Part shown: one piece after another, positions 1 to 64,000 of the stretch
How the letters are laid out: the number at the start of each line of letters is the position of its first letter
How positions within the stretch are numbered: the first letter of the stretch is position 1
Assembly (NCBI RefSeq): GCF_016862435.1
Contig: NZ_BOMY01000022.1
Span: 372,001 to 436,000, forward strand
Reading direction: 5' to 3'
Length of the DNA stretch: 64,000 nt
Origin: Paractinoplanes tereljensis
Lineage (GTDB): Bacteria > Actinomycetota > Actinomycetes > Mycobacteriales > Micromonosporaceae
The notes under the pieces: generated by a model
What the model was told of the DNA's origin: nothing
Seen by the model: only the letters and a program-made list of their open reading frames with translations
The model's database searches: none
Position numbers and translations under genes: made by a program

Positions 1-506
1 ACGTTCGGCGAGTTGATGCCGCGGACCAGGTTGACGCCCGCGATGCCGTCCTCGACGAAGTCGTCCGGGTGCGGTTCGAGAACCAGCCGTACGCCCTCCC
101 GCTCGAAGATCGGCAGCAGCTCCTCCATCGAACGCCAGAACTGCGCCTCGCTCTCGCCGGGTTGCGACGGGCGGCCGTTGAACTCGGAGTTCATCACGTC
201 CACGCCGAGGTCCACGGTGATCTCGATGGCTCGCTTCCAATAGCGCACGGCCGCCTGCCGGGCGTCCTCGTCCGGCCCCGACCAGCGATAGAGCGGCAGC
301 ACCGAGGAGACCGAGACGCCGGCGGTGGCCAGGGCCCGCTTGAACGCGGCCACGCCGGCGTCGTCGATCCGCGGATGCAGGAAGAACGGCAGGAAGTCGT
401 CCCGCGGCGACATCTCGATGTACTGATAGCCGAGGTCGGCCACCACCCCGGGCAGCGAGAGCAGCGGCACTGTCCGGAGCATGTAGGGGTCCAGGGCGAT
501 CTTCAC
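1..506 (-). CDS. Sugar phosphate isomerase/epimerase, TIM barrel (partial, runs off the window)
   Basis: The 5' 168 codons of a xylose-isomerase-like TIM-barrel protein are present; its 3' end lies beyond base 1. It starts at a GTG (506) whose first bases overlap the TGA of the upstream dehydrogenase, a 4-bp GTGA coupling that fixes the start. The protein opens KIALDPYMLR and carries the family pattern of a Glu on an early strand (YIEMSP) and a later strand with NSEFNGRP and VLEPHPDD, which supply metal-binding acidic and His residues in this fold. As last visible gene of the inositol operon it is probably IolI/IolH/IolE-like, acting on an inosose or a keto-sugar. The exact substrate cannot be read from sequence. 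Confidence 0.8.
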   Translation of the reverse strand, partial: MKIALDPYMLRTVPLLSLPGVVADLGYQYIEMSPRDDFLPFFLHPRIDDAGVAAFKRALATAGVSVSSVLPLYRWSGPDEDARQAAVRYWKRAIEITVDLGVDVMNSEFNGRPSQPGESEAQFWRSMEELLPIFEREGVRLVLEPHPDDFVEDGIAGVNLVRGINSPN

Positions 507-1516
507 GCGGAGACCCCCAAGTACAGCTTCGGCTGCTCGGCCAGGGTGACCTCGACCCGCTCGCCGGTGCGCAGCGCGGCCACGCCCGCGTCGGAGACGA
601 CCGCGGCGGCATAACCGTCCCAGGCGGTGGGGCCGAGCGGCCGGCCACCGAGGGCCAGCGCGTGCACCCATTCCTGGAGCTCCACGTCGTACGCCTGCAG
701 GAAGCGCTCCCGCCAGTCCGCCGGAACCGGCGTGACCAGCTGTTTCGCCGTCCGGATCTCCAGCGGTGAGAGGGAGCCCAGCGCCGCCGTCCCGTCCTCC
801 CCCACGATCTCGCCGCGGATGTCGTACCCGTAGCGGATGTTGACCGAGAGCTCGACGTCGACGATCACCCCGCTGGCCATCTCCAGGATCAGCAGGAGCG
901 GGTCCTGCAGATCGCCGCCGTTGCGGCTCTTGCGGGGAACGAGGACCCGGGCCGCCGCGATCTCCTCGCCGAACATCCAGCGCACCATGTCGATCTCGTG
1001 CACCGCCGTGTCGGTGATCGCCATCTCCTTCTGGTAGAACGGCGGCACGCTGGCGTTGCGGTGGGCGCAGTGCATCATCAGCGGCGAGCCGATCTCCCCC
1101 GACTCGAGGGTCAGCTTGAGCTGCCGGTAGGCGAAGTCGAACCGCCGCATGTAACCGACCTGGACCAGCCGGCTGCCGTACGCCACCTCGGCCTCGACGA
1201 TCCGCAGGCAGGCGTCCTGGGTGGTGGCCAGGGGTTTCTCGCAGAACACCGGCTTGCCGGCGGCGATCGCGGCCAGCACGTACTGCTCGTGGGTGGGCCC
1301 CCACGAGCAGACCAGCACCGCGTCCACGTTCGGGTCGGCGACCACGTCCTCGCCGGTGGCGTGGACGGTGGCCCCGATCCGGCCGCCGACGTCGGCGGCG
1401 ACCGCCGAGTCGACGTCGCTGACCGCGGTCACCGCCACCCCGGACAGCACCGTGGTCATCCGCCGGATGTGGTCCTGACCGATCATGCCGGTGCCGATCA
1501 CACCAACGTTGAGCAT
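503..1516 (-). CDS. iolG: Gfo/Idh/MocA family oxidoreductase, probable inositol 2-dehydrogenase
   Basis: A 337-aa NAD(P)-dependent dehydrogenase, full length for the family. The N-terminal Rossmann fold shows GVIGTGMIG at residues 5-13. The family signature FCEKPLA places the catalytic Lys at about 94. The motif ITDTAVHEID puts Asp169 and His173 where characterised inositol dehydrogenases carry their catalytic Asp/His pair. It would oxidise myo-inositol to scyllo-inosose, the first cytosolic step. It follows the transporter ATPase gene by 7 bp and overlaps the next isomerase gene by 4 bp. Related MocA-family enzymes oxidise other cyclitols or sugars, so scyllo- or chiro-inositol remain possible substrates. 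Confidence 0.82.
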   Translation of the reverse strand: MLNVGVIGTGMIGQDHIRRMTTVLSGVAVTAVSDVDSAVAADVGGRIGATVHATGEDVVADPNVDAVLVCSWGPTHEQYVLAAIAAGKPVFCEKPLATTQDACLRIVEAEVAYGSRLVQVGYMRRFDFAYRQLKLTLESGEIGSPLMMHCAHRNASVPPFYQKEMAITDTAVHEIDMVRWMFGEEIAAARVLVPRKSRNGGDLQDPLLLILEMASGVIVDVELSVNIRYGYDIRGEIVGEDGTAALGSLSPLEIRTAKQLVTPVPADWRERFLQAYDVELQEWVHALALGGRPLGPTAWDGYAAAVVSDAGVAALRTGERVEVTLAEQPKLYLGVSA

Positions 1517-1523
1517 GGAAACC

Positions 1524-2342
<819 letters not shown>

Positions 2343-2345
2343 GGC

Positions 2346-3395
2346 TCAGCCCACCTTCCGCATCGTGGACATCCGCTTCACATACAAATTCACGAGTACG
2401 GCGAGCAGCAGCATCACGCCGAGGAACGCCTTGAACCAGTTCGGGTCCCAGCCGGCGTAGATGATGCCGAGGCTGGTCATGCCGAAGATGAACGCGCCGA
2501 TCGCGACGCCGATCGAGTTGCCGAAACCGCCGGTCAGCAGGGTGCCGCCGACCACCGCGGCGATGATGTAGAGGAACTCGTTGCCGACGCCGCCGCCGGC
2601 CTGCAGCGTGTTGAACCGGTACAGCTGGTGCATCCCGACGAACCACCCCAGGAACGACACCGTCATGAAGAGCCCGATCTTGGTACGCAGGACGGGCACC
2701 CCGACGGCTCGCGCGCTGTCCGGGTTGCCGCCGACCGCGAAGATCCAGTTACCGACCCGGGTGCGTTGCAGGGCCCAGGTGGCCAGGGCCACGAACAGGA
2801 TCCACCAGATCACCGAGGTCCAGACCGTCACCGAGCCGACCTTGAAGCTCGACGAGAAGACCTTCCCCAGCGAGTCGTAACCGTCGATGTTGCTGACGTC
2901 GAGGCTGGAGACGGTCTTGGTGACCAGCTTGGTGACGCCCAGGTTGGCGCCCTGCAGCACGAAGAACGTGCCCAGCGTGATCAGGAAGCTGGGGATCCCG
3001 GTGCGCATCACCAGATAGCCGTTCAGGAACCCGATCAGCAGGCAGAACGCCAGTGACAGGAACGCGCCGATCCACAGGTTCACCCCGAAGTACCAGCAGA
3101 ACATCGAGTTGAACAGGCCGGCCGTGTAGACGATGACGCCGGCCGACAGGTCGAACTCGCCGCCGATCATCAGCAGGCCGACCCCGCAGGCGACGATGCC
3201 GATCACCGACGACTGGTAGAGCACGGTGAAGAACGACTCGGCCGACCGGAACGACGGCGCGAGCGACAGGAAGAAGATGAAGATGATCACGGCGGCGACC
3301 AGGGCGCCGATCTCGGGCCGGGCCAGCAGGCGGTTGGAGAGTCCCAGTTTGACCCGGCCGGCCGCCGGCGCGGGCGCTTCAATCGTCGAAGTCAT
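2346..3395 (-). CDS. Sugar (inositol) ABC transporter permease, RbsC/FrcC type
   Basis: A 349-aa integral membrane protein with about ten hydrophobic segments, matching the BPD_transp_2 permeases of CUT2 sugar importers. The cytoplasmic loop NPDSARAVGVPVLRTKI (around residue 230) is the ATPase-contact region typical of this family. The first 25 residues are a short Pro/Ala-rich cytoplasmic tail. It lies between the binding-protein gene (4-bp gap) and the ATPase gene (3-bp gap), so all three importer parts are translated together. Confidence 0.92.
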   Translation of the reverse strand: MTSTIEAPAPAAGRVKLGLSNRLLARPEIGALVAAVIIFIFFLSLAPSFRSAESFFTVLYQSSVIGIVACGVGLLMIGGEFDLSAGVIVYTAGLFNSMFCWYFGVNLWIGAFLSLAFCLLIGFLNGYLVMRTGIPSFLITLGTFFVLQGANLGVTKLVTKTVSSLDVSNIDGYDSLGKVFSSSFKVGSVTVWTSVIWWILFVALATWALQRTRVGNWIFAVGGNPDSARAVGVPVLRTKIGLFMTVSFLGWFVGMHQLYRFNTLQAGGGVGNEFLYIIAAVVGGTLLTGGFGNSIGVAIGAFIFGMTSLGIIYAGWDPNWFKAFLGVMLLLAVLVNLYVKRMSTMRKVG

Positions 3396-3399
3396 GACG

Positions 3400-4392
3400 T
3401 CACCGCGTGTTGTTCTTGGTGAAGGGGATGATCTTGTCGATGTTGTCCTTGTCCACGAAGGACGGACCGGTCAGCACGGCCTTGCCGCCACCGATGTCGT
3501 TGCCGTTCTTGATGTTCAGGTACAGCGACGTGACGGCCATGTAGCCCTGGACGTACGGCTGCTGGTCGATCGAGAAGACGATCTTGCCGTCCTTGATGTC
3601 CTGGGCCGCCTCCTGGTTGAGGTCGAAGGTGACCACCTTGGCCGAGCTGCCGGCCTGCTCGATCGCCTTGAGCGCGTCGATCGCCTGCGGGGCGCCGAGC
3701 GTCACGATGTAGTCGATCGTCTTGTCCTGCGCCAGCTTGGCCTGCAGCGTCGACGTCACGGCCGCGTCGTCGGCCCCGTTGACCTGGATGTTCTCGGTGC
3801 CCGGAGCCGAACTCAGCACGCCCTTGCAGCGCGCCTCGAGGGCGACCGACCCGGTCTGCTGGATCACGCACAGCGGGTGCTTGCCGCCGGCTTCGGCGAT
3901 CCGCTTGCCGGCGGCGGTTCCGGCCAGTGTCTCGTCCGAGCCGAAGTACATCAGTGCGCCGAGCCGCTGGTAGTCGTCGATGCCGGAGTTGAAGCCGACC
4001 ACCGGGATGCCGGCGTCGGTGGCCGCCTTCACCGAGCCGGCCAGGGCGTCCGGGGTGACCAGGGTGGTGGCGATGCCGTTGACCTTGGAGTCGACCGCGT
4101 TCTGGATGAGCACGGCCTGCTTGGGTGCCTCCGGGTCGTTGGAGTACTTGATGGTGACCCCGGTGTCCTTGGCCGCCTGCTGGGCACCGTTCTTGACCTT
4201 GTCCCAGAAGGTGTCGCCGGGCGTCTCGTGGGTGATGAACGCGATCGTGTAACCGGTACTGCCGGCGGCGTTGCCACCCGCGGTGTCGGTGTCGTCGGTC
4301 TTCTCGCGGCCGCCGCCGCTGCAGGCCGCGGCCGCGAGGGCGGTGACGGACAGGGCGGCGGCGAACCGGAGGGTACGGCTAAGCCGGATCAT
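3400..4392 (-). CDS. Sugar (inositol) ABC transporter substrate-binding lipoprotein
   Basis: A 330-aa periplasmic-binding-protein-like fold (PBP1, ribose-binding type) with a lipoprotein signal: hydrophobic stretch then LAAAAC with the lipidated Cys at residue 24. An ATG 15 bases further upstream (4407) is possible, but AGGAG lies seven bases before the ATG at 4392, so the latter is preferred. The start overlaps the stop of the iolE-like gene by 14 bp. The mature protein should sit on the outer face of the membrane and deliver inositol to the permease. Substrate identity rests on operon context. Confidence 0.9.
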   Translation of the reverse strand: MIRLSRTLRFAAALSVTALAAAACSGGGREKTDDTDTAGGNAAGSTGYTIAFITHETPGDTFWDKVKNGAQQAAKDTGVTIKYSNDPEAPKQAVLIQNAVDSKVNGIATTLVTPDALAGSVKAATDAGIPVVGFNSGIDDYQRLGALMYFGSDETLAGTAAGKRIAEAGGKHPLCVIQQTGSVALEARCKGVLSSAPGTENIQVNGADDAAVTSTLQAKLAQDKTIDYIVTLGAPQAIDALKAIEQAGSSAKVVTFDLNQEAAQDIKDGKIVFSIDQQPYVQGYMAVTSLYLNIKNGNDIGGGKAVLTGPSFVDKDNIDKIIPFTKNNTR

Positions 4393-5326
4393 CGGGTGTC
4401 TCCTCATGTTGGACGGTGCCGGCCCGGGAGTGGAGGCCGACGGAGTTGAGGTAGGTACGAGTCCGCTGCGCGATCGGCAGCGGCACGTCGAAGGCGATCG
4501 GGTACATGTCCTGCTCGACCACGACGAACAGTTCGGCGTCGAGTTCGCTCAGCGCGTCCATCACGGCCGGCACGTCCGGGCTGCCGGAGGGCGGCTCGAC
4601 GCTGGCACCCATGGCCACGGCCTGGCCGAACGCCAGGTCCTCGGCAGCGGCGCGAGCGGCGATCGCCGGGTCCATCTGCTTGATGTGCACGTAGCCCACC
4701 CGTTCCGGGTACTTCCGGATCAGCCCGGGGACGTCGGCGTTGCGGTACGCGAGGTGCCCGGTGTCCAGGCACAGCGAGACGAACCGGGGGTCGGTCTCGG
4801 CCAGGAAGCGCTCGGTCTGCTCCTGGGTCTCCACCTGGTAGTCGGCGTGCGGGTGGAAGCGCATATGTACGCCGTACTCCTCGAGCAGGATCCGGCCGAG
4901 GGTGTTGCTGTTGTCGGTCAGCGTCTTCCACTGGTCGGCGTCCAGGCCGGCCGGCTCGCGGTAGGCGCCGGTGACGTCGTCGCGATAGCCGGGCACCGGC
5001 ACGAAGACGACGTTCTTCCCGCCGACCGCGGCGGTCAGCTCGGCGACCTTACGGGTGGCCTCGACGACCGCGCCGAAGTCCTTGTGCGGGCCGCCGGCCC
5101 CGGCGACGGTGCCACCGGCCACCGACAACCCGCGGGACTCCAGCTCATCGCGCAGCCGGGAGGGGTCGGTCGGCAGATATCCGTACGGGCCGAGCTCCAG
5201 CCAGTGGTAACCGGAGGCGACCATCTCGTCGAGGAACCGCTGCCAGGGGGTCTGCCGGGGGTCGTCGGCGAACCACACACCCCACGAGTCGGGGCAGGAA
5301 CCTAATTGCAGGTGACGAATCTCCAT
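4379..5326 (-). CDS. iolE: IolE-like sugar isomerase/inosose dehydratase, TIM barrel
   Basis: A 315-aa xylose-isomerase-like TIM barrel. It begins MEIRHLQLGSCPDSWGVW, the N-terminal strand pattern of IolE/IolI proteins, followed by WLELGPYGYLP (first metal-site Glu). Later strands carry MRFHPHADYQVE, LCLDTGHLAYR and YVHIKQMD with the Asp/His residues of the family's metal site. The operon holds every other step from inositol to malonate semialdehyde, so this gene most plausibly supplies myo-inosose-2 dehydratase, making 3D-trihydroxycyclohexanedione for IolD. The sequence differs from classical IolE, and 2-keto-inositol isomerase is an alternative. It lies 13 bp after iolA. Confidence 0.72.
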   Translation of the reverse strand: MEIRHLQLGSCPDSWGVWFADDPRQTPWQRFLDEMVASGYHWLELGPYGYLPTDPSRLRDELESRGLSVAGGTVAGAGGPHKDFGAVVEATRKVAELTAAVGGKNVVFVPVPGYRDDVTGAYREPAGLDADQWKTLTDNSNTLGRILLEEYGVHMRFHPHADYQVETQEQTERFLAETDPRFVSLCLDTGHLAYRNADVPGLIRKYPERVGYVHIKQMDPAIAARAAAEDLAFGQAVAMGASVEPPSGSPDVPAVMDALSELDAELFVVVEQDMYPIAFDVPLPIAQRTRTYLNSVGLHSRAGTVQHEETPDDPA

Positions 5327-5339
5327 GAGGAACCCTTTG

Positions 5340-6836
5340 TCAGCTAGCTGTCGGGAAGTGCAGGGAGGCGCCGGACGCGTGGTCCACGTGCGGCCACCGC
5401 GAGGTCACGACCTTGCCGCGGGTGTAGAACGAGACCCCTTCGGGACCGTGGATGTGCTTGTCGCCGAAGAGCGAGTCCTTCCATCCGCCGAAGGAGTAGT
5501 AGGCCATCGGCACCGGGATGGGGACGTTGATGCCGATCATCCCGACGCGTACGCCCCGCTGGAACCGGCGGGCGGCCTCGCCGCTGCTGGTGAAGATCGC
5601 GGTGCCGTTGCCGTACGGGTTGCTGTTGAGCAGGTCGATCGCGCTGTCCACGTCGTCGGCCCGCACGGTGGACAGCACCGGCCCGAAGATCTCCTCGGTG
5701 TAGACGTCCATCGACGGCTGCACCTGGTCGATGACGGTCGGCCCGACGAAGAAGCCGTTCTCGTGGTCTTTCACGGCCAGACCGCGCCCGTCGACGAGCA
5801 GCTTCGCGCCCTGCTTCTCGCCGGTGCCGATCAGCGACTCGATGCGTTCCTTGGCGGCCGCGGTGATGACCGGCCCCATCTCCGAGCGGGGATCGCGGCC
5901 CGGGCCCACCTTGATCTCGGCGGCCTTGCGGGACACCAGGTCCATCAGGGTGTCCCCGGCGCTGCCGACCGCGACCGCCGCCGAGATCGCCATGCACCGC
6001 TCCCCGGCCGACCCGAACGCCGCCGCGACCAGGTGCTGGGCGGCGAAGTCGAGGTCGGCGTCGGGCAGGATGATGGCGTGGTTCTTGGCTCCGCCGAGGG
6101 CCTGCACCCGTTTGCCGGCCGCGGTGCCCTCCTGGTGGATGTACCGGGCGATCGGGGTCGAGCCGACGAACGAGACGGCCGCGACGTCCGGGTGCTGCAG
6201 GAGGCCGTCGACCGCCTCCTTGTCGCCGTGCAGGACGTTGAAGACCCCGTCCGGAAGCCCGGCCTCGCGCCACAGCCCGGCCACGTAGTTGGACGCCGAC
6301 GGGTCCCGCTCGCTGGGCTTGAGCACGAACGTGTTGCCGCAGGCGATGGCGACCGGGTGCATCCACATCGGCACCATGGCCGGGAAGTTGAACGGGGTGA
6401 TCCCGGCGCACACGCCGAGCGGTTCGCGGAAGCTGAACACGTCCACCCCGGTGGACGCCTGGTCGGTGAAGGAACCCTTGAGCAGTTCCGGGATGCCGCA
6501 GGCGAACTCGATCACCTCGAGGCCGCGCTGCACCTCGCCGGCCGCGTCCGAGAGCACCTTGCCGTGCTCGTCCGACACCAGTTCGGCGATCTCGCCGACC
6601 CGGGCGTTGACCAGCTCGCGGAAGTTGAACAGGATCTTCGTGCGCTTGCTGAGCGAGGCCTGGCTCCAGCTCTCGAAGGCCTGCCTGGCCGCGGAAACCG
6701 CCGCGTCGACGTCGTTCCTGGTGGCCAGAACCACCTCGTGCTGCTGCTCGCCGGTGGCCGGGTTGAAGACCGGTCCCCGGCGACTGCCGGACCCGGCGGT
6801 GAACGATCCGCCGATCCAGTGCTCGATCGTTGACAT
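5340..6836 (-). CDS. iolA: CoA-acylating methylmalonate/malonate semialdehyde dehydrogenase
   Basis: A 498-aa aldehyde dehydrogenase of the MmsA/IolA type. Features seen: FNFPAMVP with the catalytic Asn150, VLKPSERDPS for the cofactor, and GSAGERCMAIS with nucleophile Cys281. The CMAIS context is diagnostic of the CoA-dependent MMSDH subgroup. It converts malonate semialdehyde from the aldolase step to acetyl-CoA and CO2 using NAD and CoA. The start ATG at 6836 gives a normal family N-terminus (MSTIEHWIGG); the same frame stays open far upstream, but that part lies over iolD. It is 8 bp downstream of iolD. Confidence 0.94.
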   Translation of the reverse strand: MSTIEHWIGGSFTAGSGSRRGPVFNPATGEQQHEVVLATRNDVDAAVSAARQAFESWSQASLSKRTKILFNFRELVNARVGEIAELVSDEHGKVLSDAAGEVQRGLEVIEFACGIPELLKGSFTDQASTGVDVFSFREPLGVCAGITPFNFPAMVPMWMHPVAIACGNTFVLKPSERDPSASNYVAGLWREAGLPDGVFNVLHGDKEAVDGLLQHPDVAAVSFVGSTPIARYIHQEGTAAGKRVQALGGAKNHAIILPDADLDFAAQHLVAAAFGSAGERCMAISAAVAVGSAGDTLMDLVSRKAAEIKVGPGRDPRSEMGPVITAAAKERIESLIGTGEKQGAKLLVDGRGLAVKDHENGFFVGPTVIDQVQPSMDVYTEEIFGPVLSTVRADDVDSAIDLLNSNPYGNGTAIFTSSGEAARRFQRGVRVGMIGINVPIPVPMAYYSFGGWKDSLFGDKHIHGPEGVSFYTRGKVVTSRWPHVDHASGASLHFPTAS

Positions 6837-6844
6837 CGGATTCC

Positions 6845-8698
6845 TTAGAGGTAGATCCGCTGGCCGCGCTTGGCGGTGTCGTAAACCCCGCGCGCCGCCT
6901 GCGTAGTCGACAGGTCGGAAATTTCCGGAACTGGCACGTCCCACCACGACTCCGAGGACGGCACCGGCGAGAGCGGGTCGGTCTCGATGTGCACGACCGT
7001 GAGCCGCTCCGCCTCGCGCGCCTTCTTGAGGCCGTCGCGCAGGTCGGCGATCGTGCGGCAGCGGATGACGTTGGCGCCGAGGCTCTCCGCGTTGGCCGCG
7101 AGATCCACCGGCAGCAGGCCGCCGTCGTAGTCCTGGTCGGCGCCGCGATAGCGGTAGCTGGTGCCGAACCGCTGCGAGCCGAGCGACTCCGACAGCGCGC
7201 CGATCGAGGCGAACCCGTGGTTCTGCACCAGGACCACGATCAGCTTGATGCCCTCGGAAATCGCGGTCACGATCTCCTGCGACATCATCAGGTAGGAGCC
7301 GTCGCCGACCAGCGCGTACACCTCGCGGCTGGGGTCGGCCATCTTGATGCCGAGCGCACCGGCGATCTCGAAACCCATGCAGGAGAAGCCGTACTCGACG
7401 TGGTACTGCTTCGGATCCCGGGCCCGCCACAGCAGCTGCAGATCGCCCGGCATGCTGCCGGCCGCCTGCACCACCACATCGCGTGCTGCGCACGCTTCGT
7501 TGACCACCCCGATCACCTCGGCCTGAGCGGGCAGCGGTCCATGCCCCATGCGGTACGCGGCGTCCACCGTCACCTGCCACTCGGCGACGCCGACCCGGTA
7601 ACCGGTCGGGAACCTCTTGCCATCCAGCGCGGAGAGCAGCTCGGACAGACCGTTCCGGGCGTCCGCGACGATCGGGTGCGCGGACTGCTTGGCCGCGTCG
7701 AACCCGGCCACGTTGATGTTGATGAACTGCACGTCCGGGTTGGCGAACGCGGTCCGGGAGGCGGTGGTGAAGTCGCTGTAGCGAGTGCCCACCCCGATGA
7801 TCACGTCGGCGTCCCGGGCCAGCCGGTTGGCGACCGGGGTGCCGGTCGAGCCGACGCCGCCCACCGAGTTGGGGTGGTCCCAACTGAGCGCGCCCTTGCC
7901 GGCCTGGGTGTCGGCGACCGGGATGCCGGTCTCCCGGGCGAACTGATCCAGCTCGCCCGACGCCTCGCTGTAGATGACTCCCCCACCGGCGATCAGCAGC
8001 GGCCGCTGGGCGTTCCGCAGCACCTCGGCCGCGCGTTCCACCGCGGCCGGTTCGCCCAGCGGACGAGCCACGTGCCAGACCCGCTTGGCGAACAGTGCGT
8101 CCGGGAAGTCGTACGCCTCGGCCTGCACGTCCTGGGGAAGGCAGAGGGTGACCGCGCCGGTCTCCACCGGGTCGGTCAGCACCCGCATCGCGGCCAGCAG
8201 CGCCGACGGCAGCTGCTCGGGCCGCCAGATCCGGTCGAAGAACCGGGACAGCGGCCGGAACGCGTCGTTGACGCTCACGTCGTAGGACCGCGGGTCCTCC
8301 AACTCCTGCAACACCGGCGAGGCGGCCCTGGTGGCAAAAACATCGGAAGGCAGCAGGAGTACGGGCAACCGGTTGACGGTCGCCAGGGCCGCCCCGGTGA
8401 GCATGTTGGTCGAGCCCGGCCCGATGGACGCGGTGCAGGCCATCGTGGACAGCCGGTTCTTCATCCGGGCGAAGCCGGCCGCCGCGTGCACCATCGCCTG
8501 CTCGTTGCGGGCCAGGTGATAGGGCAGGCCGGCCTCCCCGGTGCGCTGCGCCTGCAGCAAGGCCTGGCCGATGCCGGCGACGTTGCCGTGGCCGAAGATG
8601 CCGAAGCACCCGGCGATCGTGCGCTGTTCCACTCCGTCGCGCTCGGTCCACTGGTTGGCCAGGAACCGGACGACGGCCTGGCCGACGGTGAGTTTCAC
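6845..8698 (-). CDS. iolD: 3D-(3,5/4)-trihydroxycyclohexane-1,2-dione hydrolase
   Basis: A 617-aa ThDP-dependent enzyme of normal IolD length. The pyrimidine-activating Glu lies in LARNEQAMVH (Glu66), and the Mg/ThDP motif starts LVGDGSYLMM near residue 465. It cleaves the C-C bond of the cyclic dione from the IolE step to give 5-deoxy-glucuronate. The GTG start at 8698 overlaps the TGA of iolB by 4 bp. The central domain (about 190-330) resembles the FAD/nucleotide-binding middle domain of acetolactate-synthase relatives. Assignment is firm because size, motifs and neighbours agree. Confidence 0.95.
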   Translation of the reverse strand: MKLTVGQAVVRFLANQWTERDGVEQRTIAGCFGIFGHGNVAGIGQALLQAQRTGEAGLPYHLARNEQAMVHAAAGFARMKNRLSTMACTASIGPGSTNMLTGAALATVNRLPVLLLPSDVFATRAASPVLQELEDPRSYDVSVNDAFRPLSRFFDRIWRPEQLPSALLAAMRVLTDPVETGAVTLCLPQDVQAEAYDFPDALFAKRVWHVARPLGEPAAVERAAEVLRNAQRPLLIAGGGVIYSEASGELDQFARETGIPVADTQAGKGALSWDHPNSVGGVGSTGTPVANRLARDADVIIGVGTRYSDFTTASRTAFANPDVQFININVAGFDAAKQSAHPIVADARNGLSELLSALDGKRFPTGYRVGVAEWQVTVDAAYRMGHGPLPAQAEVIGVVNEACAARDVVVQAAGSMPGDLQLLWRARDPKQYHVEYGFSCMGFEIAGALGIKMADPSREVYALVGDGSYLMMSQEIVTAISEGIKLIVVLVQNHGFASIGALSESLGSQRFGTSYRYRGADQDYDGGLLPVDLAANAESLGANVIRCRTIADLRDGLKKAREAERLTVVHIETDPLSPVPSSESWWDVPVPEISDLSTTQAARGVYDTAKRGQRIYL

Positions 8699-9591
8699 GA
8701 GCGAGTCCTTTCCTTGTCGGAGGTCAGCGGGAGGCGCGGGTCGACCGGGACGCCGGCCCAGGAGCCGCGCACCCAGCCGTGCGCCGGGTCGTCGCGCACC
8801 AGCCACTCCCGGGTGCCCGGCCCGGCCATCACGTTCAGGTAGTAGAGGTCGTAACCGGGGGCGGCCATCGACGGCCCGTGCCAGCCGTACGGGATCAGCA
8901 CCACGTCGCCGGAGCGCACCTCGGAGCAGACGTCGATCGGGCGGTCCGGGTGGCCGTACACCCGCTGGAAGCCGCACCCGGCACCGCCCGCCGGCGAGGG
9001 CGCCACCTCGAAGTAGTAGATCTCCTCCAGGTTGGACTCCCCCTCGCCGACCTCGTCGTGCTTGTGCGGCGGGTAGGACGACCAGTTGCCGCCCGGGGTG
9101 AGCACCTCGCAGGCGATCAGCCGGTCGGCCTCGAAGCTCTCCGGCGTGCAGAAGTTGTTGACCTGCCGGCTGGCCTGCCCGGCGCCGCGCAGCTCGACCG
9201 GCACGTCCTCGGCCGGCCCGTAGCGGAACGGCAGCCGGTTCTCGGCCCGCGCCGACGGCAGCGCGAACCGCCCGCCGTTGGGCGCCCGCACGGTCACCGC
9301 CGAGTCCCGCGGCACGTACGCGAAGTCGGTGACCCGGGAGAACACCGACCGCCGCCCGGTCAGCGTGACCCGCTCGTCGTCGCAGGTGACGTCGCAACCC
9401 CCGGACAGCGGCAGCACGAGCATCTCGTCGTGCCCGGTGTAGAACCGCGCCCGCGCCCCGATCGGCAGATCGAGCACCCGCAGCCCGCTGTACCGCCACC
9501 CGGCGTTCTCCGGCGACACCACCGTCTCGAACGGCTTGTCGGCGGTGCTCCCCCGCCGCATCAGCGGGTTGACCCTGGCCCGCAGTGTCAT
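8695..9591 (-). CDS. iolB: 5-deoxy-glucuronate isomerase
   Basis: A 298-aa double cupin of the IolB/KduI family. The C-terminal cupin shows SYPPHKHDE near residue 175, with the His-x-His-Glu metal ligands, and a final FxxxYxLNxMAG-type segment (DLYYLNVMAG). It isomerises 5-deoxy-glucuronate to 2-deoxy-5-keto-gluconate. The ATG start at 9591 shares an ATGA overlap with the aldolase gene upstream, and the stop overlaps the iolD start. The same frame is open further upstream, but that part lies inside the aldolase gene and is not this protein. Confidence 0.95.
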   Translation of the reverse strand: MTLRARVNPLMRRGSTADKPFETVVSPENAGWRYSGLRVLDLPIGARARFYTGHDEMLVLPLSGGCDVTCDDERVTLTGRRSVFSRVTDFAYVPRDSAVTVRAPNGGRFALPSARAENRLPFRYGPAEDVPVELRGAGQASRQVNNFCTPESFEADRLIACEVLTPGGNWSSYPPHKHDEVGEGESNLEEIYYFEVAPSPAGGAGCGFQRVYGHPDRPIDVCSEVRSGDVVLIPYGWHGPSMAAPGYDLYYLNVMAGPGTREWLVRDDPAHGWVRGSWAGVPVDPRLPLTSDKERTRS

Positions 9592-10457
9592 AACAGCCCC
9601 ACCGCCCGGTCCACCGCGTCGGCGACGCCGCCCGTCGCGGGATAGAGCAGCGAGCGCCCGATGACCAGGCCCTGCACGGTCGGCTGGCTGAGCGCCTTGG
9701 CCCACTGGGCATACGCCCCGGAGGCGTCGTCGGACACCTCGCCGCCGAGGATCAGCGCCGGCAGCGTGGTCGCCGCCATCACCCGTTCCATGTCCGGCAC
9801 CACCGGCACCTTCAGCCAGGTGTAGGCGGACGTGTTGCCCAGCCCGGCGGCCACCGTCATCGCCCGGATCATCGCCTCGGGGGTCAGGTCGTTGCGCACC
9901 CGCCCGTCCACCCGGTGCGAGATGAACGGCTCCACCATCGCCATCCGCCGGTGCGCGGCCAGGTCGGTCACCGCGTTGCCGCAGGCCTCCAGGGTGGCCA
10001 CCGTGCCGGCATCGTCCGGGTCGATACGCAGCAGCATCTTGCCGCCCTCGAGCCCGGCGGCCGCGATGCTGCCGGCGTCGTAGGCGGTGAACCGGTCGTC
10101 CATCTCGAACGTCGTCCCGGCCAGCCCGCCCCGGTTCATCGACCCGATCACGACCTTGTCGTCGAGCGCGCCGAGCAGCAGTAGATCTTCGAGGATGTCC
10201 GGGGTGCCGAGCACTCCGTTGACGCCGGGCCGGCCGAGCGCGGTGCGCAGCCGGTCGAGCAGATCGACCCGGTTGGCCATGGCGAGCGGGTCGGCCCCGG
10301 CCCGCAGCGCCCCTCGGGCCGGGTGGTCGGCCGCGATGATCATCATCTTCCCGTGCGTCCCGAACAGGCTCACCGGCCGCCGCCGCGCCGCCGACGCCTC
10401 GGCAATCGCATCCGGCCGCGTCGTGCGCACCGCGAGAAGATCAGCGAACTCAGGCAC
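9588..10457 (-). CDS. Cgl0158-family (beta/alpha)8 aldolase, probable IolJ substitute
   Basis: A 289-aa DeoC/LacD-like TIM barrel, recognisable by GTHGKMMIIAADHPARG near the N-terminus and YTWLKVPVVPDME with a candidate Schiff-base Lys. It matches the family named after a Corynebacterium glutamicum iol-cluster gene located, as here, directly beside iolC. The operon has no other class II IolJ, so this protein most plausibly cleaves 2-deoxy-5-keto-gluconate 6-phosphate to DHAP and malonate semialdehyde. The GTG start at 10457 overlaps the iolC stop by 8 bp. The biochemical role is an inference from position and fold. Confidence 0.8.
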   Translation of the reverse strand: MPEFADLLAVRTTRPDAIAEASAARRRPVSLFGTHGKMMIIAADHPARGALRAGADPLAMANRVDLLDRLRTALGRPGVNGVLGTPDILEDLLLLGALDDKVVIGSMNRGGLAGTTFEMDDRFTAYDAGSIAAAGLEGGKMLLRIDPDDAGTVATLEACGNAVTDLAAHRRMAMVEPFISHRVDGRVRNDLTPEAMIRAMTVAAGLGNTSAYTWLKVPVVPDMERVMAATTLPALILGGEVSDDASGAYAQWAKALSQPTVQGLVIGRSLLYPATGGVADAVDRAVGLL

Positions 10458-11406
10458 TGCGGACCTCCTCGCCGAGCAGGGTGCGGACCTCGGCCTCGGT
10501 GGGCATGGCGTCGGCGCAGGACAGTCGCGAGGCGACGATGGCTCCGGCGGCGTTGGCGAAGCGCATCGTCGCCCCGAGTTCCCAGCCGGCCAGCAGGCCG
10601 TGGCACAGCGCACCGCCGAACGCGTCGCCGGCGCCGAGGCCGTTGACCACGTCGACCGGGACCGGCGGAACCTCCACCCGCTCGCCGTTCTTCCGCGAGG
10701 CGAGCACGCCCTTGGGGCCCTGTTTGATGACGGCCAGCTCGACCCCGGCGGCGTGCAGCGCGTCGGCCGCCTCGGCCGGGGTGCGCACGCCGACGGCGGT
10801 GTCGGCCTCGTCGAGGTTGCCGACCGCGACGGTCGCGTAGGGCAGGGCCTCCGCGTACCACCGGCGGGCCGTCTCCCGGGACTCCCAGAACATCGGCCGG
10901 TAGTCCAGGTCGAAGACCGTGGTGCCGGCCCGGTCCCGGGCGCGCAGCGCGGCCAGCGTGGCCGAGCGCGACGGCTCCTGGGACAGGCCGGTCCCGGTGA
11001 TCCAGAAGATGCCGGCCGCCCGGATCGCGTCAAGGTCCAGTTCGGACTCGTTGATCTCCAGGTCGGGGGCCTTCGGGAAACGGTAGAAGTAGAGCGGGAA
11101 GTCGTCCGGCGGGAAGATCTCGCAGAACGTCACCGGGGTCGGCAGCGTCGCGACCGGCGTGACGAAACGATCGTCCACTCCGAAGCCGTGCAGCGCGTCG
11201 TGCAGGAACTCGCCGAACGGGTCGGCGCCGGTGCGAGTGATCAACGCCGTGCGCCGGCCGTACCGGGCGGCCGCGACGGCCACGTTGGACGCACTGCCGC
11301 CGAGGAACTTCGCGAAGGTGCGCACCTCGCGCAGGGAGACCCCGATCTGTTGTGGGTACAGGTCGACGCCGATGCGTCCCATCGTCAGTACCTCGTCGGC
11401 GGGCAT
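10450..11406 (-). CDS. iolC: 5-dehydro-2-deoxygluconokinase
   Basis: A 318-aa PfkB/ribokinase-family kinase. The N-terminal signature FLGGSASNVAVAAARYG lies at 34-50, and the C-terminal catalytic signature GLGAGDAFGGAL, with the general-base Asp, lies near residue 254. It phosphorylates 2-deoxy-5-keto-gluconate using ATP, making the aldolase substrate. This is the first gene of the operon. Unlike the fused IolC of many Proteobacteria it lacks a C-terminal aldolase-like domain; the separate Cgl0158 gene next door takes that place. The promoter and operator lie in 11407-11631. Confidence 0.93.
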   Translation of the reverse strand: MPADEVLTMGRIGVDLYPQQIGVSLREVRTFAKFLGGSASNVAVAAARYGRRTALITRTGADPFGEFLHDALHGFGVDDRFVTPVATLPTPVTFCEIFPPDDFPLYFYRFPKAPDLEINESELDLDAIRAAGIFWITGTGLSQEPSRSATLAALRARDRAGTTVFDLDYRPMFWESRETARRWYAEALPYATVAVGNLDEADTAVGVRTPAEAADALHAAGVELAVIKQGPKGVLASRKNGERVEVPPVPVDVVNGLGAGDAFGGALCHGLLAGWELGATMRFANAAGAIVASRLSCADAMPTEAEVRTLLGEEVRSA

Positions 11407-11548
11407 GCGAGTCCCTTCGCTGATTCCCGGCGAATGCTCAGAATTTGGGCACGACGAAGCGTGCCGAGTGCCGTGCTCGTTACGGCGCGATGAAGAAGCG
11501 GTGGAAGCCGTCGGTAGCCGACCGGCGACGCTATGTTTGCTGCCCTCG

Positions 11549-11577
11549 ATGTAATAACGTGAGGTCTCTTACGTCAA
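11549..11577 (-). promoter_or_regulatory. Candidate promoter of the inositol operon
   Basis: On the minus strand TTGACG (11577-11572) is separated by 17 bp from TTACAT (11554-11549), a reasonable -35/-10 pair pointing at iolC 140 bp away. The palindromic operator at 11579-11596 abuts the -35 hexamer, so a bound repressor would block polymerase. Confidence 0.5.
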
Positions 11578-11578
11578 T

Positions 11579-11596
11579 ACTTTGTCCTGACAAAGT
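11579..11596. promoter_or_regulatory. Probable IolR operator, perfect inverted repeat
   Basis: ACTTTGTCCTGACAAAGT is an 8-bp perfect inverted repeat with a 2-bp spacer, in the iolC/regulator divergent region. Its core TGTCCTGACA fits the degenerate motif KGWCHTRACA that I recall being proposed for the GntR-type IolR of C. glutamicum. It lies beside the -35 of the candidate iolC promoter. A related core, TGTCGTGACA, occurs at 11628-11637 across the regulator's own start codon. Confidence 0.7.
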
Positions 11597-11626
11597 CTTG
11601 TGCAGACATCGAAATTCATTGGGGGA

Positions 11627-11638
11627 ATGTCGTGACAT
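11627..11638. promoter_or_regulatory. Second IolR-like operator over the regulator start codon
   Basis: ATGTCGTGACAT consists of two 5-bp inverted half-sites (ATGTC/GACAT) around a 2-bp spacer. It shares the TGTC-N2-GACA arrangement with the palindrome 45 bp away. It covers the GTG start codon (11632), so binding here would give autoregulation. A weaker relative, TGTGCAGACA, sits between them at 11599-11608. Confidence 0.5.
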
Positions 11639-12384
11639 CCGATCCAACCCCGGTGCGCCCGGTCGAGGTTGACCGGACAAGCCCGGTGCCGCTGTATTAC
11701 CAGGTGGCGACGCGTTTGCAGGAGCTCATCGAGTCCGGTGAGATCGGTGTCGGCGACCGCATCGAGAACGAGGTGGACCTGGCCGACCGGCTCGGCGTCT
11801 CCCGCCCGACGACGCGCCGCGCGATCCAATACCTCGTCGAGCGCGGCATGCTGGTGCGCAAACGGGGCGTCGGCACCCAGGTCGTGCACCCCAAGGTGCG
11901 CCGCCCGGTCGAGCTGTCCAGCCTCTACGACGACCTGATCGCCGGCGACCAGCGCCCACGCACCGCCGTCCTCAGCCTCAAGGTCGTGCCGGCCGACGCA
12001 AAAGTGGCCGCCGCCCTCAACCTGGTGCCCGGAGCCGAGGTGACCTTGATCGAGCGCCTGCGTTACGCCGGTGACGAGCCACTCGCCCTGATGCACAACG
12101 CCATCCCGCTCGACATTCTCGACTTCAAGCACGAGGAACTCGAGGTGCGCGGCCTCTACGAGCTTCTGCGCCGGGCCGGCCGGGTGCCGCGGATGGCCAC
12201 CCAGGTGATCGGCGCCCGCAACGCGACAATGGCCGAGGCCAACATGCTCGGCGAGAAGCGCGGCGCCTCGCTGCTGACCATGGCCCGCACCGCCTGGGAC
12301 GACCGCGGCCGGGCCCTGGAGTACGGCAGCCACCTCTACCGGGCCAGCCGCTACAGCTTCGAGCTCAACCTGTCGGCGGGCTGA
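11632..12384 (+). CDS. iolR: GntR-family (HutC subfamily) regulator of inositol genes
   Basis: A 250-aa regulator with an N-terminal winged helix (about 20-88; LADRLGVSRPTTRRAIQYL is the recognition helix-turn-helix) and a C-terminal UTRA effector domain (about 100-248, including EVTLIERLRYAGDEPLALM). It is divergent from the inositol operon. The GTG start at 11632 follows GGGGGA by six bases. HutC-type regulators usually repress the adjacent catabolic operon until a pathway metabolite binds UTRA; here the effector would be inositol-derived. The palindromes at 11579 and 11627 are its likely targets. Confidence 0.87.
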   Translation: MTSDPTPVRPVEVDRTSPVPLYYQVATRLQELIESGEIGVGDRIENEVDLADRLGVSRPTTRRAIQYLVERGMLVRKRGVGTQVVHPKVRRPVELSSLYDDLIAGDQRPRTAVLSLKVVPADAKVAAALNLVPGAEVTLIERLRYAGDEPLALMHNAIPLDILDFKHEELEVRGLYELLRRAGRVPRMATQVIGARNATMAEANMLGEKRGASLLTMARTAWDDRGRALEYGSHLYRASRYSFELNLSAG

Positions 12385-12540
12385 GCTACGAACTGAAAGT
12401 GAAACGAGCGAGCCGAACCCTCGGAAACGGTCGGTAGCCGCTACTCACCATTCCTGACAGAACGGACGCTGCAAGTTGCTCCGGACCGGGATCGATCAGC
12501 ACGATCGGCCACGCCCCCGATCTCGGAAGGACGGCGCCAC

Positions 12541-14259
12541 GTGCAGTCATCCCTCTCCACGAGCGGCGACGCAGCCGCTACCGCCGATCTGAGCGGACGC
12601 TGCGTCGGTAACTCCTACGTGCTCGTCTGCCCGGTCGGGCACGGCGCCACCGGCACCGTGTGGCGCGGCATCGACCGGTCGACCGGCGAGGCCGTGGCGG
12701 TGAAGCTGCTCCACGAGGGACTGTTGCGGCAACCGAAACTGGTCATCCGCTTCGTCCAGGAACGCACCATCCTGATGATGATGCGGCACGAGAACATCGT
12801 CGGCGTGCACGACCTGTTCAGCGTGGGCGGCTCGCTCGCCCTGGTGATGGACTACGTCAGCGGCGGCAGCCTGCGCAACCGGCTGCACGCGGCCGGAACC
12901 CTGCCGCCGGCCGAGGCCGCCGACGTTCTCGCCCAGGTCGCGGCGGCCCTCGCCCAGGCCCACGAGCTGGGCGTGGTGCACCGGGACGTGAAGCCGGACA
13001 ACATCCTGCTGCAGGACGGTAAGGACGGCCGGCCCGAGGTCCGGTTGACCGATTTCGGCATCGCCCGGGTGCTCAACACGGCCGGCCTGACCACGCCCCA
13101 GGCGATCGTCGGCACCCCGCACTACATGTCGCCCGAGGCGGTTCGTGGCGAGGCCGAGCCGGCGTCCGACGTCTACTCCGCCGGTGTCGTGCTGTTCGAG
13201 CTGGTCACCGGCCATCCGCCGTACTCCGGTGAGCCCTACGCGGTGCTGCGCAAGCACCTCGAGGAGACGCCGGTGCCGCACCCGGACATGCCGCCGGCGG
13301 TGTGGTCGCTGATCGAGTGGTGCATGGACAAGGACCCGGCCCGCCGCCCTTCGGCCGGCGAACTCGAAACCGCGCTGCGGGAGCTGGCCCGGCAGGTGGC
13401 CGGGCTGCCGGCTCTGGCGTCGGTCACGGCCGCTTCCGATCAGGCGTACGGGGTGACCGCCCAGTTGGGTGTGCCGCATCCGTCGCTCCGGCCCGCGGCC
13501 CGACGAAGACCACCGCGCAACGGCCCACGGTCCTGGATGTTCCGCCGGCACGGCCTGATGGCCACCCTGGTGGCGGCGGCCGTGGTGCTCTCCGGCCTGG
13601 GCGGCTTCAACGCCTGGAAGCTGATCAACAAACCGGGGAACCCGGCGGTGTCGGCGCTCCAGCCGGTTCTGCCGAGCACCCCGGCCGCGAGCGGTGCTGC
13701 CGGGGTGGCCGGCGCCGACCCGGCGAAACCGGCCGGTCCACTCCCGTCCGCACTCCCGATCGGTCAACCGGCCGCGCTCACCGGCGGCACCGCCGCGCTC
13801 GGCCCCGCACCGGACCAGCCGGGCGCACCCCGGAAAGCCAAGAAGGCTGAGGTCTCGGCCGGTGTTTCGGCCGGCCCGGTGCAGGCGGGCGCGAAGGTCG
13901 AGTTCGGGCCGTGGCACTGCGGCGACGAGTACAGCTGGGCGCTCGGTCATCCGGTGCTGGCCCGGCCATGTCACGCCGAGGGCCCGGTGGTCCGGGTGAT
14001 GGGTCAGATCGAGGCGGCCCCCGGCATCCAGGCCGACGTCTCGCTGACCGTACGGGACGCGGACAGCGACGAGGTGGTGGCCGGCCCGTACGTCTGCAAG
14101 GGTTTGATGTTCACCGATTTTGCCCTGAAGCACAGCTGCGGGCCGGCCGACCTGAACCCGCCACGCGGCGGACGTTACGTGGTGGCGCAGAGCTGGCGGT
14201 ACACCGAGCGCCCGCTGCTGCCGGCCGGAAGTGCCCGCGGCCCGGCGTTCGACTGGTAG
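12541..14259 (+). CDS. Transmembrane Ser/Thr protein kinase (PknB-like)
   Basis: A 572-aa Hanks-type kinase starting at GTG 12541. Kinase domain about 25-285: glycine loop GHGATG, invariant Lys in VAVKLL, catalytic HRDVKPDN (near 147), DFG in LTDFGIAR (near 174), and MSPEAV of the activation segment. One transmembrane helix follows at about 339-359. A Pro/Ala-rich stretch then leads to an external domain (about 450-572) with four Cys (WHCG, RPCH, YVCK, HSCG), probably two disulfides. It has no PASTA repeats. It should phosphorylate cytosolic targets in response to an external signal; the ligand is unknown. It is 156 bp after iolR and may be separate. Confidence 0.93.
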   Translation: MQSSLSTSGDAAATADLSGRCVGNSYVLVCPVGHGATGTVWRGIDRSTGEAVAVKLLHEGLLRQPKLVIRFVQERTILMMMRHENIVGVHDLFSVGGSLALVMDYVSGGSLRNRLHAAGTLPPAEAADVLAQVAAALAQAHELGVVHRDVKPDNILLQDGKDGRPEVRLTDFGIARVLNTAGLTTPQAIVGTPHYMSPEAVRGEAEPASDVYSAGVVLFELVTGHPPYSGEPYAVLRKHLEETPVPHPDMPPAVWSLIEWCMDKDPARRPSAGELETALRELARQVAGLPALASVTAASDQAYGVTAQLGVPHPSLRPAARRRPPRNGPRSWMFRRHGLMATLVAAAVVLSGLGGFNAWKLINKPGNPAVSALQPVLPSTPAASGAAGVAGADPAKPAGPLPSALPIGQPAALTGGTAALGPAPDQPGAPRKAKKAEVSAGVSAGPVQAGAKVEFGPWHCGDEYSWALGHPVLARPCHAEGPVVRVMGQIEAAPGIQADVSLTVRDADSDEVVAGPYVCKGLMFTDFALKHSCGPADLNPPRGGRYVVAQSWRYTERPLLPAGSARGPAFDW

Positions 14260-14273
14260 CCGGACAGCGCGAA

Positions 14274-14302
14274 GGGACGTGACCGGACGGTGGTCACGCC
14301 CC
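14274..14302. terminator. Inverted repeat between convergent genes
   Basis: CGTGACC (14278-14284) and GGTCACG (14292-14298) form a 7-bp hairpin with a 7-nt loop, exactly between the 3' ends of the kinase (+) and acetyltransferase (-). No T-run follows, so function as a bidirectional terminator is tentative. Confidence 0.35.
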
Positions 14303-14323
14303 CTCGCGGCAAAGGCCGGTGCG

Positions 14324-14929
14324 TCAGACCTTGCGCCACATCCGGAAGAACGGCGTGCCGTCCGGCAGCGGCATCTCGAACGGCTCCATGTCGGAGTAGC
14401 CCGTCCGCCGGTAGAGACGCACGTTGTTGGCGTTCGTCGCCTCCAGGTACTGCGGAACACCCAGCGCGTCGAGCTCGTCGTGGGTGCGCTTCATCAGCTT
14501 GCCACCGAGACCGTGCTCCTGGTGGTCGGCGTGCACCGCCAGGAACGCGAGGTGCCAATGAGGGTCGTGCGGGTGGTGTGCCGCGAAGAGCACGTCGAGT
14601 GCCTCGAACCGGTCGAGGTACTCGCCGGCCAGGGCCCGCAGGCGCTCGTCGTAGTTCGGCGGGTCGGGCGCCTCACGCGTGTAGTCGAACCAGACGGCGG
14701 TGGCCGCCAGCCCGTTACCGGCCGGGTCGTCGATCACGTCGACCCGTCCGTAGTTGTTCGCGTGCTCGGTGAGCAGGGTGAAGTAGTCGGTGTGCACCTG
14801 CAGCCGGTCCTCCAGCGGCGGCACCAGGTACTCACAGGCGCCGAGGTGGAAGAAGGACTGGCTGATCAGGTGCCCGACCGCACCGAGCTCGTCCTCGCGG
14901 GCCGACCGGATCTCGGGGTATTCCGTCAC
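14324..14929 (-). CDS. GNAT family N-acetyltransferase
   Basis: A 201-aa single GNAT domain. The acetyl-CoA site is LAFLAVHADHQEHGLGGKLM (motif A, Q/RxxGxG/A-like), followed by YLEATNANNVRLYRRTGY, the usual beta-6/alpha-4 region. The GTG at 14929 is preferred because GGAG lies seven bases upstream; the frame is open 44 codons further but without a ribosome site. The N-terminal third (FFHLGACEYLVP) is of the type seen in uncharacterised actinobacterial GNATs. The substrate is unknown. It is transcribed away from the kinase, probably with the permease gene upstream. Confidence 0.85.
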   Translation of the reverse strand: MTEYPEIRSAREDELGAVGHLISQSFFHLGACEYLVPPLEDRLQVHTDYFTLLTEHANNYGRVDVIDDPAGNGLAATAVWFDYTREAPDPPNYDERLRALAGEYLDRFEALDVLFAAHHPHDPHWHLAFLAVHADHQEHGLGGKLMKRTHDELDALGVPQYLEATNANNVRLYRRTGYSDMEPFEMPLPDGTPFFRMWRKV

Positions 14930-15002
14930 GCCGATTCTCCGCTTCGCTCCGAACCGACGCGACAAACCGTGCTGAGCCCAATGGTTCGCTCGCTGCGCTC
15001 GC

Positions 15003-16523
15003 TCACGAGTGCGACCCCTGGTCACCGGCGAGCGCGGCGGCGAAGCCACCGCCGCCGCCACCGGCGGAGGTCGCGCTGCGGGCGCCGAGACCGATGCCGG
15101 AGTAGACGTCGGGGCGGCTGCTGCGCAGGATCAGCGCCCAGATGATGCCGGCGAGAGCGATCACGGCGTAGGCCAGCGGAACGACCCAGGTCGGCGTGCT
15201 GCCCGGCTCGACGCCGAACAGGGTGGCGATGTTGGCCAGCGCCAGGTAGCTCATGACCAGCAGCAGGATGGTGCCGAGGACCGGGGCGCCGATGCGGTGC
15301 CAGAAGTCCTCGCCGGTCGGGTTCTTGGCGAAGTAGCCGATGACCGCGATCGAGGTGACGGTGATCAGCAGCAGAACGCCGATGCCGCCGGCCGAGCCGC
15401 CCCAGAAGAACATCTGGACCAGCGGGTCCCAGCCCATGACCGCGTAGAGCACCAGGACGATCAGGCCGAGCGCCGACTGGGCGAGCGAGCCGTTCTTGGG
15501 CGCGCCGGTGCCCGGCACGGTGCGGCCGAAGGCGCGCGGCAGCACGCCCTCGCGGCCGAGCGAGAAGGTGTACCGCGAGATGATGTTGTGGAACGAGATC
15601 ATCGCGGCGATCAGCGAGGTCAGGAACAGCGCGTGGCCGAGGTGAATTGCCGTGGTGCCGAGCTGGTCGGATGCCACGTTGAAGAACAGGTCGGGACCCT
15701 CGTTGCCGGCCCGGCCGACCACGTCGTCACCGGCAGCGGAGATCATCGCCCAGGCGGCGAAGCCGTACAGCAGGGCGATCAGCGCGATCGAGATGTAGGT
15801 GGCCCTCGAGACGGTGCGCCGTGGGTCGCGCGACTCCTCGGAGAACACCACGGACTGCTCGAAGCCGACGAAGCCGGTGATCGCCATGGCCAGCAGTGCA
15901 CCGGACCCGGCGCCGACCAGACTGCCCAGGTCGAGCGGGGCGGACGAGGCGTGGAAGCTCGGCGAGAACAGGTCGGCGAAGCTGAACACCACGACCAGGA
16001 TGATCTCGGCGACCAGCAGGGTGGCGAGCACCTTGCCGTTGACCGCGACGTCGCGCACACCCAGGATGGCGGTGATCGCCCAGCAGACCAGGGCCAGGAT
16101 CCACCACTGGATGTCGACGCCGAACCAGTCCTTGAACAGCGGCTGCGCGATCGCGCCGAAACCGCCGTACGCGGCGATCTGGAAGCAGTTGTAGGCGAGC
16201 AGCGCGAGCCAGGCGGCGCCCACGCCGACCGGCCGGCCGATGCCCTGCGAGATGTACGCGTAGAAGGCGCCCGCGTTGGCGATGTGGCGGGACATGGCGA
16301 CATAGCCGACCGCGAAGAGCGCGAGAACGACGGCCATGGCGATGAACGCAATGGAGATGCCGGTCAGGCCGGTGACCGCGAGGCCGGTGGGCACGACGCC
16401 CGCGACCACGGTCAGCGGCGCGGCCGCGGACATGACGAAGAAGACCACCGCGGCGACGCCGAGGCGGTCGCGTGCCAATGCTGATGAAAGCTGGCTCTGC
16501 GGCGGTGATGCGGTGGTGGACAC
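15003..16523 (-). CDS. APC-superfamily amino acid permease
   Basis: A 506-aa protein with about twelve hydrophobic helices. TM1 carries the unwound motif (MSAAAPLTVVAGVVPTG) of the amino acid/polyamine/organocation fold, and SRATYISIALIALLYGFAAW lies in the middle. The C-terminus is Gly/Ala-rich and cytoplasmic. GTG at 16523 has GGAG six bases upstream; ATG 16535 is an alternative start. Substrate is probably an amino acid or amine, which the sequence does not define. It follows the GPP34 gene by about 50 bp on the same strand. Confidence 0.88.
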   Translation of the reverse strand: MSTTASPPQSQLSSALARDRLGVAAVVFFVMSAAAPLTVVAGVVPTGLAVTGLTGISIAFIAMAVVLALFAVGYVAMSRHIANAGAFYAYISQGIGRPVGVGAAWLALLAYNCFQIAAYGGFGAIAQPLFKDWFGVDIQWWILALVCWAITAILGVRDVAVNGKVLATLLVAEIILVVVFSFADLFSPSFHASSAPLDLGSLVGAGSGALLAMAITGFVGFEQSVVFSEESRDPRRTVSRATYISIALIALLYGFAAWAMISAAGDDVVGRAGNEGPDLFFNVASDQLGTTAIHLGHALFLTSLIAAMISFHNIISRYTFSLGREGVLPRAFGRTVPGTGAPKNGSLAQSALGLIVLVLYAVMGWDPLVQMFFWGGSAGGIGVLLLITVTSIAVIGYFAKNPTGEDFWHRIGAPVLGTILLLVMSYLALANIATLFGVEPGSTPTWVVPLAYAVIALAGIIWALILRSSRPDVYSGIGLGARSATSAGGGGGGFAAALAGDQGSHS

Positions 16524-16572
16524 GCGTGTCTCCATGAGGGGGTTGAGGGGGTTATCGAGGGGGTGGGGTGGA

Positions 16573-17223
16573 TCAGGCGCGCCGGGCCATGACGGCGTCG
16601 CCGACCGAGGCCTCGGTGTGCGCGACGAGATCCTGCAACATGGCCGGAAGGCGCCGCCGGAACTGATCGAACAGCTGCCCGCGGCCACGGGCGTCGAGGG
16701 TGAGGAAGACGTGTTGATCAAGGCCGGTGGCCATGATCAGACCGCCGAGCACCAGGTCAGGGACGTCGAGCAGCTCACCGCGGCCGATGAAGGTGCGGAT
16801 CCGGGTGGCGGGCCAGCCGGCGACCATGGAGTCGGCGGGGACGAACGACACCTTGGTGCCCAGCAGGCCGCGTTTCTCCTGCCGCAGCAGCAGTCCGGCC
16901 CGGGACAACCGGCGTTCCACCAGGTCGGTGGCGATGCCGGTGGCCAGGAAGGAGATCCAGTCGCGGATCGCCCGGTGGTGTCCCTCGCGCAACAGCTGGT
17001 CGAGGACGGCGGTGGTGGCCGGATCACCGGTCGGCCGATCGTCGATAAGCGCAAGCTTTCCGTCGATCAGGTCCAGCCTCCGCCAGAAAACGAGTTCGCC
17101 GATAAGTGCCGCTGCGAGCCCGAGGCCAAGAGTGGCCGGCGTCAGCAGGGACTTGCCCTTGACCGTGTCGTGCGCGGTCAGGAACAGATCATCAGCGAGG
17201 GGAAGCTGCGGCGACGACGCCAC
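16573..17223 (-). CDS. GOLPH3/VPS74 (GPP34) family protein
   Basis: A 216-aa protein with the GPP34 domain architecture: LADDLFLTAHDTVKG at the start, the amphipathic LGLGLAAALIGELVFW helix, and GLLGTKVSFVPAD followed by FIGRGELLDVPDLVLGGLI. In eukaryotes the family binds phosphatidylinositol 4-phosphate at Golgi membranes. Actinobacteria carry many copies whose role is unassigned. No signal peptide or transmembrane helix. It precedes the APC permease on the same strand, so co-transcription is likely. Confidence 0.85.
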   Translation of the reverse strand: MASSPQLPLADDLFLTAHDTVKGKSLLTPATLGLGLAAALIGELVFWRRLDLIDGKLALIDDRPTGDPATTAVLDQLLREGHHRAIRDWISFLATGIATDLVERRLSRAGLLLRQEKRGLLGTKVSFVPADSMVAGWPATRIRTFIGRGELLDVPDLVLGGLIMATGLDQHVFLTLDARGRGQLFDQFRRRLPAMLQDLVAHTEASVGDAVMARRA

Positions 17224-17595
17224 GCCGGGCCCTCCTTATGTGGTGCGGTCACTTCAGGCAGCGATTACCGACGGTAGTTTCCGTCGTTCGTCGCTATTGG
17301 TTACTTTGAGCGCCCCCCTGCGCAACATCGCGTAGCATGCCAGCGTCCGGTGCAAGTTGCAACGTCCTATGCGGAGCAACTTTCGGTCCGGTGTGGTCGG
17401 CGAAAAAATGCATTCTGCACAAAGCCTCTGACCAGCGATCGTTAAAAAACATGCGTGAGAACGTAAAACGAATTTAACCCCCGTACGGGTTACCCCGCGT
17501 GGATCATGTCGATCGACAACGATGGCTTGAGTCGGGCGCAATCGACTGATAACGGACAGTATTGATGATCGTTAACGTATACGCAGAGTAACTAT

Positions 17596-17624
17596 TTGAC
17601 GGTGCAAGTAAATCCGCGTACTCT
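17596..17624 (+). promoter_or_regulatory. Sigma-70-type promoter of the dioxygenase gene
   Basis: TTGACG (17596-17601), a 17-bp spacer and TACTCT (17619-17624) form a good vegetative-type promoter 38 bp before the GTG start. The palindrome at 17637-17650 falls at or just after the expected transcription start. Confidence 0.65.
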
Positions 17625-17636
17625 TGGGCTCACTTA

Positions 17637-17650
17637 GTTGAAGCTTCAAC
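17637..17650. promoter_or_regulatory. 14-bp perfect palindrome, probable repressor operator
   Basis: GTTGAAGCTTCAAC is perfectly self-complementary. It sits between the -10 box and the GGAGG ribosome site of the dioxygenase gene, a position where a MarR-type or similar dimeric repressor would block initiation. No regulator gene lies next to it. Confidence 0.55.
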
Positions 17651-17661
17651 GGAGGTTTCCC

Positions 17662-18432
17662 GTGAGCCGCATGCCCGCCCTGTTCCTCAGCCACGGCGCC
17701 CCGCCCCTGGTCGACGACGCGCGCTGGGTCGCCCAGCTGCAGGAGCTCACCGCGGGCCTGCCCCGGCCGAAGGCGATCCTGATGGCCTCGGCCCACTGGG
17801 AGTCGGCGCCGCTGATGCTCGGTGCCACCGAGACCGTCCCGCTGGTCTACGACTTCGGCGGCTTCGAGCGCCGCTACTACGAGACGACCTACACCGCCCC
17901 CGGCGCTCCGGAGCTGGCCACCCGCATCGAGAAGCTGATGCCGGACAGCGAGCACGTCGCCCGCACCAACCGAGGCCTGGACCACGGGGCGTATGTGCCG
18001 CTCACCGTGATGTACCCCGACGCCGACATCCCGGTGCTGCAGATGTCGCTGCCCACCCTCGAGCCCGACCGGCTCCTGGAGCTGGGGCGCCGGCTCGCCC
18101 CGCTGCGCGACGAGGGCGTGCTGATCGTCGGTTCCGGCTTCACCACCCACGGCCTGCCGTTCCTGCGTGACTGGCGCACCGACGCGGCCGCCCCCGGCTG
18201 GTCCCGCGAGTTCGACGCCTGGACCGCCGAGACCCTGGCCCGCGGGGCCGTCGACGAGCTGGCCGACTTCCGCGACCGGGCGCCCGGCATGCCGTTCGCG
18301 CACCCGACGATCGAGCACTTCGCGCCGATGTTCCTGACGCTGGGCGCCGCCGACGACCCGGAGCGGGCGCCGGAGCAGCCGATCGAGGGCTTCTGGATGG
18401 GCCTCTCGAAGCGGTCTTTCCAGGTCGCGTAG
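17662..18432 (+). CDS. DODA-type extradiol aromatic ring-opening dioxygenase
   Basis: A 256-aa LigB/DODA-family protein. ALFLSHGAPPL at the N-terminus provides a metal His (His11), RTNRGLDHGAYVPL and GSGFTTHGLPFL provide further His residues, and the tail HPTIEHFAPMFLTLGAA is typical of the family. Members cleave catechol-type rings with Fe(II) or are zinc-dependent relatives of YgiD. GGAGG six bases before GTG 17662 fixes the start. The operator just upstream suggests induction by an aromatic or reactive compound. The substrate is unknown. Confidence 0.88.
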   Translation: MSRMPALFLSHGAPPLVDDARWVAQLQELTAGLPRPKAILMASAHWESAPLMLGATETVPLVYDFGGFERRYYETTYTAPGAPELATRIEKLMPDSEHVARTNRGLDHGAYVPLTVMYPDADIPVLQMSLPTLEPDRLLELGRRLAPLRDEGVLIVGSGFTTHGLPFLRDWRTDAAAPGWSREFDAWTAETLARGAVDELADFRDRAPGMPFAHPTIEHFAPMFLTLGAADDPERAPEQPIEGFWMGLSKRSFQVA

Positions 18433-18448
18433 GCCGTTTATCAGGTAC

Positions 18449-18512
18449 TTCCCAGGGGAAGCGGGGACAATTCAAAGGAATCACCCCGCTTGATCAGCCC
18501 GGAGGTTCCCCT
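18449..18512 (+). promoter_or_regulatory. Structured 5' leader of terC
   Basis: The leader can form a stem from AAGCGGGG (18459-18466) and CCCCGCTT (18484-18491), enclosing a second ATTC/GAAT stem. AGGGGAA (18454-18460) is also complementary to TTCCCCT (18506-18512), which lies between the GGAGG ribosome site and the ATG. These pairings share bases 18459-18460 and could alternate. TerC genes elsewhere are often preceded by Mn2+ (yybP-ykoY) riboswitches, but I do not see that consensus here. Confidence 0.4.
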
Positions 18513-18514
18513 TA

Positions 18515-19528
18515 ATGCTTGAGGTCACCGCGCTCGGCTGGACGCTGACCATCGGTGTCATCGTCGCCCTGCTCGCCCTCGACCTGACCCTCGGCGTGCT
18601 GCGACCGCACGCCGTCGGTTTCCGCGAGGCGGCCGCCTGGTCCGCCTTCTACATCGCGGTGGCGGTCGGTTTCGGCGTCGTCTTCGGCATAGTGGCCGGC
18701 TGGGACTACGGCGCCCAGTACTACGCCGGCTACATCGTCGAGAAGAGCCTCTCGGTCGACAACCTCTTCGTCTTCGTGATCATCATGGCGACGTTCGCCG
18801 TGCCGGAGAAATATCAGCAGGAGGTGCTGACCTTCGGCATCATCATCGCGCTGGTGCTCCGGGTCATCTTCATCGCGCTCGGCGCGACCCTGCTCAATCT
18901 GTTCTCGTTCACGTTCCTGCTGTTCGGCCTGCTGCTGATCTGGACCGGCGTGCAGCTGTTCCGGCACCGCGACGAGGATCCGGACATCGAGAACAACATC
19001 GTGGTCCGCACCGGCCGCCGGCTGCTGCCGCTGACCGACGACTACGTCGGCGGCAAGATGATCACCCGGATCGACGGCAAGCGGATGTTCACCCCGCTGT
19101 TCCTGGTGCTTGTCGCGATCGGCGGCTCCGACCTGCTGTTCGCGCTCGACTCGATCCCGGCGGTGTTCGGCGTGACCGACGAGGCGTACATCGTCTTCGT
19201 CGCCAACGCTTTCGCCCTGCTCGGCCTGCGCGCCCTGTTCTTCCTGGTGAAGGGTCTGCTCGACCGCCTGGTCTACCTGTCCACCGGCCTGTCGATCATC
19301 CTGGGCTTCATCGGCGTCAAGCTGGTGCTGCACTGGGCGCACAAGGACATCAGCGACTCGGTGCCCGAGGTCAGCATCGGGCTCTCGCTCGGCGTGATCG
19401 TCACGGTCCTGGTCGTCACCACGGTGGCGAGCCTGGTCAAGGTACGCAAAGACCCGGACGCGAAGGCCCATGCGGGCAGCGTCCGGGCCGGTTCAACGGT
19501 GGAGGAGCAGAAACCTCAGCCGAGGTAA
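18515..19528 (+). CDS. TerC/Alx family metal exporter
   Basis: A 337-aa protein with about nine transmembrane helices. Two conserved acidic membrane motifs are present: KSLSVDNLFVF and GGSDLLFALDSIPAVFG, which in this family line the metal path. Relatives export Mn2+ or help metallate secreted enzymes; some lie in tellurite-resistance loci, but no ter genes are nearby. The long Glu/Asp-containing loop DEDPDIENN is cytoplasmic. ATG 18515 follows GGAGG. The last 13 bp overlap the convergent small gene. Confidence 0.9.
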   Translation: MLEVTALGWTLTIGVIVALLALDLTLGVLRPHAVGFREAAAWSAFYIAVAVGFGVVFGIVAGWDYGAQYYAGYIVEKSLSVDNLFVFVIIMATFAVPEKYQQEVLTFGIIIALVLRVIFIALGATLLNLFSFTFLLFGLLLIWTGVQLFRHRDEDPDIENNIVVRTGRRLLPLTDDYVGGKMITRIDGKRMFTPLFLVLVAIGGSDLLFALDSIPAVFGVTDEAYIVFVANAFALLGLRALFFLVKGLLDRLVYLSTGLSIILGFIGVKLVLHWAHKDISDSVPEVSIGLSLGVIVTVLVVTTVASLVKVRKDPDAKAHAGSVRAGSTVEEQKPQPR

Positions 19529-19773
19529 CCGCCGAGGCCGGCGGTCTGCCGGGCGGCGGACTGCTGACGCTCGATGTCCTGGCGGTAGAGGATGGCCCGG
19601 ATCTCCCGGGTCTCCTCGCTGCTGTGCCGGCTGAGGAGCTCGTCCAGTTCGGCGCGCTCGGCGGTGGTGCGGAAAGAGGCGAGCTCGTCGGCGAGCCGGC
19701 GGGTTTGGACGCGCATGGTCCGGCGGTTGGCCAGAGTGGTACGCGCGTCGCGGATTCTCCTGGAGAGCTGCAT
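19516..19773 (-). CDS. Small helical protein of unknown function
   Basis: An 85-aa, highly charged, Arg-rich protein predicted almost entirely alpha-helical (RDARTTLANRRTMRVQTRRL, ELDELLSRHSSEETREIR), possibly a coiled coil. I recognise no named domain. ATG 19773 has AGGAG ten bases upstream; the same frame is open 51 codons further up to 19926 with no ribosome site. It converges on terC with a 13-bp overlap. Coding is supported by GC-rich third positions. Confidence 0.55.
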   Translation of the reverse strand: MQLSRRIRDARTTLANRRTMRVQTRRLADELASFRTTAERAELDELLSRHSSEETREIRAILYRQDIERQQSAARQTAGLGGYLG

Positions 19774-19947
19774 GATGGCTGGTCTCCTATACGGATCGTA
19801 GTGGCGATAGGCTTCGTCGCCTTCGTTCACAACGATCCTCCACCGGCGCTTCTTCCCCAAATCAAGCAGGTAAAACTCCCGATCCAAAAGTGACCCGGGC
19901 CACCGAATCCATGTCGCCGGGGTCACTCTCCGTCGACAATGTGCAGC

Positions 19948-22710
19948 TCAGACGGTGGTGGTGACTTCGGACACCTCGGGGGTCTGCAGACGGGACAGCA
20001 ACTGGGTGCGGGAGCGCACCCCGAGCTTGCGGTAGACCCGGGTCAGCGTCGCCTCCACGGTCTTGACGCTGAGGTAGAGCTGGGTGGCGATCTCCCGGTT
20101 GCTGGCGCCGTCCCGGACCAGGCCGGCGATCTTCAACTCGGTCGAGGTCAGGCCGAAGTCGGCCGGGGCCGAGTTGCCCTCGGTGCGGGCCAGCGCCCGC
20201 TCGGTCTGCTCGGCCCAGGGCTTGGCGTCGGCGGCCAGGAAGATGGTCAGCGCCGCGCTGATCGCCATCCGGGCCGCCGCGTACCGTCGCCGGCGCCGTT
20301 CGGCCCCGCCCTGCACCAGCAGCGCGTGTCCCTGCTCGATCGGCTGGTGCAGCTGCTCGAAGTGCTGGGCGGCGGCGGCCGACAGCACCACGGCCGAGTC
20401 GGCGTGCCCGCTCTCGGAGAGCACCACGGCGGTGGCCCGGTCGAGGTATCCGACCGTGCCGGGGTTGTTGCCGAGCCGGTGCGCGGCCGCCCGCGCCTCG
20501 GCCAGGATGGCGGCCGCCTCGGTGTGCTCGCCCAGCGCGGCCAGCCCACCGGCCAGGTCGCCGTGCCAGCGCACGATCATCGGGTCGGCCCCGCCGGACT
20601 CGGCCTCCAGGTCGCGCAGCCGGCGCAGGGTGGCGACCCCGGCCCGGGTCTCCCCCGCCCGCAGCTCGGCCTGGCCCAGGGCGTGCAGGTTGCGTCGCAG
20701 GTAGAGGCTGTCGCCCTCCTGTTCGGAGGCACGCACGCCCCGGCGGGCGAACCCGGCCGCGGCGGCCAGACTGCCGCCGGCCTGCTCGGCGACCGCCGCC
20801 GTGTACCAGGTCGGGCCGGGGCTGAGCCCGGCGTACTGGGCGGCCTCGACCGCCCGGTGGGCGTACTGCAGGGCGTCACGGCAGCGGCCGGCCCGGGTGG
20901 CCACCTCGGACAGGCTGCGCAGCACCTCGACCCGGGCCTCGCCGATCCGGTCGTGCTCGGCCACCACCAGCAGCTTGAGCAGCTCTTCCCGGGCCTCGTC
21001 GACCCGGTCGTCCATCATGGCGAACCGGGCCGCCATGTAACGCGGCCCGTAGTGCAGCCAGTCCGGGGCCGGGGTGGCCGGCAGTTCGAGGGCCTGGCTC
21101 AGGGTCGCGGTCCAGCGGGCCTCGCCGCGCAGCCGCTGCACCTGGGCGATCAGGCTGAGCGCCATCGCCTCGGTGGTCGGGTCGCCGGCCTGCCGGGCGG
21201 CGTCGACGGTGCGGCCGGCCTCGGTGGCGGCCCGGTCCGGGTCGCCGGTCAGGAACGCGGCCCAGGTGAGCCGCAACCGGATCGGGGCGAGCAGGGCTGG
21301 GTCGTCGCCGGCCTCGGCCAGCGCGGCCGCGAACGTCTCGCCCATCTCGGCGATCGCCTGCCCGGCCAGGTCGAGCAGCACCAGGCGGGCGCGCACCCGG
21401 TGCCCGGCCGGGGCGTCGCCCGCGATCACCGCCTCGGCGGCCCGGCCGGCCAGCGCCGACGCACCGCCGGTGAGCGCGGTGCGGGCGGCCACCACCAGCC
21501 AGTCCAGCCGCTGGTCGGCGAGGGTGTGCGGGCAGCGGTCGGCGGCCAGCAGGTAGAGCTCGGCGGCGGTGCGGCCGGCTCCCCGCTCAGCGCACCGGTC
21601 GGCCGCGGCGGCCAGCGACCGGGCGACGGTCGCGTCCGGCCGGGAGGTGCGCAGGGCCCGGTGCCGAAGAGCTTCGACGGGTTCGATCGCGCCGGCCGCG
21701 AGCGAGGCGTGCACGGCCGACCGCTGGGCGGCGGTGGACTCCTCGGCGAGCACCTGGGCCAGCAGCGGCGGGGTGAACCGGATCGCCTCGCCGTCCAGCT
21801 CGACCGTCCCGCCCGCGGCGGCCACCCGAAGGTCGCGGTCGGCGTCGTCGCGACCGGCCCGCCGCAGCACGGTGGTGGTCGGCTCGGTGGCCAGGGCCGC
21901 CACCAGCAGCGTGCCGGTCACCTCGGGCGGCAGCGCGCGGAGCCGGTCGCGCAGCAGTTCACGGGCGGCCTCCGGGATCGCGGCCGGCCGCCAAGCCGGT
22001 CCGGGGGCCAGCGCCGCGCCGAGGGCCAGGGCCAGGAACGGGTTGCCGGCGCTGGCCTCATGCATCCGGCTGGCCGTGCGGCAGGGCAGGCCGCGGGCCT
22101 CCAGCAGGGCGGTCAGGTCGTTGGCCTCGAGCGGGGGCACAGCCAGTTCGAGTACGGGCGCCGGGCACAGCCGGGCGGCGCGGCGCTTGCCGGCCGGGTC
22201 GGGGCGGCGCTGGGCGGCGAGCACCCGCACCTTCGGGCCGGGGCGGCGGCGCATCGCGAAGCCGATCATCTCGGCCGACTCGGCGTCGAGCCACTGGGCG
22301 TCGTCGAGCACCAGCAGCACGGCCCGGCGCCGGGCGCAGTGGGCCAGCAGCGACGGCAGGACCAGGCGACGGACCAGCGCCGCGGTGCCGCCGCGCGGCG
22401 GCAGCCCCTGCCGCAGGGCGGCCAGCACGGCACGCTGGGCGGGTGGCAGGGCCGCGGCGGCCTCCTCCGGCAGCTGCGACACCAGGTCGGCGATCCCGGC
22501 GTACGGCAGGGAGCGCTCGGTGCGCACCGGCCGCAGCCGCAGCACCAGCTCGCCCCGGGCGGACGCACCGGTCGCGACCGCGTCGAGCACCGCGGTCTTA
22601 CCGATACCGGCCGGGCCGTGGAGGGCTACGCCGCCTCCGATGGCCAGCCGATGGTCGACGGCGGCGAGGAGTGCGGCGCGACCGCGCAGGGTGGTCGCGT
22701 CGGCCTGCAC
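19948..22710 (-). CDS. Large LuxR-family (LAL) transcriptional regulator with ATPase domain
   Basis: A 920-aa LAL regulator. The N-terminal AAA/STAND ATPase carries Walker A HGPAGIGKT (31-39) and Walker B LLVLDDAQWLD. A long helical TPR-like middle (about 350-830) follows. The C-terminal GerE helix-turn-helix has GASNREIATQLYLSVKTVEA. LAL proteins activate catabolic or secondary-metabolite genes when ATP and a ligand bind, as in MalT. GTG 22710 with GGGGG upstream is the preferred start; ATG 22791 would add 27 residues. The target is unknown and no obvious partner operon adjoins. Confidence 0.88.
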   Translation of the reverse strand: MQADATTLRGRAALLAAVDHRLAIGGGVALHGPAGIGKTAVLDAVATGASARGELVLRLRPVRTERSLPYAGIADLVSQLPEEAAAALPPAQRAVLAALRQGLPPRGGTAALVRRLVLPSLLAHCARRRAVLLVLDDAQWLDAESAEMIGFAMRRRPGPKVRVLAAQRRPDPAGKRRAARLCPAPVLELAVPPLEANDLTALLEARGLPCRTASRMHEASAGNPFLALALGAALAPGPAWRPAAIPEAARELLRDRLRALPPEVTGTLLVAALATEPTTTVLRRAGRDDADRDLRVAAAGGTVELDGEAIRFTPPLLAQVLAEESTAAQRSAVHASLAAGAIEPVEALRHRALRTSRPDATVARSLAAAADRCAERGAGRTAAELYLLAADRCPHTLADQRLDWLVVAARTALTGGASALAGRAAEAVIAGDAPAGHRVRARLVLLDLAGQAIAEMGETFAAALAEAGDDPALLAPIRLRLTWAAFLTGDPDRAATEAGRTVDAARQAGDPTTEAMALSLIAQVQRLRGEARWTATLSQALELPATPAPDWLHYGPRYMAARFAMMDDRVDEAREELLKLLVVAEHDRIGEARVEVLRSLSEVATRAGRCRDALQYAHRAVEAAQYAGLSPGPTWYTAAVAEQAGGSLAAAAGFARRGVRASEQEGDSLYLRRNLHALGQAELRAGETRAGVATLRRLRDLEAESGGADPMIVRWHGDLAGGLAALGEHTEAAAILAEARAAAHRLGNNPGTVGYLDRATAVVLSESGHADSAVVLSAAAAQHFEQLHQPIEQGHALLVQGGAERRRRRYAAARMAISAALTIFLAADAKPWAEQTERALARTEGNSAPADFGLTSTELKIAGLVRDGASNREIATQLYLSVKTVEATLTRVYRKLGVRSRTQLLSRLQTPEVSEVTTTV

Positions 22711-22785
22711 GCGAGAGTCACCCCCTAGGTCCGAGCTGGCTCTCAGCGTAGGAACCCAGGGGGCGCCCATCAATGCTTTCGAATA

Positions 22786-22807
22786 TGACAAGATATTGAC
22801 CTTGTCA
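22786..22807. promoter_or_regulatory. Inverted repeat upstream of the LAL regulator
   Basis: TGACAAG (22786-22792) and CTTGTCA (22801-22807) are perfect 7-bp inverted repeats 8 bp apart in an AT-rich patch. They lie in the only non-coding DNA upstream of the LAL gene and are a plausible operator, possibly autoregulatory. The site overlaps the alternative LAL start at 22791. Confidence 0.45.
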
Positions 22808-22823
22808 CATACTTCACATCGAT

Positions 22824-23435
22824 CTATTTAGGTGTAGAGGTCACCGAGGTGGCCGTGACCGTGCCGTCGGTGCCGGTAGCACCCTCGACGGTGATCGACT
22901 GTCCGGCCTTCACGTCGGAAAGCTTGCCCTTGGTGGCGGTCGACACCGACGTCTTGCCATCGGTCTTGACCGTCACCACATCGCCGTCCGGCGTCTGCAC
23001 GTAGATCGTCGTCCCGTTCACGAGTTTGACGGTTCCGGTCGTACCGGCGGCCGCGGCGGTGGTCGCGCCCGCCTGCGGGGCGGTCCCGGTGCCGCCACCG
23101 GGGAAGCCGCCGCCGTACGCGCCGGCGCCGGTGCCCGTACCCCCGCCGTACCGTCCGGCTCCGGTTCCGGTGCCGCCGGCGCCGAAGCCGCCCGCGCGCG
23201 CTCCGCCGGCCGCGTTGGTGCTGCTGGTGCCCCACTGCTTCTGCGCCTGCAGGCCGCCGACGAAACCGCCGACCAGCAGCGCGGACGCGGCGAGCACGAT
23301 GGTCGCCTTGTTCCACCACTTCTTGGGCGCGGCCTTGGCCAGTTCCTTGGCCAGGTCGTCGTCGCGCGGGTCGTCGAGTTCCGGGTCGGTGGGAATGGTG
23401 GAGATTATGGCGGTGTCGTCATTCATCCGGTTCAC
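22824..23435 (-). CDS. Membrane-anchored protein with DUF5666-like C-terminal domain
   Basis: A 203-aa protein: acidic cytoplasmic head (1-38), one transmembrane helix ATIVLAASALLVGGFVGGL, a Gly/Thr-rich external linker with repeated GTGTGAG units, then a small beta domain (about 130-203: GTVKLVNGTTIYVQTPDGDVVTV ... VKAGQSITVEG, quoted here in part) like DUF5666/OB-fold modules. It is the last gene of the MacB-like export operon, 9 bp after the permease gene, and may dock to the transporter outside the membrane. Function unknown. Confidence 0.7.
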   Translation of the reverse strand: MNRMNDDTAIISTIPTDPELDDPRDDDLAKELAKAAPKKWWNKATIVLAASALLVGGFVGGLQAQKQWGTSSTNAAGGARAGGFGAGGTGTGAGRYGGGTGTGAGAYGGGFPGGGTGTAPQAGATTAAAAGTTGTVKLVNGTTIYVQTPDGDVVTVKTDGKTSVSTATKGKLSDVKAGQSITVEGATGTDGTVTATSVTSTPK

Positions 23436-23444
23436 AGCGGATCC

Positions 23445-24653
23445 TTACTCGTAGCGCAGCGCGTCGATGGGACGCAGCCGGGCGGCGCGGCTGGCGGGCA
23501 GGCCGCCGAAGAACAGTCCGATGGCGATGGACACGCCCAGGGCGAGCCCCACCGAGCTGGGCACGATCACCGGTTTGACCCCGACGATCTCGAAGTTGCT
23601 GCCGATCAGCGCGGCCGCGACGCCGAGTGCGCCGCCTATCACGCTCAACAGGGTCGCCTCGATCAGGAACTGATTGAGGATCACCCGCCGCGGGGCGCCG
23701 AGCGCCTTGCGGATGCCGATCTCCCGGGTTCGCTCGGTCACCGTCACCAGCATGATGTTGGTGATACCGATCCCGCCGACCAGCAGACTGATCGCGGCCA
23801 CCGCCCCGAGCAGGGTGGTGAACGTGTCGGCGGTCGCGGTCTGCGTCTCCAGCAGCTGCGACGCGTTCTGGATGCGGTACGGCGTGCTTGTCGAGCTGGT
23901 CGACGACGCCGTGGTGGTCAGCCGCTGGTCCAGGATCGTGGAGACCTCGGACTGCACCAGGTCGACCTTGTCCGGGTCCTTCGCCTCGATCAGGATCGAG
24001 CTGAGCGCGCCGTACCCGCTGAGCACCTGCCGCACCGCGTTGAGCGGCGCGATCGCGGTGTCGTTGGAGTCCTGGTTGCCGGTCGAGCTCTTCTCCTCCA
24101 GCACGCCGACCACGGTGAACAGGGCGCCACTGACGGTGACCTGCTTGTCGATCGGGTCGACGCCGGGGAACAGCTCCTCGGCCACGGTCTGGCCGATCAC
24201 CACCACCCGCCGGCCCTGGGCCACGTCGTCCGCGCTGAACGCCGCGCCCTCGCCGACCGGCGTGTTCGACGCCTTGAACCAGTCGGTGGTGGTGCCGACG
24301 AACGTGCTGACGTCGTGGTCGGTGCCCTCGTAGGTGATCGTCGCGGACGAGCTGACCACTGGCGACACCGACGCCACGTCGGGGGCCATGGTCTGGTCGG
24401 TCAGCGCGTCGGCGATCTCGGTGGTGAGCGACGTGTTGGACGAGCCGCCCCGGTTGGTGCTCATCACGGTGATGGTGTTGGTGCCGAGCGCCTCGATCCG
24501 GTCGCTGACCGCCTTGGCCGAGCCGTTGCCGACCGCGACCAGCAGGATCACCGAGGCCACACCGATCAGGATGCCCAGCATGGTCAGGGCCGAGCGCAGC
24601 TTGTTGGCGGAGAGACCCCGCAGCGCGAACCGGACTACTTCCCGAAAGCTCAT
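23445..24653 (-). CDS. MacB/FtsX-type ABC transporter permease
   Basis: A 402-aa permease with one N-terminal helix (about 20-42), a large external MacB_PCD domain (about 45-270), and three C-terminal helices in the FtsX module, including GGIGITNIMLVTVTERTREI and IGIRKALGAPRR, the ATPase-contact segment. Such proteins work by mechanotransmission, driving export of peptides, lipids or drugs with an adaptor. The start overlaps the ATPase stop by 4 bp. It ends RLRPIDALRYE, the classic family C-terminus. Confidence 0.93.
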   Translation of the reverse strand: MSFREVVRFALRGLSANKLRSALTMLGILIGVASVILLVAVGNGSAKAVSDRIEALGTNTITVMSTNRGGSSNTSLTTEIADALTDQTMAPDVASVSPVVSSSATITYEGTDHDVSTFVGTTTDWFKASNTPVGEGAAFSADDVAQGRRVVVIGQTVAEELFPGVDPIDKQVTVSGALFTVVGVLEEKSSTGNQDSNDTAIAPLNAVRQVLSGYGALSSILIEAKDPDKVDLVQSEVSTILDQRLTTTASSTSSTSTPYRIQNASQLLETQTATADTFTTLLGAVAAISLLVGGIGITNIMLVTVTERTREIGIRKALGAPRRVILNQFLIEATLLSVIGGALGVAAALIGSNFEIVGVKPVIVPSSVGLALGVSIAIGLFFGGLPASRAARLRPIDALRYE

Positions 24654-25387
24654 CCGGAGTGCCTGCCTGCGAAGGCGCCGACCGGCCGCTGGTTGAGCGG
24701 CGACTGGCGGGTGTCCTGGACGATCCGGCCGTCGACCAGGCGGACCAGCCGCTTGGCGCGGGCGCCGACCTCGTCCTCGTGCGTGATGATCACGATGGTG
24801 CGGCCGGCCGCGCTGAGGTCGTCGAAGACGTTGAGCACGTCCTCGGTCGAGCGGCTGTCCAGGTTACCGGTGGGCTCGTCGGCGAGCAGCAGAGCCGGCT
24901 CGGTGACCAGTGCCCGGGCTACCGCGACCCGCTGTTGCTGACCACCACTGAGCTGGTTGGGCTCGTGCTTGGCCCGGTCGTCCAGGCCGACCACGCTCAG
25001 CGCGGCCAGGGCCCGGCGGCGCCGCTCGCGCGGCTTCACCCCGGCGTACGCGAGCGGGAGCTCGACGTTCGCCACCGCCGTCGTGCGCGGGATCAGGTTG
25101 AACGACTGGAAGATGAACCCGATGAGCCGGTTCCGGGCCAGGGCCAGCTGCCGGTCGCCCAGCTTGCTGACGTCCACCCCGTCCAGGTGGTAGGTGCCGT
25201 GGGTGGGCACGTCGAGCGCGCCGAGGATGTTCATCAGGGTCGACTTGCCGGAGCCGGACGAACCCATGATCGCCACGTAGTCGCCGCGTTCCACCACCAG
25301 GGACACCCCGGCCAGCGCGTGCACGGTGGCCTCGCCCTCGCCGTAGATCTTCTGGAGGCCGCGGACCTCGATGACCGGCCGGCTCAT
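24650..25387 (-). CDS. MacB-like ABC transporter ATP-binding protein
   Basis: A 245-aa ATPase of the LolD/MacB type: Walker A GSSGSGKST (42-50), signature LSGGQQQRVA, Walker B LLLADEPTGNLD (the GNLD ending is typical of this subfamily), and switch His in IVIITHEDE. It powers the FtsX-like permease encoded next. Both ends overlap neighbours by 4 bp (adaptor upstream, permease downstream), indicating coupled translation. Confidence 0.94.
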   Translation of the reverse strand: MSRPVIEVRGLQKIYGEGEATVHALAGVSLVVERGDYVAIMGSSGSGKSTLMNILGALDVPTHGTYHLDGVDVSKLGDRQLALARNRLIGFIFQSFNLIPRTTAVANVELPLAYAGVKPRERRRRALAALSVVGLDDRAKHEPNQLSGGQQQRVAVARALVTEPALLLADEPTGNLDSRSTEDVLNVFDDLSAAGRTIVIITHEDEVGARAKRLVRLVDGRIVQDTRQSPLNQRPVGAFAGRHSG

Positions 25388-26652
25388 CGCGGGCCCCCAC
25401 CGGTGCCGCCACCGAAGTTGCCGCCGCCGGCCGGGGCACCGCCGCCACCGAAGTTGCCGAACCCGCCACCCTGCTGGTTGGTGGTGGTCGTCGTGGTCGT
25501 CTTCAGCTGGACCTGCTCGCCGGCCTCGACGCCGGAGGTGATCTGGGTGGCCTCGTCCCCCTCCAGGCCGATCTCGACCTGGCGCACCTCGGTGGCACCG
25601 TTGCTGACCACGGTCACCGTGTGCCGGGTGCCGACCGTGGTGAGCGCCGCCGAGTTGACGAAGGTGGCGTTCTCGACGCTGCCGGTGGTGACCGAGACCG
25701 ACACGGTCTGGCCGACCTTGGCGCCGGTCGGCACCTTGTCCAGGGTGAGCGTGACGCCGTAGGTCACCACGCTGTTGCTGGTGGTGCCGGACGGGTCGAT
25801 CGCGGTGACCTTGGCGGTCGCGGTGGTGCCGGACAGCGCGTTCCAGGTGACGTCGGCGACCTGCTTCTCCTTGAGCTTGGTCGCGTCGGCCTCGGCGAAG
25901 TCCGCGCTGACCTGCATCTTGGTCAGGTCGGCGATCTCCGCGAAGCCGGACGACGAGCTCGAGGAACTCGACGAGGAGCTGCTGCCGCCGCCGGCGCTGG
26001 AGCCGCCGCCGCTGCTGCTGCCGGTCGACGAGGAACTGCCGGAGGAGGAGCTTCCGAGCGTGCCGTTGACGGCGGTGATCGTGCCGGCCATCGGGGCCTT
26101 GAGCACGGTGCCGTCCACCCCGGCCTGGGCCGAGTCGACCGCGTCCTCGGCCTGGGCGACCTCGTTCTCGGCACTGGAGGTGTCCGACCCGGCGTCCTCG
26201 GCCCGGGTGAGGGCGTCGTTCGCGGCGTCCAGGTCGGTCTCGGCGGCGTCCAGGGTGCGCTGCGCGTCGGCCGGATCGACCTTCGCGAGCACCTGTCCCT
26301 TCTTCACCACCGAGCCGACTTTCACATTGATCGCGGTGACCGTTCCTCCGGTCTCGAAGCTGGCGGTCGCCGTACTCGCGCTCTCCAGGGTCCCGTCCGC
26401 GGACACGGTCTTGGTGACCGTCCCCTGCTGGACCGAAACCGAGCGAACCGAGGCGTTGGCGGCCGTCGTGGTGTCCGGTCCTTGCAGGGTCTCGTACGCC
26501 CAGAAGGCCCCGGCGACGAGGGCGACTCCGAGGGCGGCGTTGACCGCCACTGTCGGACGTCGCAGGTTAAGGCGCGCTGGCATGCGGGACACTGTGGTGG
26601 GGCGGCCTGGGAGGATCTTCGTCGGAAGCTCGGAGCCAGCTCGGAATCTCAC
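25384..26652 (-). CDS. Membrane fusion (adaptor) protein 1, HlyD/MacA-like
   Basis: A 422-aa periplasmic-adaptor-type protein. An N-terminal membrane helix (VNAALGVALVAGAFWAY) is followed by a lipoyl half (GTVTAINVKVGSVVKKGQ), a short coiled hairpin, the second lipoyl half (APMAGTITAVNG), a Ser/Gly-rich insert of about 35 residues, a beta-barrel domain and a Gly-rich tail. GTG 26652 overlaps the kinase stop by 4 bp, but ATG 26583 (MPARLN) is an alternative start. The first 23 codons contain a direct repeat that could be a regulator site. It should link the permease to extracytoplasmic cargo. Confidence 0.87.
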   Translation of the reverse strand: MRFRAGSELPTKILPGRPTTVSRMPARLNLRRPTVAVNAALGVALVAGAFWAYETLQGPDTTTAANASVRSVSVQQGTVTKTVSADGTLESASTATASFETGGTVTAINVKVGSVVKKGQVLAKVDPADAQRTLDAAETDLDAANDALTRAEDAGSDTSSAENEVAQAEDAVDSAQAGVDGTVLKAPMAGTITAVNGTLGSSSSGSSSSTGSSSGGGSSAGGGSSSSSSSSSSSSGFAEIADLTKMQVSADFAEADATKLKEKQVADVTWNALSGTTATAKVTAIDPSGTTSNSVVTYGVTLTLDKVPTGAKVGQTVSVSVTTGSVENATFVNSAALTTVGTRHTVTVVSNGATEVRQVEIGLEGDEATQITSGVEAGEQVQLKTTTTTTTNQQGGGFGNFGGGGAPAGGGNFGGGTGGGPR

Positions 26653-28259
26653 GGGGTGTCACCGGAAGTCGGTAGCAGGACCCGGAAAGTCGCCCCTCCC
26701 CCGTGCGGTGCATCGAGCTCCACCCACCCTCCGTGACCGTGAACGATCGCCGCGACGATGGACAGCCCGAGCCCCGATCCGCCGCCCCGGCCGCGGGTGC
26801 GGCTGGAGTCGGCCCGGTAGAGCCGTTCGAAGACCCGGGCGGCGTGCAGCGGCGGCACGCCGGGCCCGTCGTCGGTGACCTCGAAGACGGCCAGCGGCAG
26901 CCCGGGACGCACGGTGGCCGGGCCGGACAGCACGGTGGTGGCCCGTGGCGGCCGGGCCGGCAGCCGGCCCACCCGCACGGTGACCTGGGACCGGGCCGGG
27001 GTGTGCTGCAGGGCGTTGGCGACCAGGTTGGTGGCGACCTGGCGCAGGCCGTGCTCGTCGCCGAGCACGGTGGCCGGTTCGAACGTGTCGGCGTCGTCCT
27101 CGAGCCCGGAGAGCCGCACCGGCCGGCTCGGCACCCGGGCGTGCGCGTCCCGGATCGTGTCGGCGGCGATCTCCAGCAGGTCGACCGGGCGCAGCGCGGG
27201 CGGCGGTCGCTGCTGGTCGAGGCGGGCCAGCATGAGCAGGTCCTCGACCAGCACGCCCATCCGGCCGGCCTCGCCCTCGATCCGGCTCATCGTCTCGTCC
27301 AGGGCCGCACCGGGCGGTGCGCCGCCCCGCCTGTACAGCTCGGCGAAGCCGCGGATCGAGGTGAGCGGGGTGCGCAGCTCGTGCGAGGCGTCCGCGACGA
27401 ACTGCCGGAGCCGCTGCTCGCTGGAGGTGCGGGCGTCGACCTCGGCCTCGATCCGGGTGAGCATCGAGTTGAGCGCGAGGCCGAGCCGGCCGGGCTCGGT
27501 GTGCGTGTCGGTGTCGGCGACCCGGCCGGAGAGGTTGCCGGCCGAGATGTCGGTGGCGAGCCGTTCCATGTCGTTGAGCGGGCGCAGCCCGAGCCGCACC
27601 ACGAACCAGGCGCCGCCGGCCAGCAGGGCGAGCACCAGCGCGGAGACGCCGGCGTCGATCAGCATCAGCTGGTCGGTGGTCTGCTGCACCTCGGAGAGGG
27701 AGACCCCGATGACCGCGTAGCCGCCGGTCGAGGTGTCCGGCACGGCGATCACCCGCCAGTCGTTGTCCGGCCCGCTCATCGTGAACGGTTTGCCGGCCGC
27801 GGCCCGGGTCTTGATCTCGGCGAAGGTCTCGGCGGACAGGTCGGCCTTGTCGGCGTTGTAGCTGCGGTCGGGGTTCAGCGAGCCGTCCGGGTTGTAGGAG
27901 TACGTCAGCTGTTCGGGCCCGAGGCGCTGGAACCGGCCCCGCGGGATGGCGCTGAAGGTGGAGATGCGGTCCTCGGCGAACGGCCGGGCCATCCCGCTCA
28001 GCTGGTCGTCGATCCGGCTGAGCAGGTAGCCGCGAATCAGCACCAGGCCGGTGATGTTCGCGATGAGCAGGGCGACCGCGGCGAGCGCGCCCACGACCAG
28101 AACCAGTCGCGAGCGCAGCGTCCAATGGCCCCACCGCCGCGGTCGCCAGCGGAGCCGGGTGGTCAATGAACCTTTTTCAAGCTGGCCTAGGGCCAGCGGT
28201 TCCGGCGCCGTTGATCGGCGCCGGGCGCTGCCGCCCCGGCCATCTTGAAAAAAGTTCAC
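26649..28259 (-). CDS. Sensor histidine kinase (OmpR/EnvZ class)
   Basis: A 536-aa kinase. TM1 is near 50-75 and TM2 near 205-225, flanking an external sensor of about 125 residues. HAMP follows (RPLNDMERLATDISAGNL), then HisKA with the phosphorylated His in ADASHELRTPL, and HATPase_c with NLVANALQHTP, DDGPGVPP and GGSGLGLSIV. It is coupled to the response-regulator gene by GTGA overlap. The first ~30 codons are encoded inside a large imperfect palindrome (28167-28258) and look unrelated to kinase sequence. TTG 28170 or another internal start may be used. Confidence 0.9.
   Translation of the reverse strand: MNFFQDGRGGSARRRSTAPEPLALGQLEKGSLTTRLRWRPRRWGHWTLRSRLVLVVGALAAVALLIANITGLVLIRGYLLSRIDDQLSGMARPFAEDRISTFSAIPRGRFQRLGPEQLTYSYNPDGSLNPDRSYNADKADLSAETFAEIKTRAAAGKPFTMSGPDNDWRVIAVPDTSTGGYAVIGVSLSEVQQTTDQLMLIDAGVSALVLALLAGGAWFVVRLGLRPLNDMERLATDISAGNLSGRVADTDTHTEPGRLGLALNSMLTRIEAEVDARTSSEQRLRQFVADASHELRTPLTSIRGFAELYRRGGAPPGAALDETMSRIEGEAGRMGVLVEDLLMLARLDQQRPPPALRPVDLLEIAADTIRDAHARVPSRPVRLSGLEDDADTFEPATVLGDEHGLRQVATNLVANALQHTPARSQVTVRVGRLPARPPRATTVLSGPATVRPGLPLAVFEVTDDGPGVPPLHAARVFERLYRADSSRTRGRGGGSGLGLSIVAAIVHGHGGWVELDAPHGGGATFRVLLPTSGDTP
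28167..28258. repeat. 92-bp imperfect palindrome at the start of the kinase gene
   Basis: Outer 21-bp arms at 28167-28187 and 28238-28258 are inverted copies with two mismatches (19/21), each with a run of A or T next to TTCAAG/CTTGAA. Inside, CCGGCGCCG and CGGCGCCGG form a second perfect stem with a 5-nt loop, flanked by CAGCG/CGCTG, and GCTGGCC-TAG-GGCCAGC gives a third at one arm. The element starts one base from the kinase GTG codon. It may be a small inserted MITE-like element or a translational control hairpin. Confidence 0.6.
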
Positions 28260-29011
28260 TCCTCCCCACCGCGTGGCAGCCGCAGCGCGTAGCCGACACC
28301 GCGGACGGTGTGGATCAGCGGCGGGTCGGTCTTGTCGATCTTGCGGCGCAGGTAGTACACGTAGGACTCGACGATGCGGCCGTCGCCGCCGAAGTCGTAC
28401 TTCCAGACCCGGTCCAGGATCTGCGCCTTGCTGACCACCCGGCCCGCGTTGATCATCAGGTAGCGCAGCAGGTTGAACTCGGTCGGCGACAGGTCGATCA
28501 GGCGGCCGGCCCGGCGCACCTCGTGCGCGTCCTCGTCGAGCTCGAGATCGGCGTACCGCAGCACGCCGGCGTCGGCGCCCGGCGCGTCCAGCTCGGGCTG
28601 GCTGCGCCGCAGGATCGCCCGGATCCGCAGCACGACCTCCTCCAGGCTGAACGGCTTGGTGACGTAGTCGTCGGCGCCGGCCGAGAGACCGGAGATCCGG
28701 TCCTCGACCGCGTCCCGGGCGGTCAGGAACAGCACCGGGACCCGGCTGCCGTTGGCCCGCAGCCGCTTGGCGACGTCGAAGCCGTCCAGGTCGGGCAGCA
28801 TCACGTCGAGCACGACCAGGTCGGGCTCGAACTCCTCGATCGCGACCAGGGCCCGGTGGCCGGTGTCGACCACCCGCACCTCGAACTCGACCAGCCGGAG
28901 CGTGGCGCTGAGCAGGGCGGAAATGTTGGGCTCGTCGTCGACCACGAGGACCCGGGCGGCCCGCGCCGGGGGCTCGCGCAATGCGACAGAGGTATGCGAA
29001 TCAGTTAGCAC
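28256..29011 (-). CDS. OmpR-family response regulator
   Basis: A 251-aa regulator. The receiver domain (about 20-135) has acidic pair VVDDEPN, phospho-acceptor Asp in LVVLDVMLPDLDG and Lys in VTKPFS. The winged-helix DNA-binding domain (about 155-250) ends RRKIDKTDPPLIHTVRGVGY. GTG 29011 gives full length; no strong ribosome site is visible. It pairs with the downstream kinase and probably controls this export operon. OmpR-type proteins bind tandem direct repeats, and candidates exist at 30421-30453 and 26630-26651. Confidence 0.93.
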   Translation of the reverse strand: MLTDSHTSVALREPPARAARVLVVDDEPNISALLSATLRLVEFEVRVVDTGHRALVAIEEFEPDLVVLDVMLPDLDGFDVAKRLRANGSRVPVLFLTARDAVEDRISGLSAGADDYVTKPFSLEEVVLRIRAILRRSQPELDAPGADAGVLRYADLELDEDAHEVRRAGRLIDLSPTEFNLLRYLMINAGRVVSKAQILDRVWKYDFGGDGRIVESYVYYLRRKIDKTDPPLIHTVRGVGYALRLPRGGEE

Positions 29012-29080
29012 CCGGAATGAGTATCAACGCTACCTAGGAATTCCCTATGAATCGCGCGAGAGCGAGCTGTATACCCACCG

Positions 29081-30385
29081 TCACCAAGATCGGGTGACCT
29101 GATCACCTTCGGTGAGACCGCTGGTGATCTCGGTGTACTGGTCGCCGCGCAGCCCCACCCCGACCGACACCTGGCTGCCGCCCTTGAGCACGGTGCCGGT
29201 GTCGCCCTTGACGTTGTGCACCGCGGTGCTGGGCACCCGGAGCACGCCGGTCTTCGAGCCGGTGGTGATCTTCACCGACGCGCTCTGGCCGACCAGCAGC
29301 TCGGTAGGGGCCTCGTCGAAGGAGAGCACGGTACCGAAGGTGACCATGGTGCCGTCGCTGGTGCCGGTCGGGTCGACCTGCACGACGGTCGCCTTGAACT
29401 CCTTGCCCACCCGGTCGGCCAGGGTGACCACGGCCTTCTGCTTGACCGCCAGCCGGTCCGCGTCGGCCTCCGGGAAGGACGCGCTGATCTGCATGTCGTA
29501 GACGTCGGCCAGGGTGATGAAGGTCGATCCGGAGCTGACGCTGCTGCCTACCTTGCCGCTGACGCTGATGATCCGGCCGGCGATCGGGGCGGTGATGGTC
29601 GCGCCGGCCAGGGCCTCCTCGGCCTCCTCGAGCGAGGTGGTGGCCGAGGTGACCCGCTGCTGGGCGCTGAGGATCGCGTCGCCGCTGCTGCTCTGGCCGC
29701 CGCCCTGCTGACCGCTGCCGCTGCCGCTGCTGCCACTGCTGCCACTGGTCGAGCAGCTGCCAGAGCCCGAACCGGTGCCGGCGCCGCTGCCGCGGGTCGC
29801 GGTGGCGGTCGGCTTGGCAGTGGCGGTCTTCGTGGCGGTGGCCGTGGCCGTGGCGGTCGCCGTCGGCGACGACGTGGCGGTCGCGGTCGGCGAAGCGGTC
29901 GCGGTCGGTGAAGCGGTCGGCGTCGGCGAGGCGGTGGGAGAGGTGTACGCGGCCGCCACGTTGCATCCGGAGGAGGACGTCGTGGTCGACGTCTTCGAGG
30001 CATTCGCCTTGGCCTCGGTCAGCGTGTCCTCGGCGTCGTCGAGGGACTCCTGCGCGTCGTCCACGGCGGTGGCCGCGTCGGTGTCGTCGACCTTCGCGAG
30101 CACCTGCCCGGCGGTGACCGTGTTACCGGCCCGCACCGACACGCTCTCCACCGTGCCCTGCACCGCGAAGGAGAGGCTGCGCGTCTGCGCCGGCTGCAAC
30201 GTGCCGGTGGTGGCCACCTCGGTGGTCACGTCGCCGAGGTCGGCCGCCGAGGTGGCCGCCGCCTTCGGCTTCTCCGCGGCGTCCGCGGTCAACGCGTGCA
30301 CCACTCCGTACGCGATCAGCGCGAGCACGACGACAGCCGCAGCGATCCAGATCCAGCGCCGTCGACCGGCCAGTACTTCACCCAT
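29081..30385 (-). CDS. Membrane fusion (adaptor) protein 2, HlyD/RND-type
   Basis: About 434 aa from ATG 30385; the frame is open to a GTG at 30466 (461 aa). A membrane helix (WIWIAAAVVVLALIAYGVV) is followed by the first lipoyl half (GTVESVSVRAGNTVTAGQ), a hairpin interrupted by a long Thr/Ala/Ser/Pro repeat tract with two Cys, the second lipoyl half (ATITAPIAGRIISVSG), and beta-barrel domains. I prefer 30385 because the longer start places coding sequence over tandem regulatory-looking repeats. It is the first gene of the efflux operon, 69 bp before the response regulator, and gives the cluster two adaptors for one exporter. Confidence 0.82.
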   Translation of the reverse strand: MGEVLAGRRRWIWIAAAVVVLALIAYGVVHALTADAAEKPKAAATSAADLGDVTTEVATTGTLQPAQTRSLSFAVQGTVESVSVRAGNTVTAGQVLAKVDDTDAATAVDDAQESLDDAEDTLTEAKANASKTSTTTSSSGCNVAAAYTSPTASPTPTASPTATASPTATATSSPTATATATATATKTATAKPTATATRGSGAGTGSGSGSCSTSGSSGSSGSGSGQQGGGQSSSGDAILSAQQRVTSATTSLEEAEEALAGATITAPIAGRIISVSGKVGSSVSSGSTFITLADVYDMQISASFPEADADRLAVKQKAVVTLADRVGKEFKATVVQVDPTGTSDGTMVTFGTVLSFDEAPTELLVGQSASVKITTGSKTGVLRVPSTAVHNVKGDTGTVLKGGSQVSVGVGLRGDQYTEITSGLTEGDQVTRSW

Positions 30386-30420
30386 GGCGGGGAAGTGTTC
30401 CGGGTTGTCCTCGCCGGATG

Positions 30421-30453
30421 CTCGGTTCTGGCTCGGAGTTGGCTCGGAGCCAA
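30421..30453. promoter_or_regulatory. Three tandem 11-bp repeats, candidate response-regulator site
   Basis: CTCGG begins each of three consecutive 11-bp units at 30421, 30432 and 30443; the second and third share CTCGGAG. An 11-bp period places each unit on the same DNA face, as at OmpR-family sites. The region lies between the divergent adaptor-2 and lipoprotein genes. TTGGCTC-G-GAGCCAA (30439-30453) also forms an inverted repeat over the last units. Confidence 0.45.
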
Positions 30454-30573
30454 AGATCTTGAGCACAGCCCCGGCACAGGGTCTCCAAGCGAACTATGAG
30501 GATCTCCCGACGTTGCGTGCAGGTTGCCGGGCTTGGGTGGGGCCGACATCCCTGGCCGGAGAAATGAGGCATA

Positions 30574-31179
30574 GTGCGCAAAGTCGGTTCGAAAGCGCCC
30601 CGCCGAGCGGCGGCGCTGTTCGTCGCGTCCGCAGCCGTGCTGCTGGTCGCCGCGTGCGGCGGTGGCAGCTCGGACGACTCCTCGGGCGGCGGGAACGGTG
30701 ACGGTGGCGGCGGTCAGAACACCGCGTTCGCCGCGTACCAGCAGTGTCTGGCCAAGAACGGCGTGACCATCACGATGCCGTCCCGCCAGCCGCGCGAGGG
30801 CGCGTCGGGCTTCCCCGAGGGCGGCCGGCCGTCGGGCAACCCGTCCGGCATGCCCCGGCCCTCCGGCAGCCGCGGCGCCGGTGGCGGCGGCTTCCCGGGC
30901 GGTGGCGGCGGCTTCCAGAAGCCGGACGGCGTCGACGAGGCGACCTGGACGAAGGCGCAGGAGGCGTGTGCCTCGGTGCGCCCGTCGTTCGGCGGCGGCA
31001 TGAACGGCGGCAACGGCCGGAACGGTGGCGGTGGCGCGAACGCCGCCTACCAGAACTGCCTCAAGGAGAACGGTGTCACCGACACCAGCAACCTGAACAC
31101 CGCCGACGCGACCGTCAAGAAGGCGATCGAGACCTGCAAGGTGCTCCAGCCGCAGGCCAGCGCCACCCCGACCGCCTAG
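30574..31179 (+). CDS. Secreted lipoprotein with two CLxxNGV motifs
   Basis: A 201-aa protein with a lipoprotein signal (AAVLLVAAC, Cys28). The mature part has two similar Cys-containing modules, YQQCLAKNGV near residue 55 and YQNCLKENGV near 160, each followed by a second Cys (QEACASV, IETCKVL). A Gly/Pro/Ser-rich segment separates them. GTG 30574 has GAGG upstream. It is divergent from the MacB-like efflux operon, where such lipoproteins are commonly found in actinobacteria. It may be an accessory or cargo-related surface protein; function unknown. Confidence 0.75.
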   Translation: MRKVGSKAPRRAAALFVASAAVLLVAACGGGSSDDSSGGGNGDGGGGQNTAFAAYQQCLAKNGVTITMPSRQPREGASGFPEGGRPSGNPSGMPRPSGSRGAGGGGFPGGGGGFQKPDGVDEATWTKAQEACASVRPSFGGGMNGGNGRNGGGGANAAYQNCLKENGVTDTSNLNTADATVKKAIETCKVLQPQASATPTA

Positions 31180-31191
31180 GCGGTCCCCTCT

Positions 31192-31244
31192 CCGCGCCGT
31201 CGGTGCCGTACCCCCCGTAACGGCATCGGCGGCGCGGTCTTCTC
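31192..31244. terminator. Strong bidirectional hairpin terminator
   Basis: An 18-bp stem (31192-31209 with 31220-31237; two G-U type mismatches) with a 10-nt loop lies just after the lipoprotein stop and is followed by TCTTCTCC. It also faces the 3' end of the convergent receiver-like gene. Confidence 0.65.
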
Positions 31245-31297
31245 CGGGTCGTTCGCGACGTGGCCCCCCGGCAAGTCGCGAGCGACCCGGTCTGTTT

Positions 31298-31768
31298 CTA
31301 CCGCCGGTCCTGGTGGTTGAGCTGCGCCCAGCGGCCGGCCATCTGGCGGCGGCGGCAGGCGACGAGGTGGCTGGCCAGTATCGCCGGCTGGCCGCCGCGC
31401 ACGCACGCGTCGGCGCCGGCGGTGAGCACGCCCGCCACCTGCTCGGCCGGGGCGGCGTCGTCGACCAGCGCGATGATCTGCGTACGGCCGGGCAGCAGCC
31501 GCCGGGCCAGCGCGATGTCGCGCACCGCGGCCCCGGCGAACAGCACCAGCTCGTCGGACTCGACGTCGTCGATGTCACCGGCGAACCGCACCGACCAGCC
31601 GGCCGGCAGGTGCTGGGCGAGGCCGGCCACCCGGCTGGCCAGGCCGAGGACCGCCACCACCGGGCGCGGACCGGCGCCGGCCGGCAGGCTCGCGGGGTTG
31701 AGCGGGAGGTCTGTCGCGGTGGCGCTGAAGTCGCGGCTGACACCGGAGCGGTTGAGCTGCACAAGCAT
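31298..31768 (-). CDS. Receiver-like (pseudo-response-regulator) protein
   Basis: A 156-aa protein. After a 30-residue lead, an alpha/beta pattern (VVAVLGLASRVAGLAQHL ... VLFAGAAVRD ... TQIIALVDDAAPAEQVAGVL ... GADACVRGG) resembles a CheY-type receiver. The acidic pair and phospho-acceptor Asp are not evident, so it is probably a non-phosphorylated pseudo-receiver. ATG 31768 follows AGGGGG. It has no DNA-binding domain. The function is not identifiable, and the fold assignment is my inference. Confidence 0.55.
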   Translation of the reverse strand: MLVQLNRSGVSRDFSATATDLPLNPASLPAGAGPRPVVAVLGLASRVAGLAQHLPAGWSVRFAGDIDDVESDELVLFAGAAVRDIALARRLLPGRTQIIALVDDAAPAEQVAGVLTAGADACVRGGQPAILASHLVACRRRQMAGRWAQLNHQDRR

Positions 31769-31873
31769 GGCGGACCCCCTGGTGGGCGGGTTAGTCGTTC
31801 TGTTCCCTTCACGATTCGCCGGAGAGCTGAGCCACCCATGTGGCGTGCCTGTGCGTTTCATGTACGACTTTGA

Positions 31874-32863
31874 TCAAGCACTCTCCCTGCGCACGAGCTG
31901 GACCAGGTCGGCCGTGGGCACCGCGGGCGCCGGGCGACCGTTGATCGCGGCCACCACGGTCGCCGACAGGTAGGCGGCCACCGCGGCCTGGTCCGTGGTG
32001 ACGGTGGTCAGCGAGGGTATGACCAGGCGGGCCGGCGGGATGTCGTCGACGCCGATCACCGCCAGGTCGGCCGGCGCGGTGAGACCGGCCAGCCGCACCC
32101 CGGCCAGGACCGCGAGCGCCACCTCGTCGTTGTAGGCGCACACCCCCGTGACACCGGCCGCGTGCCAACGGCGTACGGCCGCATGGGCCTGATCGCGATC
32201 GAGGGTGACCGTCTCGGTCGCCGGACCACCCACCTGGCTGTCCCGGCATTCGTCCTGGACGCCGGCGAGCCGCGGCTCGGCGAAGGTGCGCACCCGCTCG
32301 TCGTCGGGGTAGGCGTAACCGAGCCGGGTGTGCCCGGCGGTGATCAGGTGCGCGGCCTGCTGCCGCCCGATCAGCTGCTGAGGGACCGCGGGCTGGGCCT
32401 CCCGCCCGAAGATCGGCACCACCAGGGCCACCCCGGCCGACCGCATCGCGGCGATCTCCCCCACCGAGAAGTCGGTGTAGGCGATCACCGCGGCCGGGGT
32501 GATCGCCTTCCAGATCTCGCCGATCGGCCGGTCCTCCCGGTTGCCCGGGTGCACCACCAGGGTGAGCCCGTGCCGGGCCAGCGCGGTGGACAGATTGCCC
32601 AGCATCGAGCCCACCTCGGGCCCGATCGGCCAGTCCGGCAGCAGGCAGAGCACCACGTCGGAACGCCCGGTGCGCAGGGTGCGGGCGGCGGCGCTGGGCG
32701 AGTAGCCGAGCCGGGCCGCGGCGTCGAGCACCCGGGTGCGGGTGGACGGCGAGATGGTCTGCCGCGGGGTGTCGTTCATGACGTAGCTGACCGTGGCGCG
32801 CGAAACACCGGCCAGCCGTGCCACGTCGGCACTGGTGATCCGGCGGTGGGTCTGTTCGGACAT
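31874..32863 (-). CDS. LacI-family transcriptional regulator of the beta-glucosidase gene
   Basis: A 329-aa regulator. The N-terminal LacI helix-turn-helix and hinge are ITSADVARLAGVSRATVSYV and AARLGYSPSAAARTLRTG; the rest is a periplasmic-binding-protein-like sensor (about 60-329). ATG 32863 is divergent from the GH3 gene, with only 36 bp between the starts. The palindrome in that gap is the obvious operator, so it probably represses both itself and the glucosidase until a sugar binds. The frame continues far upstream over the GH3 gene but is not coding there. Confidence 0.9.
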   Translation of the reverse strand: MSEQTHRRITSADVARLAGVSRATVSYVMNDTPRQTISPSTRTRVLDAAARLGYSPSAAARTLRTGRSDVVLCLLPDWPIGPEVGSMLGNLSTALARHGLTLVVHPGNREDRPIGEIWKAITPAAVIAYTDFSVGEIAAMRSAGVALVVPIFGREAQPAVPQQLIGRQQAAHLITAGHTRLGYAYPDDERVRTFAEPRLAGVQDECRDSQVGGPATETVTLDRDQAHAAVRRWHAAGVTGVCAYNDEVALAVLAGVRLAGLTAPADLAVIGVDDIPPARLVIPSLTTVTTDQAAVAAYLSATVVAAINGRPAPAVPTADLVQLVRRESA

Positions 32864-32877
32864 GATGACAAGCCTAC

Positions 32878-32889
32878 TTACACGTGTAA
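32878..32889. promoter_or_regulatory. LacI-type operator
   Basis: TTACACGTGTAA is a perfect 12-bp palindrome centred on CG, in the 36-bp gap between the LacI regulator and GH3 glucosidase start codons. Position and symmetry fit a LacI dimer controlling both genes. Confidence 0.72.
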
Positions 32890-32899
32890 CCATGGGTCC

Positions 32900-35281
32900 A
32901 TGACCACCGACGACCTCGCCCCGCTCGTCAAGTCGCTGGATCTGCCCGCCAAGGTGCGGCTCCTCACCGGCGCGTCCACCTTCACCCTCGCCGCCGAGCC
33001 ATCCATCGGGCTCAGCGCGATGAACTTCTCCGACGGCCCCACCGGTGTGCGGGGGCTCAAGTTCTCCGGCGGCCGGGTGGTGTCGCTGTTCCCCAACGCC
33101 ACCCTGCTCGCCTCCGCCTGGGACGTCGACTCCGCCTACGAGGTCGGCCGGCTGCTCGCCGAGGAGGCCATGGCCCAGGAGATCCACGTCGTCCTCGGCC
33201 CGACCATCAACCTGCACCGCACCCCGCTGGGCGGGCGCCTCTTCGAGGCGTACTCGGAAGATCCTCTGCTGACCGGCCGCCTGGCCGCCGCCTACGTGCG
33301 CGGCCTGCAGGACGCCGGGGTTGCCGCCTGCCTGAAGCACCTGGTCGCCAACGAGTCGGAGACCGACCGCAACACGGTCGACAGCGTCGTCGACGAGAAG
33401 ACGCTGCGCGAGCTCTACCTGCTGCCGTTCGAGATGGCGACGGATGCCTGGGCGATCATGGGCGCCTACAACGACGTCAACGGCGTCGCCGCCACCGAGC
33501 AGCACCACGTGATCAACGAGGTGATCAAGGACGACTGGGGCTACACCGGCCTGGTGATGTCCGACTGGTTCGCCACCAAGACCGCCGCTCCTGCCGCCAA
33601 CGGCGGCCTCGACCTGGTCATGCCCGGCCCGAACGGCCCGTGGGGCGACGCGCTGGTCGCGGCGGTCCAGGCCGGCGAGGTGGACGAGGCGGTGATCGAC
33701 GATCACGTCAGCCGGCTGCTGCTGCTGGCCAAACGGGTGGGCGCGCTGGGTGCCCCCCGCGTCTGGCCGTCGTCGCTTCCGCTCCCCGATTCAGCCGTAC
33801 GGCGTGAGCAGCTCACCCGCCTCGCGGCGTCGGGCATCACCGTGCTGAAGAACGACGGTGACGTGCTTCCCCTGGACCGAGCCGGTTCGGTGGCGTTGAT
33901 CGGCCGGCACGCGCTCGAGACGATCGACATGGGTGGCGGCTCCGCCCAGGTCAACCCGCCCTACCAGATCAGCGTGGCGACCGGCCTCGGCGATCTGGCC
34001 CGGCTCACCGTGGTGGACGGGGTCGAGGTGCGCACCCGGCCGGTGCCGGCCCGCGACGGTTTCCTGACCGACCCGGTGACCGGCGAGGCCGGCATCCGCA
34101 TCGTGCTGTACGACGCCGCCGGCAACGAGCTGGAGCAGCGCTTCAGCGCCCAGGCCAAGACGATGATCGGGATGGACGACGACTTCTCCGGCACGGTGAC
34201 GTCCGCGGTCCTGTCCGGCGTGGTGGCCGGCTCTTCTTCCACCGAGGTAGAACTCGGCGCGATGGGCGTCGGTGACTGGAAGATCTCCGCCGCTTCGTTC
34301 GATTTGTCCTACTCACTGCGGACCAGCGGTAGCGGCTTCGGCGAAGAGGTGCTCACTCCCCCGCTGCGGACCGACCGGTTCACCGTCCCGGCCGGCACGC
34401 TCTTCACCGCGACCGTGACGCTGACCTCAGACATGGGACTTTTCGGTCTTATCGCGCGGTCAGCCTCCCGCGAGACGGTCGACGTGATCGACGAGGCGGT
34501 CCGCGCGGCCGCCGGCGCCGACGTGGCCGTGGTGGTGGTCGGACTGACCGAGGAGCAGGAGACCGAGTCGGTCGACAAGTCCACCCTGCAGCTGCCCGGC
34601 GCCCAGGACGCCCTGGTCGAAGCGGTGGCCGGCGCGGCCCGCCACACCGTGGTGGTGGTCAACGCGGCCACCCCCGTGCTGATGCCGTGGCTGTCCCGGG
34701 TAGATGCGGTCATCTGGGCCGGCCTGCCCGGCCAGGAGGGCGGCCACGCCATCGCGGCGGCGCTGCTGGGCGACATCGAACCGGCCGGCCGCCTGGTAAC
34801 CACGTTCCCCGCTGCCGACGAGGCGTCCCCCGCGTGGTCGGTGACCCCGGTCGACGGCAAGTTGGTCTACAGCGAGGGCACGTTCATCGGTTACCGGGGC
34901 CACTTCGCCGGCAAGGCCCCGGCGCCGGCGTTCTGGCTGGGCCACGGCCTGGGTTACGGCAAGTGGGAGTACACCGACGTACGCCTGGTAACCGGCGACG
35001 CCCCCGCGGTAACGGCCACGGTGACCAACGTCGGGTCCCACCCCAGCCGCGAGGTGGTCCAGGTCTACCTGCGCCCCACCGAACCGGACGAGCCCACCCG
35101 CCTGGTCGGCTGGACCGCCGTGACGGTGGCCCCCGGCGAGGCAGCCCGGGTGGTCGTCGAGACCGACCCGCGGCTGTGGCGCCGCTGGAACCCCACCACC
35201 AACACCTGGTCCCGCCTGGCCGACGGCGGCGAGTTCCTGGTGGCTCGAGGCCTGGGCGACATCCGAGCCGTCGTCTCCTGA
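32900..35281 (+). CDS. Glycoside hydrolase family 3 beta-glucosidase
   Basis: A 793-aa GH3 enzyme without a signal peptide, so probably cytosolic. The (beta/alpha)8 domain comes first, with substrate-binding KHLVANESETDR and the nucleophile in GLVMSDW (Asp222). The alpha/beta sandwich domain follows (GVALIGRHA-like segment), interrupted by a PA14-sized insertion (about 380-500), and the C-terminal fibronectin-III-like domain is EVVQVYLRP onward. It hydrolyses beta-glucosides or related oligosaccharides entering the cell. The adjacent LacI gene suggests induction by a disaccharide. Whether it prefers glucose or xylose cannot be read. Confidence 0.92.
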   Translation: MTTDDLAPLVKSLDLPAKVRLLTGASTFTLAAEPSIGLSAMNFSDGPTGVRGLKFSGGRVVSLFPNATLLASAWDVDSAYEVGRLLAEEAMAQEIHVVLGPTINLHRTPLGGRLFEAYSEDPLLTGRLAAAYVRGLQDAGVAACLKHLVANESETDRNTVDSVVDEKTLRELYLLPFEMATDAWAIMGAYNDVNGVAATEQHHVINEVIKDDWGYTGLVMSDWFATKTAAPAANGGLDLVMPGPNGPWGDALVAAVQAGEVDEAVIDDHVSRLLLLAKRVGALGAPRVWPSSLPLPDSAVRREQLTRLAASGITVLKNDGDVLPLDRAGSVALIGRHALETIDMGGGSAQVNPPYQISVATGLGDLARLTVVDGVEVRTRPVPARDGFLTDPVTGEAGIRIVLYDAAGNELEQRFSAQAKTMIGMDDDFSGTVTSAVLSGVVAGSSSTEVELGAMGVGDWKISAASFDLSYSLRTSGSGFGEEVLTPPLRTDRFTVPAGTLFTATVTLTSDMGLFGLIARSASRETVDVIDEAVRAAAGADVAVVVVGLTEEQETESVDKSTLQLPGAQDALVEAVAGAARHTVVVVNAATPVLMPWLSRVDAVIWAGLPGQEGGHAIAAALLGDIEPAGRLVTTFPAADEASPAWSVTPVDGKLVYSEGTFIGYRGHFAGKAPAPAFWLGHGLGYGKWEYTDVRLVTGDAPAVTATVTNVGSHPSREVVQVYLRPTEPDEPTRLVGWTAVTVAPGEAARVVVETDPRLWRRWNPTTNTWSRLADGGEFLVARGLGDIRAVVS

Positions 35282-35288
35282 CCCTTTA

Positions 35289-35388
35289 GCCGTTGGCGCC
35301 CGCCCAAATGCAGCGAGCGCCAACGGCGGAACGAGCCGCCAGAGCCCAAGCCGACACCGCCGCCCCGGGCGAGGATCGCCCGGGGCGG
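35289..35388. terminator. Two strong hairpins between convergent genes
   Basis: GCCGTTGGCGC (35289-35299) pairs with GCGCCAACGGC (35317-35327). A second stem of 13 bp with a 3-nt loop spans 35360-35388. They lie directly after the GH3 stop and should end transcription from the left, and possibly also from the convergent MFS gene. Confidence 0.65.
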
Positions 35389-35572
35389 GCGTTCAGCCAA
35401 CGACTCCGGCCAGCCGGGAAATCCCCTACGGAACACGCGCCTCGTCGGGCCTCAGCCGACGGCACCGTCCCAGACAAAGTCCTCTCGGCCAGGCGCATCC
35501 GTCGCCGAGACCCCAGCCGACCTCTCCGGCCCAACCAAGGCCTCTCGGCGGGAGCCGTCATTGGCTGGGCTG

Positions 35573-36742
35573 TCAGCCATGGCTGGCGTCGGCCATGGCT
35601 CGGGCGCCGATGGCGGGGAGTCCGGCGAGGGCTGCGGCGGTGATGACCGCGCAGGCGAGGAAGACAGCGCTGTAGCCGAGGCTGCTCGCGGCAGCGATGC
35701 TGATGATCGGCCCCGAGACGATGGCGCCGACCCGCCGGGTGTTGATGTACAGGCCGGAGGCCAGCCCCGGCCGGGGGATCAACTCCTGGAAGAGGGTCAG
35801 GCCGATGCCGGCGATCGCGGCGAAGAACCAGGCGTTGAGGACCTGGAGCCCGATGAGAGTCACCGGACCCCCGGCATACGCCATGGCCACGTAGTAGGCG
35901 ATCCCGGCGACACAACCGGAGGCCAGGAGCCGGGGGCCGGAGAAGCGATCGCTCAGTCGCCCGATGATCAGCAGCGCGGGAATCTCCAGGGCAGCGGCGA
36001 CGCCAAGCGTGACACCGGCCCAGGTAACCGCGAGATGCATCCGCTCCGTGACGAACAACGTCATGATCGACACAGCGGCACTGTTGGTCGCCTGCAACGC
36101 GACAAAGACGACGAGGACGATCGCGATCCGCCCCCGCTTCCCGGAATCCCCCACACTCGCGCCGTCGACCGCCCCGCCACCTCCCGTCGCGCTCTTTCCT
36201 TCGGTCACCCCGGCGACGGGCGTGCCGGCGCGCAGCATTGCTGTTGTTGTGGCGGTGGTCAGGACGGCGACCCCGGCCAGCAGGGCGAGGACCGCTCGCG
36301 GCCCCGAACCGGCGATGACCAGGGTGGCCAGCGGCGGGCCGGCCACCCAGGCGAAGGAGACGATCGCCCGGGTTCGAACCACCTCCCGGGCAGCGGCGCC
36401 GCTGTTCTTGAGGTGGGCGAACAGCAATGAGTTGCCGACACCCGCCGGGCCGCCGACCACCGCGAGGGCACAGACCGCGACCGGCAGCGACGTGGTGACG
36501 GCGAGCAGACCAGCCAGGACGAGAGTGAGAATCCCGCAGGCGATCATCGGGCGGAGGTAGTCGCGCCGGCGGTCGGCATACGCGGGCAACACGAGCGAGG
36601 CGATGAAGCCGCTGCCGTTGTAGACGGCGAGGACCACCCCCACCTCGCCGGCCGAGGCGTCGAAGACCTCCACGAGCAGCACCGCAAGGGCCGGGTTGAG
36701 CAGGGCGAACTGCAATCCCCACAGCAGCGCGGCGGAGTTCAT
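35573..36742 (-). CDS. MFS transporter, sugar-efflux (SET) type
   Basis: A 389-aa protein with twelve predicted helices. The N-terminus (LLWGLQFALLNPALAVLLVE) and loop YADRRRDYLRP match the sugar efflux transporter group of the major facilitator superfamily. A Gly/Ser-rich central loop (about 195-225) separates the two halves. ATG 36742 gives family-typical length; the frame is open 47 codons further but encodes no membrane segment. The preceding small gene on the same strand may be co-transcribed. The substrate is unproven. Confidence 0.82.
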   Translation of the reverse strand: MNSAALLWGLQFALLNPALAVLLVEVFDASAGEVGVVLAVYNGSGFIASLVLPAYADRRRDYLRPMIACGILTLVLAGLLAVTTSLPVAVCALAVVGGPAGVGNSLLFAHLKNSGAAAREVVRTRAIVSFAWVAGPPLATLVIAGSGPRAVLALLAGVAVLTTATTTAMLRAGTPVAGVTEGKSATGGGGAVDGASVGDSGKRGRIAIVLVVFVALQATNSAAVSIMTLFVTERMHLAVTWAGVTLGVAAALEIPALLIIGRLSDRFSGPRLLASGCVAGIAYYVAMAYAGGPVTLIGLQVLNAWFFAAIAGIGLTLFQELIPRPGLASGLYINTRRVGAIVSGPIISIAAASSLGYSAVFLACAVITAAALAGLPAIGARAMADASHG

Positions 36743-36925
36743 ACCCCGCTGAGTGCAATACCGTTCCAAGATCCGCGGCCCCTGCCGGCGCCAAAGCGCG
36801 GAAGCACAAGCGCCGAAGCCCGCAAGCGCGGGACGAGCTTGCCCCTGCCGGGCAGCCGCGCAAGCCTCTCGAACCGCCCTCAAACCCGGTCCGGCGACCG
36901 TCAGGCGGCGCCGGGCGCGGGAAGG

Positions 36926-37144
36926 TCAGTCGGGCTCGGGGCAGTCGCAGCGGCGGGGTGGGTCCAAGGCGTCGGCGGCGCGACGTTCGGCGTGGACGCC
37001 GGTTGCGCCGGGGTGGTCGGTGTCGTGGATGGGCTGGTCTCGCTCCCAGGAGCGAGTCTCGGCCAGCACGCCGGCCACCGCCGAGGCCGGGGGTGTGGGG
37101 CGGCGGCGGAAGCAGCGCCGGAACAGGCGGCCTAGCAGGCCCAC
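36926..37144 (-). CDS. Small Arg-rich protein of unknown function
   Basis: A 72-aa protein starting at GTG 37144, immediately after a strong GGGGGG ribosome site. The N-terminus is basic (LFRRCFRRRP) and the tail is Cys/Pro-rich (RRCDCPEPD). There is no membrane helix and no family I recognise. It lies upstream of the SET-type MFS gene on the same strand. The ribosome site is the main reason to call it. Confidence 0.45.
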   Translation of the reverse strand: MGLLGRLFRRCFRRRPTPPASAVAGVLAETRSWERDQPIHDTDHPGATGVHAERRAADALDPPRRCDCPEPD

Positions 37145-37264
37145 GTCGCCCCCCTTTCACCGGACCGCTTAACGATCATGAAAGTTAGCGGCGGCGGTGA
37201 ACCTGGGCTCTCGGCCGAAGGGCTTTCTTGTTGATCATTCGTTTGTGCTGGTAGGACCGTCCGG

Positions 37265-38641
37265 TTAGGACTGAGCGCGACCGGCCACCAGGTTGCCCGC
37301 GTCGCGGGGCAGGCGGAAGGCGTCCACGGCCGGCACGATCAGCAGCGCGGCCAGGAACAGGAACGCGAACCGGTACGCACCGTCCACCGAGACGCCGGCG
37401 CCGAGCCGCACCAGCAGGGCGCCGACCGCCACGCCGAGCCCGCCACCCAGCTCCTGCACCGTCGACATGAGCGTGTTCGCGCTGGTCATCCGGGAACCGG
37501 GGACGTCGGCGAAGGCAACCGTGTTGTACGTGGTGAACCCGATCGACCGGAAAATACCGCTCAGCGCCAGCAACCCGAGCAACGCGACGATCGGCGTCGA
37601 CGGCCGCAGGTACGCGATGCCGATCAGGCAGACCGCCGACGCCAGCACCGCGCCCAGCATCACGGTCCGGATCCCGAGGCGCCGCATCAGCGGGGTGGTG
37701 ACCGGCTTGATGCCGACGTTTCCGGCGAACAGCGCGATAACCACCAGGCCGGCCTGCGCGGCGGTCCAGCCGAAGCCGATCTGGAAGAACAGCGGCAGCA
37801 GGAACGGGATGGCGGTGATGACGGCCCGGAACACCGAGCCGCCGAGCGCGGTGACCCGGTAGGTGCGTACCCGCAGGATGCTCAGGTCGACAAGCGGCTG
37901 ACGCGCGCGAAGCAGATGCACGACGACGGCGGTGAGGGCGACCGCGGCCAGCGCCAGGGCACCGATCGCCAGGGGCCAGTCCGGATGGGACTCGGCCACG
38001 CCCTCCAGGCCGACCACGAGCGCGGCGATGCCGGCCGCGCCCAGCAGGAAGCCGCGCAGGTCGAGCGGGCCGGGGTTGTCGGCGCGCACGTCGGGTACCA
38101 GCCGGAAGGACAGCAGCAGGGCGACCACGCCGAGTGGCAGGTTGATCAGGAAGATCCAGCGCCAGGAGGCGTACTCGCTGAGGAAACCGCCCAGCGCGGG
38201 TGCCAGCAGCGGCGCGACAAGCGCCGGCCAGGTCAGGTAGGCGACGGCCCGGACCAGGTCGGTCTTCTCGGTCGTGCGGATCACCACCAGCCGCCCCACC
38301 GGCACCATCATCGCCCCGCCGACGCCCTGCAGCACCCGGGTGCCGACCAGCATCGGCAGGTTGACGGCGACCGCGCAGCCGGCCGAGGCCAGCGTGAAGA
38401 CCGCGATGGCGACCGCGAACACCCGGCGGGCGCCGAATCGCTCGGTGAGCCATCCGCTGATCGGGATCAGTACGGCGATGGTCAGCACGTACGCCGTGAT
38501 GGTGACGTTGACTGTGACCGGCGCGACGCCGAGGTCGGCGGCGATGTGCGGCGCGGCCGGCGCGATCACCGTGGCGTCCAGGAACTCCATGAAGTACGCG
38601 CCGGCCACCAGCAGCGCCAGCCAGCGCGCACTCCTCGTCAT
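37265..38641 (-). CDS. MFS drug-resistance transporter (DHA2-like)
   Basis: A 458-aa multi-helix transporter. It starts MTRSARWLALLVAGAYFMEF, with the conserved acidic LDATVIAPAAP of TM1 as in EmrB/QacA relatives, motif A at GWLTERFGARRV and motif C-like GGAMMVPVGR. The C-terminus ends after about fourteen hydrophobic stretches. It begins 17 bp after the phosphatase stop on the same strand, so the two are likely co-expressed. It probably exports lipophilic compounds by proton antiport. Confidence 0.88.
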   Translation of the reverse strand: MTRSARWLALLVAGAYFMEFLDATVIAPAAPHIAADLGVAPVTVNVTITAYVLTIAVLIPISGWLTERFGARRVFAVAIAVFTLASAGCAVAVNLPMLVGTRVLQGVGGAMMVPVGRLVVIRTTEKTDLVRAVAYLTWPALVAPLLAPALGGFLSEYASWRWIFLINLPLGVVALLLSFRLVPDVRADNPGPLDLRGFLLGAAGIAALVVGLEGVAESHPDWPLAIGALALAAVALTAVVVHLLRARQPLVDLSILRVRTYRVTALGGSVFRAVITAIPFLLPLFFQIGFGWTAAQAGLVVIALFAGNVGIKPVTTPLMRRLGIRTVMLGAVLASAVCLIGIAYLRPSTPIVALLGLLALSGIFRSIGFTTYNTVAFADVPGSRMTSANTLMSTVQELGGGLGVAVGALLVRLGAGVSVDGAYRFAFLFLAALLIVPAVDAFRLPRDAGNLVAGRAQS

Positions 38642-38658
38642 GCCTAGATCATGCCCGG

Positions 38659-39228
38659 TCAGGCATTCCAGGAGTCGATCGCCGGATTGCCGTGCTCGAA
38701 CCCGAGCGTGGAGATCGTCGCGGTGCCGAGCTTCAGCAGGCCGCCGCCGCTGGCCGGCAGGCCGATCCAGCGCGCACCGGTCACCCGCAGCGAGTGCCCG
38801 TGGGCGATCAGCACCACGTCGCCGCGATCCTCGTCGAGGATCTTGCGGGCGTGCGCGAGGACCCGGTCGATCCGGGTGGCGATCTGCTCGGGTGACTCGC
38901 CGCCGGGGGCGCCGTCGGTCCACAGCGACCAGGTCGGGTTGGTCTCGCGGATGGTGGCGGTGGTGATTCCCTCGTACTCCCCGTAGTTCCATTCGGCCAG
39001 GTCGTCGGTGGTTTCGGTGACCGTCAGCCCGGCCAGCTCAGCGGTCCGCAAGGCCCGCTTGCGCGGGCTGGAGACAACGGCCGCGAAGGTACGCCCATGG
39101 AGGCGTTCCCCGGCCGCGCGGGCCTGCCGTTCGCCCTCGCCGGTGAGTTCCAGATCGGTGTACGACGTGTGCCTGCCCGCCGCGCTCCATTCGGTCTGCC
39201 CGTGCCGGATCAGCACAATCTCCGCCAT
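38659..39228 (-). CDS. Histidine phosphatase superfamily protein
   Basis: A 189-aa phosphoglycerate-mutase-like phosphatase. The RHG motif LIRHGQTEW gives catalytic His9, AEWNYGEYEG contains the acid/base Glu, and the second catalytic His is in VLIAHGHSLRV. ATG 39228 is the natural start. Members dephosphorylate sugar phosphates or other small molecules; the substrate is not defined here. It leads a short operon with the DHA2-like transporter. Confidence 0.9.
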   Translation of the reverse strand: MAEIVLIRHGQTEWSAAGRHTSYTDLELTGEGERQARAAGERLHGRTFAAVVSSPRKRALRTAELAGLTVTETTDDLAEWNYGEYEGITTATIRETNPTWSLWTDGAPGGESPEQIATRIDRVLAHARKILDEDRGDVVLIAHGHSLRVTGARWIGLPASGGGLLKLGTATISTLGFEHGNPAIDSWNA

Positions 39229-39393
39229 GCGTTCTTTCTACCGTGTCCCGCGCTCCCCCGCCGCCGGTAGCCGTTCACAGCGCCGCATGAGCCGCTCGGC
39301 GACGGGCCATTGCGTACCGCCTATATATCTGCTTTTGTCGATCTAACCCGGTGGGGCCGCCGCCCGTCGGGAGGCTTCCGTCAGGGGGTCACC

Positions 39394-39804
39394 GTGGTGA
39401 TCAAGGTTTCCACTGCTAGGTCCTTCGAGCCCGAGGTAATACGAGCGTTCCGCTTCCTGGTGACGGAACACGCCCTGATCGGCCCGTCGAGCCCCGGCCC
39501 CACCCAGGTCTGCTATGTGGGTCCGGAAGTCGCCTACACGATCACGTACGACCCGGCCGGCCACACGGTGACGACGAACGTCGCCCGGGACGTGGGCCCG
39601 GTCCGGCTGACCGCCGAGCTTCCGGCCCTGGTCGTGAGCGCGGCGCTAGGTCATCCGGCGACGGTGCCGTGCACCGCGCGCACGCCGCTGGAGATGCGCG
39701 CCGCGATTTTGACCCAGGCCCATTACGTACGCCGTCTGCAGCCCTATCTCACGCCGCTGAACGTGCTGCCCCTGATGCGGGCCGCGCACGCCCGCTCCGG
39801 GTAA
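39394..39804 (+). CDS. Hypothetical protein
   Basis: A 136-aa protein starting at GTG 39394, five bases after GGGGG. The sequence (VIRAFRFLVTEHALIGP, EVAYTITYDPAGHTVTTNV, LPALVVSAALGHP) suggests a mixed alpha/beta soluble domain with beta strands in the middle. No signal peptide, membrane helix or named domain is recognised. It stands alone between divergent and convergent neighbours and ends at a shared terminator. Confidence 0.6.
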   Translation: MVIKVSTARSFEPEVIRAFRFLVTEHALIGPSSPGPTQVCYVGPEVAYTITYDPAGHTVTTNVARDVGPVRLTAELPALVVSAALGHPATVPCTARTPLEMRAAILTQAHYVRRLQPYLTPLNVLPLMRAAHARSG

Positions 39805-39809
39805 AAGGC

Positions 39810-39838
39810 GTGGGGCCGCCGCGCCGCGACGGCCCCAC
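39810..39838. terminator. Hairpin terminator between convergent genes
   Basis: GTGGGGCCG (39810-39818) and CGGCCCCAC (39830-39838) form a 9-bp GC-rich stem with an 11-nt loop, preceded by AAAA on the left and followed by CACTTCTC. It serves the hypothetical gene (+) and pectate lyase gene (-). Confidence 0.65.
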
Positions 39839-39844
39839 CACTTC

Positions 39845-41416
39845 TCAGGACGCGTACGTCTCGAACTCGGAGATCCGCGGGGTGCCGGACGAGCTCACGA
39901 TCTCGAAAGTGATCTTCTTGAGCGAGGTGCTGGTGAAGCTGATGGTGCCGGGGGTGCCGCTGCCGGTCTTCAGGACCGCGCCGGTGTCGGCGTTCTTGAC
40001 CTGCCAGGAGGCGATGCTGGAGCCGGACGCCTCGCGGATGATGATCCGGGAGACCGACTTGGCGGCGCTCCACTTGACCGAGACGTAACCGGTCGCGCTG
40101 CTCGGCGACCAGTAGGTCGAGGTGCTGGCGTCGATCACGTTGCCGTAGCTGGTGCCACTGGCCTTGCTGGAGCCGTCGGCGCCGGCCCCGATGCTGAGGT
40201 TGGTCCCGCTGGGCGCGGTGGTGGGGCTGGTGGTCGGGGCGGTCGTCGGGGCGGTCGTCGGGGACGTGGTCGGCGTCGAGGTGGTCGGGGACGTCGTCGG
40301 GTTCTGCGAGGAGCAGCTGCCGTTGGAGGTCTTGATGCCGGTGTTCGCGCCGGCCGTGGCGGCCACCAGGGCCGGCACGCAGGCGGCGGTGTCCAGGCTG
40401 TACGAGTAGGGGATGCTCACGGTGGTGTTGGACGGCATGCTCGGGCCGGCCGGGTTGGTCTCGGAGTCGGCCGCCGACCAGGTCACGTTGTCCAGGATGT
40501 TGCCGCTGGCCTGCCAGTACCCGGCCGCGTCGGTGTAGAAGGTGCCGAGCACGTTCATCGAGTTCTTGAAGTAGTTGTTCTCCACCTTGGCCCGCGCACC
40601 GGCCCGGGAGTTGATACCGGACTCGTTGAGGCTCACGTACGAGTTGTTGTAGATGTGCGCGATGCCGCCGCGCAGCAACGGCGTACGGGAGTCGATGTTG
40701 GTGTAGAGGTTGTGGTGGAAGGTCACGTAACCGTTGGTGGTGTCGGTCTCGCTGGAGCCGATCAGACCGCCGCGGCCGGAGTTGCTGAGCTTGCTGTAGG
40801 ACAGCGTCACGTACTGGGTGTTGTCCTTCATGTCGAACAGGCCGTCGTAACCGGCGTCCTCGCCGCCCGATGCCTCCAGGTTGACGTGGTCGACCCAGAT
40901 GTTGCGGACGGTGCTCTCCATGCCGATCGCGTCGCCGCCGTTGGAGGTGGGCGAGCCGGACTTCTTGACGTTCCGGACGGTCACGTTCTGGATGATGATG
41001 TTGCTGGAGTCCCGGATGTGGATGCCCAGCTGGTCGAAGATCGCCCCACCACCGACCCCGATGATCGTGACGTTGCTGATCTCCTTCAGCTCGATCTTGT
41101 CGGCCGCGGTGTTACAGCTGTCGCCGGACACCTTGGTGGTGTTGCCGTGGTTGATGGTGCCCTCGACCTCGATGGTGATCGGGGTGCTGCTGCTGGCCCG
41201 GTTGCACAGCGCGGTGTGGATCGCGGTTCCGGTGGTGGCCCGCACGGTGGTCCCGCCGTTGCCCCCGGTGGTCCCGCCGTTCTGACTGGCATACCCGGTG
41301 GCACTGCCGACGGCGGCCGCGGAAGCCTCCAGCATCGGCGCGGCCAGCGCGACCGCTCCGGCGATGGCAGCCGTGCCACCTGCGATCAACAGGCGCACAG
41401 CGACTGATCGCTTCAT
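39845..41416 (-). CDS. Secreted pectate lyase (PL1) with C-terminal F5/8-type carbohydrate-binding domain
   Basis: A 523-aa secreted enzyme. The signal peptide spans about 1-34 (twin basic start, hydrophobic core, ASAAA). The PL1 parallel beta-helix (about 50-350) shows NIWVDHVNLEA, the family DH motif, and DSRTPLLRGG with the catalytic-region Arg. A Thr/Pro/Ser linker (about 372-398) joins a C-terminal discoidin-like (F5/8 type C) domain (about 400-523; VIDASTSTYWSP, RIIIREASG). It cleaves polygalacturonate by beta-elimination outside the cell. Two LacI-type operators bracket its promoter. Confidence 0.93.
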   Translation of the reverse strand: MKRSVAVRLLIAGGTAAIAGAVALAAPMLEASAAAVGSATGYASQNGGTTGGNGGTTVRATTGTAIHTALCNRASSSTPITIEVEGTINHGNTTKVSGDSCNTAADKIELKEISNVTIIGVGGGAIFDQLGIHIRDSSNIIIQNVTVRNVKKSGSPTSNGGDAIGMESTVRNIWVDHVNLEASGGEDAGYDGLFDMKDNTQYVTLSYSKLSNSGRGGLIGSSETDTTNGYVTFHHNLYTNIDSRTPLLRGGIAHIYNNSYVSLNESGINSRAGARAKVENNYFKNSMNVLGTFYTDAAGYWQASGNILDNVTWSAADSETNPAGPSMPSNTTVSIPYSYSLDTAACVPALVAATAGANTGIKTSNGSCSSQNPTTSPTTSTPTTSPTTAPTTAPTTSPTTAPSGTNLSIGAGADGSSKASGTSYGNVIDASTSTYWSPSSATGYVSVKWSAAKSVSRIIIREASGSSIASWQVKNADTGAVLKTGSGTPGTISFTSTSLKKITFEIVSSSGTPRISEFETYAS

Positions 41417-41468
41417 GTCTTCCTACTCTCGTGGTTCGGAGACCGCGCCCGGCCGCGCGTGCGCTCGG

Positions 41469-41482
41469 GGAAAGCGCTTTCC
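41469..41482. promoter_or_regulatory. LacI-type operator 1 of the pectate lyase gene
   Basis: GGAAAGCGCTTTCC is a perfect 14-bp palindrome with the AAGCGCTT core common in LacI-family operators. It lies just downstream of the predicted -10 (41494-41489, minus strand), near the transcription start. Confidence 0.7.
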
Positions 41483-41488
41483 TCAGCG

Positions 41489-41518
41489 AGGATAGGAAGG
41501 TGTCTATAGAGCAGGCAA
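41489..41518 (-). promoter_or_regulatory. Candidate pectate lyase promoter
   Basis: On the minus strand TTGCCT (41518-41513), 18 bp, then TATCCT (41494-41489). The -35 overlaps operator 2 and the start site falls by operator 1, so both operators could block this promoter. Confidence 0.5.
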
Positions 41519-41527
41519 GCGCTTGCC
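41514..41527. promoter_or_regulatory. LacI-type operator 2 of the pectate lyase gene
   Basis: GGCAAGCGCTTGCC is a second perfect 14-bp palindrome sharing AAGCGCTT, centred 45 bp from operator 1. It overlaps the predicted -35 box. Confidence 0.7.
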
Positions 41528-41674
41528 CGTATTACGGGGATATGAACCAGCGATTTCGCGGCACTACCGCGGCCCACCGCCTCGCGCGAGAGGGGCGCTG
41601 CGGCCCGGTGTTGCAACCAGGCCGCCCGGCGCTCGACGGGACTTACCGTGACGCGTACTTGGGAAGGTTTTGTC

Positions 41675-41779
41675 TTACTTCTTTCGGGTTGCGGCGATGA
41701 TGATGCCGACTATTACCGCGATGACGATGACCACGAGTGCACAGCACAGCATCAGGTGCCACGGCTTGATCGCTCCCAT
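41675..41779 (-). CDS. 34-residue single-pass membrane peptide
   Basis: This short gene encodes 34 aa: it starts MGAIKPWH, continues with about 20 uninterrupted hydrophobic residues (CCALVVIVIAVIVGIII) and ends AATRKK with a basic tail. The layout is a classic small membrane protein, N-terminus out or interfacial and C-terminus in, and the first residues resemble the start of TatA-like proteins. AGGG lies ten bases before ATG 41779. No other reading frame explains the region. Function unknown; perhaps a membrane modulator peptide. Confidence 0.6.
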   Translation of the reverse strand: MGAIKPWHLMLCCALVVIVIAVIVGIIIAATRKK

Positions 41780-41909
41780 GAGCAGGCACCCTATCGATCT
41801 TCGTCAAATCTGTGACGCGCGCCGCAGCGCAGGTTCTTTGAATTTGAAATAGTTGCGGAAGCAACGACGTTGTGGCGGGCAAGGGAAAGCACCACCGAGG
41901 GAGCGGGTC

Positions 41910-43013
41910 ATGCAGTTCGGGATCTTCAGCGTCAGCGACATCACCACCGACCCGACCACCGGGCAGACCCCGACCGAGGCCGAGCGGATCAAGAACATCG
42001 TCACCATCGCGAAGCACGCGGAGGAGGTGGGGCTTGATGTGTTCGCGCTCGGTGAGCACCACAACGAGCCGTTCTTCTCGTCCTCACCGACGACCACACT
42101 CGCCTACATCGCGGCGCAGACCTCCACGCTGCAGCTCAGCACCGCGACCACGCTGATCACCACGAACGACCCGGTGAAGATCGCCGAGGACTTCGCGATG
42201 CTCCAGCATCTCGCGGACGGCCGCGTTGACCTGACGCTGGGGCGGGGTAACACCGGGCCCGTCTACCCGTGGTTCGGAAAGGATATCCGGGCCGGCATCC
42301 CGCTCGCCATCGAAAATTACGCGCTGCTGCACAAGCTGTGGCGCGAGCACACCGTCGACTGGCAGGGCAAGTTCCGCACCCCGCTGCAGTCCTTCACGAG
42401 CACGCCGCGACCGCTCGACGAGATCCCGCCGTTCGTCTGGCACGGCTCGATCCGCTCGCCGGAGATCGCCGAGCAGGCCGCCTTCTACGGTGACGGCTTC
42501 TTCGCCAACCACATCTTCTGGCCGGCCTCGCACACCCAGCGCATGATCGCGCTGTACCGGGAGCGCTTCGCGCACTACGGCCACGGCCAGCCGGACCAGG
42601 CCATCGTCGGCCTCGGCGGCCAGGTGTTCATGCGCAAGAACTCGCAGGACGCGGTGAACGAGTTCCGCCCGTACTTCGACAACGCCCCGGTCTACGGCCA
42701 CGGCCCGGCGCTCGAGGACTTCACCCGGGAGACCCCGCTGACCGTCGGCTCGCCGCAGCAGGTCATCGACCGCACGCTGGGCTTCCGCGAGTACGTCGGC
42801 GACTACCAGCGTCAGCTGTTCCTGATGGACCACGCCGGCCTGCCGGTGAAGACCGTGCTCGAGCAGCTGGACCTGCTCGGCAGTGAGGTGGTTCCGGTGC
42901 TGCGCAAGGAGTTCGCGGCCCTGAAGCCGGCCCACGTGCCGGACGCCCCGACCCACGCCGCCCTGCTGGCGGCAAAGACGGCCGCTTCCGAGAAGGACGA
43001 GGTCAACGCATGA
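41910..43013 (+). CDS. LLM-class FMN-dependent monooxygenase, CE1758 family
   Basis: A 367-aa luciferase-like monooxygenase. The N-terminal barrel has MQFGIFSVSD and LGEHHNEPFF, with the His-Asn pair that contacts flavin; DLTLGRGNTGP and FVWHGSIRSPEIAEQAAFYGDG (shown in part) are further barrel strands. It uses FMNH2 and oxygen to oxidise an unknown organic substrate. The next gene, overlapping by 4 bp, supplies the matching FMN reductase. ATG 41910 is preceded by GAGGGAG. Confidence 0.9.
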   Translation: MQFGIFSVSDITTDPTTGQTPTEAERIKNIVTIAKHAEEVGLDVFALGEHHNEPFFSSSPTTTLAYIAAQTSTLQLSTATTLITTNDPVKIAEDFAMLQHLADGRVDLTLGRGNTGPVYPWFGKDIRAGIPLAIENYALLHKLWREHTVDWQGKFRTPLQSFTSTPRPLDEIPPFVWHGSIRSPEIAEQAAFYGDGFFANHIFWPASHTQRMIALYRERFAHYGHGQPDQAIVGLGGQVFMRKNSQDAVNEFRPYFDNAPVYGHGPALEDFTRETPLTVGSPQQVIDRTLGFREYVGDYQRQLFLMDHAGLPVKTVLEQLDLLGSEVVPVLRKEFAALKPAHVPDAPTHAALLAAKTAASEKDEVNA

Positions 43014-43624
43014 ACCAGCGCACTCTGGCGGTCGTCTCCGCCGGCCTGAGCCAGCCGTCCTCGACCCGGCTTCTGGCCGACCAGCTCGCCACGGCCGCCG
43101 TCGCGGCCGCCGCAACGAGCGGCATCCAGCTCACCGTCACGGTCATCGAGCTGCGCGACCTCGCCCACGACATCGCCAACCACCTGCTCACCGGCTTCCC
43201 GCCGGCCGCGCTCAAGGAGGCTCTCGACACTGTCGAGGCCGCCGACGGCCTGATCGCGGTCACCCCGATCTTCACCGCCAGCTACAGCGGCCTGTTCAAG
43301 TCCTTCTTCGACGTACTCGACAAGGACGCCCTGGCCGACAAGCCGACGCTGATCGCCGCGACCGCCGGAACCGCCCGGCACAGCCTGTCACTCGAGCACG
43401 CCCTCCGCCCGCTCTTCGCCTACCTGCGGGCGGCGGTGGTCCCCACGTCGGTCTTTGCAGCCAGCGACGATTGGGGCGCCGACTCGGCCGACGGCATGCT
43501 GCGCACGCGCGTCGACCGGGCCTCCGCCGAACTCGCCCGCGAGATCGAACGACGCGACCCGGTGTCGGTCACCGACCCCTTCGCGCTCACGGTTTCCTTC
43601 GAGGACCTACTGAAAAACCCATAA
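43010..43624 (+). CDS. NAD(P)H-dependent FMN reductase, CE1759 family
   Basis: A 204-aa flavodoxin-like reductase: VVSAGLSQPSSTRLLADQL is the phosphate-binding loop of NADPH-dependent FMN reductases, followed by TPIFTASYSGLFKSFFD and the AATAGTARHSL segment. It starts within an ATGA overlap with the monooxygenase gene, so the pair is a two-component flavin monooxygenase. It would deliver reduced FMN to its partner. The transposon remnant begins about 95 bp downstream. Confidence 0.9.
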   Translation: MNQRTLAVVSAGLSQPSSTRLLADQLATAAVAAAATSGIQLTVTVIELRDLAHDIANHLLTGFPPAALKEALDTVEAADGLIAVTPIFTASYSGLFKSFFDVLDKDALADKPTLIAATAGTARHSLSLEHALRPLFAYLRAAVVPTSVFAASDDWGADSADGMLRTRVDRASAELAREIERRDPVSVTDPFALTVSFEDLLKNP

Positions 43625-43658
43625 AAATACGGGCATCGAAGAGTCCCGTGGCACTCCT

Positions 43659-43689
43659 GGCCCGGCCCCGTGCAACACCGGGCCGGGCC
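43659..43689 (+). terminator. Terminator of the flavin monooxygenase operon
   Basis: GGCCCGGCCC (43659-43668) and GGGCCGGGCC (43680-43689) form a 10-bp perfect stem with an 11-nt loop, 35 bp after the reductase stop. A second stem, CCACTC/GAGTGG, follows at about 43691-43708. Confidence 0.6.
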
Positions 43690-43714
43690 GCCACTCTCGC
43701 GTGAGTGGTGGCTC

Positions 43715-44900
43715 GCCGTTACCTTGAATGCGCTTTGGTAAGCGCATGATCGGTCGTCCTGCCTTGCGGTGGGACGGTCCCGGTCTGACCGACTGGTGTC
43801 GTGCCGGGTTCACGCTTCAACGCCACCTGCCCGCATGCGCGGGTCTTCCGGTCGGCTCCACGTGCTGCCACCGGGCCACTCCCGGCGGTGTCGAACTCAG
43901 CCGCCAGCGCGGCCAGGTTCAAGGCGGCGTTGCGGTCCCGGTCGATGAGCAGACCGCACATCTGACACTGGTATTCGCGTTCGGACAGGGCCAGTTTGGT
44001 TCTCACCGCGCCACATGCCGAGCAAGTTTTCGAGGACGGGTACCAACGGTCGGCCACCAGCAGCCGGCCACCGTTCCACACAGTTTTGTACGCGAGTTGC
44101 CGGCGGATCTCGCCGAAGCCGGCATCGGCGACGTGTCTCGCGAGCCGGCGGTTGGCGAGCATGCCGGTGACGTTAAGGTCCTCGACCACGATCGTGCCGT
44201 GCTCAGCCGTCAGTCGGGTAGTGAGCTTGTGCAGGCCGTCGCGGCGCAGGTTCGCCACCTGAGCATGCGCACGAGCGAGCCGGGCCCTGGCCCGTTCCCA
44301 CCGTTTCGACGGCCGCCGTCCAGTTCGGTTATCCGGGCCGGTCTTCCGCGACATCGCACGGCTCAAAGTGCGCATTCTGCTCCGCGCGGCGGCGAGGTGG
44401 CTGGGATTCGGCACGAGTAGGCCGGTGGACAGCACCGCGAGATGCTTGATCCCGACGTCCACGCCCACCACGGAATCGGGCTGGGCAGGCATCCGCTCGA
44501 CGCGCTCGACTTCGGTGGTGAACGACACGTGCCAACGGCCGCCGTCACGGCGCACGGTCGCGGACATGATCCGGACACCCCACTCCACCATGGCGCGACT
44601 TGGGGCTTCGCGAGGTTCCAGGCTTTGCGCAGCCCAGGCAGCGACCAGGAGACCAATGCGGTGAGTTGTTCGGCAGGGATGCCGTACGTTCGCTCGGCAG
44701 CCCGCTGGTCCATCACCGCCTTGACCTTGGCCAGCGCCCAGTTGTGCGAGAACCGGGCCGCACCCGCGTGGGCGTAAACGTCACGCTCCTGCGACGGGGT
44801 GAGATCCAGAGCGAACCGGTACGCCTGGACGCTCTTCACAACGGACCGTCTCCGTTGAGTGCCGGGCCGACATCCGCTGCCCATTCCTTCGAACTCACGC
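43715..44900 (-). mobile_element. Decayed TnpB-only insertion element (IS200/IS605 or IS607 type)
   Basis: The element consists of a disrupted tnpB with no tnpA transposase gene. The hairpin ATGCGCTT-TGGT-AAGCGCAT (43728-43747) at the 3' side is the kind of structure found at the right end, where the guide (omega) RNA is made. Neither end can be set precisely, since these elements leave no inverted repeats or target duplication. It sits between the FMN reductase gene and the first membrane protein of the SCO2521-2525 region. Confidence 0.6.
43719..44839 (-). pseudogene. tnpB: tnpB, RNA-guided nuclease gene with internal deletion and frameshift
   Basis: The N-terminal part (GTG 44839: VQAYRFALDLTPSQE ... 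GLRKAWNLAKPQVAPWW) runs in one frame, then joins near 44592 to the C-terminal part in another frame (SATVRRDGGRWHVSF onward). Intact relatives have roughly 70-100 residues between these points, so a segment is deleted and the frame shifted. The nuclease core survives: RuvC-I GVDVGIKHLAVLSTG, RuvC-II IVVEDLNVTGM, zinc ribbon CSACG...CQMCG and RuvC-III DRDRNAALNL. The C-terminal 290-codon frame could be translated alone, but the missing N-terminal part should abolish target recognition. Confidence 0.8.
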
Positions 44901-45022
44901 CGCCACTATGGACTACCGAAACGCCATCAGGCACTGCCCCTTTTGGTTGATCGTGCACGAACGTTGCGCACTCGACGTGACTGCGTTGTGATGGAGCGCA
45001 ATGTCGTCGCCGGGGGGTCACC

Positions 45023-45766
45023 GTGCGTGTCGGACTCAAGCTACTCATCGCGGCCGCCGTGGGCGGTCTCAGCTACCTGTTCACCGGTCTCGGTGACCAG
45101 CGCTCGATCTGGCGCCTGGCCGTCGCCGTCGCGGTCGGCGCGTTCACCCTGGTCGCCCAGCTGCTGATCGAGGCCGCCGAGGCGTCCCGTCACCTGGAGC
45201 TGGCCCGCCAGGCCACGATGTCCCGGCGGGACGTGACCCGGCTGGTCGCGGCGGGCGGCGTCCCCGATGCCCCCGGCCGGCAGCTGCTCGACGGCGTGCG
45301 CGCCGAACGCGGCGACTCGGACTGGCTGCTCGGCCTGACCGAGACCGCCGCGACCGGCATCGACGCGGTCACCATCGCCTCGTACGGCGAGGGCGAGTTC
45401 TGGTCGAGCGACCTGGGCCGGCAATACCTGGAACGCCAGCGCGACGCGATCGCCCGAGGCGTGCGCATCCGCCGCCTGTTCCTGCTGACCGACCGCACCC
45501 CCGACCCCCGTCGGCTGGACGCGCTGCTGGAACCGCACCGCGCGATCGGCGTCCAGACCCGGGTCGTCCCCGGTTTCCGGCAGACCGTCCTCGACGACTT
45601 CACGGTCTTCGACCAGAAGGTCAGCTACGAGTTCCGCACCGCCCGGGTCACCGACGACGGCATCATCCCGATGGTCGCGAGCGTGGCCCTGGTGGCCGAC
45701 CCCCGCTTGGTGAAGCGCCGTCAGGAACGCTTCGAGCAGCTGTGGTCGGGCGCCGTCCACCCCTGA
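45023..45766 (+). CDS. Two-TM protein with a conserved C-terminal domain, paralogue of the 51397 gene
   Basis: A 247-aa protein starting at GTG 45023 after GGGGGG. Two N-terminal membrane helices (LKLLIAAAVGGLSYLF and WRLAVAVAVGAFTLVAQLL) are joined by a short loop. The cytosolic part has DWLLGLTETA, GRQYLERQRDAIARGVRIRR and RLFLLTD, a pattern also found in the protein at 51397-52404 (DWLLGLTKTA, GQRYLDAQRRA, VRRIFVLDD). No catalytic HKD is visible, though the alpha/beta layout recalls PLD-like folds. Shared architecture on both flanks suggests both belong to the SCO2521-2525 system. Function unknown. Confidence 0.7.
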   Translation: MRVGLKLLIAAAVGGLSYLFTGLGDQRSIWRLAVAVAVGAFTLVAQLLIEAAEASRHLELARQATMSRRDVTRLVAAGGVPDAPGRQLLDGVRAERGDSDWLLGLTETAATGIDAVTIASYGEGEFWSSDLGRQYLERQRDAIARGVRIRRLFLLTDRTPDPRRLDALLEPHRAIGVQTRVVPGFRQTVLDDFTVFDQKVSYEFRTARVTDDGIIPMVASVALVADPRLVKRRQERFEQLWSGAVHP

Positions 45767-45782
45767 CGGCCCAGCCGGCTCC

Positions 45783-46346
45783 TCAGCGCAGGGCCATCCG
45801 CACGCCCGGCGAGAGCAGCGTCTCGTGCAGTTCGATCTCGGTGAGCTTGGTGCCGGCCGGCACGTCGAACACCAGCCGCCCGGCGACCGTCTCACTCGGA
45901 ACGATCGCCTCGGTCCAGCTGAACGGATTGGCCTGCCGCTCGGCGCTGGTGTCGCTCGTGTACTCGGTGCCGGTGCCGTCGAAAACCTTCTGAGCACTGC
46001 CGTCAAAGGTCCGCGGCGTGTCGGTCCGGTTGGTCACCTTGATACCGACCAGACAGTAGATCCCCTGCGCGGTGCTCGCCGCGGTCCCGGTGCCGACCGT
46101 CTTGGTGCCACACTTCAATTCGGTCACGACGAACGCGAACACCCCGTCCCGCCCGGCCGACCCGAGCACGACCGGCGCGGCCGCGTCGCCGTCGCTCCCG
46201 CCGCGCCCGATGGCGAACCAGGCGACCGCTCCCCCGCCCAGCACGACCAGCACCGCGGTCGCGGCGATGATCCCGCCTCGTCGCCGCCGGTGACGCGCGT
46301 GCGCGGGACTCACGGACGGTGACGACGACATCGTCGGGTGGTAGGC
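45783..46346 (-). CDS. Membrane-anchored DUF4352-like protein
   Basis: About 187 aa from ATG 46346 (ATG 46328 is an alternative). A basic cytoplasmic head (HARHRRRRGG) precedes one membrane helix (IIAATAVLVVLGGGAVAWFAI). The external domain (FAFVVTELKCGTKTV, YCLVGIKVTNRTDTPRTFD, VFDVPAGTKLTEIELHE) has the pattern of DUF4352/telokin-like immunoglobulin folds, with two Cys probably disulfide-bonded. No ribosome site is clear. It converges on the two-TM protein gene, and its role is unknown. Confidence 0.7.
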   Translation of the reverse strand, partial: AYHPTMSSSPSVSPAHARHRRRRGGIIAATAVLVVLGGGAVAWFAIGRGGSDGDAAAPVVLGSAGRDGVFAFVVTELKCGTKTVGTGTAASTAQGIYCLVGIKVTNRTDTPRTFDGSAQKVFDGTGTEYTSDTSAERQANPFSWTEAIVPSETVAGRLVFDVPAGTKLTEIELHETLLSPGVRMALR

Positions 46347-46860
46347 CATGTGAGCACATAACGACCATTGATGATCTCGCGCATGGTCCGAGTGGCCGAC
46401 GTTGATCGGATGATCGGCCACATCAGATCACCGTCGTCATAACTTCGACTCGAAAGCGACATCTTGCCGCGCGAACCACGGGCACCGCTCGATAGCAGGA
46501 TGGTGTCACCCTCGGACAGAGAGTTACTCTCGGCGAACGTTGCCCCGGTCTGCTCCGATGGAAGCACCGAGGGTCCCGGGCCGCACCGTAAGGTTGCTGC
46601 GGCAAATATCCCCGGCGCAAGCAGGTCGTCGGCCGGAAAAGTTACGGGTGAAAAACTTCAAGATTCCAATCCGACGACACTCGCTAGGCGTATCGCTAAG
46701 TACAAAGGGGATGCCCTAATGTGCATCCGTCACGCCGCGAGCATTCGGATTGGTGCGCCATGTCTCGGCTGAGGGTTACCCTGAGTGAACCAGCCGATTT
46801 CGCGCGCCTCCCGCACCTCGGCCAGTGACCGATAGAGTCCCCGAGAGGCGGAGGATACCT
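46347..46860. other. 514-bp gap upstream of the SCO2525-type gene
   Basis: This divergent gap is less GC-rich than the genes beside it (for example GTTACGGGTGAAAAACTTCAAG near 46640) and should contain promoters for the DUF4352-like gene and the SCO2525-2522 operon. Several short open frames exist but have no ribosome sites or coding bias. The strong GGAGG for the methyltransferase lies at its right end. No repeat or RNA gene is recognised. Confidence 0.55.
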
Positions 46861-47640
46861 GTGCTCGACGAAGACCCACGCGCGGCGGCGCTGGCTGACC
46901 ACCTCGTCGCCGATCCGATCGGTAACGAGGACGTCGACTGGGACGACTTCGACTCACGGGCTTACTTCGAGCACAACTACGGCGCTCTGCGCTGGGACGA
47001 CACCGCGATCATCAAGATCATTGCCGACTTCTTCAAAGCCAGCCTGCCGGAGAAGTTCATCGGGCACGCGATCGACGTCGGCGCCGGCACCAATCTTTAC
47101 CCCGCGCTGACCATGTTGCCGTACGCCAGTCGGGTGACCCTCTACGAACGGGCGTACTCCAACCGGGTCTGGTTGGAGCGAACCCTACCGAAGCCGCAGG
47201 AGTCCTGGGGCCGGTTCTGGAAAGAGATCTCAACGACCCGCGAGACCTACGACCGGATCAGCAGCCCGTTCGACGTGCTCGCCGACCGGGCCGAGGTGGT
47301 CAAGGGCAACGTCTTCGACCTCAAGCCGAACCAGTACCACCTGGGCACGATGTTCTTCGTGGCCGAGTCGATCACCACCCGGGACGACGAGTTCCGCCGC
47401 GCGACCCGGCTTTTCGTCGAGTCCCTGGTGCCCGGCGCACCCTTCGCCGCCGCGTTCATGCGTAACTCTTCCGGCTACTTCGTCGCCGGCACGCGGTTCC
47501 CGGCGTGCTCGGTGAGCGAGGAAGACCTTCGCGAGGCCCTTGCCCCGGTTGCGCGCAGGGTGGAAATTGAAACTGTGGAGAGCGACGACCTCCGGGACGG
47601 CTACTGCGGGATGATGGTGGCAACCGGCCGGAAGAGGTAA
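46861..47640 (+). CDS. SCO2525-family SAM-dependent methyltransferase
   Basis: A 259-aa class I methyltransferase. Motif I is IDVGAGTNLYP and the SAM-ribose acidic strand is VTLYERAYSN; WGRFWKEIS and AFMRNSSGYFVAGTRFPAC match the NNMT/PNMT-like subgroup. GTG 46861 is chosen because GGAGG lies six bases upstream; an in-frame GTG exists 12 codons earlier. It opens a four-gene block with the SCO2524, 2523 and 2522 homologues in the order known from Streptomyces. Substrate unknown; it may methylate a small amine or a partner-made metabolite. Confidence 0.85.
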   Translation: MLDEDPRAAALADHLVADPIGNEDVDWDDFDSRAYFEHNYGALRWDDTAIIKIIADFFKASLPEKFIGHAIDVGAGTNLYPALTMLPYASRVTLYERAYSNRVWLERTLPKPQESWGRFWKEISTTRETYDRISSPFDVLADRAEVVKGNVFDLKPNQYHLGTMFFVAESITTRDDEFRRATRLFVESLVPGAPFAAAFMRNSSGYFVAGTRFPACSVSEEDLREALAPVARRVEIETVESDDLRDGYCGMMVATGRKR

Positions 47641-47689
47641 TCGCCTTCTCCGCCTGACCTGACAACGCAGACCCACGGACGGGTAGCCG

Positions 47690-49531
47690 ATGCAGATCAA
47701 GCCACGCCAACAGCTGCTGGACATCTGGCGGGCCACGGCCCGAGTCTCCTATCGCGACGGGTGGGTGCCGGGCGGCCTCGGCGGCAGCAACTCGATCAGC
47801 GACGCCGAGCAACTTCTCTGCATCATGGCGCCGGCCACCGAGATCCCGCTGTTCCGCCTCGACCAGCCCGACACGGTCACCGACGACGTGCTCGAGGCGC
47901 TCCGGCCGCTCGGCGACAACCTGCAGATCCCGCAGCGGCTGCTCCGCGCGCTCTACGACTACCTGCACCGCTACACCGCGGCCGACAAAATCACCCCGAT
48001 CTTCTCCGGCGGCACATATTTCAGCCCGGAGCAGGGCGGCGACAAGGTCGAGCAGGAACAGCTCGACATGGACGTGGTCGACTCGTTCTCCATCTCGGTG
48101 ACGCTGACCCTGGCGATCATCGGCTTCACCAAGGTGTTCCGCCAGGTGGTCACCCGGGCGGCACTGCTGCGACAGGTCGAAGAGGTCGAGCAGATGGCCA
48201 ACCGGCGGCTGACCGCCGCGATGGCCGGTCTGCTGCGCAGCTTCACGGTCAACGTGTTCACCGCCGACAGCCCGTTCGGCCAGGAACTGGTGCGCACGGT
48301 GAACCAGGAGCGCCGGGCCACCCACGTGGTCGTCGACGAGCTGCGCCTGGCTCTGCGGGAGATCAACGCCCGACTGCGGGACGACGTCACGATCGGTTCC
48401 GGTGCGTCCGAGGGCAGCGAGCTGGACAACCCGAACCGGTTGTTCGAGTGCGGCTGGTCGTGGGGCGTGGTGCGCGACGCTCCTAAGATCGAGACCTCGG
48501 CCGAGGTGGGTGAGCAGCGCGACGGCGTGGCGCAGAACGCGCCCTATCTCTACTTCACCACCGTCGCTCTCGACGCCATCCAGGCACTGTCGTCCGAGCG
48601 CACCCGGCTGCTCGGCCTGCTCGACCCGGAGCAGGCCCGTCTCGCACAGTCGCTGCAGCTGCGTTTCGAGCTCACCCGCTCCTACTGGACGACCATCGCC
48701 ACCTTCGGTTCCGGCCGCTGGCCGCTGGAAGACCTGCCCTGGCGGGCCACCGACGGCATCGAGTTCGACTACTTCAGCCTGCTGATCAGCGGCATGGTCA
48801 TGCAGAGCATGCTGGCCGTCCGCGCCACCAACGCCAACCTGCGCCGGGTTGCCGACGTGCTGGAGGAGCTGGCCAACCGCAGCCGGATCACCCGCCGCTC
48901 GACCGAGCCGGAGACGGCCGTCGGCGTGCACTTCCCCGGCCTGCACTTCCCGCTGGAGGGCAGCGACGCGCTGGGCGGGCCGGGCCTGCAGTGGACGGTC
49001 GCCGACATCTCCCCCACGCTGTTCAAGCGCACGCTCAACCTGGCCAGCATGACCACCGACGGGCCGACCCGCAGCCGCATGCTCGAGCTGTCCGACTCGA
49101 TCTGGCAGCACCTGAGCATCCGGGTGATCCGGCACGGCGACGACCACGGCCTGTGGGACTGGGCCGCGGGCGCCTACGCCTACCTGCCGAACGGCGGCAG
49201 CCAGGTTTCCTGGTACTACACCAAGCGGGTGGTCGACTGCCTGGTCAACGCGGCCAACGTGATCAACGAACCGCCGCTGCGCAGCGAGTTGCTGCTGCAG
49301 ATCGCGGCCGACCTGCTCAACGAGGCCGACCATCTGTACGACCGTGAGCTGCTCAGCGGCATCGCCATCCGGGGCGAGGCGCTGCGGGTCGACCTGGAGC
49401 GGGTCGGCGCCGAGCTGAAACGAGCCCGGGCGGTCTATCGGGAACGCCCGGGTGTGGCGGTAGCGGTGGCCGAGGAAGTTCTGCGCAAACTGGACCGGCT
49501 GGCCGCCGCTCGTCGCGCCGACATCGGGTGA
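47690..49531 (+). CDS. SCO2524-family protein
   Basis: A 613-aa, mostly alpha-helical protein with no named catalytic domain. The start MQIKPRQQLLDIWRA is characteristic. One hydrophobic stretch (SFSISVTLTLAIIGFTKVF, about 140-160) might contact membrane, but the protein has no signal peptide. Conserved-looking aromatic blocks include FECGWSWGVVRDA and LWDWAAGAYAYLP. It lies 49 bp after the methyltransferase and 7 bp before the P-loop gene. Size and position suggest a scaffold or large effector subunit; this is inference. Confidence 0.82.
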   Translation: MQIKPRQQLLDIWRATARVSYRDGWVPGGLGGSNSISDAEQLLCIMAPATEIPLFRLDQPDTVTDDVLEALRPLGDNLQIPQRLLRALYDYLHRYTAADKITPIFSGGTYFSPEQGGDKVEQEQLDMDVVDSFSISVTLTLAIIGFTKVFRQVVTRAALLRQVEEVEQMANRRLTAAMAGLLRSFTVNVFTADSPFGQELVRTVNQERRATHVVVDELRLALREINARLRDDVTIGSGASEGSELDNPNRLFECGWSWGVVRDAPKIETSAEVGEQRDGVAQNAPYLYFTTVALDAIQALSSERTRLLGLLDPEQARLAQSLQLRFELTRSYWTTIATFGSGRWPLEDLPWRATDGIEFDYFSLLISGMVMQSMLAVRATNANLRRVADVLEELANRSRITRRSTEPETAVGVHFPGLHFPLEGSDALGGPGLQWTVADISPTLFKRTLNLASMTTDGPTRSRMLELSDSIWQHLSIRVIRHGDDHGLWDWAAGAYAYLPNGGSQVSWYYTKRVVDCLVNAANVINEPPLRSELLLQIAADLLNEADHLYDRELLSGIAIRGEALRVDLERVGAELKRARAVYRERPGVAVAVAEEVLRKLDRLAAARRADIG

Positions 49532-49538
49532 GCCGCAG

Positions 49539-50456
49539 ATGATCATCTTCGCGACCTCCGACAAGGGCGGCACCGGCCGCTCGGTGACCAGCAGCAATCT
49601 CGTCTACCGGCAGGCCCTGCAGGGCAAGGACGCCTGCTATCTCGACTTCGACTTCGGCTCGCCGACGGCCGGTGCGATCTTCGATCTGTCCGACGTGCAG
49701 GCCGGCTCCGACGGCGACGGGCTGCACAGCTACCTCGCGGGCGCCATCCCCGAGCCTCGCCGGATCAACGTGTGGGCCGAGACCCAGCGGGAGTCGTTGC
49801 GCAACCGGCCCGCCGGGGTGGGCCGGTTGACGCTGGTGCCCAGCGACCGCGGGCGCGGCGAGTTCCCGTCCACCCCCGGGATCGTCCAGCGCTGCGTCGA
49901 GCTACTGGTCCGGGCCGACGAGGAGTACGACGTGGTGCTTGTCGACCTGAGCGCCGGCCGGTCGTACGCCACCGAGATCGTCCTGGAGGCGACCGCCCGT
50001 CCCGAGCTGGCCGACGTCGAGGCTCGCTGGGTGGTGTTCCACCGGTGGACCAGGCAGCACATCGTCGCGGCCGGCAGCCTGGTGCACGGCGCCCGGGGCA
50101 TCCTCGACATCGGCACGGCCCACGGCCACAAGCGTGCCGAGCTGGCGGAAAAGGTCCGCTTCGTCCGCACGGCGGTGCTCGACCCGGCCGCCTCCGACCA
50201 GGCCGCACTGCGTCCCGAGCAGCTGGTCTGGCTGGACGTGTGCAACATGCGGCTGAAGGACCTGGCCGTCACCAACAAGGTGGGCCAGGTCAAGCTGCTC
50301 GGCATCATCCCGCTCGACCCGGTGCTGCAATGGCAGGAGCAGCTGCTCACCAACGACGACGTGTGGCTGCACCGCACCGCCAACGAGCGCACCGTCAACG
50401 CCTTCGAAGATCTGGCCAAGAAGATCGTCGACGTGGACGCGTGGGAGGGCCTGTGA
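49539..50456 (+). CDS. SCO2523-family variant P-loop protein (MinD/ParA-like)
   Basis: A 305-aa SIMIBI-type NTPase relative. The N-terminus IIFATSDKGGTGRSVTSSN is a deviant Walker A in which the usual GKS/T is GRS, so the invariant Lys is Arg, while the early signature Lys (KGG) is kept. YDVVLVDLSAGRSYATE is the Walker B-like strand, and LDFDFGSPTAG the switch region. ParA/MinD proteins dimerise on ATP and membranes; the Arg substitution makes hydrolysis uncertain. It is coupled to the SCO2522 homologue by a 4-bp overlap. Confidence 0.87.
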   Translation: MIIFATSDKGGTGRSVTSSNLVYRQALQGKDACYLDFDFGSPTAGAIFDLSDVQAGSDGDGLHSYLAGAIPEPRRINVWAETQRESLRNRPAGVGRLTLVPSDRGRGEFPSTPGIVQRCVELLVRADEEYDVVLVDLSAGRSYATEIVLEATARPELADVEARWVVFHRWTRQHIVAAGSLVHGARGILDIGTAHGHKRAELAEKVRFVRTAVLDPAASDQAALRPEQLVWLDVCNMRLKDLAVTNKVGQVKLLGIIPLDPVLQWQEQLLTNDDVWLHRTANERTVNAFEDLAKKIVDVDAWEGL

Positions 50457-51412
50457 CGACAGCCGACGATCTGTTCACCGAGGAGAGTGCCTCCCCGGTC
50501 GTCCAGTCGGTCGCCCTGTCCCACCTGTCCGTCGAGCTCGGTCATCTCTACATGGACGACTTCCGGGCCGGCGAGAGCCGGTTGCGGGAACACTTCCGGC
50601 GGGTGGCCCCGTGGGCGCGGGCGGCCGTCGACCAGACCGCCGGGCTGCTCGGGCCGCGCCGCACTCCGCGGATCAGCACCTGCTTCCTGATCGACGACTA
50701 TTTCACCCGCTTCTCCAGCCCGCCCGAGGTGGTCGCGTCGCTGATCGCGGCGGCCGACGCCTCCGGCCTGCAGATCGACTACGTGGCGCGGGAGTCGGGC
50801 TGTGCCCGGGCCGGCGACGTCGACGTGGCGACCCTGGTGCAGGAGCATCTGGTGCACGAGCCGGTCGAGGGCGTCAACGGCGGCCGGCCGCCGGCCCAGG
50901 AGTCGGGCTGGCTCAGCAACGGCGAGCGCTCACCGGCGGCGGCCGCGGCGGCGATGTCCGGCCCGGCCCGGTGGAAACCGCCCCGGCAGAGTGCTGTGCA
51001 AAATCATTCGATCTTCGTGGACATCGAGCTGTGGAGCGGCCCGGCCGAAGACAGGTTGTGGTCGTGCCCGTTCCTGGCGGCGGTCTGGCAGCTGCAGCGG
51101 CTCGGCCTGGTGCGGCATCTCGGCCGGCCGGTCGCCGAGCCGGTCGCGGTGCCGGTGGCCGAGCTGTCCGACGACTGGGACGAGATGCCGGCCATCGTGC
51201 AGCTCAACCCGCGGGCCGCGGCACTGCGCGCCTACCGCACCTTCACCCCGCTGGACAGCCGCTTCCTGCCGATCGAGTTGGCCGTGCGGACGATCCTGGG
51301 TCAGGTCTGGATCGACCCCGCGGTGGACGGTCAGGTGTGCGGCCGGGCCCGGGGTGAGGGCATGGAGTTGCCGACCGAGCCGGTGGGCCGGATCTCCTAC
51401 GCCTTCCTCTGA
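50453..51412 (+). CDS. SCO2522-family protein
   Basis: A 319-aa protein beginning at GTG 50453, overlapping the P-loop gene by GTGA. VALSHLSVELGHLYMDDF and STCFLIDDYFTRF near the N-terminus are typical. Further on, YVARESGCAR and FVDIELWSGPAEDRLWSCP suggest a mixed alpha/beta fold with conserved Cys and acidic residues. No named enzyme domain, signal peptide or membrane helix is seen. Its last 16 bp overlap the convergent two-TM gene. Function unknown, member of the same conserved set. Confidence 0.82.
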   Translation: MTTADDLFTEESASPVVQSVALSHLSVELGHLYMDDFRAGESRLREHFRRVAPWARAAVDQTAGLLGPRRTPRISTCFLIDDYFTRFSSPPEVVASLIAAADASGLQIDYVARESGCARAGDVDVATLVQEHLVHEPVEGVNGGRPPAQESGWLSNGERSPAAAAAAMSGPARWKPPRQSAVQNHSIFVDIELWSGPAEDRLWSCPFLAAVWQLQRLGLVRHLGRPVAEPVAVPVAELSDDWDEMPAIVQLNPRAAALRAYRTFTPLDSRFLPIELAVRTILGQVWIDPAVDGQVCGRARGEGMELPTEPVGRISYAFL

Positions 51413-52404
51413 CCGTCCTGCACCGGGTGCAGCTCGCTGGAGGCCTCCCACAGCTCCTCGAACAGATCGGCGTACTCCCGCACCCGGGAGCTGGTGAGGA
51501 CCAGCCGGGTCTCGGCCACCTGGGCCCGTCTCGGGTCACCGGTGGTCGGCATCGTCTCGTACGCCAGGATCTCGTCGAAGATGATCAGGTCGCGCACCTG
51601 GACCCGCAGCGGGGTCAGCACCTTGGCCCAGTCGAGCAGCCGCACCCGGATCTTCATGCCGCTCTGTTCCTCGTACACCTGGCGCAGCCTCGGGTCGTCG
51701 GCCATCTCCGGGTCGTCGAGCACGAAGATGCGCCGCACCCGTTTGCCGTCGCCGGCCGCGCGGCGCTGCGCGTCCAGGTAGCGCTGACCGATTTCGCTCT
51801 CCCAGAGATCGTGGTCGACGGCGGCCATGCTGATCGCGTCGATGCTCTTGGTGGCGGTCTTGGTCAGCCCGAGCAGCCAGTCCCGGTCCTCGCCGTAGTA
51901 CGTGGTGGTGCCGCCCTCGGCGAGCTGCTTCAGGAACTCCGACATCTCCTTGATCTTCGCCTGGGCGAACTGGTAGACGATCGGCGGCGAGTTCGGCGAG
52001 ATCTGCGTCGAGTTGCGGACCAGCTGGGTGACCAGGTCGGTCTGCAGGGCCGACGCCTCGATCAGGCCGAACAGCGCGGTCGCCTCGCTGATCTCGGAGA
52101 AGGCGTCGCCGATGAGCCGTTTGACGTCGGCCATCCCGTCCTTCTCCAGCTTCTCCACGGCCAGCAGCCGCTTCTCGAAGTCGACCAGGAACCGCACCAT
52201 CAGCGCGATGCCGCCGATCAGGATGGACAGCATGATGGAGATGCCGGCGTCCTGACGGAGACCGTTGGTGATCAGGAAGGTCACGCCACCACTGGCGACC
52301 GTGACCATCGCGGTGCGGATGACGCTTGACGACTCCCGCAGCTGCGTGGGCCGGGGCTCGTTACTCACGTCGACACCGCCGCTCACGACCGCTTCGCCGC
52401 TCAC
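51397..52404 (-). CDS. Two-TM protein with a conserved C-terminal domain, paralogue of the 45023 gene
   Basis: A 335-aa protein from GTG 52404, which overlaps the SCO2521 stop by 4 bp. Two membrane helices (AMVTVASGGVTFLITNGL and ISIMLSILIGGIALMVRFL) are followed by a helical region (about 90-190) and a C-terminal domain with DWLLGLTKTA, LDAQRRAAGDGKRVRR and FVLDDPE. The C-terminal domain repeats the pattern of the 45023 protein. It may anchor the system to the membrane or sense a ligand. Convergent overlap with the SCO2522 homologue is 16 bp. Confidence 0.75.
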   Translation of the reverse strand: MSGEAVVSGGVDVSNEPRPTQLRESSSVIRTAMVTVASGGVTFLITNGLRQDAGISIMLSILIGGIALMVRFLVDFEKRLLAVEKLEKDGMADVKRLIGDAFSEISEATALFGLIEASALQTDLVTQLVRNSTQISPNSPPIVYQFAQAKIKEMSEFLKQLAEGGTTTYYGEDRDWLLGLTKTATKSIDAISMAAVDHDLWESEIGQRYLDAQRRAAGDGKRVRRIFVLDDPEMADDPRLRQVYEEQSGMKIRVRLLDWAKVLTPLRVQVRDLIIFDEILAYETMPTTGDPRRAQVAETRLVLTSSRVREYADLFEELWEASSELHPVQDGQRKA

Positions 52405-53336
52405 TGCCGGATCGCCGCCGACAGGGCGGCCACGGCCCCGGCCGACAACTGGTCCCGGATCCGGTGGACCAGCAGGTCCCACTGCCGGCTGAAGCCGACC
52501 CGGCTCTCCAGCACCCGCCACAGTGCCCGGGCCAGCTCGTCGTCGGCCATCCGGGGCAGCCACAGGTGCAGCAGGTAATCGATGGCCGGCAGCAGCCGGG
52601 TGATGACCTCCTCGCGGGGCAGCACCCCGATCGCGGCCTTGCGGGTGATCTCCAGCAGGGCGGTGATCAGCCAGTCGTGCAGGGCCAGGTCCTCGGCGAC
52701 GGTGGCCAGCCGGGACGGGTCGGCCTCGGCCGCGGTGAAGCTGAGCACCCGCAACTCGTCACCGTGCACCGAGAAGCGAACCCGGCACGGACTCGGATCG
52801 CACGGCTCGACAAGCACCACCCAGCGCAGCCCGGTGCGGGCGGCGCGCAGGGCCGGGCGGCCGCCGCGGGAGTTGCGCTGCACCCGGTCGGCGGCCTGGC
52901 GGGCGATGCCACCCAGATCGAGCGACTCGGGCGCGCGCTGCGGCATCGCCAGGGCCTCGGCCAGCTCGTTCCACCGGGTGCGCCCCACGCTCTCCACCAC
53001 GCCGGGCCGGGACAGGTAGTGCGACCAGGGCCGGCGGTTGCTGCCCTCGGCCCGGACCACTGTCGCGTACGCCGAGCCCTGCACGACGTGCCCGTCGACG
53101 ATCGCCGCCCGCTGCCAGACCGTGCCGATGCCGCGCACCTGCCGGGTCGGTCCGGGCAGGCCGAGCGGGCAGTCGACACCGACCGGTTTGTCGGGGGCGC
53201 GCACGTGGGAGCGGGGTCGCTCGGAGACCCGGACCGGTTCACCGGCCACCAGGTCCACCAGGGTGCTGGCGATATCGCCGCTCACCGGACCGCCCCCGCG
53301 CAGCAGTCCGGTTTGCACCTCACCAACGATGAGCAC
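52401..53336 (-). CDS. SCO2521-family protein
   Basis: A 311-aa protein. GTG 53336 is preferred: GGGGGG lies seven bases upstream and the product begins VLIVGEVQTGLLRG, the usual family start; ATG 53351 is an alternative. Blocks include YATVVRAEGSNRRPWSHYLSRPG (quoted in part) and a C-terminal helical half (LLEITRKAAIGVLPREEVITRL). No catalytic domain is recognised. It is transcribed with the two-TM gene (4-bp overlap), opposite to the SCO2522-2525 genes. Confidence 0.8.
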   Translation of the reverse strand: MLIVGEVQTGLLRGGGPVSGDIASTLVDLVAGEPVRVSERPRSHVRAPDKPVGVDCPLGLPGPTRQVRGIGTVWQRAAIVDGHVVQGSAYATVVRAEGSNRRPWSHYLSRPGVVESVGRTRWNELAEALAMPQRAPESLDLGGIARQAADRVQRNSRGGRPALRAARTGLRWVVLVEPCDPSPCRVRFSVHGDELRVLSFTAAEADPSRLATVAEDLALHDWLITALLEITRKAAIGVLPREEVITRLLPAIDYLLHLWLPRMADDELARALWRVLESRVGFSRQWDLLVHRIRDQLSAGAVAALSAAIRQ

Positions 53337-53636
53337 GTCAAGGCCCCCCATCCTCGACGGCCACGGGAACCCGGGGAGGACCGCCTGACGTATCAGGATC
53401 AGCGATGACCATTGCCTCCCCAGCGGCGCGTCCCGGGCCGCATGACGCCAGCCGTTCGATTGGAACTCAAAGGTCGGCGGATTGCAACACCGTGAGTGAT
53501 CAATCGAGGACGATGAGTCATAGTTCCTACCATCCCGGCTGGACACCCGACAAGGCGGGAACGCCATTGTCTTCAGTCGCCGTAGATTTTCCTCAGACCG
53601 TACGTTCAGGCATCGATCACCGTTAGCGTCAGGAGG

Positions 53637-54590
53637 GTGCCCTCTGATGTTCTCATCGTCGGCGCCGGCGTGTCCGGCCTGACCACCGGGTTTCAACTGG
53701 CCCAGCAGGGCCTGCGTGTCCGGATCCGGGCCGAGGACGCACCCGGCCGCACCAACTCGGCCGCGGCCGGCGCGATCTGGGACCCGATCTACGCGGAACA
53801 TCCGCGGGTCGGCGTCTGGGCGGCACGAAGCTACGAGGTCTTCGCCCGGCTGACCGAGGAGGGCTTCCCCGGCGTGCGGATGGTCAACGGGGTGGAGGCC
53901 TCGCGCGATCCGATGGAGACCCCCGACTGGGCCCGCGAGCTACCCGGCTACCGCGAGTGCACACTCGCCGAACTACCGCCCGGGTTCGTGCACGGCTGGC
54001 ACTACCGCGCTCCGATCATCGACATGCCGCCCTACCTGGCCCAGCTCGAACTCCTCGTGCGGGAGCTGGGCGGCGAGTTCGAGTTCGGCGCGCACCTGAG
54101 CGCCCTCGCCGAGGCCAACGCCCCTATCGTGATCAACTGCAGTGGCGCCGGAGCCCACGACCTGGTGCCCGACCCCGAGGTCGTCCCGATCCGCGGCCAG
54201 CTGGTCGAGATACGCAACCCCGGGATGGCCGAGTTCTTCGCCGAGCACACTCCCGAGCTGGGCGAGATGATCTATCTACTGCCGCAGGGCGACGTGCTGC
54301 TGCTGGGCGGCAGCGCCGAGCCCGGGGTGGCCGACCCGGCCCCCGATCCCGCGGTGGCGACGGCGATCCAGGCGCGCTGCGGCGACATCTTCCCCGAGAT
54401 CCGGACGGCCGAGGTACTCGGGCACCGCGGCGGGATCCGGCCGTCCCGCCCGAAGATCCGCCTGGAACTCGAGGAGATCGACGGCCGGTACATCGTGCAC
54501 AACTACGGCCACAGCGGAGCCGGCGTGAGCCTCTCCTGGGGCTGCGCCGACGACGTGACGGCGATCGTGCTGGGCCTGCTCGGCCGCTAG
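53637..54590 (+). CDS. D-amino-acid-oxidase-like FAD-dependent oxidoreductase
   Basis: A 317-aa flavoprotein. The dinucleotide-binding loop is LIVGAGVSGLTTG (5-17), the FAD region AAAGAIWDPIY, and the C-terminal substrate/FAD motif HNYGHSGAGVSLSWGCA is diagnostic of DAAO and DASPO enzymes. GGIRPSRPKIRLE includes the carboxylate-binding Arg. It oxidises a D-amino acid to the imino acid, making H2O2. AGGAGG directly abuts GTG 53637, too close for an ordinary ribosome site, so the mRNA may be leaderless. It is divergent from the SCO2521 gene. Confidence 0.9.
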   Translation: MPSDVLIVGAGVSGLTTGFQLAQQGLRVRIRAEDAPGRTNSAAAGAIWDPIYAEHPRVGVWAARSYEVFARLTEEGFPGVRMVNGVEASRDPMETPDWARELPGYRECTLAELPPGFVHGWHYRAPIIDMPPYLAQLELLVRELGGEFEFGAHLSALAEANAPIVINCSGAGAHDLVPDPEVVPIRGQLVEIRNPGMAEFFAEHTPELGEMIYLLPQGDVLLLGGSAEPGVADPAPDPAVATAIQARCGDIFPEIRTAEVLGHRGGIRPSRPKIRLELEEIDGRYIVHNYGHSGAGVSLSWGCADDVTAIVLGLLGR

Positions 54591-54611
54591 CGAAGACCGA
54601 TAAGAGCCGAA

Positions 54612-54646
54612 CCCGGCCGGGTCGGTGGAAGGTGGACCCGGCCGGG
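54612..54646. terminator. Hairpin terminator between convergent genes
   Basis: CCCGGCCGGGTC (54612-54623) and GACCCGGCCGGG (54635-54646) form a perfect 12-bp stem with an 11-nt loop, between the oxidase (+) and chitinase (-) stops. Confidence 0.65.
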
Positions 54647-54699
54647 ACGGCGCCGCCGCTCACCCGCGGAGGGGGACTCGGAGGAGGCGGCGGCGCGGC

Positions 54700-56052
54700 T
54701 CAGCGGCCCTGCAGGGACTTCACGTTGTCGCCGAAGGTCCAGGACTTGGAGCCGTCCCAGTTGATCGACCAGGTCATCACGCCCTTGATGGCGCTGACGC
54801 CGTTGTACGCCTGGGAGACCAGTGCGGGGGTCATGTAGCCGCCGCCCGCGCCGGACTGGGCGGGCAGGCCCGGGACCTGCTTGTCGTACGGCACCTTGAT
54901 GGTGGTGCCCTGGATCGTCAGGCCGTTGTTCAGGCACTGGGTCTGGACGGTGAAGCCCTGCACCGTGCCGGCCGAGTACGAGTCGCCGGCGCAGCCGTAC
55001 ATCGAGCCGTTGTAGTACTGCATGTTGAGCCACCACAGCCGGCCGTTGTCCGCGTACTTCTTGATGATCGGCAGGTAGGAGCCCCAGATCGAGCCGTAGG
55101 TGACGCTGCCGCCGGTCACGTACGCGGTCTCCGGCGCCATCGTCAGGCCGAAGTTGGACGGCATCGCGGCCAGCACCCCGTCGATGATCCGGATCAGGTT
55201 GGCCTGCGAGGCCGACAGGGTGGTGATGCTGCCGCTGCCGGTCAGGCCGGTCTCGATGTCGATGTCGATGCCGTCGAAGTTGTACTGCTTGAGGATCGGC
55301 ACGATGGTCGCCACGAACCGGTCGGCGACCGCGCTGGAGCTCAGGTCGATGCCGGCCGCGGCGCCGCCGATCGACATCAGGATGGTGCTGCCGGCCGCCT
55401 TGGCCGCGCACATCTCGGCCGGGGTGGAGACCTTGACGCCGGCGTCCATGCCGTTCTCCCAGAGCACCGTGCCGTCCGACCGGATCACCGGGAAGGCCGC
55501 CGCCAGCACGTTGTAACCGTGCTGCTTGATCCGGCTGTCATTGATCGGAATCCAACCCAACCCGGGGTGTACGCCGTTGGAGGCGCCGTCCCAGTTCTCC
55601 CAGTAACCCTGCAGCACCTTCCCGGCCGGCCGCGACTTGACCGCGCAGGTGGAGCCGGTCGGCGACACGGTCGGCGAGGTCGTCGGCGGAGTCGTGGGCG
55701 TCGTGGTGGGTGGAGTGGTCGGCGGCGTCGTGGTGGGCCGAGTAGTCGGCGTGGTCGTGGGCGGGGTCGTGGTGCCGCCGGTGCAGGCGCCCAGGTCCTT
55801 CCACAGCGACGGCGTCGCGGCCGGGTTCCAGCCCGCTCCCGCATAGGCGGTGTGCGTGACCAGCGCCTGATAGAGGTGCGCGTTGTAGGTGACCTGCTGC
55901 CCCACCGTGTAGGTGGGCCCCTCGGTCCACACCGTCCCGGAGCAGACCACCGCCGCGAACGACGTGCCCCCTCCGGCGACAACGACAGCCATCGCCCCGG
56001 CCGCCACCGCCACCCCTGCGACCAGCGCTAACACCCGACGACGGACGCCCAT
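54700..56052 (-). CDS. Secreted GH18 chitinase with N-terminal chitin-binding module
   Basis: A 450-aa secreted enzyme. The signal peptide is about 1-34, then a CBM5/12-like module (VWTEGPTYTVGQQVTYN, SLWKDLGAC), a Thr/Pro repeat linker (about 88-130), and a GH18 barrel. The catalytic motif is DGIDIDIE (near 260-267), with Glu as acid/base. MSIGGAA is the preceding SxGG strand, and the barrel closes with MTWSINWDGS. AGGGGG five bases before ATG 56052 supports this start over the one 12 codons upstream. It hydrolyses chitin outside the cell. Confidence 0.94.
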   Translation of the reverse strand: MGVRRRVLALVAGVAVAAGAMAVVVAGGGTSFAAVVCSGTVWTEGPTYTVGQQVTYNAHLYQALVTHTAYAGAGWNPAATPSLWKDLGACTGGTTTPPTTTPTTRPTTTPPTTPPTTTPTTPPTTSPTVSPTGSTCAVKSRPAGKVLQGYWENWDGASNGVHPGLGWIPINDSRIKQHGYNVLAAAFPVIRSDGTVLWENGMDAGVKVSTPAEMCAAKAAGSTILMSIGGAAAGIDLSSSAVADRFVATIVPILKQYNFDGIDIDIETGLTGSGSITTLSASQANLIRIIDGVLAAMPSNFGLTMAPETAYVTGGSVTYGSIWGSYLPIIKKYADNGRLWWLNMQYYNGSMYGCAGDSYSAGTVQGFTVQTQCLNNGLTIQGTTIKVPYDKQVPGLPAQSGAGGGYMTPALVSQAYNGVSAIKGVMTWSINWDGSKSWTFGDNVKSLQGR

Positions 56053-56117
56053 GGCAGCCCCCTTGAGATCGAACGTGACCCGCGACACTCACATAGTGGC
56101 GTTCACATTCGTAAATA

Positions 56118-57197
56118 TCAAGGGTTCTTAACAGTGAGCGGAAGCTCGAGGAACGCGGCGAACGGTTCGAGTGCTTTCGCGGCCCGGCGATGATCGGTGG
56201 CAGTGAAGTCGATCAGTGGCCGGACGGTGACTGTCACCCCCTTCGGCCCGATGACCCGCTTCCAGGTCGCGACCACCCGCCCGCCCCGCACCAGCGTCGA
56301 CTGGAACACCCCGTTGTTGCCCGGGATGATCGCCGCCAGGTCGGCCGGCGACGCCATCAGCGACCGGTCCTTGTAGCCGAGCATGTATTCGTCAAACCCC
56401 GGCAACGCCAGCCACGACTGATCTGCGGGGTTCTCCAGTGCCTCAGCCGCGACGATCATCTCCACACCGTCCACGTCGACCGTCAGCAACGCCTTGCCCG
56501 CCTCGCCCAGGCCGATCTTGACGTCGGACATCGGCAAGCCGGTCCAGCCGGCGAAGTCCTTCCGCGTCGCCGGGCCGTGACTCTGGAAGAACCGCAGGGC
56601 GATCAACCCGAGCGCTTCCGCACGCGACGGACGGAACGGGTCGGGCACCCACGAATCCAGGAGCACGAACGTCTGCTCCTTGCCCACGTGTGGGGCGATG
56701 GCCGTGACGCCGATCTGTGCCGCGTACCAAAGCAGGTGGTAGCTCCGCTGCCCGGCCACGTCGATGCCGCCGTCGGTGAGCGCGGCCAGGCACTCGGCTC
56801 GCGTCAGGCGGCGATCGCCCGCCAGGGCGGCGCCGAGCAGCTCGGCCGCCTTCTCGACGGTCGGCCGGTCGAGGCCGAGATATTCCCAGCGTTTCGCCAC
56901 GCCGGTGAGCGACCGCGAGCCCATGACGTCGAGCATCCAATGTGCGTCGCGGGCCGGGACGAGGTGGACCGTGCCCCGCATCGGCCAGGTGCGTAGCACC
57001 GAACGGTCTTCCAGCGCCGCGTTGACCTCGGCCAGCGACCAACCCGGCAGCCGGGCGCCCAGCGACCACAGGACGCTGTTGACGTCTTGCGCCTGCATGG
57101 CGCCGAACCACGACGCGATGCCCTCGACCGTGGCCGGCCCGCCACCGCGCAGCAGCAGGCTGGTCAGTCGCAGGCCCAGGGCCGTCCGTGCATCCAT
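56118..57197 (-). CDS. Winged-helix protein of the AlkZ/YcaQ (HTH_42) family
   Basis: A 359-aa protein with tandem winged-helix-like domains. GAMQAQDVNSVLWSLGAR near residues 32-49 carries the Gln-x-Gln motif (Gln35/Gln37) at the position of the catalytic QxQ/D of AlkZ-type DNA glycosylases. RTWPMRGTVHLVPARD and FDEYMLGYKDR are further family blocks. Members excise alkylated or crosslinked bases; some protect producers of DNA-damaging antibiotics, though no such cluster is in the window. ATG 57197 is the start. Activity is predicted, not shown. Confidence 0.83.
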   Translation of the reverse strand: MDARTALGLRLTSLLLRGGGPATVEGIASWFGAMQAQDVNSVLWSLGARLPGWSLAEVNAALEDRSVLRTWPMRGTVHLVPARDAHWMLDVMGSRSLTGVAKRWEYLGLDRPTVEKAAELLGAALAGDRRLTRAECLAALTDGGIDVAGQRSYHLLWYAAQIGVTAIAPHVGKEQTFVLLDSWVPDPFRPSRAEALGLIALRFFQSHGPATRKDFAGWTGLPMSDVKIGLGEAGKALLTVDVDGVEMIVAAEALENPADQSWLALPGFDEYMLGYKDRSLMASPADLAAIIPGNNGVFQSTLVRGGRVVATWKRVIGPKGVTVTVRPLIDFTATDHRRAAKALEPFAAFLELPLTVKNP

Positions 57198-57229
57198 GGG
57201 ACGACCCTAGGCCCGGGGTACGACAAAAA

Positions 57230-58861
57230 TCAGCGGCCGCGACCGGCCCGGTACAACTTGATCAGGTTGTTGGTCGACGAGTCGTCATCGTCGGCCGGGG
57301 CGGACGCCGAGGTCAGCTTCGGCGCGAGCTGGTTGGCCATGACCTTGCCCAGCTCGACCCCCCACTGGTCGAAGGAGTTGATCTCCCAGATCGTGCCCTG
57401 GGTGAAGGTGATGTGCTCGTAGAGGGCGATCAGCTGCCCGAGCACGGCCGGCGTCAGCTTCGGCGCGACGATCGTGGTGGTCGGGTGGTTGCCCTGCATG
57501 ACCCGGTGCGGCGCGACCGTGTCGCTGCTGCCCTCGGCCTTGACCTGGTCGAGCGTCTTGCCGAAGGCCAGCGCGCCGGTCTGCGCGTAGAAGTTCGACA
57601 TGAACAGGTCGTGCATGCCGCCGATGTCGTGGTTGGGCTGGGAGAACCCGATGAAGTCGGCCGGGATCAGCTTGGTGCCCTGGTGGATCAGCTGGTAGAA
57701 GGCGTGCTGCCCGTTGGTGCCGGGCTCACCCCAGTAGACCTCGCCGGTCTGGAAGCCAGTCGGCGAGCCGTCCAGCCGCACCGACTTGCCGTTGCTCTCC
57801 ATCGTCAACTGCTGGAGGTAGGCGGCGAAGCGGTGCAGGTACTGCGAGTAGGGCAGGATCGCGTGCGACTGGGCACCGAGGAACGTGTCGTACCAGACGT
57901 TGATCAGGCCCAGCAGGGCCGGCACGTTCGACTCGAGCGGCTGGGTGCGGAAGTGCTCGTCGACGGTGTGGTAACCGGCGAGCAGGTCGGCGAACTGCTC
58001 CTTGCCGACCGCGATCATGACCGACAGGCCGACCGCGGACGGCAGCGAGTAACGCCCGCCCACCCAGTCCCAGAAGCCGAACATGTTGGCGGTGTCGATG
58101 CCGAAGTCGGCCACCCGGGACGCGTTGGTGCTGACCGCGACGAAGTGCTTGGCCACGGCCGAGTCGTCGAACCCGTCGGCGGCGAGCAGCCAGTTGCGGG
58201 CCTCGGTGGCGTTGGTCAGCGTCTCCTGGGTGCCGAACGTCTTCGACACGATGACGAACAGGGTCGTCGCCGGGTCGAGGTCGTGGGTCTTCTCGTACAG
58301 ATCGGTGGGGTCGATGTTCGAGATGAACCGGCACTCGATCTCGGGCGACTTGTACGCCTTGAGCGCCTCATAGGCCATCACGGGACCGAGGTCGGACCCG
58401 CCGATGCCGATGTTCACCACGGTCTTGATGCGCTGGCCGGTGTGCCCGGTCCAGGCACCCGAGCGCACCTTGTCGCTGAACGCGCCCATCCGGTCGAGCA
58501 CCTCGTGCACGTCGGCGACCACGTCCTGGCCGTCCACCACGAGCGTGGCGTCGCGCGGCAGGCGCAGCGCGGTGTGCAGCACCGCCCGGTCCTCGGTGAC
58601 GTTGATGTGCTCGCCGGCGAACATCGCCGCGATCCGCTCGCTGAGCTTGGCGCGCGAGGCCAGCGCCAGCAGAGCGGTAACCACCTCTTCGGTGATCAAG
58701 TTTTTGCTGTAGTCCACGGTCAGGTCGGCGACGGTAGCGGTGAGGCGCTCGCCGCGCCCCGGTTCGCTGCCGAACAGGTCGCGCAGATGCACCGCGGAGA
58801 ACTTCTCGGCGTGCCCCTGGAGAACCTGCCACTCGGCGCTGTCGGAAACGTGTTCGCTCAT
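57230..58861 (-). CDS. pgi: Glucose-6-phosphate isomerase
   Basis: A 543-aa enzyme of normal length. The phosphate-binding signature [19 protein letters not shown] and the catalytic signature around [18 protein letters not shown] are present, with the catalytic Glu in [20 protein letters not shown] (His included). It interconverts glucose 6-phosphate and fructose 6-phosphate in the cytosol. ATG 58861 gives the expected N-terminus. It stands apart from other glycolytic genes here. Confidence 0.96.
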
Positions 58862-58929
58862 TGGCCTTGTCTCTCGCTCGAACCCGGACTCTCGTCCTCA
58901 TCCTGGCATGAAACGGAGCGGACCACCGA

Positions 58930-59235
58930 TCAGTTCACCACTAGGCCGGCCAACCGTCGCATGGTCGGCATGAGCGCATCGGGATCGGGCCCGGCGAGGC
59001 GTTGCGCGGCCCGGAAACAGCCCATCGCGACCTGGGTGGCGAGCACCGCAATCACCCGGTCGGCACCTTTCGCGAGCAGCCGATCTTCCAGCACCGAGGC
59101 GATTCGTCCCAACGTGAAACACGCCACCGCGCAGATCACCGAGCCGCTCGACGGCTTCGGAACCTTCCGCTCATAGACACCGCACAGCAGCGCCACAGAG
59201 CGGACGTAGCCGCCGAGGACAACGTTGTGACTCAT
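58930..59235 (-). CDS. Hypothetical protein (uncertain start)
   Basis: About 101 aa from ATG 59235, ending 68 bp before the pgi start. GRIASVLEDRLLAKGADR and MPTMRRLAGLV resemble the C-terminal helices of TetR-type regulators, but no DNA-binding domain is present, so it may be a remnant. Third codon positions are GC-rich. The start codon shares bases with the divergent GT39 start (TCATGA), which leaves no room for ordinary ribosome sites on either side. Confidence 0.45.
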   Translation of the reverse strand: MSHNVVLGGYVRSVALLCGVYERKVPKPSSGSVICAVACFTLGRIASVLEDRLLAKGADRVIAVLATQVAMGCFRAAQRLAGPDPDALMPTMRRLAGLVVN

Positions 59236-61225
59236 GACGACCTTGATGGAACGCCCGCGGGCGGCCGATCCCCGGCCAGATACACCGCCACCTGCACGCC
59301 GCGCGCGACGATGGCCCGTCCTGGTCCTGCTCGCCGCCACCGCCGTCCTCTACCTGTGGGACCTGAGCGCCTCCGGCTGGGGCAACAGCTTCTACGCGGC
59401 GGCCGCCCAGGCCGGCGCGCAGAGCTGGAAGGCCTGGCTGTTCGGCTCGCTCGACGCCGGTAACGCCATCACCGTCGACAAACCACCCGCCGCCATGTGG
59501 ATCATGGGCCTGTCCGCCCGGATCTTCGGCGTGAACAGCTGGTCGATCCTCGCCCCGCAGGCGCTGATGGGCGTGGCCAGCGTCTACCTGCTCTACGCGA
59601 CCGTGAAGCGCTGGTTCGGCCAGAACGCCGGCCTGCTCGCCGGGGCCGCGCTCGCGCTGACTCCGGTCGCGGTGCTGATGTTCCGCTACGACAACCCCGA
59701 CGCCCTGCTCGTGCTGCTGATGACCGCCGGCGCGTACACCACCGTCCGGGCCGTCGAGAAAGCCTCCTGGAAATGGCTGGCGCTGACCGGCGTACTCCTG
59801 GGATTTGGTTTTCTCACCAAGATGATGCAGGCCTTCCTGGTCCTGCCCGCCTTCGCCCTGGTCTATCTGATCGCCGCGCCGACCGGCCTCGGCAAGCGGA
59901 TCCGCGACCTGCTCATCGCGGGTCTGGCCTTGATCGTCTCGGCCGGTTGGTACGTCGCCCTGGTCTCGCTCTGGCCGGCCGGCTCGCGGCCGTTCATCGC
60001 CGGCTCCACGAACAACTCGCTGTGGGAACTCGCCCTCGGTTACAACGGCCTGGGCCGGATCTTCGGCGGCAGCGGCAACGGCGGCGGGGGCGGCGGCAGC
60101 CAGAACACCGGCTTCGGCGGCGCCACCGGCATCGGCCGGCTGTTCGGCAGCTCGATGGGCACCGAGATCTCCTGGCTGCTGCCCGCCGCGCTGATCGCGC
60201 TGATCGCGGTGCTGGCGCTGACCTGGACCGCGCCGCGCACCGACCGGGCCCGCGCCGCGATGATCATGTGGGGCGGCTGGCTGCTGGTCACCGGCATCAC
60301 GTTCTCCTACATGAGCGGCACCATCCACCCCTACTACACCATCGCGCTGGCCCCCTCGATCGCCGCGGTGGTCGCCATCGGCGGCCGGGTGCTCTGGCTC
60401 TACCGCACCAAGATCTGGGCCCGGGCCCTGCTGGCCGGCATGCTGATGGCCACCGCGATCTGGGGTTCGGTGCTGATGGGCCGGGCCGACTGGCTGCCCG
60501 CTCTGCGCTGGGCGTCGCTGGTGCTGGGCGTCGTACTCGCCCTGGTCCTTCTCCTGCCCGGCGCCAAGCTGCGCGGTTTCGCGGTGGTCGCGCTGGTCGC
60601 CGCGATTCTCTCGGCCGGCGCCTCCGGCGCGGCCTACGCCGCATCGACCGCTTCGGTGGCCCACACGGGTTCGATTCCGACCTCCGGGCCGTCCGGCCAA
60701 TCCTCAGGCATGGGGGGTACGCGTGGCGGGGCGGCCAACCGCACCGGCGGGCCGACGGGAAGCGCGGGTGACTCGTCGTCCTCCACTGAATCATCCAGCT
60801 CGACTTCGACCGACTCCGACTCGACAACCCAGGGTGCCCCCGGTGGCGGCGGCATGGGCGGCGAGGGCCAGAGCAGCAACAGCGAGCTGACCGCCCTGCT
60901 GGAGGCCAGCACCACCAAGTGGTCGGCGGCAATCAGCGGCGCCACCTCAGCCGCCGAGTTGGAACTGGACAGCGGCACCTCGGTGATCGCCCTGGGCGGC
61001 TGGAACGGCAGCGACCCAAGCCCCACGCTGGCCCAGTTCGAGGCCTACGTAGCGGCCGGCCAGATCAACTACTACATCGCCAGTGGCAGCGGCATGGGCG
61101 GCGGCGGAACGGGCGGGTCGACCACCGACGCCTCCCAGATCGCCACCTGGGTGGCCGCCCACTACACAGCCACCACGGTAGGCAGCACCACCGTCTACGA
61201 CCTGACGCAGGCAGCATCCAGCTGA
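59234..61225 (+). CDS. Glycosyltransferase family 39 (ArnT/PMT-like) membrane protein
   Basis: A 663-aa protein with an N-terminal block of about eleven to twelve membrane helices. The first external loop has GNAITVDKPPAAMW, and FRYDNPDALLVLL follows, the acidic motifs of bacterial GT39/GT-C enzymes that use polyprenyl-phosphate sugars. A Gly-rich loop (about 277-290) interrupts the helices. The C-terminal soluble domain (about 480-663) has a Ser/Thr-rich region and a compact domain (WSAAISGATSAAELELDSG) likely outside the membrane. It would transfer a lipid-linked sugar to surface molecules. Confidence 0.88.
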   Translation: MTTLMERPRAADPRPDTPPPARRARRWPVLVLLAATAVLYLWDLSASGWGNSFYAAAAQAGAQSWKAWLFGSLDAGNAITVDKPPAAMWIMGLSARIFGVNSWSILAPQALMGVASVYLLYATVKRWFGQNAGLLAGAALALTPVAVLMFRYDNPDALLVLLMTAGAYTTVRAVEKASWKWLALTGVLLGFGFLTKMMQAFLVLPAFALVYLIAAPTGLGKRIRDLLIAGLALIVSAGWYVALVSLWPAGSRPFIAGSTNNSLWELALGYNGLGRIFGGSGNGGGGGGSQNTGFGGATGIGRLFGSSMGTEISWLLPAALIALIAVLALTWTAPRTDRARAAMIMWGGWLLVTGITFSYMSGTIHPYYTIALAPSIAAVVAIGGRVLWLYRTKIWARALLAGMLMATAIWGSVLMGRADWLPALRWASLVLGVVLALVLLLPGAKLRGFAVVALVAAILSAGASGAAYAASTASVAHTGSIPTSGPSGQSSGMGGTRGGAANRTGGPTGSAGDSSSSTESSSSTSTDSDSTTQGAPGGGGMGGEGQSSNSELTALLEASTTKWSAAISGATSAAELELDSGTSVIALGGWNGSDPSPTLAQFEAYVAAGQINYYIASGSGMGGGGTGGSTTDASQIATWVAAHYTATTVGSTTVYDLTQAASS

Positions 61226-61239
61226 TCTGCCCCGCACCG

Positions 61240-61277
61240 GAAGCCCCGCGCCCTCGTGGCGCGGGGCTTCTGCTTTC
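61240..61277 (+). terminator. Rho-independent-type terminator after the GT39 gene
   Basis: GAAGCCCCGCGCC (61240-61252) and GGCGCGGGGCTTC (61258-61270) form a perfect 13-bp stem with a 5-nt loop, followed by TGCTTT. It lies 14 bp after the stop codon. Confidence 0.82.
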
Positions 61278-61310
61278 CCGCACCCTTCGTGGCGCTGCCG
61301 GCGTCTCGGT

Positions 61311-61316
61311 TAGCAT
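61311..61316 (+). promoter_or_regulatory. Candidate -10 box of a near-leaderless mRNA
   Basis: TAGCAT lies 10 bp upstream of ATG 61327, which has no ribosome site before it. Transcription would start within about five bases of the ATG, giving a leaderless or near-leaderless message, common in actinobacteria. Confidence 0.4.
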
Positions 61317-61326
61317 CGCGCCTTAC

Positions 61327-62676
61327 ATGAACGTTCTGACCCGCGTCGCCCCGCTCTCCGCCGTGACCGCCGGCCTGCTGGCCACGATCGTCGGCGTGAC
61401 CAGCTCGGCGGCGATCGTCTTCAGCGCCGCCCGAGCGGCCGGCGCCAACGACGCCGAGCTGGCATCGTGGATGCTGGCGCTGGGCGTCGGCATGGGCCTG
61501 ACCTGCATCGGCCTGTCCCTGCGGTACCGGGCCCCGATCATCACCGCGTGGTCCACCCCTGGCGCCGCGCTGCTGGCGACGGGCCTGGACGGGGTCACCC
61601 TCCGCGAGGCCACCGGCGCCTTCCTGATCTCCGCGGCCCTGATCACCCTGTCCGGCATGACGGGCTGGTTCGCCCGCATCATGAACCGCGTCCCGCTGTC
61701 GCTGACCGCGGCCCTGCTGGCCGGCGTACTGGTCCAGTTCGGCATCGGCTTGTTCGCCTCGATGCAGAACAGCCTGGCCCTGGTCCTGACCATGTTCAGC
61801 ACATACCTGCTGTGCCGCCGCTTCCTCCCCCGCTACGCCGTGCTGGCCGCCCTGGCCGCCGGCACCGCGGTAGCCGCCATCACCCACTCCCTGCACGCCA
61901 GCGAGATCAACCTGGCCCTGGCCAAACCGATCTTCACCGCCCCCACGTTCTCGGTACAGGCCGCGATCGGCATAGCCCTCCCCCTGTTCGTGGTAACCAT
62001 GGCCTCCCAGAACCTCCCCGGCGTAGCGGTCCTGCGCAACGACGGCTACCAGGTCCCGGTCTCCCCCTTGATCACCTGGACCGGCGCGACCAACCTGCTG
62101 CTGGCCCCGTTCGGCGCCTTCGGCCTGAACCTGGCCGCCATCACCGCCGCCATCTGCACCGGCCCAGCCGCCCACCCCGACCCCCGCCGGCGTTATTTGG
62201 CCGGCGTCTGGGCCGGCCTTTTCTACCTGGTGGTGGGCGCCCTGGGCGCCACGGTGAGCTCCCTGCTAACGGCGCTGCCGGCAGCCTTGGTCCTGGCCAT
62301 AGCCGGCATCGGCCTGCTGGGCACCATCGGCTCGTCCCTGACCTCCGCCCTGACCAACGACCGCTGGCGCGAGGCCGCCGTAGTGACCTTCTTGGCCACC
62401 GCCTCCGGAGTGAAGTTCCTGGGCGTAGGTTCCGCCTTCTGGGGCCTGCTGGCCGGCCTCCTAACCGCCGCCGCCACCAGCGCCTTCCGCCCCCACCCAC
62501 CCAAAACCACCCCCACCCCCGGGCCCGCCCCCGCTCCCACGTCCGCCGCCGCCCCCGCCTCCGCGCCTGCATCCGTCTCCGCGCCCGCTGAGCCTGCAGC
62601 GGCTACCCCGCCAACGGCCACGCCAAGACCCGCCGCAGAGGCCGGCCCACCAGCAGCCGGCCCATCGCAGCGGTAA
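61327..62676 (+). CDS. BenE-like benzoate/proton symporter
   Basis: A 449-aa protein with twelve or more membrane helices. It starts MNVLTRVAPLSAVTAGLLATI; the TM region AWSTPGAALLATG and VVTMASQNLPGVAVLRNDGY are the signature segments of the BenE family, which imports benzoate with protons. The last 70 residues are a Pro/Ala-rich cytoplasmic tail not usual for BenE. No ribosome site precedes the ATG. No benzoate catabolic genes lie in the window, although the dioxygenase at 17662 acts on related compounds. Confidence 0.87.
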   Translation: MNVLTRVAPLSAVTAGLLATIVGVTSSAAIVFSAARAAGANDAELASWMLALGVGMGLTCIGLSLRYRAPIITAWSTPGAALLATGLDGVTLREATGAFLISAALITLSGMTGWFARIMNRVPLSLTAALLAGVLVQFGIGLFASMQNSLALVLTMFSTYLLCRRFLPRYAVLAALAAGTAVAAITHSLHASEINLALAKPIFTAPTFSVQAAIGIALPLFVVTMASQNLPGVAVLRNDGYQVPVSPLITWTGATNLLLAPFGAFGLNLAAITAAICTGPAAHPDPRRRYLAGVWAGLFYLVVGALGATVSSLLTALPAALVLAIAGIGLLGTIGSSLTSALTNDRWREAAVVTFLATASGVKFLGVGSAFWGLLAGLLTAAATSAFRPHPPKTTPTPGPAPAPTSAAAPASAPASVSAPAEPAAATPPTATPRPAAEAGPPAAGPSQR

Positions 62677-63255
62677 AGGCGCCCAGGAGCCGGCTCACCA
62701 CTGCCGTAGAGGTCGCTCACCAGGCGGGTCATCGCAGTCGTGGCGGGCGCCTTGCCGCTGGGCCAGCATCGTTCGAAGCACATCGCGGCCGCCGGACGCG
62801 GCTTAACCGGTGAGCACGCGAGAGCGACGGCACCAGGCGGTGATTGCCGAGGCTCCAGCACCACTTCCCGCAGATCCTGGCGATTTGACACCCCGCTGGT
62901 TGCTCCAGCTCGACAAGTTCGCCGCAGGCTCCATCGCGCCTGGGGTGATATGAACGGCATGTCGGGTTTCTGCTCCCACGGCGTGGGAGGGCTTCCCACC
63001 GAGCAGGACAGCCGCCACGATGCGGACGCCCAGCTCAGGTTTCGGGAGCGACTGCCACTATGCGGGACGTCGGACGCACCAGCACCGGAAATGGCGCGGC
63101 GGCGACGCCGGGCGGGCCAGCGTCAGCCGGCGAGAAGCGCGATGACGTCGGCGGGGGCCGGCGTCAACCGCGAGGAGCCCGGTGACATCGGCCGGGGCCG
63201 GCGCCAGGCCGGCGCCAGCCGCGAGGAGGCCGGTGAGGTCGGGCGACGGCCGGCG
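62677..63255. other. 579-bp gene-poor stretch with tandem repeats
   Basis: No convincing gene lies between the BenE-like gene and the MazG-like gene. Long frames cross it on both strands but show no ribosome site and atypical composition (62740-63543 on plus, 62223-62999 on minus). CTCCCACG-G-CGTGGGAG (about 62972-62988) is a perfect inverted repeat. The right third holds three copies of the 41-bp repeat listed separately. Confidence 0.5.
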
Positions 63256-63290
63256 TCAGCTGGTGAAGAGGGCGGTTACGTCGGGTGGGC
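63115..63290. repeat. Four imperfect ~41-bp tandem repeats derived from the MazG gene 3' end
   Basis: Units begin GGCC(A/G)GCG(T/C)CA at 63115, 63156, 63207 and 63248, with spacings of 41, 51 and 41 bp. The 51-bp spacing is explained by an 11-bp duplication (GGCCGGCGCCA at 63196 and 63207). Each unit includes a GA(C/G)(G/A)TCGG-like end. The last unit encodes the final residues and stop of the MazG-like protein, so the others look like degenerate duplications of that 3' end. Confidence 0.65.
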
Positions 63291-63657
63291 GGAAGTTCGG
63301 GCCCTTCTGGACCTTGCCGTCTTCGCGGAGCAGCGGGCGGCCGTCGCTGCCCAGCTTGCTCATGTTGGCTCGGTGGACCTCGGCGATCACCGCGTCCAGA
63401 TCGATGCCGTGGCTGATCGCAGTGCCGTAGGCGACGTAGACGACGTCGGCCAGTTCGCAGGCCAGGTGGGCCAGCCGGGCCGGGGACGGGTCGCGCTGCG
63501 CCGCCTCGGCCGCCTCCCCTACCTCGCTCGCCTCTTCCTCTAGCAGTCGCTGGCGAACGGCGGCCAGTTCGGGCGGGATCGGGGTGGGACGGTCGGGGTG
63601 GGCGAGGCCGAAGACCTCATGGAACTCACGGACCATCCGCCACGGCGACTCACTCAC
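63256..63657 (-). CDS. MazG-like nucleotide pyrophosphohydrolase
   Basis: A 133-aa all-helical all-alpha NTP pyrophosphatase. LLEEEASEVGEAAEAA gives the ExxE metal motif and LACELADVVYVAYGTA the ExxD motif; VHRANMSKLGSDGRPL and GKVQKGPNFRPPD form the typical phage/actinobacterial MazG-like tail. It hydrolyses nucleoside triphosphates to monophosphates, perhaps damaged or non-canonical ones. GTG 63657 has AGGG upstream; the frame is open 33 codons further without support. Its final codons fall in a tandem repeat. Confidence 0.87.
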   Translation of the reverse strand: MSESPWRMVREFHEVFGLAHPDRPTPIPPELAAVRQRLLEEEASEVGEAAEAAQRDPSPARLAHLACELADVVYVAYGTAISHGIDLDAVIAEVHRANMSKLGSDGRPLLREDGKVQKGPNFRPPDVTALFTS

Positions 63658-63667
63658 GCCCGGCACC

Positions 63668-64000
63668 CTATCGGTCCGTCGGCCGCAACTGTCGCAGCGT
63701 ATGGCCGGTGGCTCGCTTGAAAAGGTATTCGGCCCGCTCATAGGAGAGGCGGCCACGCCCGGTGTGCGGGCACCGGTCGCCCGGCGCGCCGGGGGCTGGG
63801 CGGCGATCGGTGAGGAAGAGCGGGCCCGAGGTACGACCGGCGATCAGCTCCGGCAACAGGCGGGCGGTTCCGGAACGCCAGGCCACCCAACGGCCGCCCA
63901 CCCGCGCGCGTCGATCGTCGAGATCCAGACCTTCGACATCGAGGGCCAGGACCGCGGTCACCGCGGCCGACGACTCGTGCAGCAGGCACCAGAGGGTGCG
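63668..64000 (-). pseudogene. Truncated tyrosine recombinase/integrase (partial, runs off the window)
   Basis: The last 110 residues of a site-specific tyrosine recombinase are visible: TLWCLLHESSAAVTAVLALD (helix around the first catalytic Arg region), ARLLPELIAGRTSGPLFL, LSYERAEYLFKRATG and TLRQLRPTDR at the end. Intact relatives read HQLRH at this point (catalytic His and Arg) and continue about 50 residues to the nucleophile Tyr. Here the His is Arg and the protein stops right after the box, so it should be inactive. The 5' part lies beyond base 64000. Confidence 0.7.

Follow-up and report, generated by a model that had tools for sequence, protein, structure and literature searches.

A palindrome at the regulator–kinase junction

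The stretch of Paractinoplanes tereljensis DNA analysed here (the window, 64,000 nt in length) carries on its reverse strand an OmpR-type response regulator gene followed by a histidine kinase gene (Table 1). The pair is flanked on both sides by HlyD/RND-type efflux adaptor-like genes (25384–26652 and 29081–30466), which were recognised by eye from their translations and both contain long low-complexity stretches. Tandem repeats of 18–24 bp at 29799–29935 fall in an Ala/Thr-rich stretch of the adaptor-like gene at 29081–30466, and the two top-scoring tandem repeat rows of the window, with units of 40 and 51 bp, are found at 63114–63259.

The beginning of the kinase reading frame, as mechanically called, coincides with a 92-bp palindrome. 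Its arms, of 21 nt each, are complementary at 19 of 21 positions (90%), lie 50 nt apart and enclose a perfect 9-bp stem (28202–28210/28216–28224). In 60 dinucleotide shuffles of the segment 27900–28500, the best 21-nt inverted repeat reached 17/21. The fold of 28150–28275 had a predicted energy of −70.9 kcal/mol (z = −5.5), and none of 200 shuffles was as good. The palindrome with 21-bp arms reported at 28167–28258 in a first-pass annotation of this DNA is thus real. That annotation also set it one base away from the GTG start of the kinase; the GTG start as called is present, but the palindrome includes two bases of this codon (28259–28257) and its outermost three bases are the TGA of the regulator. 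Rfam gave three matches, all of them below the gathering score. Matched substitutions distinguish the two arms of the window copy, with CAAG/CTTG in place of CAAC/GTTG; a 49-bp internally deleted copy found in another genome (L163 in G032, positions 1004–1052) has the same arm variant.

Table 1. Features of the response regulator–histidine kinase junction in the window.
Feature	Position	Strand	Remarks
Histidine kinase ORF as mechanically called (HAMP, HisKA, HATPase_c)	26649–28259	-	Likely true extent 26649–28166
OmpR-type response regulator (Response_reg, Trans_reg_C)	28256–29011	-	ORF and domain search
GTG overlapping the regulator stop (GTGA)	28257–28259	-	Ancestral start position; now begins a 31-codon read-through extension
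TTG, regenerated, probable histidine kinase start	28164–28166	-	Alignment with L007; analogy with ackA
Palindromic element, putatively mobile, 92 bp	28167–28258	-	In transcription order, B arm first and A arm second
Net inserted unit, 93 bp (92-bp element plus one base, 31 codons)	28166–28258	.	Compared with junctions lacking the element
B arm	28238–28258	-	Outer TGA (28258–28256) is the response regulator stop codon
A arm	28167–28187	-	Transcribed-strand end AAAAAGGTTCA, directly before the regenerated TTG
Weak Shine-Dalgarno-like AAAGG, in the A arm	28175–28171	-	Before the regenerated TTG
Inner perfect 9-bp stem with 5-nt loop	28202–28224	.	Element region that drifts between copies

The junction in related genomes

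The kinase was sought in 60 genomes, and the best 29 loci outside the window's own genome were examined. The arms of the element, looked for from −60 to +220 relative to the regulator stop, were present in none of these 29 regulator–kinase loci. In 19 of them, the kinase frame starts inside the regulator stop (NTGA; GTGA in 12, ATGA in five and TTGA in two), while the remaining 10 have a regulator stop of another form or an offset kinase frame. In the window (L005), 128 nt separate the regulator stop from the kinase motif HWTLRSRL, as against 35 nt in one of the relatives (L007, genome G004), so that the two differ by 93 nt, or 31 codons. The sequences that follow are collinear: GTG ACC TCC CGG CTC CGC TGG in L007, and TTG ACC ACC CGG CTC CGC TGG in the window, where this segment comes directly after the element.

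These comparisons bear on the possibility that the palindrome is native kinase coding sequence, palindromic by chance. The reading frame is indeed open from the GTG, but the sequence is missing from all 29 relatives' loci, and related sequence occurs at dozens of other loci in relatives. This reading was rejected on the junction comparisons and hardly deserves credence. As judged from the aligned junctions, the palindrome is an insertion between regulator and kinase. The first-pass annotation had proposed a MITE-like insertion at this point, kept in frame, and the empty sites together with a family dispersed in relatives (see below) support it. Kinase N-termini sharing the palindrome-encoded residues, which that annotation saw as the sign of ordinary coding sequence, did not occur at any of the relatives' loci; the palindrome codons are absent from 29 of 29. 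That the first ∼30 codons of the called kinase derive from the insertion is also borne out, but the implied N-terminal gain by the kinase protein is less well supported, given the regenerated TTG and the decayed copies upstream of ackA described below.

Copies and distribution of the element family

A search of the rest of the genome for further copies, likewise proposed at first pass, did not yield any of full length: the window's genome contains a single full-length copy and so offers no sign of recent mobility in this lineage. C13 holds one further 15-mer with one mismatch, and a short match in C32 covers inner G+C-rich sequence only. A similar match in C55, also limited to inner G+C-rich sequence, falls in what looks like Ala/Gly-rich coding sequence and was taken as chance.

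Among 67 genomes of the genus, in turn, a DNA search revealed many full-length relatives; the best among the matches listed, in G004, was 91% identical. In the Actinoplanes group, some relatives hold as many as roughly two dozen copies; Mangrovihabitans endophyticus and Paractinoplanes durhamensis are among the copy-rich genomes. The pattern of the element ends (allowing one mismatch at most) was present in 27 of the 67 genus genomes. A longer pattern for the arms was shared by 36 of 354 genomes of the family, G008 being the richest (47 arm matches). When the exact arm pattern was sought in one genome for each of 84,980 species, 61 stretches were found, 54 of them in Actinoplanes-group records (Actinoplanes, Paractinoplanes, Mangrovihabitans, Pseudosporangium and Nucisporomicrobium). 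The other seven were single matches in other taxa, none of them in a mycobacterial record. Plasmids gave no match to the element, and the one single-arm match in viral contigs was read and judged to be due to chance. No prior description of this element was recognised among the first titles listed in searches of mainly open-access literature.

For a closer inspection of the copies, 101 loci (100 plus L001) were picked among the matches listed, a sample rather than the whole set of copies. Fourteen lacked a two-ended copy (in one of them, L135, an intact copy lies too close to the limit of the retrieved segment) and two loci contained a pair of copies, resulting in 89 two-ended copies; these include the orthologous sets L093/L115/L160, L131/L167, L155/L164 and L096/L156. 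Exactly 92 bp were measured for 52 of the 89, and the arms were conserved. The A arm (TGAACCTTTTTCAACCTGGC) can consistently be told from the B arm (TGAACTTTTTTCAACGTGGC), which gives the element an orientation. Sequence similarity and distribution thus indicate that the palindrome is a member of a family, mostly of 92 bp, dispersed through Actinoplanes-group genomes. An arm variant ending in TGAGC was detected in G068, G086, G118, G120 and G121, and another genus of the family (g32) has it as well, which suggests a subfamily. At L154 (G008), near position 3001, CTGGTCCCCGCGAGGG-like units recur after one element-like end, in the place of the second arm.

Target site and mode of insertion

The copies end in TGAAC...GTTCA and are flanked by CAN before and NTG after the element, which defines the target as CANTG. 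Four relatives were compared with the 10 two-ended copies of G004; for seven copies, one or more of the relatives had an empty site covering the junction, and six of these aligned there without gaps. The net insertion in these comparisons was the element plus one base (93 bases). Over the 89 copies, the terminal bases were more conserved than the corresponding flanking ones (A, 87 versus 70, p = 9 × 10⁻⁵; T, 85 versus 69, p = 7 × 10⁻⁴), so that the terminal A and T can be assigned to the element and no ordinary target duplication is seen. The single base on each side was identical in 51 of the 89 copies; shuffling gave an expectation of 27, and 0 of 5000 shuffles were as high. Inspection by eye of the empty sites showed that the window, L080, L081 and L082 have kept the ancestral base next to the B arm and have an A next to the A arm; L076 was ambiguous, and in L078 and L085 the base on neither side matches the nearest empty sites.

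A conceivable mover would be a putative site-specific recombinase, as opposed to a DDE transposase that duplicates its target; it would act through a circle whose joined ends (TTCA N TGAA) look like the insertion site. A duplication of one base at most, the better conservation of the terminal A and T, the fact that the two flanking bases agree in just 51 of 89 copies, and the four informative cases that keep the ancestral base beside the B arm are in keeping with it. Against this, 51 agreements exceed the 27 expected, as a one-base duplication would also give; L076 is ambiguous, and L078 and L085 do not fit on either side. In addition, no circle-junction sequence was present in the 67 genomes (up to two mismatches allowed), and no transposase or recombinase tied to the copies was found in the loci and genomes searched. 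Arm pairs 140–5000 bp apart, sought in loci L075–L235 as a sign of a longer autonomous element, only join short copies that are already paired. All in all, movement by a recombinase through a circle seems rather unlikely, though plausible.

Placement at gene stops and starts

In bacterial operons, the stop codon of one gene often shares bases with the start codon of the next, and an element landing there would be expected to ruin one or both. The TGA of the element provided an in-frame stop at 27 of 40 incoming gene ends, as compared with one of 23 control CANTGA sites (p = 7 × 10⁻⁷). On the far side of these 27 in-phase stops the old TGA was found in 16 cases, a TAG in two and neither in nine. 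On the outgoing side, 66 flanks had one clear frame, and in 19 of these an ATG, GTG or TTG in frame occupied the first base after the element (control CANTG sites, 19 of 163; p = 0.003); frame 0 as such was not clearly enriched among these flanks (29 of 66 versus 61 of 182 controls, p = 0.14). Copies at gene starts were preferentially in the A>B orientation (16 of 19, p = 0.004; 15 of 18 when one orthologous copy was omitted, p = 0.008) and were more often of 92 bp than the other copies (16 of 19 versus 36 of 70, p = 0.017). In total, the element borders fall exactly on a gene stop or start in 37 of the 89 copies; the rest lie elsewhere or could not be decided, coding having been judged by GC3 alone. 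A cruder ORF calling placed 10 of 89 copies at a natural stop (control sites, 0 of 213) and 38 of 89 inside ORFs; this last count comes from ORFs over-extended from stop to stop, and the phase tests were used instead.

Eight of the 66 outgoing flanks, and none of the 163 control sites, corresponded to stop/start junctions split by the element (p = 3 × 10⁻⁵). Three of the eight involve two-component pairs: response regulator/histidine kinase in the window, regulator/kinase in L113, and kinase/regulator in L081. The other five separate two ABC permease genes (L111), recO and uppS (L129), a DeoR regulator and a galT-like gene (L133), pta and ackA (L168), and a gene of no family and an NmrA-like gene (L167).

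The pta–ackA junction and the start codon of the kinase

AckA was found in 66 of the 67 genomes, and 30 loci were compared. The pta and ackA genes overlap by ATGA in 27 of these. The junction contains an intact element in L279 and decayed ones in L283 and L285, with spacers of 91 and 151 nt, respectively; the latter copy, in genome G007, owes its longer spacer to an internal tandem duplication. The start of AckA (VTRVLVLN or MTRVLVLN, as in relatives) comes directly after the element, or two bases further on in L283. Reading from the upstream start codon would not lead into the AckA frame in L283 or L285, and translation of AckA at these two loci must therefore rely on the regenerated start. 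Their Shine-Dalgarno matches (−12.1 and −7.0 kcal/mol) were stronger than that of the intact copy (−2.2 kcal/mol), a difference that is suggestive with n = 2. Another locus, L309 (G005), has a 78-nt pta–ackA spacer that partly matches the element but has no clear arms, and could be a relic or a coincidence.

By analogy with the regenerated start of ackA, the kinase of the window probably begins mainly at the regenerated TTG (28166–28164), 31 codons downstream of the GTG at 28259. The old GTG has the better Shine-Dalgarno match (−11.9 versus −5.3 kcal/mol for the TTG), which would favour read-through; the element contains no stop in that frame to prevent it. The insertion might therefore act at the protein level, the kinase being translated from the old GTG with 31 element-derived codons as an N-terminal extension that includes NFFQDGRGGSARR, in the manner of a Rickettsia palindromic element. 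Apart from the stronger Shine-Dalgarno match, what speaks for such an extension is that, of the 52 copies of 92 bp, 51 have no stop in the frame of the boundary NTG when read in the A>B direction and 45 when read as B>A, that frame-0 stops in the middle number six against a mean of 21 in mononucleotide shuffles, and that 92-bp copies are commoner at gene starts. It is mainly stops in the conserved arms, however, that close the other frames, and when only the middle is considered frame-0 stops are fewer just for A>B (two versus 10 and eight, p = 0.03); in the direction of the window copy, B>A, there are four versus six and four (p = 0.78). Conservation does not follow codon position (entropies of 0.95, 1.05 and 1.02), and the two decayed pta–ackA copies, of 91 and 151 nt, are out of frame and have kept the canonical AckA start. 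A protein-level role is accordingly considered the less likely outcome for this kinase, for which the regenerated TTG remains the preferred start.

The hairpin and conservation of the arms

The sequence AAAAAGG beside the TTG had a predicted unpaired probability of 0.00 in the folded transcript, and of 0.71 when the footprint of a ribosome at the regulator stop was blocked from pairing. Under this model, the kinase start may be concealed by the hairpin as long as no ribosome occupies the regulator stop. Whether the hairpin would go on to preserve translational coupling, masking the TTG region until the ribosome that finishes the regulator melts the 5′ arm, is on these predictions an even bet. 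In the alignment of the hairpins, base pairing is consistent over the outer ∼20 positions, the exceptions being 6/87 and 16/77 and, to a lesser degree, 7/86 and 19/74. The pairs with top mutual information in the middle are mostly poorly paired, and no selected RNA fold is therefore claimed for that part.

In four pairs of orthologous copies, the arms were identical at 158 of 160 positions and the middle at 167 of 211 (p = 6 × 10⁻¹⁰). These are four of seven pairs; the count left out two that involve L115 and a neighbouring pair within L148. The orthologous copy in L115 has two differences in the B arm (identity 0.90). Constraint in place, or repair, would explain the constancy of the arms. 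It could be, in line with the other alternative of the first-pass annotation, that the hairpin is kept for a regulatory task, setting the kinase:regulator ratio or stabilising or terminating the mRNA, and is not just tolerated selfish DNA: it is strong, its arms stay nearly identical while the middle drifts, and copies at gene starts are biased in orientation (16 of 19 A>B). The window copy, however, lies in the rarer B>A orientation, all 29 relatives' loci do without the element at this operon, L115 has accumulated its two B-arm differences, and arm conservation could equally reflect repair or mobility. Retention of the hairpin for a regulatory function thus appears doubtful.

Similarity to known elements

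The closest described case is that of the mycobacterial MIRUs. In PMC12548453, MIRUs (Supply et al. 1997, as cited there) are presented as apparently mobile short repeats that insert at start codons, their ORF coupled to the gene at the insertion site with a −4 nt spacing, and a cited title places them in the operon of a two-component system. Insertion at start codons with a stop/start (−4 nt) overlap is the feature common to the MIRUs so described and the eight junctions found here. A similar coupling of an internal ORF to the neighbouring gene would be conceivable here, the boundary frame being free of stops in 51 (A>B) and 45 (B>A) of the 52 copies of 92 bp, although the two decayed copies are out of frame. 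Unlike the MIRUs, the element reported here is a 92-bp palindrome with inverted arms of ∼20 bp. Its arm pattern occurred in no mycobacterial record, and the comparison with MIRUs was made from their description. MIRUs form tandem arrays; in the present family, one decayed copy has an internal duplication. By analogy, the element may be said to be similar to MIRUs in its targeting, though not necessarily by descent.

Like the Rickettsia palindromic elements, which PMC10969869 describes as being of ∼150 bp and, in nearly half of the cases, inserted in genomic ORFs, the family is palindromic, and its open reading frame might fuse in frame with host genes. In comparison with that description, the exact placement at stops and starts (gene ends in 37 of 89 copies) and the regenerated start codon stand out. 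MITEs are also similar, in that the copies are short and dispersed, have terminal inverted repeats with defined ends and empty sites, and leave no room for a transposase gene. The present family differs from them in that there is no conventional target duplication (one base, equal in 51 of 89 copies) and that no parent transposon with the same ends was found in loci L075–L235. REP sequences and REPINs are likewise dispersed hairpins of similar size with conserved ends, the size of a REPIN being about that of the 92-bp element. The ends of the element show neither GTAG nor CGTC, the tags named in the title of PMC3733652. No match to Y1_Tnp was detected in the copy-rich genomes G004, G008, G015, G068 and G070; G087 had two matches and G012 one, which was partial. 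A REPIN/RAYT origin was set aside, the expected Y1 transposase being absent from the five copy-rich genomes.

Discussion

Taken as a whole, the sequence comparisons indicate that the palindrome is very probably a copy of a small non-autonomous mobile family that inserted at a CANTG site, splitting the GTGA overlap of a response regulator and a histidine kinase and sparing both genes. The element would insert at CANTG-like sites, its ends carrying a TGA and an NTG being left behind; at an NTGA stop, or at a stop/start overlap, the upstream gene would keep its stop and the downstream gene its start. In the window, insertion into the GTGA overlap would have left the regulator with its stop at the TGA 28258–28256, and the kinase most likely with the regenerated TTG (28166) as its start. 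The 5′ arm might then be melted by ribosomes completing the regulator, which would expose the TTG region and keep the kinase dependent on translation of the regulator.

A bolder proposal, which the evidence makes improbable though worth stating, is that the family is a second, independently evolved MIRU-like lineage: a palindrome moved by a putative recombinase that exchanges a single base without target duplication, whose ends would form a portable cassette of stop codon, hairpin and start codon. Such a cassette would split ATGA or GTGA overlaps and restore coupling through a hairpin opened by the ribosome, after which selection would hold the arms.

The element family shows insertion exactly at stop/start overlaps with both codons restored, at eight junctions that include pta–ackA and recO–uppS. 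This gene-sparing insertion mirrors the description of mycobacterial MIRUs in PMC12548453. The occurrence of the same junction with and without the element in close relatives provides a natural test of the effects of such overlaps on translational coupling and on the protein ratios of two-component systems.
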